This document shows positions 1 through 39,930 of a stretch of 39,930 bases of DNA, piece by piece (the first letter of the stretch is position 1; the number at the start of each line of letters is the position of its first letter). The stretch comes from an uncultured Pseudomonadota bacterium (GTDB lineage: Bacteria > Pseudomonadota > Alphaproteobacteria > Rs-D84), in assembly GCA_902771095.1 (NCBI GenBank), contig CACXVH010000004.1:1-39930 (forward strand), written 5' to 3'. The position numbers and the translations under genes are program-made. The notes under the pieces are model-generated. The model was not told the DNA's origin, made no database searches, and worked only from the letters and a program-made list of their open reading frames with translations.

Positions 1-166
<166 letters not shown>

Positions 167-202
167 AATTTTCCTCCTTTCTTATATGAATTCAATATGA
201 AT

Positions 203-231
203 ATTATACCATATTTTAAAATTTATGAAAA
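203..231 (-). promoter_or_regulatory. Promoter of surface-protein copy 1 (extended -10)
   Basis: The minus strand reads TGG-TATAAT, an extended -10, with the hexamer at 208-203. A poor -35 (TTTTCA, 231-226) lies 17 bases upstream. The predicted start is near 196, about 30 bases before the ATG. About 60 bases here (181-241) are almost identical to 22531-22593 upstream of the second copy. Confidence 0.75.
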
Positions 232-242
232 GTGTTTTTTTA

Positions 243-285
243 CCCCCCTCACCACTTCGTGGTTCCCTCCCCCACAGGGGGAGAA
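243..285 (+). repeat. REP-like palindromic element E1
   Basis: The layout is a C-run, hairpin ACCAC-TTC-GTGGT (251-263), hairpin CTCCCCC-ACA-GGGGGAG (267-283), then AA. The same layout with different but still pairing stems recurs at 309-350 (inverted) and 22674-22717, so structure is conserved more than sequence. Confidence 0.6.
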
Positions 286-308
286 TGTTAGTCCCCGTCG
301 AGAGCAAA

Positions 309-350
309 TTCCCCTCCACCGGAGGGGGGGACCGCTTGCGGTGGGGAGGG
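309..350 (-). repeat. REP-like palindromic element E2, inverted relative to E1
   Basis: Read on the minus strand this is a C-rich start, hairpin ACCGC-AA-GCGGT (342-331), C-run, hairpin CCCTCC-GGT-GGAGGG within 327-311, then AA. It forms an inverted pair with E1, separated by about 23 bases, between the rpsK terminator and the copy 1 promoter. Confidence 0.6.
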
Positions 351-353
351 TTG

Positions 354-379
354 AAAAAACACCGCATAAAATTGCGGTG
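354..379 (-). terminator. Rho-independent terminator of the ribosomal cluster
   Basis: On the minus strand the stem CACCGC/GCGGTG (379-374 with 365-360) is followed by six T (359-354). It lies just after the rpsK stop. On the plus strand the stem is also followed by a T-rich run, so it may work both ways. It ends the operon before any rpoA or rplQ. Confidence 0.85.
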
Positions 380-404
380 CTTTATTTTTTTGCTAATGCG
401 TTCA

Positions 405-788
405 TTACACACGACGAACTTTCTTTGGACGGCACCCGTTGTGTGGAATACGAGTCGTGTCTGTAATAGATTGAACAACCAATCCTGCATTTGCCAAACC
501 ACGAACAGCAGATTCACGACCCTGGCCAATACCGCGCATCAAAACATCAACTGTTTGCATACCCATTTCGGCAACCTTTTTACCGACTGCATCTGCAACA
601 ACTGTTGCCGCATATGGTGTTGATTTTTTTGCACCCTTGAAATTATTAGCCCCCGCAGTTGCCCATGTCAAAACAGCACCGCTTTGGTCTGTGATTGTTA
701 TACGTGTATTATTATTAGTTGCAACAATATGGGCAATCCCATGTGATACTTTTTTTACAACTTTCTTTTTTGATTTATTTACTGCCAT
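405..788 (-). CDS. rpsK: 30S ribosomal protein S11
   Basis: S11 of the 30S platform, lining the mRNA exit region together with S7 and S18. The 127-residue product has the normal family length. It carries the typical segments GIAHIVATNNNTRITITD near the N-terminus and TRIPHNGCRPKKVRRV at the C-terminus. The gene follows rpsM by 58 bases and is the last gene of the cluster here. In most alphaproteobacteria rpoA and rplQ would come next. Instead a terminator and a surface-protein gene follow, so the alpha operon is cut short. Identification rests on clear whole-length similarity. Confidence 0.97.
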   Translation of the reverse strand: MAVNKSKKKVVKKVSHGIAHIVATNNNTRITITDQSGAVLTWATAGANNFKGAKKSTPYAATVVADAVGKKVAEMGMQTVDVLMRGIGQGRESAVRGLANAGLVVQSITDTTRIPHNGCRPKKVRRV

Positions 789-846
789 TTGTGTTTCCTT
801 TAGATGTCTTCAATTAACTATCGTGTTAATCTCTACCCAATTAATA

Positions 847-1224
847 TTATTTACCCTTGGTCGCAGAACCAGCAACAACAACGCGTTTACCCTTACGAGT
901 TCTTGCGTTAGTTTGTGTGCGTTGACCACGAACTGGTAAACGGTTACGATGACGAACACCGCGATATGTTTTTAAATCTTGCAAACGTTTAATATTCATT
1001 GCAACTTCGCGACGAACATCACCTTCTACTTTAAAGTTTTGTTCAATGTAATTTGAAATTTTGATAACATCTTCGTCTGTTAAATCTTTTGCGCGCAGAC
1101 CGTCTTTCAATTTCAATGCAGAACAAATCTGTGCAGATTTAGCCGGCCCAATGCCATGAATATAACGCAAAGCAATTTCAATGCGTTTTTCAGACGGAAT
1201 GTTAACACCTGCTATACGTGCCAT
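847..1224 (-). CDS. rpsM: 30S ribosomal protein S13
   Basis: S13 of the 30S head, which contacts the P-site tRNA and forms inter-subunit bridges with L5. The 125-residue product starts [10 protein letters not shown] and has the helix-two-turn-helix segment [15 protein letters not shown]. Its basic tail includes [18 protein letters not shown] and ends in lysines, as expected for tRNA contact. The start has AAAGGA-type ribosome binding. It lies 141 bases downstream of secY; that gap is where many relatives carry adk, which is missing here. The gap holds a small GGATG-GAAA-CATCC hairpin. Confidence 0.97.
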
Positions 1225-1365
1225 CTTTTATTTTCCTTTTTTGTTTTTATTCATTCGGATGTTTCCATCCACCCTGCACCCAAAATCCACACGTTTTTTG
1301 AATGCGTTCCGATTCTTTTCAAAGTTATTTAACATTGAAAAAAATCAAATCTTTTTGTCGTGCGC

Positions 1366-2682
1366 TTAACCGCGGAAACGACCTTTTTTTGCCATCTTAT
1401 TTACGACACCAGTATATTGTTTTTCAACCAAATAAGATTTTATTTGATTCATTGTATCCAACACCACACCGGCAACGATTAAGACACTTGTTCCACCAAT
1501 CATCAATGGCATACCACCACGAGTATTCAATATAATTGGCAAAACACAAACCACAATCAAATACACAACACCAATCGCAGTTGTCCGCGACACAACACCA
1601 TCCAAATAATGCATGGTCTGTTCACCAGGACGAACCCCCGGAATATATCCACCCATATTTTTCAGATTTGTACTTGTTTCTTCGCTGTTGAAAACGACTG
1701 CTGTTTGGAAATAAGCAAAGAACGCAATCAACACTGTGTACAATGCCATATAAGACCATGTTCCATATGTAAAGAACCCAAGTATATGTTGCACAACCAG
1801 ATTTTCACTTTGAACGAATCGCTGGATAAACGCAGGCAACATCATAATTGATGCAGCGAACACCGGTCCCATAACCCCAGACATATTCACCTTGATCGGC
1901 AAATAAGAAACATTCGTGTTCATAACACCGTTTGCCAATGCCTGACGCGGATAAAGTATTTGAATACGACGCTGTGCCTGTTCCATAAAGGCAATCAATG
2001 CAACAATACCGATTACAAATCCCAAAACCAATGCAATCATCGCAGGCGACATTTGACCGACACCCGCCAATGAAAACAGTTTTGCAATTCCACCTGGGAC
2101 TTCTGCAATAATACCAGCAAAAATCAAAAGTGATGCGCCCTGCCCGATACCACGCGCAGTGATTTGTTCTGCCAACCACATAACAAATACAGTTCCACCG
2201 ACCAGCGCAACAATGGCAGATAATTCAAATGAAAATCCAGGATTTGCAACCGCAGAAATACCATTAACCGGTGCCATAGATTCCAAACTGCGCACAATCG
2301 CCCAACCTTGAACAATCGCCAACAACACCGCCAAATAACGTGTATATTGGTTGATTTTGATACGACCCGATTCGCCTTCTTTGCGTAAATCCATCAAAGA
2401 TTTACTGGTTGCAGTTAACAATTGAATAACGATAGACGCAGAAATGTATGGGAAAATATTCAATGCCAACACCGACATACGGGACAAAGACCCGCCCGAA
2501 AACATATCAAACATTCCCATCATACCATTATCACCATTAAACAAATGCAAAACAGCACTTGCGTTAACACCCGGTAATGGGATAAAAGAACCAATTCGAT
2601 ACACAATCAACGCACCAAGTGTGAACAAGATGCGTTTTTGTAAATCTGTCGGGTTGCCAAAAAGTTTTTTCAAAAAATTCAT
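1366..2682 (-). CDS. secY: Protein translocase subunit SecY
   Basis: The channel-forming subunit of the SecYEG translocon in the inner membrane, through which exported proteins such as the many signal-peptide proteins of this window pass. At 438 residues it has the usual length. About ten hydrophobic segments can be followed, starting with RILFTLGALIVYRIGSFIPLPG. The conserved plug and filter regions are recognisable (for example MFSGGSLSRMSVLALNIFPY), as is the cytosolic loop with PGVRPGEQT. It sits 20 bases after rplO, the standard spc-operon place, and ends in a basic KMAKKGRFRG tail. Confidence 0.97.
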   Translation of the reverse strand: MNFLKKLFGNPTDLQKRILFTLGALIVYRIGSFIPLPGVNASAVLHLFNGDNGMMGMFDMFSGGSLSRMSVLALNIFPYISASIVIQLLTATSKSLMDLRKEGESGRIKINQYTRYLAVLLAIVQGWAIVRSLESMAPVNGISAVANPGFSFELSAIVALVGGTVFVMWLAEQITARGIGQGASLLIFAGIIAEVPGGIAKLFSLAGVGQMSPAMIALVLGFVIGIVALIAFMEQAQRRIQILYPRQALANGVMNTNVSYLPIKVNMSGVMGPVFAASIMMLPAFIQRFVQSENLVVQHILGFFTYGTWSYMALYTVLIAFFAYFQTAVVFNSEETSTNLKNMGGYIPGVRPGEQTMHYLDGVVSRTTAIGVVYLIVVCVLPIILNTRGGMPLMIGGTSVLIVAGVVLDTMNQIKSYLVEKQYTGVVNKMAKKGRFRG

Positions 2683-2702
2683 GCGAATATCTTTTTATTG
2701 AA

Positions 2703-3161
2703 TTATTTAGATTGGATTTTTCCACCCGCCTTAACAATTGCTGCTTCGGCTGATTTAGACCATTTTGTTGCAACGATTGTTACAGCAGTTTTGATTTCAC
2801 CCTTGCCCAAAACTTTCAAACCATCCAATTTGCGATTTAAAATTTTTGCATCAAACAAAGTGTCGATATTAATTTCTTTTTTCGCATCGATTTTGCCAGA
2901 TTTAATGAATTTTTCAATATCACCCAAATTGATTGTTGCATATTCTTTGTGGAAAGGATTGTTAAAACCAAATTTTGGAAAACGGCGCAAAATCGGCATT
3001 TGACCACCCTGGAATGTTGCTTGTTTTCTGGAACCGGAACGGGCTTTTTGCCCCTTGTTCCCACGACCAGATGTTTTACCATATCCAGATGCCATACCAC
3101 GACCAACGCGTTTCACATCTTTTCTTGCACCAAAATTATCCATCAAAGCATTTAATTTCAT
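2703..3161 (-). CDS. rplO: 50S ribosomal protein L15
   Basis: L15, a late-assembly protein of the 50S subunit that bridges 23S rRNA domains. The 152-residue product starts MKLNALMDNFGARKDVKRVG. It shows the typical glycine- and basic-rich extension (SGRGNKGQKARSG) and the segment GGQMPILRRFPKFGF. The C-terminal globular part is ordinary. rpmD (L30) is normally found between rpsE and rplO; here the 85-base gap between them has no room for it. The gap contains only AT-rich sequence. Confidence 0.97.
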   Translation of the reverse strand: MKLNALMDNFGARKDVKRVGRGMASGYGKTSGRGNKGQKARSGSRKQATFQGGQMPILRRFPKFGFNNPFHKEYATINLGDIEKFIKSGKIDAKKEINIDTLFDAKILNRKLDGLKVLGKGEIKTAVTIVATKWSKSAEAAIVKAGGKIQSK

Positions 3162-3246
3162 TTCTTTTTCCTTTTTGTCCTATGACTACACTATTATAGT
3201 CTATTTCGCACATAATACAAGATTATGCACTCGGTTAATTTTATTT

Positions 3247-3801
3247 TTATTTTGCTTCTTCTGCCGGTTCTAATTTTTTACCATCACGACCAGCAATGAT
3301 TTCCGCCACAGTTTTACCACGACGCGCAGCAACTGTTTTCGGAGAATTCATTTTTTCAAAAGCCAAAAATGCAGCGCGAATCATATTGTTTGGATTGTTT
3401 GAACCTTGGGATTTCACAACAACGTCTTGGACCCCCAAACATTCAAACACTGCACGCAAAGCACCACCAGCAATGATTCCAGTACCAGGAACAGCACTGC
3501 GAACTACCAATTTGCTGGCACCATATTTTGCGGAACTGTCATGGTGCAATGTACGACCTTCTTTCAAAGGAACGCGAATCATTTTTGCTTTTGCTGCCTT
3601 GGTTGCTTTTTGAACAGCTGCTTGAACTTCCAAGGCCTTACCTTTGCCAAATCCAACCATACCAGATTTGTCGCCAACAACAACCAATGCAGAAAACGAC
3701 ATATTGCGTCCGCCTTTCACAGTTTTGGAAACGCGGTTAATAGAAACCAATTTATCTACTAAATTATCTGACTGTAATTTTTTATCATCAAAACGTGCCA
3801 T
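3247..3801 (-). CDS. rpsE: 30S ribosomal protein S5
   Basis: S5 is an accuracy protein of the 30S subunit at the mRNA entry site. The double-stranded RNA-binding fold is seen in the N-terminal half ([27 protein letters not shown]). The typical [20 protein letters not shown] and GGALRAVFE segments follow. I chose the ATG at 3801 (MARFDDKK) because a GGAG sits just upstream; an ATG four codons earlier has no such site. The product is then 184 residues. It lies 15 bases after rplR. Confidence 0.95.
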
Positions 3802-3816
3802 TTTACGCTCCATTTA

Positions 3817-4173
3817 TTAAATTTTCATACCGTTTGCGCGCATAGAATCGCCCAAGGCCTTTACACGACCATGATATAAATAACGACCACGATCGAAATA
3901 ATAGTTATCTTTGATACCTGCCTTGGCCATACGCTCTGCAAACATTTTGCCAACCATTTCTGCCCCGGCAATATTCCAACCTTTGCCTTTGAAATCTTTT
4001 TCTTTTGAAGATGCAGCACACAATGTGTGTCCTTTGACATCATCAATTGCCTGAATTTCAATATGACGAGCAGAACGAAATACCGACAAGCGAATTTTGC
4101 CAGGATTTTTTCTTTTCAATGCACCGCGATTTGCCAATGCACGTCTTTGTTCAGAAGATAAATGTTTTAACAT
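3817..4173 (-). CDS. rplR: 50S ribosomal protein L18
   Basis: L18 binds 5S rRNA together with L5 and helps to anchor it in the central protuberance. The 118-residue product has the basic N-terminal arm ([24 protein letters not shown]), the segment [15 protein letters not shown], and the C-terminal [25 protein letters not shown] that marks the family. It follows rplF by 45 bases; that gap contains the small CCCG-TAACAG-CGGG palindrome described separately. Length and order are normal for the spc operon. Confidence 0.97.
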
Positions 4174-4193
4174 TTCATTTTTCCTTTGTCTGT

Positions 4194-4211
4194 TTCCCGT
4201 AACAGCGGGAA
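4194..4211. repeat. Small palindrome TTCCCG-TAACAG-CGGGAA
   Basis: A six-base-pair stem with loop TAACAG in the rplF-rplR gap. The core CCGTAACAGCGG is identical to that of a second palindrome in the rplX-rplE gap (6145-6164), although the outer stem bases differ. Confidence 0.6.
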
Positions 4212-4218
4212 TTATTTA

Positions 4219-4770
4219 TTATTTCTTTTTACCTTCTTTGCGACGGACATATTCGTCTTTATAGAAGATACCTTTACCTTTATATGGGTCGGCTTTGCGG
4301 ATTTTATGAATCTTATCAGCAAATTGTCCCAACAAATTCTTATCAATACCAGAAATTGTAAATTCTGTTGGTGTTTCACCCATTGTGACGGTCAAACCAG
4401 CTGGGATTTCCATGTTAACATCATGAGAAAAACCAACAACCAATGTAAACATATTACCCTTAACAGATGCTTTGTAACCAACACCTTTCATATACATTGC
4501 TTTTGAAAATCCTTCGGATACACCTTTGACTGCCGCTTTGATATTGCGAGTCATTGTTCCCCACATAGCGCGAGATGTCTTATCTTCTGCATCTTTTGGT
4601 GTCACAACAACATGACCATCTTCAACCTTGACATCTACCAAATGCGCATTTTTTGTATCCAAAGATACTTTCAATTCGCCTTTTGACCCTTTTACAATCA
4701 CAGCGTTATCTGTCACTTCAACCGATACGCCATTTTTAATTTCTACTGGATATTTTCCTGCACGAGACAT
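4219..4770 (-). CDS. rplF: 50S ribosomal protein L6
   Basis: L6 lies near the factor-binding stalk of the 50S subunit, close to the sarcin-ricin loop where EF-Tu and EF-G act. I chose the ATG at 4770 (MSRAGKYPVEI), the standard L6 start; the frame is open further upstream but that would overlap rpsH. The product is 183 residues with two tandem alpha/beta repeats. The C-terminal signature is present (DKNLLGQFADKIHKIRKADPYKGKGIFY), followed by a lysine-rich end. It lies 16 bases after rpsH. Confidence 0.96.
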   Translation of the reverse strand: MSRAGKYPVEIKNGVSVEVTDNAVIVKGSKGELKVSLDTKNAHLVDVKVEDGHVVVTPKDAEDKTSRAMWGTMTRNIKAAVKGVSEGFSKAMYMKGVGYKASVKGNMFTLVVGFSHDVNMEIPAGLTVTMGETPTEFTISGIDKNLLGQFADKIHKIRKADPYKGKGIFYKDEYVRRKEGKKK

Positions 4771-4786
4771 AACGATTTCCTTTTGA

Positions 4787-5185
4787 TTAGATAACTTTGC
4801 ATAATACTTCACCGCCGACATTCATCAAGCGCGCCTTGTGATCGGTCATAACACCATTTGGTGTAGACACAATCGCAATACCCAAACCATTTAATACGCG
4901 TGGCATCTTGGCACAGCCAGAATACACACGACGACCTGGTTTAGATACAGTTTTAATTTCTTGGATTGCGCCGTTACCATTAACATATTTCAATTCAATA
5001 ACTAAATTGGTGCGTTTATCATCAATTTTTTCTTGACGAAAATCAGTAATGAAACCTTCGTCTTTTAATACAGACAAAACTGCCATACGCAATTTGCTGT
5101 TTGGAACGGTGACAAATTCTTTACCAGCATTTTGGCCATTGCGAATGCGGGTAATCATATCTCCGATTGGATGTGATAATGACAT
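4787..5185 (-). CDS. rpsH: 30S ribosomal protein S8
   Basis: S8 binds the central domain of 16S rRNA early in assembly, and in E. coli it represses the spc operon by binding its mRNA. The 132-residue product starts MSLSHPIGDMITRIRNGQ. It has the family C-terminal part (SKPGRRVYSG... GLGIAIVSTPNGVMTDHKAR). The start follows TAAGGAGT. A 7-bp hairpin (5203-5220) lies just upstream of this ribosome-binding site, in the rpsN-rpsH gap. Whether S8 recognises it cannot be told from sequence. Confidence 0.97.
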   Translation of the reverse strand: MSLSHPIGDMITRIRNGQNAGKEFVTVPNSKLRMAVLSVLKDEGFITDFRQEKIDDKRTNLVIELKYVNGNGAIQEIKTVSKPGRRVYSGCAKMPRVLNGLGIAIVSTPNGVMTDHKARLMNVGGEVLCKVI

Positions 5186-5202
5186 ATTTTACTCCTTAGT
5201 TT

Positions 5203-5220
5203 GCAAGAGTTTCCTCTTGC
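5203..5220 (-). promoter_or_regulatory. Intercistronic hairpin upstream of rpsH
   Basis: The stem GCAAGAG/CTCTTGC has a four-base loop and ends about 18 bases before the rpsH start, immediately upstream of its AAGGAG. It could modulate rpsH translation or mRNA processing. No U-tract follows, so it is not a terminator. Confidence 0.45.
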
Positions 5221-5260
5221 TCTTGGGCTGCATTGTCCACAGCTTGCATTTGTTAATTTT

Positions 5261-5563
5261 TTACCAGCTAGATTTACGAACCCCTGGTAATTTGCCTTCT
5301 GATGCCATCGTGCGAACCTGTTGACGGCACAAACCGAACATGCGGGAATATCCGCGTGCGCGACCTGTGATTGAACAACGGTTATGCAAACGTGTTGGAT
5401 TTGCGTTGCGTGGCAACTTAGCCAATTTTTTCATGGCATCCATACGTTCTTCTGGTGTTGCATTAACGGACATCTTCGCTTTGATTGTTTCGCGTTTTTT
5501 TGCATATTGCGCGACCAATTTTTCACGTTTCTTTTGTTTGTTTATCAATGCTAATTTAGCCAT
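5261..5563 (-). CDS. rpsN: 30S ribosomal protein S14 (zinc-free type)
   Basis: S14 of the 30S head. The 100-residue product is the long, zinc-free form: it lacks the paired CxxC motifs of the short zinc type. The C-terminal segment NRCSITGRARGYSRMFGLCRQQ and the end LPGVRKSSW are clear. The long form is usual in proteobacteria and supports that placement. It lies 15 bases after rplE and is translated from its own ATG with a TAAGGAATT-type site. Confidence 0.96.
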   Translation of the reverse strand: MAKLALINKQKKREKLVAQYAKKRETIKAKMSVNATPEERMDAMKKLAKLPRNANPTRLHNRCSITGRARGYSRMFGLCRQQVRTMASEGKLPGVRKSSW

Positions 5564-5578
5564 CTTTAATTCCTTATA

Positions 5579-6124
5579 TTATTTCAAAACCAATGGCAAG
5601 CCGATTTTAGTCAGCAACGCACGGGCTTCATCATCTGTTTTTGCTGTTGTCACAATGACGATATCCATACCGCGTATGGCATCGATTTTATCAACAGAAA
5701 TTTCTGGGAATATCAAATGTTCTTTGATACCAAAAGCATAATTTCCACGACCATCAAATTTAGATTTTGAAAGTCCGCGAAAATCTTTCACACGTGGCAA
5801 AGCCACTGTGATTAACTTGTCCAAGAAATCATACATTCTTTTACCACGCAAAGTAACCTTGGTTCCAATCGCTTGACCTTCGCGTAAACGATATGTAGCA
5901 ATAGATTTTTTTGCATGTGTAATGATTGATTTCTGTGCCGCAATCGCCGTTAAATCAGCCGCAGCACTGTCCAATTTCTTTTTATCAGAAACCGCTTCTC
6001 CAACACCCATATTCAAAACGATTTTGGTTAATTTTGGAACCGCGAATTTATTTCTGTACCCGAATTCTTTCACCAATTCAGGAACAACATTTTTTTCATA
6101 AATTTCACGCAATCTGCTTTGCAT
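5579..6124 (-). CDS. rplE: 50S ribosomal protein L5
   Basis: L5 binds 5S rRNA and the P-site tRNA elbow in the central protuberance and bridges to S13. The 181-residue product has the familiar [13 protein letters not shown] near residue 35. [10 protein letters not shown], the [10 protein letters not shown] segment and the C-terminal [17 protein letters not shown] also fit the family. The length is normal. A palindrome (6145-6164) lies in the 47-base gap between it and rplX. Confidence 0.97.
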
Positions 6125-6144
6125 TTTTTTACCTTTTCGTTATC

Positions 6145-6164
6145 GATTCCGTAACAGCGGAATC
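6145..6164. repeat. Small palindrome GATTCCG-TAACAG-CGGAATC
   Basis: A seven-base-pair stem with loop TAACAG in the rplX-rplE gap. It shares the core CCGTAACAGCGG with 4194-4211, with compensating outer stem bases. Confidence 0.6.
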
Positions 6165-6171
6165 ATTTGGT

Positions 6172-6474
6172 TTAAATTTTTGTTCCAGATTTTTTTGAAA
6201 CGCGAACTTTTTTATCACCTTCCATTTTGTATCCGACACGTGTCGCTTTCTTTGTTTTTGGATCAATCAATGCGACATTAGATACATGGATTGGTGCTTC
6301 GCGATCAACAATGTGACCTGGTTGTTCTTGTGTTGGTTTGATGTGCAATTTGTGACGATTTACACCTTCAACCACAACACGGGAATCTTCTGGACGTGCC
6401 TGTAATACTTTACCTTTGACACCTTTGTATTTTCCAGAAATTACTACGACTTCATCGCCTTTCTTAATTTTCAT
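6172..6474 (-). CDS. rplX: 50S ribosomal protein L24
   Basis: L24 is an assembly-initiator protein of the 50S subunit at the exit-tunnel rim. The 100-residue product has an N-terminal KOW motif ([20 protein letters not shown]) followed by the conserved [31 protein letters not shown] stretch, given here as a description of residues 36-67. The end KVRVSKKSG is typical. It lies 27 bases after rplN in the standard order. Confidence 0.97.
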
Positions 6475-6501
6475 TTTTACACCTTTTTGTTGTCAAAAGT
6501 A

Positions 6502-6876
6502 TTATATTACCTCTGGTGCCAAAGACACAATTTTTTGAACATCGTATTTACGACGAACTTCACGTGCGATTGGGCCAAAAATACGTGTTCCAATTGGTTC
6601 GAAATTGTTTTTATTGATTAAAACAACCGCGTTATCATCAAAACGGATGATTGAACCATCTGGACGTTTCACAGGGAATTTTGTTCTTACGATAATAGCA
6701 CGTTGAACAGTTCCCTTTTGAACTTTACCACGTGGGATAGCATCTTTAATAGCGACAACGATTTTATCGCCAACTGTTGCATAACGACGATGAGAACCGC
6801 CCAAAACCTTGATGCACATTGCTTTGCGTGCGCCAGAGTTATCTGCAACTGTCATAACTGTTTCATTTTGTATCAT
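6502..6876 (-). CDS. rplN: 50S ribosomal protein L14
   Basis: L14 sits at the inter-subunit face of the 50S subunit, contacting 16S rRNA helix 14. The 124-residue product starts [19 protein letters not shown], with the family signatures [21 protein letters not shown] and the C-terminal [10 protein letters not shown]. It is preceded by an unusually long 110-base gap from rpsQ that holds a GTGGGG/CCCCAC hairpin. It keeps normal length and order. Confidence 0.97.
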
Positions 6877-6900
6877 AACTTTTTTTCCTCAATCCTGCAT

Positions 6901-6917
6901 GTGGGGCAATCCCCCAC
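6901..6917 (-). repeat. GC-rich hairpin in the rpsQ-rplN gap
   Basis: GTGGGG (6901-6906) pairs with CCCCAC (6912-6917) across a five-base loop, about 25 bases before the rplN start. It is out of keeping with the AT-rich surroundings and may be a small inserted palindrome or a leader hairpin. Confidence 0.45.
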
Positions 6918-6986
6918 TGCTTTGTTATCGGGTTTCGACTGTTTTGAAAATATTATCCAAAACCTCAAAAAACCCACCGGTTTATA

Positions 6987-7253
6987 TTAGTCAACATTAA
7001 CAGATGTGTCTTTGCTGACCCCAACACGACCCTTTACAACCCAAGTTTTGGTCTTGGATATTGGGCGATGTTCTTCGATAGCAACGATTTCACCAACCTT
7101 GTATTCGTTGTTTTCATCGTGTGCCTTATACTTTTTATTCTGCTTTACGAATTTTCCATACAACGGGTGACGAAAACGACGTTCTACTTCTACAACGACA
7201 GTTTTGTCATTTGCTGCACTTTTCACAATTCCTTGCAGTATACGTTTTGGCAT
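6987..7253 (-). CDS. rpsQ: 30S ribosomal protein S17
   Basis: S17 is a primary 16S rRNA-binding protein with an OB fold. I chose the ATG at 7253 ([12 protein letters not shown]) because AAAGGAC lies at good distance; a frame open to 7313 adds 20 residues that do not resemble S17. The product is 88 residues, with [22 protein letters not shown] and the signature [20 protein letters not shown]. The N-terminal start matches the family. Confidence 0.95.
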
Positions 7254-7321
7254 AACTTTTGTCCTTTGTTGTTTTTCGACCTCTGATTTTACACTAAAAA
7301 AACCAAAAGTCAAAGATTTAG

Positions 7322-7525
7322 TTATTTCGCAGCATTCAACTTTGTTTTCACACGTGCAATTTCACAACGAGTTTTACGCAAAACATGTGTTTTTGGTAAT
7401 TGACCCGCAGCCAGTTGAAAGCGCTGATTCATTTGTTCTTTTTTCAAATCAACCAATTTGCTTTGCAGTGCTTCACGTGTCAAAGCTTCTTTTTCGGTTG
7501 TTTTACTTACTTTCTTTTCTGCCAT
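7322..7525 (-). CDS. rpmC: 50S ribosomal protein L29
   Basis: L29 is a small helical-hairpin protein at the peptide exit tunnel, near the docking site for trigger factor and the signal-recognition particle. The 67-residue product has the coiled [26 protein letters not shown] and the conserved [15 protein letters not shown] tail. The N-terminal dozen residues ([13 protein letters not shown]) are a lysine-rich extension like those of L23 here. It follows rplP by 28 bases. Confidence 0.95.
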
Positions 7526-7553
7526 CTTTTCTAACCTTTTGCACTTGTGTTAA

Positions 7554-7967
7554 TTAGTTTACTTTGCGGTCTACGATTTTTGTTTTAACTGGCAATTTTG
7601 CAGCAGCCAACGCAAACGCTTCATATGCGATTTCTGGTTTAACACCGTCTAATTCGAACATGATGCGGCCTGGTTTAACGCGACAAATCCAGTATTCCAC
7701 AGCACCTTTACCCTTACCCATACGAACACCACCTGGTTTTGCAGTGACCGGAACATCTGGGAAAATACGAATCCACAATTTTCCCTGACGTCTCATATGA
7801 CGAGTAATAGCACGACGCGCTGCCTCAATCTGACGTGCAGTCACACGTTCAGGAGACATTGCTTTTAATCCAAACGAACCAAAAGCCAATTCACTGCCAC
7901 CTTTGGCGACCCCGTGAATACGACCTTTGTGCTGTTTGCGAAATTTTGTTTTATTTGGCATTAACAT
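7554..7967 (-). CDS. rplP: 50S ribosomal protein L16
   Basis: L16 binds near the A-site finger and 5S rRNA and is needed for late 50S maturation. The 137-residue product starts [19 protein letters not shown], matching the family start; AGAGGT sits seven bases before this ATG, favouring it over the ATG two codons later. The segments [22 protein letters not shown] and [17 protein letters not shown] are diagnostic. Confidence 0.97.
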
Positions 7968-7993
7968 GATTAAAACCTCTTTGATTTTAATTA

Positions 7994-8695
7994 TTATTTG
8001 CTTTTCTTTTCGCTGCTGCCGGCATATTCAGTCGGACGCGCCATTTCGGACGCCAGCTTTTCTTTGTTAACAACATCACCAGTATAAATCCAAACCTTTA
8101 CACCGATAACACCGTATGTTGTTTTTGCTTGAATTGCAGCATAGTCAATATCAGCACGCAATGTATGCAAAGGAATGCGACCTTCGCGAATTTGTTCGCT
8201 ACGCGCAATTTCTGCACCATTCAAACGACCAGAACACATAACTTTGATACCTTGGGCACCTGCTTTCAAAGCATTTTGAACAGCTTTTTTCATAGCGCGT
8301 TTAAATGAAACACGACCTTCGATTTGCTGAGCAATGTTTTGTGCGACCAATTGTGCATTCAAATCTGGACGACGAACTTCATAGATGTTAACAACAACTT
8401 GATCGTTCTTGACCAATTTTTTGATATCATTACGCAATGCTTCGATATCAGCACCATTTTTACCAATAATCATACCAGGTCTGGATGTGTGGATAGTGAT
8501 AACTACTTTTTTAGCAAAACGTTCAATAACAGTTTTTGCCAATCCTGCTTTCTTTAATTTCTTTTCAACGAATTTACGGATTTTATCATCTTCTGCTACC
8601 AATGCCGCATAATCTTTCTTACCAGCAATCCAGCGAGAATCTGTGATTTTATTTATAAATTCGCGTAATGAAATCGGCGATACTTTCTGTCCCAT
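7994..8695 (-). CDS. rpsC: 30S ribosomal protein S3
   Basis: S3 forms the mRNA entry channel with S4 and S5 and takes part in mRNA unwinding. The 233-residue product starts [11 protein letters not shown]. It contains the KH domain core [21 protein letters not shown] and the C-terminal S3 signature ([12 protein letters not shown].. [13 protein letters not shown]). The usual [10 protein letters not shown] strand follows. A short serine- and lysine-rich tail ends it. It is 26 bases upstream of rplP. Confidence 0.97.
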
Positions 8696-8710
8696 TTTTT
8701 CACTCCACTT

Positions 8711-9106
8711 TTATTTTGTTACTTTTTTAGTTTTTTTCTTTTCAGGAGCCGCCCCACTTTCCAAAACTATTGTCAGATTAGAAAATGGTTTCAAAATTGG
8801 ACGCGCACTTCCACGAGGTCCTGGCATGATACGTTTCATTGTCAAAGCTTTGCCGCACCAGATTTCTTTGATGAACAAAGTATCAACTGGCAAATTTTTG
8901 TTGTGTTCCGCATTTGCAACGGCAGACAACAAAGTTTTCAAAACTTCATCAGAAACGCGTTTCTTTGAAAATTTCAAAACGTCCACAGCACGATCAACAG
9001 GCAAGCCGCGAACCATATCACAAACCAGATTTAATTTCTGGTGGCTGATGCGAATCATTTTATTGAACGCACGCACTTGATTGTCTTTTATTCCATATCT
9101 TGTCAT
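8711..9106 (-). CDS. rplV: 50S ribosomal protein L22
   Basis: L22 reaches from the solvent side into the exit tunnel, where its beta-hairpin forms part of the constriction. The 131-residue product has the family helices (VRAFNKMIRISHQKLNLVCDMVRG) and the hairpin-strand region GKALTMKRIMPGPRGSARPILKP. The C-terminal SNLTIVLE strand is followed by a lysine-rich extension (EKKKTKKVTK). It lies 11 bases after rpsS. Confidence 0.96.
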   Translation of the reverse strand: MTRYGIKDNQVRAFNKMIRISHQKLNLVCDMVRGLPVDRAVDVLKFSKKRVSDEVLKTLLSAVANAEHNKNLPVDTLFIKEIWCGKALTMKRIMPGPRGSARPILKPFSNLTIVLESGAAPEKKKTKKVTK

Positions 9107-9117
9107 GTCAACCTACC

Positions 9118-9396
9118 TTATTTTGCTGCTGCTTTCTTGTTTGCGGCATGACCTTTGAAAGTACGAGTTGGAGCAAATTCACCCAATTTATGTCCAATCA
9201 TATCTTCTACGACAGACACAGGAATAAATTTGTTTCCATTATGAACTTCAAATGTCAAACCAACCATTGGTGGTACAATTGTACTTCCACGTGACCATGT
9301 TTTAATAGGTTTATGGTCATCTTTTTCAATAGCCACCGCTACCTTTTTCAAGATAGATGGGTGAACATAAGGACCTTTCCATACTGAACGAGACAT
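9118..9396 (-). CDS. rpsS: 30S ribosomal protein S19
   Basis: S19 of the 30S head forms bridges to the 50S central protuberance and partners S13. The 92-residue product starts [11 protein letters not shown], with the diagnostic [22 protein letters not shown] and [18 protein letters not shown]. The length is normal. It lies 13 bases after rplB in the classic S10 order. Confidence 0.97.
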
Positions 9397-9409
9397 TTTA
9401 CACTCCTAT

Positions 9410-10243
9410 TTATTTCTTCTTTGCCAAATGTCTGCTGCGGATAATCATCTTTGCAGTACGTTTATTGCTACGCGTACGATATCCCTTGGCTGGAATACCT
9501 GTGCGGGATACAGGTTCATGTCCTTTGGAATGACCGTTACCACCACCCATTGGGTGATCGTTCGGGTTCATTGCCATACCACGTGTAGATGGGCGAATTC
9601 CCAACCAACGTGCACGACCCGCTTTACCCAAATTGACATTGCGTTGGTCAGGGTTAGAAACACTTCCAACTGTTGCCAAACATTCAGAATGAACTTTGCG
9701 TAACTCACCGCTGTTCATTTTAATCTGGGCATACACACCATCTTTACCCATCAATTGGGCATAACAACCAGCACTGCGCGCCAATTGACCGCCAGCGCCT
9801 GGTTTTAATTCTACATTATGAACAATCGTTCCGATTGGCATATTTTTCAATGGCATTGCATTACCTGGTTTAATATCTTCACGTGTTCCAGAAATAACTG
9901 TATCACCTGGTTTCAAATCACGTGGTGCCAAGATATAAGAACGAACACCATCTTTGTATTCAATCAATGCAATGAACGCGGTACGGTTTGGATCATATTC
10001 TAAACGAACCACTGTTGCAGGAATATCTTTTTTCTTGCGGTCAAAATCAATCAAACGATATTTACGTTTGTGCCCACCACCCTGGTGTGGAACAGTGACA
10101 TGACCAAAATTATTACGTCCACCTTTGGACTTTAAACCAACAGTCAAAGATTTTTCAGGTGCACCTTTGTGCAATTCACTATGGTCAATCAATGTTAAAC
10201 CACGTGTTCCTGGGGTTGTTGGCTTGTAATGTTTTAATGCCAT
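9410..10243 (-). CDS. rplB: 50S ribosomal protein L2
   Basis: L2 is one of the largest 50S proteins and is needed for subunit joining and peptidyl-transferase function. The 277-residue product starts [15 protein letters not shown]. The C-terminal RNA-binding region contains the conserved VAMNPNDHP-type motif (here [15 protein letters not shown]) with the histidine implicated near the peptidyl-transferase centre. The basic end [15 protein letters not shown] is normal. It lies 71 bases after rplW. Confidence 0.97.
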
Positions 10244-10314
10244 TTTATTTTACCTTTGTTTATGTTTTGACACTAACATCCGAAAATACGGGTTCTCTGC
10301 CAAAACGTTCATCT

Positions 10315-10641
10315 TTACATATCAGTTGCCAAATCTAATTTTGCGTCTTTTGGCAAAGATACATATGCTTTTTTAACTTTGCGTTGTGTTCCAGTGCTGC
10401 GACCACGGAAAGTTTTAACTTTACCTTTTGTGATAACAATATTGATTTTGGTTGGTTTGATACCAAACAAAATTTCAACCGCTTTCGCAACATCTTCTTT
10501 GGTTGCAGACATTGCAACTTCGAATACAACACCATTGCTTTCGGATAACTTTGCAGCTTTTTCCGAAACGATTGGACGACGCAAAACATCATATGTTTCT
10601 GCGCGTGCAACTAATTTCTTTTGTACTTTTTTTTCTGCCAT
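10315..10641 (-). CDS. rplW: 50S ribosomal protein L23
   Basis: L23 is the docking site for trigger factor and the signal-recognition particle at the tunnel exit. The 108-residue product has RPIVSEKAAKLSESN, the helix TKEDVAKAVEILFGIKP, and the loop-strand part GKVKTFRGRSTGTQRKVKKAYVSL. A short lysine-rich N-terminal extension (MAEKKVQKKL) resembles that of L29 here. It lies 17 bases after rplD. Confidence 0.96.
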   Translation of the reverse strand: MAEKKVQKKLVARAETYDVLRRPIVSEKAAKLSESNGVVFEVAMSATKEDVAKAVEILFGIKPTKINIVITKGKVKTFRGRSTGTQRKVKKAYVSLPKDAKLDLATDM

Positions 10642-10658
10642 ATCTTCAAACCTTTAAT

Positions 10659-11279
10659 TTAAGCCAATCTTGCTTCTACTGCCTTAACAGCATCTGCTGT
10701 CAAAACCAATTTATCGTGTTTCAAGATATCCAAAACATTCAAACCAATTGTTGGTAATACATCAACATTGATAATGTTCGCAGCAGATTTCTTGAAGTTT
10801 TCATCCAAACTTTCAGCGCCAACAAACAAAGCAGAACCAATATTCATTTTTTTCAATTGTTTCGCCAAAACGCTTGTTTTTGCTTCTTTCATTTTTTCAC
10901 TGTCGATAACAATCAGTGAACCTTCTTTTACCTTTGAAGACAAAGCCATCTTTAATCCCAAAGAACGAATTTTCTTTGGTAAATCAGTACCGTGATCACG
11001 AACAACAGGTCCATGAACCACACCACCGCCACGCATGTGAACATTATATCTTTCACCTTCACGTGCATTACCTGTTTTCTTTTGTTTAAATGCTTTTTTA
11101 CCACTTCCTGCAACATCAGACACAGTTTTAACTGCGTGAGTTCCAGCGCGCGCATTCGCACGTTGCCATGTCACAACACGGTGCAAAATGTCTGCACGTG
11201 GATCAATTCCAAAGATGCTGTCTTGCAAAGTTGCTTTACCGACTGCTTTGCCATCTAAATTTAAAATTTCTACTTGCAT
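10659..11279 (-). CDS. rplD: 50S ribosomal protein L4
   Basis: L4 helps form the exit-tunnel constriction; in E. coli it represses the S10 operon. I chose the ATG at 11279 (MQVEILN) because AAAGGTG is six bases away, whereas the ATG at 11288 sits almost on it. The product is 206 residues. The tunnel loop is recognisable (TWQRANARAGTHAVKTVSDVAGSGKKAFKQK), with the conserved GGGVVHGPVVRDH after it. The C-terminal globular part is normal. Confidence 0.95.
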   Translation of the reverse strand: MQVEILNLDGKAVGKATLQDSIFGIDPRADILHRVVTWQRANARAGTHAVKTVSDVAGSGKKAFKQKKTGNAREGERYNVHMRGGGVVHGPVVRDHGTDLPKKIRSLGLKMALSSKVKEGSLIVIDSEKMKEAKTSVLAKQLKKMNIGSALFVGAESLDENFKKSAANIINVDVLPTIGLNVLDILKHDKLVLTADAVKAVEARLA

Positions 11280-11301
11280 TTCATTCACCTTTATTGTGTC
11301 G

Positions 11302-12009
11302 TTATGCTTGTTCAGCTTCGTTTACAGGTTCCGCAGTTTGTTCAACAAATGTAGGAACTGGTAATTTATCTTGGACTTTTTTTATCGCATCGCTTACCAA
11401 CACAAATGTGCCATTGCTACCTGGGACTGCGCCTTCTACAAATATAAGATTGTCGTTCAAATCTGTTCCGAAAACTTTCAAATTTTGAACTGTGACAGTT
11501 TCATTACCCATTTGACCGGACATCTTTTTACCTTTTAAAACACGACCTGGCCATTCACGCATACCTGTACCACCCAAAGAACGGTGTGCTTTTAAAACAC
11601 CGTGGGAAGCTTCTTTACCGCCAAAATTATGACGTTTCATAGCACCTTGGAAGCCCTTACCTTTGCTGGTCGCTTGAACATCAACATATTGACCTGCAAT
11701 AAAATGTGCGGCAGATAATTGTGTTCCACTTGGAATTACACAATCATCGGAAACACGGAATTCTACAACCTTGCGATAAGGTTTTATACCCGCTTTTTCT
11801 GCTGCTTTTGCTTGTGGTTTTGCAACATGTTTTGCCTTTGCTTCACGCAAACCCAAAATATTTGCGACATAACCATTTTTTTCCATTGTACGATTTCCAA
11901 TAACAGCACAATCTCCAACAGATAAAACTGTTACTGCATGGGCAACACCACCTTCATCATAAAGACGGGTCATCCCTATTTTTGTTGTAATTAATCCGCT
12001 ACGTTTCAT
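11302..12009 (-). CDS. rplC: 50S ribosomal protein L3
   Basis: L3 is an assembly-initiator protein whose long loop reaches the peptidyl-transferase centre. I chose the ATG at 12009 (MKRSGLITTKIGMTR); AAAGGCG precedes it, and the frame upstream to 12048 does not look like L3. The product is 235 residues. The central loop has SLGGTGMREWPGRVLKGKKMSGQMG, the family hallmark and the region methylated in relatives. A short acidic extension ends the protein (EPVNEAEQA). Confidence 0.95.
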   Translation of the reverse strand: MKRSGLITTKIGMTRLYDEGGVAHAVTVLSVGDCAVIGNRTMEKNGYVANILGLREAKAKHVAKPQAKAAEKAGIKPYRKVVEFRVSDDCVIPSGTQLSAAHFIAGQYVDVQATSKGKGFQGAMKRHNFGGKEASHGVLKAHRSLGGTGMREWPGRVLKGKKMSGQMGNETVTVQNLKVFGTDLNDNLIFVEGAVPGSNGTFVLVSDAIKKVQDKLPVPTFVEQTAEPVNEAEQA

Positions 12010-12065
12010 TTTTTCGCCTTTTTTGTCAGTGGTTAATGGATTTCTCATCCACTAACATACACATT

Positions 12066-12377
12066 TTATAATTTAATTTTTACATCAACACCAGATGCCA
12101 AATCCAACTTCATCAGTGCATCGACTGTCTGAGGGGTTGGGTTAACAATATCGACAACCGCTTTATGATTACGGATTTCGAATTGTTCACGTGATTTTTT
12201 ATCAACGTGTGGAGAACGGTTCACTGTAAACTTTTTAATCAAAGTTGGCAAGCGAACGGGTCCAACGACATCCGCGCCTGTGCGCTTTGCTGTTTTGACT
12301 ATTTCTTCTACTGATTCCATCAAGACCCTGTGGTCGAATGCTATCAATTTGATGCGAATCTTAGATGCTGGTACCAT
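12066..12377 (-). CDS. rpsJ: 30S ribosomal protein S10
   Basis: S10 of the 30S head, also known as the transcription-antitermination factor NusE. The 103-residue product contains [21 protein letters not shown] and the long loop [31 protein letters not shown] (residues 40-70). It ends in the usual VDVKIKL strand. It opens the S10 section of the cluster. The 79 bases between it and tuf contain an 11-bp hairpin described separately. Confidence 0.97.
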
Positions 12378-12411
12378 TGTTCGTTTTCCTTATTTTTTTA
12401 TTCTTTTATTG

Positions 12412-12448
12412 TTTTGCGGGCCAAAGGATAAACCACAGGCCCGCAAAA
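12412..12448 (-). promoter_or_regulatory. Perfect 11-bp hairpin between tuf and rpsJ
   Basis: TTTTGCGGGCC (12412-12422) pairs perfectly with GGCCCGCAAAA (12438-12448) around a 15-base loop. On the transcribed strand the stem is followed by an A-rich, not U-rich, sequence. It therefore looks like an mRNA processing, stability or weak-pause site at the str/S10 border, not a standard terminator. Confidence 0.55.
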
Positions 12449-12456
12449 ATCAACAA

Positions 12457-13644
12457 TTATTTAACAATTTTTGATACAACACCTGCACCAACTGTGCGTC
12501 CGCCTTCACGGATAGCAAAGCGGCGACCTTCGCTCATAGCAATAGGTGCAATTAATTGCACACTGATGCGAACGTTATCACCTGGCAAGACCATTTCTTT
12601 GTCTGCTGGCAAAGTGATTGTACCTGTTACGTCTGTTGTGCTGAAATAGAACTGTGGACGATAGTTAGAGAAGAACGCTGTATGACGGCCACCTTCTTCT
12701 TTCGTCAAAATATAAACTTCAGCTTCAAATTCTGTATGTGGAGTGATAGAACCTGGTTTGCAGATAATTTGACCACGTTCCACATCTTCTTTCTTGGTTC
12801 CACGCAACAACAAACCAACGTTATCACCGGCTTCACCTTGATCCAACAATTTGCGGAACATTTCAACGCCAGTCACAGTTGTTTTTTGTGTTGGTTTCAA
12901 ACCAACGATTTCACATTCATCACCAACTTTGATGACACCAGATTCTACACGACCTGTTACCACTGTACCACGACCTGTGATAGAGAACACGTCTTCAATT
13001 GGCATCAAGAAAGGTTTATCAATTGGACGATCCGGCATTGGGATGTATGAATCGCATGCTGCCAACAAAGCATCAATAGATTCTTTGCCCAAACCATCTT
13101 TCTTTTCTTCCAAAGCGGAAATCGCGGAACCACGAATGATTGGTGCATTGTCGCCATCAAAGTCATTAGCAGACAACAATTCACGAATTTCCATTTCGAC
13201 CAATTCCAACAATTCAGGATCATTTGCCAAATCGCATTTATTCAAATAAACTACGATTTTTGGAATACCCACCTGACGTGCCAACAAGATGTGTTCACGT
13301 GTTTGTGGCATTGGACCATCAGTTGCAGCAACCACCAAAATTGCACCGTCCATCTGCGCAGCACCGGTAATCATGTTTTTAACATAGTCCGCGTGTCCTG
13401 GGCAGTCAACGTGAGCATAGTGACGATTTGCTGTTTCATATTCAACGTGTGCAGTATTAATAGTTATACCGCGAGCTTTTTCTTCTGGTGCGTTATCGAT
13501 TTGATCAACACCTTTTTGAGCGTCAATACCAACGCCATAGTAATGAACGATAGCAGCAGTTAATGTTGTTTTACCGTGGTCAACGTGACCGATGGTTCCA
13601 ATATTAACATGAGGTTTTGTTCTTACATACTTTTCTTTTGCCAT
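12457..13644 (-). CDS. tuf: Elongation factor Tu
   Basis: EF-Tu delivers aminoacyl-tRNA to the ribosomal A site as a GTP complex. The 395-residue product has the full GTPase set: GHVDHGKT near residue 20, the switch I segment [13 protein letters not shown], and NKCD. Domains 2 and 3 are complete ([13 protein letters not shown], and the end [15 protein letters not shown]). It lies 39 bases after fusA, the classical str arrangement, and has a GGAG ribosome-binding site. Confidence 0.98.
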
Positions 13645-13683
13645 GGTTTTCTCCTTGGGCTGTTAGTTATTATAAGTTTGTAA

Positions 13684-15765
13684 TTATTTTGTCATTTTTT
13701 TGATTACTTCGTCAGCAACATTTTGTGGAACTTCGTCATAGTGGGACAATTCCATATAAGGATTTGCACGCCCCTGGGACAAAGAACGCAATGTTTTGAC
13801 ATACCCGAACAAATTCGCCAGTGGGACAAACGCAGTAATTAACTGGCTGCCAAATCTGGTTTCGATACCATTGATTTGTCCGCGACGACTGTTCAGGTCG
13901 CCTATAATGTCACCGACGTATTCTTCTGGCGTATTAACAGCCAGTTTCATAATCGGTTCCAATAATTTCGGTGATGCTTTCTTCATCGCTTCGCGGAAGC
14001 AAGCACGCGCCGCAATTTCAAAGCACAACACATTAGAGTCAACTTCGTGATATTTACCATCTACCAATGTGGCCTTGAAATCTACAGTTGGATAGCCAAT
14101 CAAAACACCTGTTTGTTGTGCTATCTTCAAACCTTTTTCTACACCTGGGATGTATTCTTTTGGAATTGCACCACCAACAATCTTGTTTTCGAATTCATAT
14201 CCCTGCCCTGGTTCCAATGGTTCAAATTGGATTTTAACCTGAGCATATTGACCAGAACCACCAGATTGTTTTTTATGTGTATATTCTTCCAAAACTGGTT
14301 TGCGGAATGTTTCGCGGTAAGCGATGCGTGGTTCACCAACATTAACATCGACTTTGAATTCACGCAACAATCTGTCCACCAAAATTTCCAAATGCAATTC
14401 ACCAACACCTGCCAAAATTGTTTGACCAGATTCTTCGTCCACAGATACGCGGAACGATGGGTCTTCTTTGGCCAATGCTTGTAATCCAAGTGACATTTTT
14501 TCAATATCCGCCTTGGTCTTTGGTTCGACCGCAATAGAAATAACTGGTTCTGGAACATGGATTGATTCCAAAATAATCGGATTTGCTTCATCGCAAAGTG
14601 TATCACCAGTAATTGTTTCTTTCATACCGACAAGGGTGATAATATCACCAGCAGATGCTTCTTTGATTTCTTCGCGCGCATTAGCATGCATTAATAACAT
14701 ACGACCAACGCGTTCGCGTTTATCACGATTAGAATTATAGATATAAGAACCAGATTGTAATTTACCAGAATAAATACGGATAAACATCAAATTTCCAACG
14801 AATGGATCGTTTGCAACTTTGAACGCCAGCGCACTAAATGGTTCTTTTGGATCCGCATGACGTTCTGCTTCTGTTTCACCGTCCATTTTTGTTCCCTTAA
14901 TTGCAGGGATATCCAATGGAGATGGCAAATAATCAACAATAGCATCCAACAATGGTTGAACACCTTTGTTTTTAAATGCAGTTCCACACAACACAGGAAC
15001 AAAATTTTGTGCAATTGTTCCCTTGCGCAACAATTTTTTGATTGTCGCAACATCTGGGACTTTGCCTTCCATATATTCTTCCATGATTGTGTCGTCCAAT
15101 GTTACAACTTCTTCAATCAATTTGTTGTGTAATTCTTCTGCTTTTTCTTTTAAATCTTCTGGGATTGGTTCTGTTTTTGGATGCGAACCGTTTTCGTCTT
15201 CCCAAATAATACCCTTCATTTCGACGACATCGACCACACCCTTAAAGTCCTGTTCTTCACCGATTGGGAAATTAACAACCAATGGATTTGCGCCCAATCT
15301 TTCGCGTATCATATCAACACAGCGGAAGAAGTTTGCACCTGTTCTGTCCATCTTATTAATAAAGCAAATACGCGGAACATTATAACGGTCTGCCTGGCGC
15401 CACACAGTTTCTGTTTGTGGTTGTACCCCAGACACAGATTCAAACACAGCGACCGCACCGTCCAATACACGAAGTGAACGTTCCACTTCCATTGTAAAGT
15501 CCACGTGTCCCGGTGTATCAATCAAGTTAATACGATGATCGCGCCAAAAACAAGTTGTCGCAGCCGAAGTAATTGTAATACCGCGTTCCTGTTCTTGAAC
15601 CATCCAGTCCATAGTTGCGGCACCATCGTGCACTTCACCAATTTTATAAGTTTTACCTGTATAGAACAAAATACGTTCCGAAGTTGTTGTTTTACCAGCG
15701 TCAATATGGGCCATAATCCCAATATTGCGATACATATCTAAGCTTGCGGTTTTTCCAACTGACAT
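13684..15765 (-). CDS. fusA: Elongation factor G
   Basis: EF-G is the GTPase that drives translocation and, with RRF, ribosome recycling. The 693-residue product has AHIDAGKTT in the P-loop region, switch I with [13 protein letters not shown], and [10 protein letters not shown]. The C-terminal domains IV and V are complete ([46 protein letters not shown]). The length is normal for the canonical single-copy form. It is 29 bases after rpsG. Confidence 0.98.
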
Positions 15766-15794
15766 TTGTCTTTCCTTATTTCCTTTTTATATTA

Positions 15795-16268
15795 TTACCA
15801 ACGGAAGTGAGCAAACGCTTTATTTGCCTCTGCCATTCTATGAGTGTCTAATTTCTTCTTAAATGCACCACCTTGACCGTTAAGTGCATCACGCAATTCA
15901 CCGAATAATCTCTCTTCCATAGAACGTTCACCGCGTTTACGTGCAAACATAACCAACCAACGCAAAGCCAAAGTTTGTTGACGTTCTGGACGAACTTCAA
16001 CAGGAACTTGATAAGTTGCACCGCCAACACGACGCCCCTTAACTTCGACAGATGGTTTCAAAGCATCCACCGCTTCCAAAAAAGTAGTTAATTCATCTTT
16101 ATCTTTGGCGATAGTTTTCAATTTATCCATTGCACCATATACAATATTTTCAGCAACTTCTTTTTTACCATCCCACATAACAACATTAATACATTTTGCA
16201 ACGACCAGATTATGATATTTAGAATCTGGCAAGATTTCACGTTTTGTTGCAGCTTTACGTCTTGACAT
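15795..16268 (-). CDS. rpsG: 30S ribosomal protein S7
   Basis: S7 nucleates assembly of the 30S head; in E. coli it represses the str operon at the rpsL-rpsG junction. The 157-residue product starts [20 protein letters not shown]. It has the signatures [23 protein letters not shown] and the RNA-binding end [12 protein letters not shown]. It lies 65 bases after rpsL. The gap contains short complementary blocks around TTTGGG/CCCAAA that could form a junction hairpin. Confidence 0.97.
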
Positions 16269-16333
16269 ATTTAAATTCCTTTTTGTTTCTTCACTTGGTT
16301 TCCCAAATTACTCACACCCCAAATGGATGTGTA

Positions 16334-16708
16334 TTATTTCTTTGCGCCTTTGGCACCATACAAGGAACGACCTTGCTTTCTGCTTTCGACGCCCTTGGTA
16401 TCAAGGACACCACGAATGATGTGATATTTCACACCTGGTAAATCCTTTACACGACCACCACGAATCATAACAACACTGTGTTCCTGTAAGTTATGACCTT
16501 CGCCAGGAATGTATGCAGTCACTTCGCGACCATTAGCCAATTTAACACGCGCAACCTTACGTTGGGCAGAGTTAGGTTTTTTAGGTGTAGTTGTATAAAC
16601 ACGTGTGCAAACACCGCGTTTTTGTGGATTTTCCATCATATCAGGCGCAGTAGATTTCACAGCGACTTTTCTACGTGGTTTCCGAATCAGTTGATTTACT
16701 GTTGGCAT
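16334..16708 (-). CDS. rpsL: 30S ribosomal protein S12
   Basis: S12 is an accuracy protein near the decoding centre. The 124-residue product starts [14 protein letters not shown], with [20 protein letters not shown]. The two lysines of PKKPNSA and the [16 protein letters not shown] segment are those normally found in streptomycin-sensitive strains. The stretch SAQRK has Gln where Leu is usual. It is the first gene of the cluster, with its promoter and a structured leader of about 140 bases immediately upstream. Confidence 0.97.
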
Positions 16709-16758
16709 TCAAAATCTCTTTGTTTTTATTCTCTTTTTTTCCATACGAAACCCACAAG

Positions 16759-16797
16759 CAGACTTATTTCAACGCGTAACGCGTGATTATAAATCTG
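16759..16797 (-). promoter_or_regulatory. Structured rpsL leader, nested hairpin
   Basis: On the transcript an outer nine-pair stem (CAGATTTAT with ATAAGTCTG, one G-U pair) encloses an inner ACGCG-TTA-CGCGT hairpin (16772-16784). It lies 51-89 bases before the rpsL start. It is a candidate autoregulatory or antitermination site; no known element is recognised. Confidence 0.5.
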
Positions 16798-16811
16798 ACG
16801 AAACATGCAGA

Positions 16812-16847
16812 TTTCTGTGCTTCTTGCTTTCCTTATTTACACAGAAA
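16812..16847 (-). promoter_or_regulatory. 5' end of the rpsL leader, alternative pairings
   Basis: TTTCTGTG (16812-16819) can pair with CACAGAAA (16840-16847). A second segment, GCTTTC (16826-16831), can instead pair with GAAAGC (16844-16849). The two stems share 16844-16847 and exclude each other. They start within a base or two of the predicted transcription start. Confidence 0.4.
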
Positions 16848-16855
16848 GCAAAAAC

Positions 16856-16883
16856 ATTATATCTCTAACCTTTGAATTGTCAA
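16856..16883 (-). promoter_or_regulatory. rpsL: Promoter of the ribosomal cluster
   Basis: A perfect TTGACA (16883-16878) and a perfect TATAAT (16861-16856) are separated by 16 bases on the minus strand. The predicted start is near 16849. It is among the best sigma-70 matches in the window, as suits a ribosomal operon. Confidence 0.85.
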
Positions 16884-16987
16884 GGAAAATTCTGCATTTT
16901 TTCGTATAAAAACCGCTGAAAATCTATGTTTTGATACACGAACCTGTCGACAAACCAATTTTGTGTCAAAACAACAAAATAATCAAT

Positions 16988-17017
16988 AAAAAAAAAGCCC
17001 GACCAATCGGCCGGACT
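16988..17017 (-). terminator. Terminator of the outer-membrane gene at 17041
   Basis: A nine-pair stem (GTCCGGCC.. with GGTCGGGC, including G-U pairs) and GATT loop are followed on the minus strand by nine T (16996-16988). It separates the gene above from the rpsL promoter region. The 332 bases from 16709 to 17040 hold only this terminator plus the rpsL promoter and leader. Confidence 0.85.
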
Positions 17018-17040
17018 TTTTCATATTGTTTTCTGATTGA

Positions 17041-17832
17041 TTAGAAATCGATACCGAATTTAGCACCGAAACCAAAACCATCTTCAGCTTCCCATTTACC
17101 TGCTGAAACGTGGTTGATTTCTTTTGTGACATAAACGCCAACATATTTTGTTGAGTCAATGTTCAAATTCAAGCCAGCGCTCAAATCCCAAGAACCAGCT
17201 GCTTCTGCTCTGCTGTAATGATCCATAACTTTGTAGTAATCAGCAGAAACAATTCCGGACCAATAATCACTCATTCTCCAGAAACCGCTGAAGCCAAGAT
17301 TAACGATGTGGTTTGCCCACATTTCATCTTCGTTCCAGTTGAAAGATTCTGTATTAGCATAAATCAAGTTCAAACGACCCATCAATGTCCAATCTTTTTG
17401 AACATATCCGCCGCGAACACCAGCTGTCCACATATAGAATGTTGCATCTTTGTCCAAAAAGTCAGTGTGATATGCACGCATTGCATCAACACCATAACCT
17501 GCTGTCAAATCTAATTTCCATGCACCATCGCCGATTACACGATATTTTGCATCCAAAGCAACTTCGTTCCAAGATGTTGTATCAAAAGCATCCATTTCAG
17601 AAACAGATGTTTCCAAACCAACCATCAATCTATCTGTGATGCCATATCCGAAATATTCACCCAATGTTGCTTCATTAGTTGATTGGGAATTAGATTCCAA
17701 ATATGTTTCACTTACGAAATGATTTTCTTGTGGCATATACAATGGATTGCCATCTAAAACATTCTTTGCAGCCGCTTGTGCGCCAGAAACAGCAAACACA
17801 GCCAACAAAGATGTCAATGCTATTTTTTTCAT
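17041..17832 (-). CDS. Outer-membrane beta-barrel-like protein, paralogue 1
   Basis: A 263-residue exported protein, probably a small outer-membrane barrel. Residues 1-21 are a clear signal peptide (MKKIALTSLLAVFAVSGAQAA). The mature part alternates polar and aromatic residues in strand-like segments. It ends in phenylalanine (GFGFGAKFGIDF), the usual outer-membrane insertion signal recognised by the Bam complex. The next gene upstream is a paralogue with the same signal peptide and C-terminus. The transport role is unknown; no porin family can be named with confidence. A 5'-leader hairpin and an extended -10 lie upstream, and a strong terminator follows. Both genes are monocistronic. Confidence 0.8.
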   Translation of the reverse strand: MKKIALTSLLAVFAVSGAQAAAKNVLDGNPLYMPQENHFVSETYLESNSQSTNEATLGEYFGYGITDRLMVGLETSVSEMDAFDTTSWNEVALDAKYRVIGDGAWKLDLTAGYGVDAMRAYHTDFLDKDATFYMWTAGVRGGYVQKDWTLMGRLNLIYANTESFNWNEDEMWANHIVNLGFSGFWRMSDYWSGIVSADYYKVMDHYSRAEAAGSWDLSAGLNLNIDSTKYVGVYVTKEINHVSAGKWEAEDGFGFGAKFGIDF

Positions 17833-17859
17833 ATTTTGTCCTTTTTTTATTGTTTCACA

Positions 17860-17878
17860 CTAGAACATTTTCATCTAG
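17860..17878 (-). promoter_or_regulatory. 5'-leader hairpin of paralogue 1
   Basis: CTAGA/TCTAG stem with a nine-base loop in the untranslated leader, upstream of an AAGGAC ribosome-binding site. The sister gene also has a leader hairpin (18782-18800), so they may protect these mRNAs from 5'-end decay. Confidence 0.4.
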
Positions 17879-17886
17879 TTATAGGT

Positions 17887-17895
17887 ATTGTATCA
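17887..17895 (-). promoter_or_regulatory. Extended -10 promoter of paralogue 1
   Basis: The minus strand reads TGA-TACAAT with no good -35. It lies just downstream of the terminator of paralogue 2. Confidence 0.45.
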
Positions 17896-17917
17896 TATAT
17901 TTTTTTAAATTCCCAGC

Positions 17918-17943
17918 AAAAAAAACAGGTCCGCTTGGACCTG
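17918..17943 (-). terminator. Terminator of outer-membrane paralogue 2
   Basis: CAGGTCC/GGACCTG stem with a four-base loop, followed on the minus strand by eight T. It lies just after the stop of the gene at 17964. Confidence 0.9.
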
Positions 17944-17963
17944 CTTTTTTAACTTGACATAGA

Positions 17964-18752
17964 TTAGAAATCAATACCGAATTTAGCACCAAAGCCAAAT
18001 CCATCTTCCCATTCCCAATCACCTGTTGCGTGAGCAATTTCGCCATTAACATACAAGCCAACAAATTTTGTTGCATCAATGTTATAGTTAACACCGAATT
18101 CACCCAACCAACGGCCAGCATTCTTTGCCCAAGAATCTGACAAACCTTTGTATTCGACAGTAGCAACCAAGTTGAAATCATCGTTGATTACATATTGACC
18201 ATCCAAACCGAATGTCCAAGTATGCATACCTTCGTCACCCCAGTTGAAAGATTCAGAATTTTCATATGCAAATTCTACACGACCAGCAACTGTGAATACG
18301 GATGTCGTGTAACCACCACGGATACCGGCTGTCCAATTGTATTCTGTCATATCTTTGTCGAACCAGAATGTGTCATCTGCTGCATCACTGTGCCAGAAGA
18401 TGCTGCCACCATTGATGCCATATTCGCCATAAACATCGGCCTTCCACGCACCCAAATCCAAAGCGCGGAATGTCAATTTGACACCCAAGTTGCCCATACC
18501 ATAATCATCAAACGCATCTACTTCTGCCATACCTGCCCTTACATTGACAGCCAAGTTATCCAAGATACCATAGCCAAATTCTTCCATCAATGTGTAAGAA
18601 TCAGTATCTTCAGAATGAGAATACAAATCTGTTACACTGTAAAAACGGTTTTGTCCTGGCATATACAATGGATTACCATCGATAATATTCGCAGCATGTG
18701 CACCAGAAGCAGCAACCACAGCCAATAAAGATGTTAAAGCAATTTTTTTCAT
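17964..18752 (-). CDS. Outer-membrane beta-barrel-like protein, paralogue 2
   Basis: A 262-residue paralogue of the preceding entry. The signal peptide MKKIALTSLLAVVAASGAHAA is nearly identical. GNPLYMPGQNRFYSVTDLY at the mature N-terminus matches GNPLYMPQENHFVSETYLE of paralogue 1. The two proteins share the motif AGIRGGY/AGVRGGY, SFNW in the middle, and the last 13 residues almost exactly. The middle of the barrel diverges, especially putative loops. This pattern fits a tandem duplication with diversifying surface loops. It has its own promoter (18807-18835), a leader hairpin and a terminator. The function beyond a likely outer-membrane location is unknown. Confidence 0.8.
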   Translation of the reverse strand: MKKIALTSLLAVVAASGAHAANIIDGNPLYMPGQNRFYSVTDLYSHSEDTDSYTLMEEFGYGILDNLAVNVRAGMAEVDAFDDYGMGNLGVKLTFRALDLGAWKADVYGEYGINGGSIFWHSDAADDTFWFDKDMTEYNWTAGIRGGYTTSVFTVAGRVEFAYENSESFNWGDEGMHTWTFGLDGQYVINDDFNLVATVEYKGLSDSWAKNAGRWLGEFGVNYNIDATKFVGLYVNGEIAHATGDWEWEDGFGFGAKFGIDF

Positions 18753-18781
18753 GATTTTATCCTTTCTTCTCTGTTAATAGA

Positions 18782-18800
18782 ATCAGGTTTCATTCCTGAT
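18782..18800 (-). promoter_or_regulatory. 5'-leader hairpin of paralogue 2
   Basis: ATCAGG/CCTGAT stem with a seven-base loop placed at the very 5' end of the predicted transcript (start near 18800). It could stabilise the mRNA. Confidence 0.45.
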
Positions 18801-18806
18801 AAGATT

Positions 18807-18835
18807 ATTATCTCATATAAAAAAACAACCTGCAA
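18807..18835 (-). promoter_or_regulatory. Promoter of paralogue 2
   Basis: TTGCAG (18835-18830) and GATAAT (18812-18807) with a 17-base spacer on the minus strand. The -35 belongs to a TTGCA(A/G) set seen repeatedly in this window. Confidence 0.6.
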
Positions 18836-18879
18836 GGAAATAAATCATTAAAAAAAGAAAAAATATATATCAAAATTTT

Positions 18880-19893
18880 TTATTGTTCGTTTTGTTTTTT
18901 CTTGATTTCCCGCCATTTATTATGATTTTTTTGGTGTGATTCATAATCTTTGGAAAAACGATGACCACCATGCCCATCGGCGACAAAGAACAAATATTTT
19001 GTATGTGCTGGTTTCAACACAGAACGAATCGCGTCAATACCAACATTGGCGATTGGTGCCGGTGGCAAACCATTATTCTTATACGTATTATAAGGGCTAT
19101 CTATTTTCAAATGGCCAGACAACAATGGTTCGCCGCGCATATCACCCAAACCATCAGTTAAAACATACACAACAGTTGGGTCGGCTTGCAGACGCATATT
19201 TATGTTTAATCTATTTAAATAGACACTTGCAACAATTGGCATTTCTTTGGCGCGTGGTGTTTCTTTTTGAACAATGGATGCCAATGTTAAAACTTCGTTC
19301 CAATCTTTTAACGGCACAGGAAGTCGTGCATTTTCAAAAGATTTTTTTACTTCTTCCATTTTATTACGCGCCAATTCCAACAAAGCCAATCTTGATGTCC
19401 CGCGTGCGATTCTGTAAGTATCTGGAAAAATATCGCCATCGTGTAAATCACATACAGGTTTTTCTTCTTCGCAATCAACTTCGCCAACCAGGTATGGGAT
19501 ATTCATCAGCATCAATTTGATTTGTTTTACTGTATAACCTTCGGGAATTGTGACAGTTGTTGTTGCAATTTTTCCATGTGTTAACATATCAGCGATGGTC
19601 CACATCCCTGCCCCGCGTGGGATATCATATTCACCTGCCTGAATCATTCCACCGTTAAGTCGAATCGAAAAATAAAATAATTCTTTGGATTTAATAATAT
19701 TGTTTTTATAAAGATAATTTGTCATACGCATCACAGACGCCCCGTTTGGAACAACAACATTCACAGGTCTTTTAATTGGTGACCAAACATCGAAAACATA
19801 GAACACAACAAATACAAGAACACATCCAATTGCCAATATAAATTTGGTCCAATTTTTAATTTGTTTCCAAAGTTTTTTTGTTATCAATTTCAT
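18880..19893 (-). CDS. mltG: Endolytic murein transglycosylase MltG
   Basis: MltG (YceG family) cleaves nascent glycan strands near the inner membrane and is thought to end their polymerisation. The 337-residue product has one N-terminal membrane segment (about residues 18-36), a LysM-like region (VVVPNGASVMRMTNYLYKNNII), and the YceG domain. The catalytic glutamate matching E218 of E. coli is kept as E211 in LASIVQKET. MRLQADPTVVY, the SPYNTYKNNGLPPAPIANVG segment and the end FVADGHGGHRFSKDY are diagnostic. It begins two bases after the galE stop, so the two are translated from one message. Confidence 0.95.
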   Translation of the reverse strand: MKLITKKLWKQIKNWTKFILAIGCVLVFVVFYVFDVWSPIKRPVNVVVPNGASVMRMTNYLYKNNIIKSKELFYFSIRLNGGMIQAGEYDIPRGAGMWTIADMLTHGKIATTTVTIPEGYTVKQIKLMLMNIPYLVGEVDCEEEKPVCDLHDGDIFPDTYRIARGTSRLALLELARNKMEEVKKSFENARLPVPLKDWNEVLTLASIVQKETPRAKEMPIVASVYLNRLNINMRLQADPTVVYVLTDGLGDMRGEPLLSGHLKIDSPYNTYKNNGLPPAPIANVGIDAIRSVLKPAHTKYLFFVADGHGGHRFSKDYESHQKNHNKWREIKKKQNEQ

Positions 19894-19895
19894 AA

Positions 19896-20915
19896 TTAAC
19901 CACCATTATATCCATTTGGATTATTTTTTTGCCAGTTCCACGAATCGCGACACATATCTTCTAAATTAAATTGTGCGCCCCAACCTAATTTTTCTTTGGC
20001 TTTTTTTGAATCTGCATAACATACCGCAATATCCCCAGCGCGTCGTGGTTTTATAACATATGGAATTTTTACACCATTTGCTTTTTCAAAAGCATGCACA
20101 ACATCCAATACAGAATATCCATGACCGGTCCCCAAATTAAAAACTTCAAAACCGCATTTGTTTTCAATCGCACGCAAGGCACATACATGCCCACGTGCCA
20201 AATCTATGACATGAATATAATCACGAACGCCTGTTCCGTCATGTGTATCATAATCATTACCAAATACATTAAGTTCTTTTCTTTTACCAATTGCGACCTG
20301 GGTTATATAAGGCATTAAATTATTTGGAATACCATTTGGATCTTCGCCTATTTTACCACTTTGATGAGCACCAATCGGATTAAAATATCGCAGCAACACG
20401 ACATTCCAATTCGAATCGGATTTTTGTAAATCTTTTAAAATTTCTTCAATAATACTTTTTGTTTGACCATACGGGTTTGTACATTTACCCTTTGGACAAT
20501 CTTCGGTTATCGGGATAAATTCTGGGTCACCATACACACAAGCAGATGATGAAAAGATAATATTTTTACAGTTGTGTTTGTTCAACGCGCGCAACAAAGA
20601 AACAGTTCCACACACATTGTTATCATAATATTCCAATGGCTTTTGCACTGATTCGCCAACTGCTTTTAGTCCGGCAAAATGAATACAGCAATCAAAATTG
20701 TGATTATTCAACAATGAATCCAGCGCATTAAAATCACGAATATCTATATTATAAAAATCAACTTTTTTTCCGGTGATTTCAGCAACGCGTTGCAAAGACA
20801 ATTCATTTGAATTGGATAAATTATCAATCACAACGACATCATGACCCGCATTTTGTAATTCAACAACAGTATGCGAACCAATATAGCCAGTCCCCCCAGT
20901 TACAAGTATTTTCAT
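19896..20915 (-). CDS. galE: UDP-glucose 4-epimerase
   Basis: GalE interconverts UDP-glucose and UDP-galactose with bound NAD, feeding surface-polysaccharide synthesis. The 339-residue product has the extended short-chain dehydrogenase fold. The NAD motif is GGTGYIGSH at the N-terminus. The catalytic pair lies in YGQTK (about residues 149-153), with the upstream serine in SSSACVYGDP. LLRYFNPIGAH and RDYIHVIDLARGH are family signatures. A promoter with TTGCAA and TATACT lies just upstream and AAAGGGA precedes the ATG. It forms an operon with mltG. Confidence 0.96.
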   Translation of the reverse strand: MKILVTGGTGYIGSHTVVELQNAGHDVVVIDNLSNSNELSLQRVAEITGKKVDFYNIDIRDFNALDSLLNNHNFDCCIHFAGLKAVGESVQKPLEYYDNNVCGTVSLLRALNKHNCKNIIFSSSACVYGDPEFIPITEDCPKGKCTNPYGQTKSIIEEILKDLQKSDSNWNVVLLRYFNPIGAHQSGKIGEDPNGIPNNLMPYITQVAIGKRKELNVFGNDYDTHDGTGVRDYIHVIDLARGHVCALRAIENKCGFEVFNLGTGHGYSVLDVVHAFEKANGVKIPYVIKPRRAGDIAVCYADSKKAKEKLGWGAQFNLEDMCRDSWNWQKNNPNGYNGG

Positions 20916-20939
20916 GCCAGAATCCCTTTTCTAGGGTTC

Positions 20940-20968
20940 AGTATAACAACAAGAAAAACAACTTGCAA
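20940..20968 (-). promoter_or_regulatory. galE: Promoter of galE-mltG
   Basis: TTGCAA (20968-20963) and TATACT (20945-20940) with a 17-base spacer, 25 bases before the galE ATG. Confidence 0.6.
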
Positions 20969-20982
20969 CAAACTAAAACAAC

Positions 20983-21004
20983 AAAACCGCGAAACCGCGG
21001 TTTT
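20983..21004 (-). terminator. Probable terminator after the flavodoxin-like gene
   Basis: AAAACCGCG/CGCGGTTTT, a nine-pair stem with a four-base loop, directly after the stop at 21010. The U-tract on the minus strand is interrupted, so termination may be partial. Confidence 0.6.
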
Positions 21005-21009
21005 ATAAG

Positions 21010-21492
21010 TTATTTTTTCAAATATTTTTCAGCCCATTTGCGTAATTCTTCAGCTGTTACGCCAGATTCAAAAATTTTACCACGTTCAACTTTTGATTTT
21101 GGTGCCAATACTTGAATATTTTTAGGTGCTTCGCCAATACCGCTACCACCAGAAGTTGCAAATGGAACGATTAATTTATTTTCTAAATTATGCGATTCAA
21201 CAAAAGTATCAATGATTGATGGTTCACGATACCACCAAATTGGAAAACCGATAAAAATAACATCATATTTTTCTATGTCACGAACACGTGATTCGATTTT
21301 TGGACGCGAAGATTTATCTTTCATTTCGATTGAAGAACGACTGTTATCATTTGTCCAATCTAAATCAGCATTTGTATAAATTTCATGCGGAACAATTTCA
21401 AAAGATTTTACCCCTAATGAAATTGCCAACATATTTGCAATTCTTTTTGTGACACCTGTCGCAGAAAAATAAACAACCAAAGCGCGTTTCAT
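21010..21492 (-). CDS. Flavodoxin-family protein
   Basis: A 160-residue cytosolic protein with the flavodoxin fold. The FMN phosphate loop is seen in YFSATGVTKRIA (residues 9-20). The second loop is FPIWWYREPSIIDTF, and SGGSGIGEAP forms a third flavin-contacting region. This resembles the flavodoxin-like group related to reductases and NAD(P)H dehydrogenases more than the small acidic electron-carrier flavodoxins, so its partner is uncertain. The pyruvate oxidoreductase nifJ lies about 3 kb away; a link between them is possible but not shown. It has its own promoter (TTGATT-17-TATAAT) and an AAGGAGA site. Confidence 0.85.
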   Translation of the reverse strand: MKRALVVYFSATGVTKRIANMLAISLGVKSFEIVPHEIYTNADLDWTNDNSRSSIEMKDKSSRPKIESRVRDIEKYDVIFIGFPIWWYREPSIIDTFVESHNLENKLIVPFATSGGSGIGEAPKNIQVLAPKSKVERGKIFESGVTAEELRKWAEKYLKK

Positions 21493-21518
21493 AATATCTC
21501 CTTTTTGATTTCATAAAC

Positions 21519-21547
21519 ATTATAAACAAATGCCAACAGCAAATCAA
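21519..21547 (-). promoter_or_regulatory. Promoter of the flavodoxin-like gene
   Basis: TTGATT (21547-21542) and a perfect TATAAT (21524-21519) with a 17-base spacer on the minus strand. Confidence 0.7.
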
Positions 21548-21594
21548 AAAGAATAAAATCTCTGTGTAAAAAAGTTTGAAACAAATGTAAAGGT

Positions 21595-22455
<861 letters not shown>

Positions 22456-22484
22456 CTTTTGTCAAACATAAAAACATATCTTTC

Positions 22485-22531
22485 TCCTTTGTTTCCTTGT
22501 CCCCCGAAGCCTTGGCGAAGGGGGATCCTTT
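22485..22531 (-). mobile_element. 35-bp palindromic insertion flanked by TCCTTT
   Basis: Compared with the copy 1 leader, this leader has an extra 35 bases (22491-22525) flanked by a direct repeat TCCTTT (22485-22490 and 22526-22531). The insert folds through CCCCC/GGGGG with an inner GCC/GGC. It lies between the promoter and the ATG and so is transcribed. A tiny inserted element with a 6-base target duplication is the simplest reading. Confidence 0.55.
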
Positions 22532-22553
22532 CTTATATGAATTCAATGTGAAT

Positions 22554-22562
22554 ATTATACCA
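22554..22562 (-). promoter_or_regulatory. Promoter of surface-protein copy 2 (extended -10)
   Basis: The minus strand reads TGG-TATAAT with the hexamer at 22559-22554, in a block of about 60 bases nearly identical to the copy 1 promoter. Confidence 0.75.
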
Positions 22563-22612
22563 TATTTTAATTTTTATGAAAAGTGTTTTTTTAGTTCCCA
22601 CTTCATTATCAA

Positions 22613-22669
22613 TTCTGCCCCATGGGGGAAGTGGCTCGCCTCAGCGAAGCGCGGGCGAGACGATGGGGG
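22613..22669 (-). repeat. REP-like palindromic element E4 (inverted)
   Basis: Read on the minus strand: C-run, a large hairpin closed by CTCGCC/GGCGAG with a GC-GAA-GC core, then a CCCCC-AT-GGGG hairpin and a terminal CAGAA. It forms a head-to-head pair with E3. The stems differ from E1-E3 but the order of parts is the same. Confidence 0.5.
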
Positions 22670-22673
22670 TTCA

Positions 22674-22717
22674 CCCCCCCTCCCCGGCTCCGCCGGTACT
22701 CCTCCAACGGAGGAGAA
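22674..22717 (+). repeat. REP-like palindromic element E3
   Basis: C-run, hairpin CCGGC-TCC-GCCGG (22684-22696), hairpin CTCCTCC-AAC-GGAGGAG (22699-22715), then AA. The layout equals that of E1 (243-285), with compensating changes in both stems. Confidence 0.6.
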
Positions 22718-22736
22718 CTTTTTTTTAAAACAAGGA

Positions 22737-22760
22737 TTAAAAAACCGCCCTTTTAGGCGG
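22737..22760 (-). terminator. Terminator of ssb
   Basis: ACCGCC/GGCGGT stem with a six-base loop followed by a T-run on the minus strand, nine bases after the ssb stop. Confidence 0.85.
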
Positions 22761-22769
22761 TGTTATTTT

Positions 22770-23222
22770 TTAAAATGGAATATCGTCTGCGATATCTTCG
22801 ATATTAACTTCTTCGCGTGGTGCAGATGCCGCCGGCGCAGAAGATTCCGATGCCCCTTCGCCCATCGCTTTTGCACCAGACAAAATCACCATTTGCCCCG
22901 CATATGGATTCAGCACAACTTCAGTAGTATAAGTATCAACACCCTGCTGATTCTGCCATTTACGCGTGCGCAGAGTTCCTTCTAAATACAATTTTGTTCC
23001 CTTTTGCAACATGCGTTCTGCGACCTCGACTAAATTAGGCGCAAAGATTACGACACGATGCCATTCTGTTTGTTCTTTTTGTTCGCCAGATTGTCTGTCG
23101 CGCCATCTGTCCGATGTAGCCAATGAAAACGACACAACCTTTTGTCCAGATTGCATAGTGCGAACCTGGGGTTCTTGACCGATATTACCAACCAATATTA
23201 CTTTGTTTATACTGCCTGCCAT
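22770..23222 (-). CDS. ssb: Single-stranded DNA-binding protein
   Basis: SSB coats single-stranded DNA during replication, repair and recombination and recruits partner proteins by its acidic tip. I chose the ATG at 23222 (MAGSINKVILVGNIGQEPQVR), the family start, with AAGGAAG upstream; a longer frame to 23324 adds residues unlike SSB. The product is 150 residues with an N-terminal OB fold (SFSLATSDRWRD, EWHRVVIFA, KLYLEGTLRTRKWQ). A short linker follows and the conserved tip IEDIADDIPF ends it. It is monocistronic, between carD and the surface-protein gene. Confidence 0.96.
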   Translation of the reverse strand: MAGSINKVILVGNIGQEPQVRTMQSGQKVVSFSLATSDRWRDRQSGEQKEQTEWHRVVIFAPNLVEVAERMLQKGTKLYLEGTLRTRKWQNQQGVDTYTTEVVLNPYAGQMVILSGAKAMGEGASESSAPAASAPREEVNIEDIADDIPF

Positions 23223-23290
23223 TTTTACTTCCTTCTTTAATTTAAGTTCTCTATGATTTAATGATTGCGAAAAAAAACAATAAATACAAG

Positions 23291-23320
23291 AAAAAAACGC
23301 GCCATTTTTATATAGCGCGT
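23291..23320 (-). terminator. Terminator of carD
   Basis: ACGCGC/GCGCGT stem with a 12-base loop followed on the minus strand by seven T, directly after the carD stop. Confidence 0.85.
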
Positions 23321-23326
23321 GCAAAA

Positions 23327-23890
23327 CTATTCTTCTTCGGTTTCATCCACATCTTCCTCTTCTTCTTCGGTGGCATTCAAATCTATTTCTTTTGGCACAC
23401 CCAAAATATCTTCAATTTTTTCAGATGCCGCCTCTAAATCCATTTTATGCAAAATCGCAAATTCTTGTGCCATGCGTTCAAGCGCACGCAAATAAAGTTG
23501 ACGCGCAGAAAAAGTCATTGTGTCTGTCGCAGTGCGTCTTTGTAAATCACGTACAACCTCAGCCAACTTCATCGGGTCACCAGAATTGATATTTTCTTCG
23601 TATTGAGCGGCGCGTCTTGCCCAAATCATACGTTTTGCACCCGCTTTGCCTTTGGCTGCATTGATGGCTTCATCTAATTTCCTGGCACTGGTCAAAGGAC
23701 GCAAACCAGAAATTTCCGCCCTGTCCAACGGAACACGCAAAGTCATATGATTTCTTTCGAAATCAATAACCATCATTTTAATTTTCTGTCCGCCGATTGT
23801 TTGTTCTTCGATACGCAATAACTTACCAACACCCTGGGTTGGATAGACGACATATTGCCCGGTTTTAAAATCTAATTTTTTTGCTGGCAT
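23327..23890 (-). CDS. carD: CarD/CdnL-family transcription regulator
   Basis: CarD-type proteins bind the RNA polymerase beta subunit and stabilise open promoter complexes, often at ribosomal RNA promoters. The 187-residue product starts with the polymerase-interacting Tudor-like domain (FKTGQYVVYPTQGVGKLLRIEEQTIGGQK). The helical DNA-binding domain follows, with the typical LARVVRDL-like and RRTATDTMTFSARQLYLRALERMAQE segments. An acidic run (EEEEEDVDETEEE) ends it. The ATG at 23890 is chosen; AAAGGTG lies seven bases away. It has a promoter TTGTTT-16-TATAAT upstream. Confidence 0.93.
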   Translation of the reverse strand: MPAKKLDFKTGQYVVYPTQGVGKLLRIEEQTIGGQKIKMMVIDFERNHMTLRVPLDRAEISGLRPLTSARKLDEAINAAKGKAGAKRMIWARRAAQYEENINSGDPMKLAEVVRDLQRRTATDTMTFSARQLYLRALERMAQEFAILHKMDLEAASEKIEDILGVPKEIDLNATEEEEEDVDETEEE

Positions 23891-23931
23891 CAATACACAC
23901 CTTTGCGTTTGCCACTCTCTCTCATACGCAC

Positions 23932-23959
23932 ATTATAACACAAAAAATTGAAAAAACAA
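23932..23959 (-). promoter_or_regulatory. carD: Promoter of carD
   Basis: TTGTTT (23959-23954) and perfect, extended TG-T-TATAAT (23937-23932) with a 16-base spacer. The -35 overlaps the T-tract and stem of the bamE terminator. Confidence 0.65.
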
Positions 23960-23973
23960 TTATTTGGATAATT
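23951..23973 (-). terminator. Terminator of the nifJ-bamE unit
   Basis: AATTAT/ATAATT stem with a four-base loop, then G and six T on the minus strand, directly after the bamE stop. The stem is AT-only, hence moderate strength. Confidence 0.65.
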
Positions 23974-23975
23974 TT

Positions 23976-24404
23976 TTATTGCCCAAGCCCCGCGGGTGAA
24001 AAACGTCCAATATTATTGAACAATTCTTCAATCGCGTTCAATTCAATTGCCGCAGGAATTTCTGTTTCACCACTGGCGATATGAACATCTTTCAAGTCAT
24101 CATCATGCAATACTTGGGTCTTGGTCACGCGCCCATTTTTCACCCATGCCAAAAGAACTGTTTTGTTGTCATAAGTAATCGGAAAAGGTCCATGCATATT
24201 TTCATCCGCACTGTAATAAATCCAAACTTCGTCCCCATAAATAGTTCGTGCCTGGGGGTCACCAAGTTCTTCTTGTAATTGCGCCGTTGTCTTTATTGTT
24301 GCAACTCTGCTTTCCAAATCATCTGGAAAAACATAACCACGATGTTTTGTCTGCAAAGCACATGCTGTCAATATTAAAGCAAATATAATAAATATTTTTT
24401 TCAT
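23976..24404 (-). CDS. bamE: BamE-family outer-membrane lipoprotein
   Basis: BamE is a small lipoprotein of the beta-barrel assembly machine that supports BamA and BamD. I chose the ATG at 24404 (MKKIFIIFALILTACALQ), which gives a lipoprotein signal with cleavage before Cys15 in LTAC. The product is 142 residues. The SmpA/OmlA-type fold is recognised in the helix TTAQLQEELGDPQARTIYGDEVWIYYS, followed by a strand region. The end IEELFNNIGRFSPAG resembles alphaproteobacterial BamE proteins. It starts four bases after the nifJ stop, so the two genes are co-transcribed. Assignment is by family resemblance; the short stretch makes it less certain than its neighbours. Confidence 0.8.
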   Translation of the reverse strand: MKKIFIIFALILTACALQTKHRGYVFPDDLESRVATIKTTAQLQEELGDPQARTIYGDEVWIYYSADENMHGPFPITYDNKTVLLAWVKNGRVTKTQVLHDDDLKDVHIASGETEIPAAIELNAIEELFNNIGRFSPAGLGQ

Positions 24405-24408
24405 TGTT

Positions 24409-27400
24409 TTACCCCTCACCATTATCTTTGTTCTTTTTTACTGTAAAATTAGCAATATGCTGTTTTAATTCATTTTTATATAAATTATTTGCCTTGGCTT
24501 CCTCTACCAACTTGTCAAAATTTGGATTTACAGAACGCGCCGCCGCAAATCTTGTTTCCGTTTTCATAAATTCTTCCAATGGGAAAGGTGTCGCAACACG
24601 CGAATCCATCGTCAATGGATTTTGCCCATTTTCTATATTCGCAGGATTAAACCGATAAAGCGGCCATGCCCCAGTATTTACCAAATTGGTTTGATGTTCC
24701 ACACCATTTTGCAATGCGAACCCATGCGCGATACATGGCGCATATGCCAATATAATTGATGGACCGTTAAATGCCGCCGCCTCACGAAATGCGCGAATTG
24801 CCTGGGCTTGATTCGCACCCAACGCTATTTGTGCAACATACGCCCCGGACATCATCGCGATTAAGCCCAAATCTTTCTTTGCGTGTTCTTTACCACCAAT
24901 TGCAAATTTCATAGACGCACCGAACGGTGTAGATTTAGATTGTTGACCACCTGTATTCGAATACCCTTCGGTATCAAGCACAAGTATATTTACATTTTCA
25001 CCACTGTGTAAAATATGGTCAACACCACCATATCCGATGTCATAAGCCCAACCGTCACCACCAACTATCCATAACGATTTATCAACAATTACATCCAATA
25101 AATCGGCAGCATATGCAGCACGCGGATTTTTCATCTTGGATAATCTTGCACGTAAATCTTTTTCAATTTCGCGCTGTTTATCAGTATCTTTTTCAGACAT
25201 CAATTCGTCTGTATTTTCAAACCCAAGTTCAAAAAGCACAGAACGCAGAGCATTTTTACGTTGATTCAACGCAATCCGCATACCCAAACCGTATTCTGCA
25301 TTATCTTCGAACAATGAATTCGACCATGCTGGTCCGCGACCATTCGCATCTGCACACCATGGTGTTGTCGGCAAATTTCCGCCATAAATCGAAGAACAGC
25401 CCGTTGCATTTGCGACTATCATTTTATCGCCAAATAATTGCGCCATTAAACGAACATAAGGTGTTTCGCCACACCCAGCACACGCACCAGGGAATTCAAA
25501 ATAATGTGGCAACAATTCAACATGCTTTGGAATATTCAGATTTAATTTTGTTTTATCAAAATCTGGTATTTTTAATGCTGCATCAAATGCCGCCTGATTT
25601 TTAATCCCCGCGCCCATCGGCACCATAGACAACGCACCGACCGGACAATTTTTCATACACAAACCGCACCCTGTGCAATCTGCGGGTGATATATTTAATG
25701 TATAAAATAACCCAGCCCCCAATTCAGGTGTCTTCATAGGAACAACCGTCACACCATTTGCACGTGCTTTTTCCATTTCTGCTTCATTCATAACCTTGAT
25801 ACGGATTGCGCCATGTGGACAAAGCATTGAACATTTTCCACATTGAATACACTTAGTCAAATCGCACTGTGCAACACGATTTGATATTGCGCGCTTTTCA
25901 TATTTGGAAGTTCCAACTGGATATTGACCCGCACCAAATTCACCTTCAACCTTGAAACGCGATACAGGAATATCATCACCACGACCCGCAGCCATTTCAC
26001 CAAGTGTCCCAGCAATTTCCGCAGGTGCGTTCATCGTCATAGCAGGTATAAAATCAGGTGCATTTTTTGAAATACTTGATGGGAAATCGTATTTTTTCAA
26101 ATAACTTTCCGCTTTATCAACAGCCGCCCAATTTGCCTGAACTACATCCATACCTTTTTTCTTATAAGTTTTTTCGATTGCGACCTTAGCCGCATCTTTT
26201 GCAACTTCTGGATTTATAACTTTTGTTAAATTAAAGAAGTTCAACATTATAAAAGTATTGATTCTGTTTCCCAATCCTAATTCGTTTGCCGCTGCATTAG
26301 CATCCAAGAAATACAAATTCGCACGAAGACGAATTAAATGTTCTTGGGCATCTTTTGGCAAAGCGGCAAAAGCTTCATCTGGAGATAATGAAGTATTTAT
26401 CATAACCGTTCCGCCAGCGCGCAGATTTGCAAATACATCAAATCTTTGCGCAATCATAAAATTAGAAACACAAATAAAATCCGCACTTTCTACCAAATAT
26501 TCACTTTTGATTGGTGTTTTTGAAAAACGAATATGCGATTGAGTCACACCACCAGATTTTTTCGAATCATAAACCGCATAAGATTGTGGATAAAGTTCAG
26601 AATTTTCCCCAACAATTTTTACTATGTTTTTAACTGCGCCAACTGTGCCGTCACTTCCAATACCATACAAAATTGCAGTTTTTACATCTGGGTTTTCAAT
26701 CGTAAAAGTTTTGTCTGTATCAAGCGATAAATTCGACAAATCATCATTTATTCCAACAGTAAAATTATGATGTAATTTATTCTGCATCATATATTCAACA
26801 ATCGCCTTAACATCACGTGGCTTAAATTCTTTGGAACCCAAACCATATCGACCACCAAACACAGGAATTTTTGAATCAACAATACTGCGGACATTTTGAT
26901 ACAATGGTTCCCCAATACTGCCCGCCTCTTTCGTTCTGTCCAGAACCGCAATCTGTTCAACCGATTTTGGCAACGCATCTAAAAATGCATCAACTGGGAA
27001 CGGGTTAAATAAATGCACACGAATTAACCCAACACCCTTTGGTAAAAAAGCCAAAGTTTCTTCGATTGTCTCGCAACTGGACCCCATCGACACAATTACA
27101 TATTTCGCTTTTTTATCACCAATATAATCAACAACATTGTATTTTCGACCAGTTAGTTTCGCGAATTTATCCATTGTTTCTTGCACAATTTCTGGTACCG
27201 CATCATAAAGTAAATTTGCTGCTTCGCGTCCCTGGAAATAAACATCTGGATTTTGTGCAGTTCCACGAATCTTTGGTTTATCTGGATTTAATCCACGCGC
27301 GCGATTTTGCGCAACCAAATCATCTGGCAACATTTCACGCAACACATCATCATCAATTCGCACCAATGCAGATTCTTCGTGGCTTGTTCGAAAACCATCA

Positions 27401-27906
27401 AAGAAATGTAAAAACGGAACGCGGGCGCGAAGTGTCGCCGCATGCGCAATCGCCGCCATATCGTGCGCTGCCTGAACATTATGGGACGACAGCAACGCAA
27501 ACCCAGTATTACGCACAGCCATAACATCGCTGTGGTCGCCAAAAATCGATAACGCATGCGTAGCCAATGCGCGCGCTGCAACATGCATAACAAATGGTGT
27601 CTGTTCGCCCGCAATTTTATACATATTCGGAATCATCAAAAGCAAGCCCTGGGACGCAGTAAAAGTAGTGGCCAATGCCCCCATCTGTAAAGCGCCATGA
27701 ATTGCACCCGCCGCACCTGCTTCGGATTGCATTTCGATTATTTCAGGCACAACACCCCAAATATTTTTTTTGTGCTGAAAAGACCATTCATCTGCCAATT
27801 CGCCCATTGTGCTACTTGGCGTAATCGGATAAATAGCAGCACAATCAACACAACGATAAGCGACATCTGCCGCCGCCCAATTTCCATCAACAATCAATTT
27901 AGACAT
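24409..27906 (-). CDS. nifJ: Pyruvate:ferredoxin (flavodoxin) oxidoreductase
   Basis: The single-chain PFOR oxidises pyruvate and CoA to acetyl-CoA, CO2 and low-potential electrons, replacing pyruvate dehydrogenase in anaerobes. I chose the ATG at 27906 (MSKLIVDGNWAAADVAYR); upstream residues in the open frame are hydrophobic and foreign to the family. The 1165-residue product has the N-terminal pyruvate-binding motif YPITPSS and a gamma domain in the middle. Two [4Fe-4S] ferredoxin motifs follow (CIQCGKCSMLCPHG and CTGCGLCMKNCPVG, about residues 690-760). The thiamine-diphosphate region has CAGCGETPY and GGDGWAYDIGYGG. It shares a transcript with bamE, an odd pairing. Confidence 0.95.
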   Translation of the reverse strand: MSKLIVDGNWAAADVAYRCVDCAAIYPITPSSTMGELADEWSFQHKKNIWGVVPEIIEMQSEAGAAGAIHGALQMGALATTFTASQGLLLMIPNMYKIAGEQTPFVMHVAARALATHALSIFGDHSDVMAVRNTGFALLSSHNVQAAHDMAAIAHAATLRARVPFLHFFDGFRTSHEESALVRIDDDVLREMLPDDLVAQNRARGLNPDKPKIRGTAQNPDVYFQGREAANLLYDAVPEIVQETMDKFAKLTGRKYNVVDYIGDKKAKYVIVSMGSSCETIEETLAFLPKGVGLIRVHLFNPFPVDAFLDALPKSVEQIAVLDRTKEAGSIGEPLYQNVRSIVDSKIPVFGGRYGLGSKEFKPRDVKAIVEYMMQNKLHHNFTVGINDDLSNLSLDTDKTFTIENPDVKTAILYGIGSDGTVGAVKNIVKIVGENSELYPQSYAVYDSKKSGGVTQSHIRFSKTPIKSEYLVESADFICVSNFMIAQRFDVFANLRAGGTVMINTSLSPDEAFAALPKDAQEHLIRLRANLYFLDANAAANELGLGNRINTFIMLNFFNLTKVINPEVAKDAAKVAIEKTYKKKGMDVVQANWAAVDKAESYLKKYDFPSSISKNAPDFIPAMTMNAPAEIAGTLGEMAAGRGDDIPVSRFKVEGEFGAGQYPVGTSKYEKRAISNRVAQCDLTKCIQCGKCSMLCPHGAIRIKVMNEAEMEKARANGVTVVPMKTPELGAGLFYTLNISPADCTGCGLCMKNCPVGALSMVPMGAGIKNQAAFDAALKIPDFDKTKLNLNIPKHVELLPHYFEFPGACAGCGETPYVRLMAQLFGDKMIVANATGCSSIYGGNLPTTPWCADANGRGPAWSNSLFEDNAEYGLGMRIALNQRKNALRSVLFELGFENTDELMSEKDTDKQREIEKDLRARLSKMKNPRAAYAADLLDVIVDKSLWIVGGDGWAYDIGYGGVDHILHSGENVNILVLDTEGYSNTGGQQSKSTPFGASMKFAIGGKEHAKKDLGLIAMMSGAYVAQIALGANQAQAIRAFREAAAFNGPSIILAYAPCIAHGFALQNGVEHQTNLVNTGAWPLYRFNPANIENGQNPLTMDSRVATPFPLEEFMKTETRFAAARSVNPNFDKLVEEAKANNLYKNELKQHIANFTVKKNKDNGEG

Positions 27907-27941
27907 ATTTATGCTTCCTAACTTTGTAAAATCCTGCAAAA

Positions 27942-27970
27942 ATATTACATCTTTTATATATTTAAGGCAA
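27942..27970 (-). promoter_or_regulatory. nifJ: Possible promoter of nifJ-bamE
   Basis: TTGCCT (27970-27965) and TAATAT (27947-27942) with a 17-base spacer on the minus strand. The 156-base gap is shared with the divergent promoter at 28004-28032. Confidence 0.5.
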
Positions 27971-28003
27971 CCCAAAAAAAATGTTTTTATTTTCAAAAAC
28001 ATA

Positions 28004-28032
28004 TTGACAAAACAAATATTTTGTATTATATT
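28004..28032 (+). promoter_or_regulatory. Promoter of the ClpP-like gene
   Basis: Perfect TTGACA (28004-28009), 17-base spacer, TATATT (28027-28032) on the plus strand, about 30 bases before the ATG. Confidence 0.7.
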
Positions 28033-28062
28033 TATCGCGACAAACAAAGATAAGGACAAATC

Positions 28063-28791
28063 ATGGCAAAAGAAACCGAATTAATAAACGCAATGGTTGA
28101 CAACAATATTTATATTTTGACAACCATAAGCCCAGAAACAACAAACGAATTAATCGCTCGATTATCTCATTGGGTGGATGTATTGCCATTTCCAAATTAT
28201 GTTGAAAAAAATCAGCCAACAACAGGAAACGATATTTCCGAAGATGAAATTCGCATTATTTCCGGAAAGTATTCCAAGAAAATGTATTCGCCATACGAAA
28301 TGGTACCGACATCTTGTCCAACAATAAATGTTTACATCAATTCCAATGGTGGAAAAACGTTGGTGATGCAATCAATTTTAACCTTATTTAACATGGCATC
28401 AGCCAAAGGCACAATCATTAAAACATACAATCTAGCAAGTGCCAGCAGCTCTGCTAGTATAATCGCGATATCTGGAACTTCGGGATACAGATATATGGCT
28501 GAAAACGCATATAACTATATTCATTTTGGACGCTATTCTGCTGATACTGCACACACAGATGAAATAGACATTTTAACAAATGACTTAAAAACATTTGATA
28601 AAACCACGCGACTTATGTATTTAAACAACACTAAATTAACAAACAAAGAATTAACAAGATATTACAATACCGAAGGCGCTGGCCGACTTTATGCAGACCA
28701 ATGTTTACAAAAAGGTTTATGTGATTGGGTTATAACAAACGATGGACGATTTGTAAATAATATAAATGAATTAAAATCAAAACAAAGATAA
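28063..28791 (+). CDS. ClpP-like serine-protease-fold protein, catalytic Asp apparently lost
   Basis: A 242-residue cytosolic protein with no signal peptide. INVYINSNGGKT (residues 88-99) matches the ClpP FYINSPGG strand. The stretch from I119 to G156 aligns without gaps with ClpP. It puts Ser129 at the nucleophile (in SASSSAS for QAASMG) and His154 (NYIHFG) at the catalytic histidine; the Ser-His spacing of 25 equals that of E. coli ClpP. Toward the end NTEGAGRLYADQ aligns with DTERDRFLSAPE, which places Ala206 where the catalytic Asp should be. The first 85 residues are extra. It may be an altered or inactive protease, or use Glu204. It forms an operon with a 65-residue gene. Confidence 0.75.
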   Translation: MAKETELINAMVDNNIYILTTISPETTNELIARLSHWVDVLPFPNYVEKNQPTTGNDISEDEIRIISGKYSKKMYSPYEMVPTSCPTINVYINSNGGKTLVMQSILTLFNMASAKGTIIKTYNLASASSSASIIAISGTSGYRYMAENAYNYIHFGRYSADTAHTDEIDILTNDLKTFDKTTRLMYLNNTKLTNKELTRYYNTEGAGRLYADQCLQKGLCDWVITNDGRFVNNINELKSKQR

Positions 28792-28801
28792 GGAGCAACA
28801 C

Positions 28802-28999
28802 ATGAAAAAAGATTGGAAATATAATATTACTAAATGGGGCAGAATAATTCGCAATGGTTATGCAGTTATTACATCAAACGGACAAATAAACGCACGCAAC
28901 CAAGACATTGCACACGATGCAGTTTGTAAACTCGTTTTAGGAAATCCTTTTAAGATTGCACGCGCTGCGGCAAAATTCAAAAAAGAAAACCAAAGATAA
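28802..28999 (+). CDS. Small basic protein of unknown function
   Basis: A 65-residue gene ten bases after the ClpP-like gene, with an excellent AAGGAG ribosome-binding site. The product is basic (MKKDWKYNITKWGRIIRNGYAV..., end FKKENQR) and has no signal peptide or membrane segment. I recognise no family. Both this gene and its neighbour are preceded by the same 14 bases (AACAAAGATAAGGA), and both proteins end in Gln-Arg. A clear terminator follows. The pairing suggests a partner, substrate or adaptor of the ClpP-like protein, but this is inference only. Confidence 0.7.
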   Translation: MKKDWKYNITKWGRIIRNGYAVITSNGQINARNQDIAHDAVCKLVLGNPFKIARAAAKFKKENQR

Positions 29000-29005
29000 A
29001 AGAAT

Positions 29006-29036
29006 CAGGGCTTTATGCCCTGTTTCTTTTTTATTT
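29006..29036 (+). terminator. Terminator after the ClpP-like operon
   Basis: CAGGGC/GCCCTG stem with a five-base loop, then TTTCTTTTTT on the plus strand. It lies between convergent genes and may also act weakly on ctpA. Confidence 0.85.
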
Positions 29037-30464
29037 TTTGGTTTCTTTTGTTTCAACTTTCGATTCGTCTTTCGGTGTTTCTTCGACTTTTTCGAGGTTC
29101 TTTTTGCCAACCTTGGACAATGCACGCACCATATCCAACGCGCGTTGCAACTGATAATCACGCGCATCTTTTTCTTCATCAGTTAACGACAAATAATCTT
29201 CTTCATCGTCATCATCGTTGTTGTTTTCTTTTTTAGAATCTTTTTTCTTTGCGCTATCTTTCTTTTTTGATGCATCGTTTTTAAGTGAATTATTAAAAGT
29301 CGCCTCTGTAAACAATGCCTCTTTCTTTTCGATTGTTTCGATTTTACTTTGCAAAACTTCTATATCAGGTGTGATACCTTCGTTTTGAATTGAACGACCA
29401 CTTGGTGTATAATAACGCGCAATAGTTATATGAATCGCGGAACCATCACCCAACGGCTTTTGTTGTTGCACAGACCCCTTGCCGAAGCTTTGCGACCCCA
29501 TAACAATCGCACGACCATTATCCTGTAATGCGCCCGCAACGATTTCAGATGCAGACGCAGACCCATGATTGATTAGAACAACCACTGGTTTTCCATTCAC
29601 CATATCGCCAGATTTCGCGAACATACGTTCAATATCAGATTTTTCTTTACCACGCGTAGATACAATTTCACCGCCATCCAAAAACGCATCAGCCATATCT
29701 ATGGCAGCAACCAAATACCCGCCTGGATTATTGCGCAAGTCCAAAACATATCCCGCAACATTTTTCTTTTCCAAATCTTTGATTGCATCTTTTAATTCCT
29801 TGGTCGTTGTGGCACCAAAATCAGAAATGCGCAAATAACCAATTTTTGGCAATTTTTCATCATCCATCGCCGCCGCATCTGATTTTTCGCTGAACTTCAC
29901 GGACTTAACCTTGATAATCGCGCGTTTTAATGTAATTTCTTTGGGTTCGCCCCTGTCGTGAACAATAGTCAATTTAACCTTAGTCCCGGGTTTACCCTTC
30001 ATCTTTTTAACCGCCTGATTAAGGTTCATATCAAACACCTGTTCGCCATCGATATGGGTTATGTAATCGCCTGCCTCAATCCCTGCCTTGGCTGCTGGGG
30101 TATCATCAATTGGTGATATAACACGAATTGCACCTTTGTCGCTGGTGATTTGGATTCCCAGTCCACCAAATTCACCCTGGGACTTGTCATTAAATTCTTT
30201 GAAATCATCTTTGGATAGATACGAAGAATGTGGGTCCAGCGCAGCCAACATACCGTTCATCGCCCCTTCTAGCATTTTGCGTTCATCGGCTTCTTCGACA
30301 AATTTATCACGTGCAGTTTCGAAAACCAGGGCCAACTTTTTTAATTCTTCGTAAATCTGTTCATCAGTTAAATGAACCACAGGTTCTTCTTTTTTATTTT
30401 TTTCTGCAGAACTTGCAACGATTGGGAATAATAAAACAAGAATCAAAAATAATTTTCTAAACAT
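29031..30464 (-). CDS. ctpA: Carboxy-terminal processing protease (S41A)
   Basis: CtpA-type proteases trim or degrade periplasmic proteins, including peptidoglycan hydrolases. The 477-residue product has a signal peptide (residues 1-19, ending VASSA). A PDZ domain lies at about 98-185 (GGLGIQITSDKGAIRV, AGDYITHIDGEQV) and an S41 domain follows. The catalytic pair appears as Ser304 (GSASASEI) and Lys329 (SFGKGSV), 25 apart as in the family. The C-terminal 100 residues are unusual: a Lys/Asp/Asn low-complexity run (KKKDSKKENNNDDDDEEDY) and a lysine-glutamate tail. An EnvC-like gene lies nearby, which fits a role in cell-wall remodelling. Confidence 0.94.
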   Translation of the reverse strand: MFRKLFLILVLLFPIVASSAEKNKKEEPVVHLTDEQIYEELKKLALVFETARDKFVEEADERKMLEGAMNGMLAALDPHSSYLSKDDFKEFNDKSQGEFGGLGIQITSDKGAIRVISPIDDTPAAKAGIEAGDYITHIDGEQVFDMNLNQAVKKMKGKPGTKVKLTIVHDRGEPKEITLKRAIIKVKSVKFSEKSDAAAMDDEKLPKIGYLRISDFGATTTKELKDAIKDLEKKNVAGYVLDLRNNPGGYLVAAIDMADAFLDGGEIVSTRGKEKSDIERMFAKSGDMVNGKPVVVLINHGSASASEIVAGALQDNGRAIVMGSQSFGKGSVQQQKPLGDGSAIHITIARYYTPSGRSIQNEGITPDIEVLQSKIETIEKKEALFTEATFNNSLKNDASKKKDSAKKKDSKKENNNDDDDEEDYLSLTDEEKDARDYQLQRALDMVRALSKVGKKNLEKVEETPKDESKVETKETKK

Positions 30465-30497
30465 GTCTGAAACCTTTTTCCTTTCACATCAGATCTC

Positions 30498-30526
30498 AGC
30501 ATAATAAAAAAAGAAAATTTCTGCAA
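30498..30526 (-). promoter_or_regulatory. ctpA: Promoter of ctpA
   Basis: TTGCAG (30526-30521) and TATGCT (30503-30498) with a 17-base spacer on the minus strand; a further TTGCA(A/G)-type -35. Confidence 0.5.
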
Positions 30527-30548
30527 CACGATTTTTTGAAAAAGGATA

Positions 30549-31460
30549 TTATTTCATCAGTTGTTTTTCAGTATACTGCAAATTGCTGATTAATTCGCGC
30601 ATAAAAAATACTTTATCAATATTATTTTGATGTGTTTTTTCAGATTGCGCATTTATACGCAAATCATCGCCCGCCTTGATAAATCTTTTTAACAACACAG
30701 TCATAATTCTGTATCGCATAATTCGCTGCAATTCTGGATTGCGAAGTCCGGGCATTTTATATTTATCTTTGTCATGTAATCTGGTGTATAAATCATACAC
30801 AGGTCTGCAAATTCTAAGGTCCACATTTAACGGAGAAAAAATATCGCGATAGATAAAATTATAACTTGCTTCGGCAAAATCTATAAAAGATAATTTGCTG
30901 GTATTTTTATCATATAAGATATTACCAGGATTCAAATCGCTATGCGACCAAGCTTCACGTGTAACATATTCAAATCCAGAAATTTCTTTTTTCAAATTAG
31001 CCATATAATTAATTTCGCCAACATCAAACCAACGCGGCATTTTGCTTTCGATAATATTCCCGAATTTTTCCATCTTTAATTCTGTCGAAATATTATGATA
31101 AATCTCTTCGTGCACAGGTTTTAATTCATTCATATCAACTAAAAAACTGGCGATTCCATTTACGATTTCTGTGCGTTGACGTGGGGATAAACTTTGATAA
31201 AATTCCAGATTTAATGGTTCACCCATTGCGCGTTCTTCCAATAATTGATATTCATCATCTTTGATATATATCATTTTCGGGATGTTATAGACCGGGTTAT
31301 TCAATGCCCCTATTTCATCAATAATTTCCTTGGTTCTGTGCTGTTTTTTCAACCATGCATCTTTATCGCGCCCTGGCAACGGACGTTTCATGACAAATTG
31401 GTCGCCAAAATAGGCAACCCTTGTTTCACGACCATGTGGTTCTTTTATTTCCAATTTCAT
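30549..31460 (-). CDS. APH/choline-kinase-like phosphotransferase
   Basis: A protein of 303 residues with the aminoglycoside-phosphotransferase (kinase-like) fold. An N-terminal lobe lysine is seen in FVMKRP. The catalytic loop is HSDLNPGNIL, with the HxDxxxxN pattern. The metal-binding aspartate is in FIDFAEAS. A helical C-terminal region follows. The substrate is unknown; related proteins phosphorylate sugars, choline or antibiotics. I chose the ATG at 31460 (MKLEIKEP). The frame opens six codons earlier, but that ATG lies inside the promoter (TTGACA-16-TATAAT), which would start transcription at this ATG and yield a leaderless mRNA. The gene is divergent from the EnvC-like gene. Confidence 0.8.
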   Translation of the reverse strand: MKLEIKEPHGRETRVAYFGDQFVMKRPLPGRDKDAWLKKQHRTKEIIDEIGALNNPVYNIPKMIYIKDDEYQLLEERAMGEPLNLEFYQSLSPRQRTEIVNGIASFLVDMNELKPVHEEIYHNISTELKMEKFGNIIESKMPRWFDVGEINYMANLKKEISGFEYVTREAWSHSDLNPGNILYDKNTSKLSFIDFAEASYNFIYRDIFSPLNVDLRICRPVYDLYTRLHDKDKYKMPGLRNPELQRIMRYRIMTVLLKRFIKAGDDLRINAQSEKTHQNNIDKVFFMRELISNLQYTEKQLMK

Positions 31461-31467
31461 ACTATAT

Positions 31468-31495
31468 ATTATAGACATATTTTTTATTTTGTCAA
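31468..31495 (-). promoter_or_regulatory. Promoter of the APH-like gene, predicted leaderless
   Basis: Perfect TTGACA (31495-31490) and perfect TATAAT (31473-31468) with a 16-base spacer. Seven bases separate the -10 from the ATG at 31460, so the predicted start lies at or next to the ATG. Confidence 0.75.
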
Positions 31496-31516
31496 TAATT
31501 TTATAAAAATCGATGA

Positions 31517-31545
31517 TTTACAATTTTTTATTGTTTTGTTAGAAT
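31517..31545 (+). promoter_or_regulatory. Promoter of the EnvC-like gene, predicted leaderless
   Basis: TTTACA (31517-31522), 17-base spacer, TAGAAT (31540-31545). Eight bases separate the -10 from the ATG at 31554, and there is no ribosome-binding site. Confidence 0.6.
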
Positions 31546-31553
31546 ATAAAGCG

Positions 31554-32636
31554 ATGTTTACGAACAAATTGTTTTTATCGGCTGTTATTTTCGGAATTAC
31601 CGCCTTTCCTGCGATTGGCGCGAATACCGAATTGTCAAAAATTCAAAATCAGATTAAGCAGACAGAACAAAAAAACAAACAAATTGAACAGCAATTAAAA
31701 ACGTCTGCACGCGATGTTGAAACAACAAAAAAGCAATTGGTCAAGACCGCTGACAAGGTCAGCGATTTGGAAGAACAACGCAGTGCTTTATCCAGACGCA
31801 TCGCCGAACTTGATAAACAGCGCGATAAAATAAATGCAGAATTATCGCAAAATCACAATGACATCGCCAATGCCACGGCGGGTATGGTGTTTGTTGCATC
31901 ACACCCTAATTTTGATGCAACTTCTATGCACGATTATGTTTTAACATCGGCAATTCTTGCGGCGGCAAATGACCAATTTGATTCCCAAATTATGACCGCA
32001 ACAGAAAAATTAAAAGAATTGGAAAAAATTCGTGACACGCGCGCAATTGAAAAGGAAAAACTGGACCGCAGCGCGAAAAAATATACTAATGAAAAACGCG
32101 AATTGGATAAATTATTGAAAACGCGTTCTGCACAAAATGAAAAATTAAAAAAAGAACAAAAAGATATTCAAAACAAATTAAAAAAATTATCTGCAGCGGC
32201 AAAAAATATTTCTGAATTGTCTGCGGGTGTTGGCTCGTCCGAAATGTCCAGTGATGCAAAATTTTCAAAAAAGAAATTAAATGTCCCGGTTCGTGGAAAA
32301 TTGGTTGTGCGTTATGGCGAAAAAACAGCACTGGGATTAAAATCAGACGGATGGCGCATCCGCGCACGCGGGAACGCGATTGTTATGGCACCCGCGGATG
32401 GCGTTGTGAAATTTGCTGATTCTTTCCGTGGCTTTGGCAAGGTTATAATTATGTCACACAAAAACGGATATAACACAGTTATGACAAATATGGGCGAAAT
32501 AGATGCGCTTGTTGGACAAGAGGTTTTGGCTGGCGAACCAATCGGTCGCATGAACGAAAACAAGCCGGAAATGTATCTTGAGGTTAGACGCGGTAAAAAC
32601 TCGGTTGACCCTGCCCGTTTATTCAACGAACCATAA
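31554..32636 (+). CDS. EnvC-like murein hydrolase activator (degenerate LytM domain)
   Basis: A periplasmic protein of 360 residues. It has a signal peptide (residues 1-22, ending FPAIGA). A long coiled coil covers about residues 25-210 (repeated K/E/Q heptads), and a C-terminal LytM/M23 domain runs from about 240. The M23 fold is shown by GNAIVMAPADGVVKFADSFRGFGKVIIMSH and MYLEVRRGKNSVDPARLF. The first zinc ligand motif (HxxxD) is absent and no HxH is seen, so it is probably not a hydrolase itself. E. coli EnvC shares this layout and activates amidases at the division site. I chose the ATG at 31554 because it begins a signal peptide; the open frame upstream is not protein-like. Confidence 0.88.
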   Translation: MFTNKLFLSAVIFGITAFPAIGANTELSKIQNQIKQTEQKNKQIEQQLKTSARDVETTKKQLVKTADKVSDLEEQRSALSRRIAELDKQRDKINAELSQNHNDIANATAGMVFVASHPNFDATSMHDYVLTSAILAAANDQFDSQIMTATEKLKELEKIRDTRAIEKEKLDRSAKKYTNEKRELDKLLKTRSAQNEKLKKEQKDIQNKLKKLSAAAKNISELSAGVGSSEMSSDAKFSKKKLNVPVRGKLVVRYGEKTALGLKSDGWRIRARGNAIVMAPADGVVKFADSFRGFGKVIIMSHKNGYNTVMTNMGEIDALVGQEVLAGEPIGRMNENKPEMYLEVRRGKNSVDPARLFNEP

Positions 32637-32653
32637 AACAATCAAAAAATTGA

Positions 32654-33631
32654 TTAAAATTCAAATCTTAAACCAACTGTAAAATTAGAATAAATCATAT
32701 TCTTTGCGCTGAACCATTCGCGGTGTTGCGAGCCATCGCTGTTCACCAAATTCCAAGTAATTTTTGGAATATAAATAACACGTGCACCGAAATCAAGGAA
32801 AGTATATTTTGTTATTCCATACGAAACACCCAACGCAGCAATCCCAGCAACATTTTCAGACGATGGATATTTTGATTTATCAGATGGTGGCATAAATTGT
32901 ATAACACCGTCTGCATCCGCGGTCCCATAATTTTGCAAATCAGAATCTGTTGATAAATCGCCGTAAATATCTGCCAATTTTAATGTGGTTTTTGATGTAG
33001 CATACCCCACACCCAAACCAAAATATGGAATAAGTGTATTCAATGGCTTTTGATTTCCATCAAAGAAATCATAATAAGCCATCGCAGAAATTATATCTGT
33101 TGACACAGTTGATGTTGCGCCACCACTGGAAACACGAACAACACCTTCAACATCACCACCAGAAACATTTAAATCACCATCAAACAGCGGAATTCTGTTA
33201 TAATCTGTTTCAGCGATATGGTCATATCCTGCCTCAAGCCGCCAATTTGGATGATACGGTATCGTGAAACCGATACTGCCTCCCGCAGTAAAAGCCCATT
33301 TTGAAAAATTTTCCTTTGCCGGCAAAGTTGATAAATCGCCATAGCCCGCAGATAAATATCCGGCCGGGGAACCCGCCGCTTCCCATGCCATGGCAGATAT
33401 AACATCACCCGTTGTTTCATTCACATAATAATATCCGTACAAATTCCCAATTTCATTGTGAATTTTTGCATTTGCCCACGACAGTCCACCACGAAAACCG
33501 ATAACAAATTTTGTTCCGTCATCGGTATAATAACTGTCGTCAATGTAATAGCCATCATATTGCCACCCCGCAAACGCAGGCAGAGCGCACATCATCATCA
33601 ATAACGAAAACAAAGATTTTTTTAATTTCAT
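32654..33631 (-). CDS. Outer-membrane beta-barrel protein
   Basis: A 325-residue exported protein. The signal peptide is MKLKKSLFSLLMMMCALPAFA. The mature protein starts with a Tyr/Asp-rich stretch (YDGYYIDDSYYTDDG), and the rest alternates strands and loops. FVIGFRGGLSWANAK, AFTAGGSIGFTIPYHPNWRLEAGYDH, PYFGLGVGYATS and the C-terminal TVGLRFEF fit a barrel of the OmpA/Opa-like class with a terminal aromatic residue. A precise family cannot be named. The gene has TGA-TATAAT nine bases before its ATG and no ribosome-binding site, so it may be leaderless. It converges with the EnvC-like gene. Confidence 0.8.
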   Translation of the reverse strand: MKLKKSLFSLLMMMCALPAFAGWQYDGYYIDDSYYTDDGTKFVIGFRGGLSWANAKIHNEIGNLYGYYYVNETTGDVISAMAWEAAGSPAGYLSAGYGDLSTLPAKENFSKWAFTAGGSIGFTIPYHPNWRLEAGYDHIAETDYNRIPLFDGDLNVSGGDVEGVVRVSSGGATSTVSTDIISAMAYYDFFDGNQKPLNTLIPYFGLGVGYATSKTTLKLADIYGDLSTDSDLQNYGTADADGVIQFMPPSDKSKYPSSENVAGIAALGVSYGITKYTFLDFGARVIYIPKITWNLVNSDGSQHREWFSAKNMIYSNFTVGLRFEF

Positions 33632-33640
33632 AACGCAACA

Positions 33641-33649
33641 ATTATATCA
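33641..33649 (-). promoter_or_regulatory. Extended -10 promoter of the 33631 gene, nearly leaderless
   Basis: The minus strand reads TGA-TATAAT with the hexamer at 33646-33641. The predicted start is near 33634, three bases before the ATG at 33631. Confidence 0.65.
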
Positions 33650-33671
33650 CAAAAACATATAATAAAGAAAT

Positions 33672-33699
33672 AAAAAAATGCCCAATTGGGCATTTTTTT
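33672..33699. terminator. Bidirectional terminator
   Basis: ATGCCC-AATT-GGGCAT stem with seven A before and seven T after, so it reads as a terminator on either strand. It ends the YgiW-like gene. Confidence 0.85.
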
Positions 33700-34057
33700 A
33701 TTTCACAATAGAATTCACATCGATTTCTGTATAGTTAGAACCTTTGTCAACATTACCGTAAACGGTTACGATATCATCGACACGAACCGTATTACCATTC
33801 CAGTCCTCTTCATCTATTTCCAACATAATTGTTCCAGAATCATCTTCGAAAACGAATATATCATTGCCCATATTTTTTGTGATGTATCCACGCATAACGA
33901 CGGGGGTATCATCAGGAAGCGACATAACTTCTGTCACAGTCCACACAGCAGGTTGATTATTGTTCATCATACCGTTATTCATTGTTTTACCTGGTCCTGC
34001 GATTGCGCCACAAACTGGCATTAACGCAGCCAAAGCCAATACAGATATTTTTTTCAT
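33698..34057 (-). CDS. YgiW/YdeI-type OB-fold periplasmic protein
   Basis: A small exported protein of the bacterial OB-fold (BOF) family, linked to stress tolerance in enterobacteria. I chose the ATG at 34057 (MKKISVLALAALMPVCGAIA), which follows AAAGGAAA and gives a standard signal peptide; the product is 119 residues. TVTEVMSLPDDTPVVMRGYI, FVFEDDSGTIMLEIDEEDWNG and VTVYGNVDKGSNYTEIDVNSI follow the family pattern closely. An ATG at 34090 in the same frame lies exactly where a TATAAT at 34102-34097 would start transcription, so a leaderless longer form is possible. Confidence 0.88.
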   Translation of the reverse strand: MKKISVLALAALMPVCGAIAGPGKTMNNGMMNNNQPAVWTVTEVMSLPDDTPVVMRGYITKNMGNDIFVFEDDSGTIMLEIDEEDWNGNTVRVDDIVTVYGNVDKGSNYTEIDVNSIVK

Positions 34058-34096
34058 GGTTTTTTCCTTTTTTGTTATTTTGTTTTCCATGAATTG

Positions 34097-34105
34097 ATTA
34101 TATCA
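34097..34105 (-). promoter_or_regulatory. Extended -10 promoter of the YgiW-like gene
   Basis: TGA-TATAAT with the hexamer at 34102-34097 on the minus strand; no clear -35. Confidence 0.6.
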
Positions 34106-34144
34106 AAAACCGAAACATAAATAACTAGGAACAAAATGCAAAAC

Positions 34145-34168
34145 AAAAAAACCGCCCGGATGGGCGGT
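34145..34168 (-). terminator. Terminator of the cysteine-rich gene pair
   Basis: ACCGCCC/GGGCGGT stem with a four-base loop and a T-run on the minus strand, five bases after the stop at 34173. Confidence 0.9.
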
Positions 34169-34172
34169 ATCA

Positions 34173-36692
34173 TTACATTTTGATATCTTCACAAGTTTGT
34201 TCGTACTGATCGGCACCGCATTCCATTTTGCGGTTATCAAAGAACAATATACTTACACCTGTTTGTTTGCACTCACGCGTTGTGATTTCTGTGCAAATAT
34301 GACAAGTTCTGGATTCTCTATCGAACGAAGATCTTACCGTTTTTGTTCCGCCAGGAATATTCACTTTTAAACTATGTGATGTCGTAGGGACAGGGTTTAA
34401 AGCAGAGATAACCCCTTCGGCAACAGATCCTGACTTCATAGAAACATCACTTAACTTATTACTTGCTTTCCCCCCTCTTGTCAAGGTTTGCAAATCTAAC
34501 CCTTCATCAATATCATAAGAAATCGCATAAGGTGCATCCAACGAAGTTTGTTCAGAAGCAATCAAACCATCCATACCCAATGGCAACATTTGACATCTGT
34601 ATTGTGCCACATCTATGGATGCGTTTTCTGTCGCCTCTGATACTATTTTTTCATATTTCTTTTGATAGTTATCTTGTGCTTTGCGCAATGCAGATTGTGC
34701 AATCGCAACACGATATTGGTTCAACAAATTCGGAAAACGCGCCACTGTTGAATTGTTTCTGCGACCCTTACCGTTAATTTGTGATAAATCACGACCATTG
34801 ATACAATATTGAACCTGTTGATCAGATTCAACCAAAGAAATTGTTCTGTTGATTGTTCCCGCAATGTTATTCAATTCTTCTTCGATATTAGAGATAATAG
34901 CATTCGCATTCGGGACAGAACGATTATTTTTCTTAACCGCCGCGATATAATCTTTGACACCAATTTCACCCGGCTTTAATACTTTGCCACCGTCTTTGAC
35001 TGTTCCCGCAGCATCACCAATTTTGATTGAACCAAACGAAATCATACCAGTCACACGATATATGGTTCCATCTTTTTGTGATTTCAAAGAATTGGTTCCC
35101 ATATATTCATCCGCTGCGAACGAATTACAATTTGTTGTGGCACCGCAAAATTCAACCATTTTTTCTTCGGCAACCTTGGTACAATTTTCCAATGCCTTGT
35201 TGTCAATGTTCAAATACAACCCCATCAACATTTCATCCAAATCAGCCATTTTGAAATTCGGATTTGTTTGCTTGCAAGTCACCAATTTATCAATTGGACA
35301 CATATCATGTATATAATCGAAATCCATACCGATACAGTTCATAAAGTCCGGACCACATCTATCTTCACTTGTAAAGCATTCTTTGACCTCTGCTGTGCAA
35401 GAATCAACACGCATTGCCGCCAATTTTGCAACGACATAATCCCAAATTTGTGGTTCCATTCTTTCGCATGGGTCAATTTGAATCTTACAGAAAGAACGCG
35501 CCATATCTGGTCTTGATAAACATGCATCCATTGTTGCAGTCCCATTGCCCGCAATGTCATCTTTACATGCCGTCTGGATACAATTTGAAATATCAGTCAA
35601 ACAAGATTGACGTTTTTGTGATTCTACATTTTGTTCTGCCAATCGAATTGTCGGTGCCGCTTCACGCAGGAAATCAGCCCATACATATTGACGCACAGAC
35701 ATACACTTATCCAAAACACGTTCACAAATGAAACGTTTTGCCTCTAACATTTCCATTGTTGACGCGGTTATATCGTAAACATTTGTCGTTGCGACTTTTG
35801 TTCCGGCAACACTGCTTGATTCATTGTTTTGCATATTTTCAGATGCGATTGTGAACACACAATGCGACCAATCAGAACCACACGCATCTTCACTTTTCAT
35901 ACACTTTTTATATTCAACCAAGCATTCACCACGGTCATATTGATTTGATTCTTCCAAAGAATCTTTCAAAGCACTACGCACTGCGGCACGCGCCTGATTT
36001 AATGCGGCATCTGCTTCTGCTTTCTTTTGTGCGATACTGTTTGCCAAACCTTTGCAGTCAGAAATAATTTGGCGCGAATATATTTGCGTCAAAAGTGTCA
36101 TATCTTTTGAACAAGATTCTGGCATTTGTTTTTTACACAAATCATGTGCAGAATTATACAAACTTCTGCCAACTTTGTCAGATAAATCTATTTCATCCCA
36201 CTCTTCTTCTTCGTCTTCTTCATCATCACCGAACAGCCAAGACAAAGCATTTGTATTCTTCGCGGTTGCTTTTGTTTCGCCCGCTTTTACAATACTGCCA
36301 TCATCGTTATAAATTCTTTCGCCACCATTGAATATGATATCAGCATTTGCACCTGCTTGGATTTTTTCAACCTCTTCAGTACTGATACGTTCTGCCTCTG
36401 CCAAAGTTTTTTTAATGGTTTCCAGTTGTTCATCATATCTTGCGGCATCATCGCTGCACATACAGGTTCCACCATTTTCATTATCAGCGATACAAAATGC
36501 ATCCATACAGCCAAAATATTTATCATAACAATCTTGGTCATAAATACCAGTTGCTTCAACCTTTGCGCGCACTTTGGTTCCCGCTTGCAACGCAGATTGT
36601 TTTTTTGTTTTGGTCGCAGCAAAAGAATCAGTTGCGCCAACAAACACCGTCAACAATCCAAAAAACAAACCAAAGTTTAATATTTTTTTCAT
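34173..36692 (-). CDS. Exported 36-cysteine protein A, unknown family
   Basis: An 839-residue exported protein that I do not recognise. It has a signal peptide (residues 1-25, ending DSFAA). I count 36 cysteines. It opens with CYDKYFGCMDAFC and CMCSD. A helical region and an acidic tract after ALSWLFGDDEED follow; later come YSRQIISDCKGL, a charged helix, and a series of Cys pairs spaced by three to fifteen residues. The end has CHICTEITTREC and CEDIKM. All cysteine groups occur in the same order in the gene just upstream (36709-38913). Such a pattern implies many disulfides and a periplasmic or surface place. It is second in an operon, 16 bases after its paralogue. Confidence 0.85.
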   Translation of the reverse strand: MKKILNFGLFFGLLTVFVGATDSFAATKTKKQSALQAGTKVRAKVEATGIYDQDCYDKYFGCMDAFCIADNENGGTCMCSDDAARYDEQLETIKKTLAEAERISTEEVEKIQAGANADIIFNGGERIYNDDGSIVKAGETKATAKNTNALSWLFGDDEEDEEEEWDEIDLSDKVGRSLYNSAHDLCKKQMPESCSKDMTLLTQIYSRQIISDCKGLANSIAQKKAEADAALNQARAAVRSALKDSLEESNQYDRGECLVEYKKCMKSEDACGSDWSHCVFTIASENMQNNESSSVAGTKVATTNVYDITASTMEMLEAKRFICERVLDKCMSVRQYVWADFLREAAPTIRLAEQNVESQKRQSCLTDISNCIQTACKDDIAGNGTATMDACLSRPDMARSFCKIQIDPCERMEPQIWDYVVAKLAAMRVDSCTAEVKECFTSEDRCGPDFMNCIGMDFDYIHDMCPIDKLVTCKQTNPNFKMADLDEMLMGLYLNIDNKALENCTKVAEEKMVEFCGATTNCNSFAADEYMGTNSLKSQKDGTIYRVTGMISFGSIKIGDAAGTVKDGGKVLKPGEIGVKDYIAAVKKNNRSVPNANAIISNIEEELNNIAGTINRTISLVESDQQVQYCINGRDLSQINGKGRRNNSTVARFPNLLNQYRVAIAQSALRKAQDNYQKKYEKIVSEATENASIDVAQYRCQMLPLGMDGLIASEQTSLDAPYAISYDIDEGLDLQTLTRGGKASNKLSDVSMKSGSVAEGVISALNPVPTTSHSLKVNIPGGTKTVRSSFDRESRTCHICTEITTRECKQTGVSILFFDNRKMECGADQYEQTCEDIKM

Positions 36693-36708
36693 TTGTTCTC
36701 TCCACAGA

Positions 36709-38913
36709 TTACATATTTATATCTTCGCAAGATTCAATTTCTTGACAGAACTCTTGTTTACCACCGCTGAACGCGCCCAAAACCCCAGCGCCAACACCAC
36801 CAACCACAGCGCCAATCGCGGTTCCCCATCCGGCATTTATCATTGTTCCAGCCGAAGCCCCAGCGGACAAACCACCCGCCCCTGCTTTTAATGCTGACGA
36901 TGCTTTGCTTTCGCCACCAGTTTCGCAAACTTGTTGAATACGGCACACATGGCAATTACGCAAAGACGGTTCAAATGCGACACTTTTTATATAACTATAA
37001 TTTTTCTTGGATTCATCACGTTTTTCTGGTTTGTAATTTGTTAAACAATTTTGCTGTGCTTTTTCGACAGATTCTTTTTTACTTAATTCCGCAATTTTTG
37101 AATCCATTTCACGCAAATTGCGTTGTTCCGCAGACATCTTTGCCAACAATTTCGCAGAATTAAATACATTTGTCCCAAGTGCTTCTTTACCTTTGACTTT
37201 TTTATTCGCATCTACATTAGTTTGCGAATCGGCACACGCAGAAACAGTTTTGTCTTTTTCAAATTGTTTGAAAAATTCATCGACCGCAGCATCAGAATCA
37301 GCAACAACCTTTGCAGTTAACGCATTACTTTCTGCTTCACTTGCTGGCACCTTGTCAAATGATGTCGCAGACGCAACAATCGGCAAACACGCCATATCTG
37401 TTCCGCAAACCTTACTTAATTGTTCGCTGAAATAATTTACACAACCTGTCAACATTTGATAATCCATCTGCAACAACGCAGATTGCACAATTACATCATA
37501 TTGCGTCACATCTCTGCACGAAGTGAACATATCTTGTGGACAAAGCGCGGCGATTTCATATGCTTTTTTACCGACACATTCTGCCCGTGTAAAATTGACA
37601 CCACATTTGTCTTGCAAACATTTATCGACATCGTTTTCACAGAACTTGGTTTTCAAATATGCCAATTTATCATTTACAACAGATTGGAACCCAGGAATCA
37701 TTTCTTCACATTCTGTGATAACAGGGCAAATTCCAGCCGCGACATTAACATCGTTTAAACATTCTGTTCTGGTTGATGTTGAACAACTTTCTTCCAAACA
37801 ATTCTGCACGCGCGCCAAACAAGTTCCACGTTTATTTGTATCTGCATATTTTGCAGCATTTGCCAAAACACTTTTTGATTCCGCCGCCCAATCTTTTTCA
37901 ACATCCGTGCGCACCGCCATACATTGGTCAAGTATATTTTCGCACGCATTTGAACGGCGCTTTAATAAATTCGCATCCAGACAGTTTTCAAAATTCGTTC
38001 CGCATCCGCCCTTGTCTGCGATACAAGAACGATAAGCCAACAAACATTCACCACGATTATATTTATTTGTAGTGCTTAACATTTCAAGACGCGCCTTGCG
38101 CACAGCAGATTCAGCGATTCGTTTATTTGATTCTGCATTTGCTTTTTGTTCTTTTAAATACGAATCGTAATTTTTACAATCTTGAATAATTTGACGCGAA
38201 TAAAGCATAGATTCCATTTCCGCAGAATCACCACAAGAATCGAGTTTTGTCTGACAATATTTTGATGCCATTTTGTATAAATCATCGCCCAAAGTCACAT
38301 CTTCGCCAATATCTTCTTCGTCTTCATCTTCGTATTCTTCGTCACCGACCAACCAAGCCAAGAAATTTGTGCTGGAAATTTGTTTATTATTTGTATTTTC
38401 TGCGAACACCAGTTTTGCCTTGGCACCCAGTTGTTCGCGTTCAACACCTTCTGTATACAAATTGTCCGCTTCTTCTTGGATAGCAAGTATTGCGTTTATT
38501 TTATCTTTGGCAGAATTTATATTATCCGAACACGCACATCTTTCGCCCTGGCTTTCGTCCAGCAAACAAAATTCATCCATACACTGACGATATGCATCAC
38601 GACAATTTGCCGGTGTTGCGTCAACAGTTTCGACAGTTTCCGCCTGGGTTGTATTTGTTTGTGTTGTATTTGTTTCAGTATTTGTCTGAATATTATTTGA
38701 TGTATTTTTTGTATTTTGTGTTGTACCAGTGTTCGCATTTGTTGCCACAGATTGTGCGGTCTGAACCATAGTGCCCGTCACAACCGCAGGCATACGGGAT
38801 GCAGTTTGCGAACCACGCGGCACACCGACACGTGTGTTGGAATCGCCACGCACTGCACCAAATGCAACAGTTGGAACCAACATCAATAGCGATAAAAAAT
38901 TAAATAGTTTCAT
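36709..38913 (-). CDS. Exported 36-cysteine protein B, unknown family
   Basis: A 734-residue exported paralogue of protein A, first in the operon. Residues 1-19 form a signal peptide (ending TVAFGA). A low-complexity Thr/Asn/Gln linker follows (about residues 45-95). Then CRDAYRQCMDEFC and CACSD, FLAWLVGDEEYEDEDEED, YSRQIIQDCKN and the same run of Cys pairs follow. By my count there are also 36 cysteines, group by group in the same order as in A. CHVC near residue 660 precedes a Gly/Ala-rich hydrophobic stretch (AGTMINAGWGTAIGAVVGG), which A lacks and which resembles a glycine-zipper membrane segment. The end is CEDINM. The function is unknown. Confidence 0.85.
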   Translation of the reverse strand: MKLFNFLSLLMLVPTVAFGAVRGDSNTRVGVPRGSQTASRMPAVVTGTMVQTAQSVATNANTGTTQNTKNTSNNIQTNTETNTTQTNTTQAETVETVDATPANCRDAYRQCMDEFCLLDESQGERCACSDNINSAKDKINAILAIQEEADNLYTEGVEREQLGAKAKLVFAENTNNKQISSTNFLAWLVGDEEYEDEDEEDIGEDVTLGDDLYKMASKYCQTKLDSCGDSAEMESMLYSRQIIQDCKNYDSYLKEQKANAESNKRIAESAVRKARLEMLSTTNKYNRGECLLAYRSCIADKGGCGTNFENCLDANLLKRRSNACENILDQCMAVRTDVEKDWAAESKSVLANAAKYADTNKRGTCLARVQNCLEESCSTSTRTECLNDVNVAAGICPVITECEEMIPGFQSVVNDKLAYLKTKFCENDVDKCLQDKCGVNFTRAECVGKKAYEIAALCPQDMFTSCRDVTQYDVIVQSALLQMDYQMLTGCVNYFSEQLSKVCGTDMACLPIVASATSFDKVPASEAESNALTAKVVADSDAAVDEFFKQFEKDKTVSACADSQTNVDANKKVKGKEALGTNVFNSAKLLAKMSAEQRNLREMDSKIAELSKKESVEKAQQNCLTNYKPEKRDESKKNYSYIKSVAFEPSLRNCHVCRIQQVCETGGESKASSALKAGAGGLSAGASAGTMINAGWGTAIGAVVGGVGAGVLGAFSGGKQEFCQEIESCEDINM

Positions 38914-38941
38914 TGTGATACATTCCTACATTTATAAATAT

Positions 38942-38970
38942 ATTTTATCAAAAAATAAGGCACCTTGCAA
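38942..38970 (-). promoter_or_regulatory. Promoter of the cysteine-rich gene pair
   Basis: TTGCAA (38970-38965) and TAAAAT (38947-38942) with a 17-base spacer on the minus strand. It lies back-to-back with infA. Confidence 0.6.
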
Positions 38971-39002
38971 GACATAATAAAAAATTCTTGCATTTTATTG
39001 AT

Positions 39003-39030
39003 TTGCCGAATATCATTGAAAAAGCATAAA
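39003..39030 (+). promoter_or_regulatory. infA: Possible promoter of infA
   Basis: TTGCCG (39003-39008), 16-base spacer, CATAAA (39025-39030). This is a weak match, placed 20 bases before the ATG. Confidence 0.4.
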
Positions 39031-39049
39031 AATTTAAGGATTTATATTT

Positions 39050-39304
39050 ATGGCAAAAGATGATGTAATTGTTTTTTCTGGTGTAGTCGAAGACAGATTA
39101 CCCAACACAATGTTTCGTGTTCGCCTTGAAAACGGACATATGATATTGGCAACAGTATGCGGAAAAATGCGCAAGGCACGCATTTGGGTTAATGTTGGGG
39201 AAAAGGTTCATGTTGAAATGACACCATACGATTTGGACAAGGGTCGCATTACATTTGTCGAACGCAAAAACGCCGGAACCGAAGGCGCCCCAAATCATCA
39301 ATAA
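39050..39304 (+). CDS. infA: Translation initiation factor IF-1
   Basis: IF-1 binds the 30S A site during initiation and helps IF-2 and IF-3. The 84-residue product is an OB fold: [27 protein letters not shown], then [29 protein letters not shown]. The last 13 residues ([12 protein letters not shown]) extend beyond the usual end at about 72. It is monocistronic, read away from the cysteine-rich gene pair, with AAGGA before the ATG and a clear terminator after. It is the only translation gene of the window outside the large cluster. Confidence 0.96.
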
Positions 39305-39313
39305 GAAATTTTA

Positions 39314-39340
39314 AACCGACCATTTGGTCGGTTGTTTTTT
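39314..39340 (+). terminator. Terminator of infA
   Basis: AACCGACC/GGTCGGTT, an eight-pair stem with a four-base loop, followed by G and six T on the plus strand. It lies between infA and the convergent surface-protein gene. Confidence 0.9.
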
Positions 39341-39356
39341 GGTTAATAGAAAAAAA

Positions 39357-39930
39357 TTATTGAATACCAGCTACTAAATCTTGGATAATTGTACCGTTAG
39401 TGATTGTGTAAACACATTCTCCAGCGCAACCAGCTAAACAATCGGCAAGTTGAGTGTCTGGATCATCTGATATAAAATGCTCAAAACTCGCAAAATTAGT
39501 TAAATTGGAAATGGGGCAAAAACTTCCTCCTGTCAATGTATAACCTGTTATATCACACGAACAAATCGCATACTCACATGTTCCTGTTCCAAAAACTACA
39601 CCATTGGACATTCCGATTGCCCATGTTCCTGTTTCTGTCAACCCGAATACTGATGATGAAATTTCCCCTTCTTCATCATAAAACATTTGTTCGGCATCCC
39701 AATAATTATAAGCTACGTATTCATAATCGCCAGTCATAGTTCCAAGATTTGAAACATTGCATTGAACTACAGGTTGTGCATTACCACCACTTGCCGCTTG
39801 ACGGACACGCCAGCCACGGAATGTATATCCTGTTCTTGTTGGAATTGTTGATGGCGGGGTTAAAGAATCGTCATATACGCAACTTTGTGATGCAACTGGC
39901 ACATTTTGTATTTCCGTGTCACCATTATAC
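39357..39930 (-). CDS. Surface protein, copy 3 (3' part, runs off the right edge)
   Basis: The C-terminal 190 residues of a third member of the phase-variable surface family; the 5' end with any CA tract is outside the window. It begins inside the conserved region (YNGDTEIQNVP.., SQSCVYDDSLTPPSTIPTRTGYTFRGW), nearly identical to copy 2 even at DNA level. From there it diverges fully: CNVSNLGTMTGDYEYVAYNYWDAEQ and GTWAIGMSNG have no counterpart. The end returns to a shared layout: CSCDITGYTLTGGSFC, then CLAGCAGEC. Copy 2 has CWCAATSYTPDGGNQC and CAGLCAGGC. Base composition is low-GC to the stop, unlike copy 2. It is presumably secreted. Confidence 0.8.
   Translation of the reverse strand, partial: YNGDTEIQNVPVASQSCVYDDSLTPPSTIPTRTGYTFRGWRVRQAASGGNAQPVVQCNVSNLGTMTGDYEYVAYNYWDAEQMFYDEEGEISSSVFGLTETGTWAIGMSNGVVFGTGTCEYAICSCDITGYTLTGGSFCPISNLTNFASFEHFISDDPDTQLADCLAGCAGECVYTITNGTIIQDLVAGIQ

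Follow-up and report, generated by a model that had tools for sequence, protein, structure and literature searches.

The window (the whole stretch of DNA that was analysed, 39,930 nucleotides) carries two adjacent open reading frames (ORFs) for large exported paralogues, protein A and protein B. The preliminary description had placed such a pair here, and both ORFs were recovered at these positions. The gene for B comes first and that for A follows after 16 nt. Read from the sequence, each protein begins with a plausible type I signal peptide and neither has a lipobox. The features of the pair are:

34173..36692, minus strand: ORF of protein A, 839 aa, exported, 36 cysteines (all 36 cysteine columns 99-100% Cys in 74 sequences)
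36709..38913, minus strand: ORF of protein B, 734 aa, exported, 36 cysteines (all 36 cysteine columns 99-100% Cys in 78 sequences)
36456..36530, minus strand: N-terminal hallmark of A, C55-x6-CMDxFC...CxC79 (hallmark present in 10 family ORFs of the same genome)
38530..38604, minus strand: N-terminal hallmark of B, C104-C128
35859..35924, minus strand: CX6CX6CX6C module of A, first copy, C257-C278 (11/28 identical to the second copy)
35334..35399, minus strand: CX6CX6CX6C module of A, second copy, C432-C453
37981..38046, minus strand: CX6CX6CX6C module of B, C290-C311
34176..34520, minus strand: C-terminal beta domain of A, residues 725-839, with CHxC, C825 and C834 (AlphaFold2 model)
36712..36996, minus strand: C-terminal beta domain of B, residues 640-734, with an inserted helical hairpin (AlphaFold2 model)
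36766..36906, minus strand: glycine-zipper helical hairpin of B, residues 670-716, a likely membrane anchor (AlphaFold2 model and Pfam Gly-zipper matches; none in A)

The window also holds, at 39357-39902 on the minus strand, a fragmentary protein carrying a Listeria-Bacteroides repeat (PF09479, E 1.3e-4), which extends toward the contig end.

The preliminary description had counted 36 cysteines in each protein, in the same order of groups (5,2,1,4,2,3,3,4,2,3,1,1,3,2), and had called the identity of the two proteins low. A recount gave exactly this grouping, and the identity is 27-29%. Profile-profile alignment with hhalign matched all 36 cysteines of A to those of B with none left over (E=2.5e-81, 27% identity, 630 columns). 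Pairwise alignment with MAFFT matched just 32/36, because the C-terminal inserts of A and B differ. By residue type, identity in the profile alignment is 100% for cysteine, 40% for histidine, 36% for glycine and at most 31% for the rest. If cysteine positions are taken as independent, the probability of a full 36-cysteine match by chance is about 10^-59.

The same set is fixed among orthologues. Alignments were built from congeneric genomes and 80 named loci in public genomes, and include 73 complete A and 77 complete B sequences. Outside the signal peptide, the orthologues of A and of B have exactly 36 conserved cysteine columns each, every one of them 99-100% Cys (74 A and 78 B sequences from Enterousia and close relatives). 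Counted from the first conserved cysteine, exactly 36 are present in 72/73 A and 76/78 B sequences, so extra unpaired cysteines are excluded in these two proteins. Cysteine is the sole frequent residue type that is kept in practically all of its own columns, most others being 99-100% conserved in well under half of theirs. Scattered cysteine loss, which the preliminary description had named as evidence against its reading, did not occur; orthologues of A and B lose essentially none. The other outcome that it had named, a clear match to a known family, did not occur either in the libraries searched. As judged from these alignments the set neither loses nor gains members, which is the pattern expected if every cysteine were partnered. 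The landmarks listed earlier are likewise all present in both proteins (CMDxFC..CxCSD, WLxGD with an acidic tract, YSRQIIxDCK, GECL, CHxC and CEDI[KN]M), the WLxGD and acidic tract being kept just partly among orthologues. A spacing of CX6C occurs ten times in A and eight times in B, against 1.4 and 1.8 times in shuffled sequences. The two CX6CX6CX6C stretches of A appear to be copies of one unit, and four of their 11 identical residues are cysteines.

A and B are not a lone pair. The genome consists of 818,487 bases, and ORFs built from its stretches were searched with iterative profiles. This resulted in 14 family ORFs, two of which are halves of one split gene, giving about 13 family genes that occupy 30.5 kb (3.7% of the genome). 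Two matches are weak, with E about 1e-5, and a short member has 323 aa. The hallmark C-x3-Y-x2-CMDxFC is found in 10/14 of these ORFs. The earlier view of A and B as adjacent paralogues stands, and they are two of about 13 members rather than a pair by themselves. Family members have in common an N-terminal helical cysteine module, reaching roughly to residue 380 of A, and are divergent beyond it. In most paralogues, a Ser/Thr/Asn/Ala-rich, mostly basic low-complexity linker of about 80-200 residues lies between the signal peptide and the hallmark (seen in members at L074, L071, L072, L073, L068 and L070); it is short in A. The split gene (L067, G000:C28, ORFs 1469-2953 and 3018-4220, minus strand) is an A-like paralogue divided into ORFs of 494 and 400 aa. 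Similar proteins are full-length in congeners (L066, L076, L083), and the split reflects either a genuine break in the gene or an error of assembly. A large disulfide scaffold had been called uncommon in such a reduced-looking genome, a view that finds no support in this form; the genome is rich in exported cysteine-rich proteins. By a simple and crude signal-peptide rule there are 32 exported cysteine-rich or family genes, with an approximate share of 7.4% of the DNA.

Named relatives of A and B belong to Candidatus Enterousia (merdequi, avistercoris, excrementavium) and to many gut metagenome-assembled genomes, including ruminant and horse samples, and the window is accordingly assigned to Enterousia, a genus of the order Rs-D84. 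The order, including Enterousia, is described in PMC12306168. By profile search the family is present in 188/190 genomes of Rs-D84 (the two others are both from one family of the order, f2) and in 0/380 genomes of other alphaproteobacterial orders. As far as sampled, the family has been found only in Rs-D84 and marks this order. No relative turned up in one scan of viral contigs, and a viral origin was set aside. In the tree, the A and the B sequences each fall into a well-supported clade of their own, and most other paralogues are on a different branch. A B relative encoded in G027, which belongs to a different family of Rs-D84, clusters with B (support 0.997); the split between A and B thus predates the split of those families. 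The preliminary description had proposed a check of co-occurrence in related genomes, and wherever a named locus extends far enough, the gene for A is the next one downstream of B; this adjacency is near-constant. Together with the 16-nt gap, it makes a putative A-B complex no more than plausible. In many congeners there is a third paralogue upstream of B and beyond infA, in divergent orientation. It has about 29 conserved cysteines (L087-L166, own copy L068:130-2499), and its cysteine count is odd in 54/63 congeners. Gene neighbours gave no lead to function; the frequent ones (infA, a YgiW-like BOF protein and an MscS-like channel) point nowhere.

The preliminary description knew no matching family, and our searches agree. 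Searches of the window proteins against Pfam, NCBIfam and PHROGs gave insignificant matches only, none above the curated cut-off, and a profile search of PDB sequences gave a best E of 0.16 for B and no match for A. We found no paper on this 36-cysteine family. On these searches A and B represent a new protein family, specific to the order as far as sampled. AlphaFold2 models were built on alignments of 95 (A) and 82 (B) sequences and are of moderate confidence (pLDDT 78 and pTM 0.50 for A, pLDDT 74.5 and pTM 0.44 for B). Foldseek with these models found nothing at E <= 0.001. In a second fold comparison, the best scores for the whole-protein models (Z 6.7 for A and 6.8 for B) are inside the tool's stated noise. 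The candidates that were noted in this way (Foldseek/VIA), RNA-phage coat proteins for the C-terminal sheet of A (Z 6.7, 65 residues) and large helical assemblies for B (Z 6.8), were read as common arrangements and not kinship.

Both proteins are predicted to be mostly helical with a C-terminal beta domain. In the model of B this domain holds a helical hairpin of apparent glycine-zipper type (residues 670-716). Pfam Gly-zipper models match 10/21 B orthologues weakly (PF13441 in 10/21, PF13488 in 8/21 and PF13436 in 1/21). For PF13441 the best E is 2.6e-4, the single PF13436 match has the lowest E of all (3.6e-5), and the B protein of the window itself reaches only E 8.3. None of these models matches A. 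The hairpin of B is a likely membrane anchor. A glycine-zipper hairpin beside a small beta domain is the architecture of SlyB and Rick_17kDa_Anti proteins, and B, not A, may resemble them in this respect, the Pfam matches being weak. B differs in that it is not a lipoprotein and is cysteine-rich, with 734 aa of which the hairpin accounts for little. Helical units braced by regularly spaced cysteines are also known from the twin-CX9C (CHCH) hairpins of the mitochondrial intermembrane space and from the Hcp/Sel1 proteins of Helicobacter. A and B would be similar in plan, but have CX6C spacing and no Pfam match, and they are far larger than CHCH proteins.

The large disulfide scaffold that had been proposed gains indirect support, and the disulfides themselves are still a matter of inference. 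They are argued for by export, even cysteine counts, paired cysteine losses and a conserved DsbA. All nine apparently intact hallmark members of the genome (A, B and seven others with 28 to 44 cysteines) have an even count. Across 23 paralogue clusters cysteines tend to vanish in pairs (264+323, 376+391 and 55+194 in the numbering of A); the partners are absent together in most clusters that lack either one, with exceptions. The paired losses correspond to few evolutionary events on the tree, and are thus support and not proof. The odd counts of the third paralogue (54/63) fit within-chain pairing less well there, and its odd cysteine might bond to another chain.

As to the machinery, another check proposed earlier, a DsbA-like protein is found in 37/40 genomes, and the eight orthologues that were aligned are membrane-tethered with a CPYC/CPFC site. 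DsbB and VKOR were each found in 0/40 genomes. DsbD was found in one of the 40, outside the genus, and in none within it. Thus an oxidant must be assumed. Self-recharging of DsbA via cysteines in its membrane helices was considered and rejected, as those cysteines are not conserved. Some Clostridia have a DsbA without a found partner, and in E. coli oxidised glutathione can serve to recharge the DsbA of C. botulinum (PMC12453122). The order Rs-D84 is described as fermentative, lacking respiratory chains and probably partner-dependent (PMC12306168). A DsbA with neither a recognisable DsbB or VKOR nor, as reported, a respiratory chain, and yet apparently very many disulfides, is a concrete problem that this family makes testable. 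We suggest, as a speculation that we hold to be rather unlikely, that this whole fermentative, partner-dependent order may base its envelope on its own disulfide-braced family, hundreds of cysteines per proteome being oxidised without a known DsbA-recharging enzyme (no DsbB or VKOR), via small-molecule oxidants of the gut or an unknown enzyme.

The explanation that we consider most likely, and that we nevertheless put forward tentatively, is that A and B are a disulfide-braced helical scaffold of the envelope anchored through B. A and B would be the most conserved pair of an order-specific, exported, helix-rich family in which paralogues join the same N-terminal cysteine module to variable C-terminal heads. 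About 18 intramolecular disulfides would brace the fold of each, formed after Sec export via the membrane-tethered DsbA-like protein. B would be held in an envelope membrane by the glycine-zipper hairpin within its C-terminal beta domain, and A, from the same gene pair and without the hairpin, would sit with B. The two together could give the cell envelope a rigid scaffold that resists proteases. We infer each of the scaffold role, the membrane anchoring, the contact between A and B and the disulfides. Hardly anything is known of the surface biology of Rs-D84, which are gut bacteria that remain uncultured, and this family is the kind of protein by which they could meet a host or partner. The 36 fixed cysteines are a clear target for structure and redox studies.

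The strongest rival is that these are surface adhesins or proteins of partner recognition, in which a conserved cysteine stalk would present variable C-terminal heads toward host cells, mucus or a partner microbe. We find this doubtful for A and B, the C-termini of which are themselves conserved, and in which the searches revealed no known domain for surface anchoring or of an autotransporter. It suits the variable paralogues better, as the N-terminal part is common to the family and the C-terminus divergent, and some runs of cysteines look furin/EGF-like by eye. Many further exported cysteine-rich proteins in the same genome, and an order thought to be partner-dependent (PMC12306168), are also consistent with it.

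A structural role for A and B in the type IV secretion apparatus of the order, or in its secretin complex, is improbable. The apparatus is widespread (VirB4 in 36/40 genomes and a secretin in 37/40), and the genome itself has a VirB11-type ATPase and TcpQ. The genes for VirB4, the VirB11-type ATPase, and TcpQ with the secretin as a gene pair are scattered (L189:3543-5960, L203:1632-2591, L219:14438-16992), so linkage could not expose a partner. No family gene adjoins VirB4, the VirB11-type ATPase or the secretin in this genome, and in one genome (G029) VirB4 and a secretin are present but nothing matches the family. TraN of F-type conjugation is a cysteine-rich secretion protein; like it, A and B are large and exported and have many conserved cysteines. 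They differ in that neither TraN (Pfam) nor any other secretion model matches A or B, and no tra genes adjoin them.

We give a similarly small chance to an intermolecular meshwork, in which family members would be cross-linked by disulfides into a covalent coat. The third paralogue, with its mostly odd count (54/63), would leave one cysteine free for another chain, and a coat of this type is believed to exist in chlamydiae (PMC6812762). The chlamydial proteins OmcB and OmcA are the closest functional analogue of A and B, without homology: they too are exported cysteine-rich envelope proteins of a host-dependent bacterium, and their disulfides are thought to stiffen the envelope (PMC6812762). 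No chlamydial family matched A or B in Pfam (E up to 10) or NCBIfam (E up to 1). The chlamydial proteins cross-link between molecules, whereas the counts in A and B suggest bonds within the chain; these are even almost without exception, and an outside partner is therefore not needed. Unlike the chlamydial case, Rs-D84 is reported to keep MrdA, RodA and MreB, which makes a peptidoglycan wall likely (PMC12306168). Considered as a kind of system, the braced scaffold preferred here would have its nearest counterparts among disulfide-rich proteins of the envelope, the chlamydial ones included. That the cysteines bind metal or iron-sulfur clusters instead of forming disulfides is very unlikely: CHxC and CxC motifs occur and the organism ferments and is probably an anaerobe (PMC12306168), but Sec signals place A and B outside the cytoplasm, no cluster-binding Pfam model matches, and the cysteines are even in number and tend to be lost two at a time.

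The genome encodes other very cysteine-rich exported proteins that fall outside the family profile, with up to 2071 aa and 78 cysteines. They are located at G000:C11:8928-15143, C9:686-4435, C5:45874-49554 and C7:20625-22211 (L196, L194, L232 and L192, respectively), and have repeats that by eye are InlB-like, leucine-rich-like and EGF/furin-like. At L198:18426-19508 and in the adjoining ORF is a pair of proteins, one MotA/ExbB-like by eye and the other with an OmpA domain. The pair (clusters 7 and 9 in L110 and L149) is near A and B in about 17 congeners, and resembles a proton-driven motor pair.
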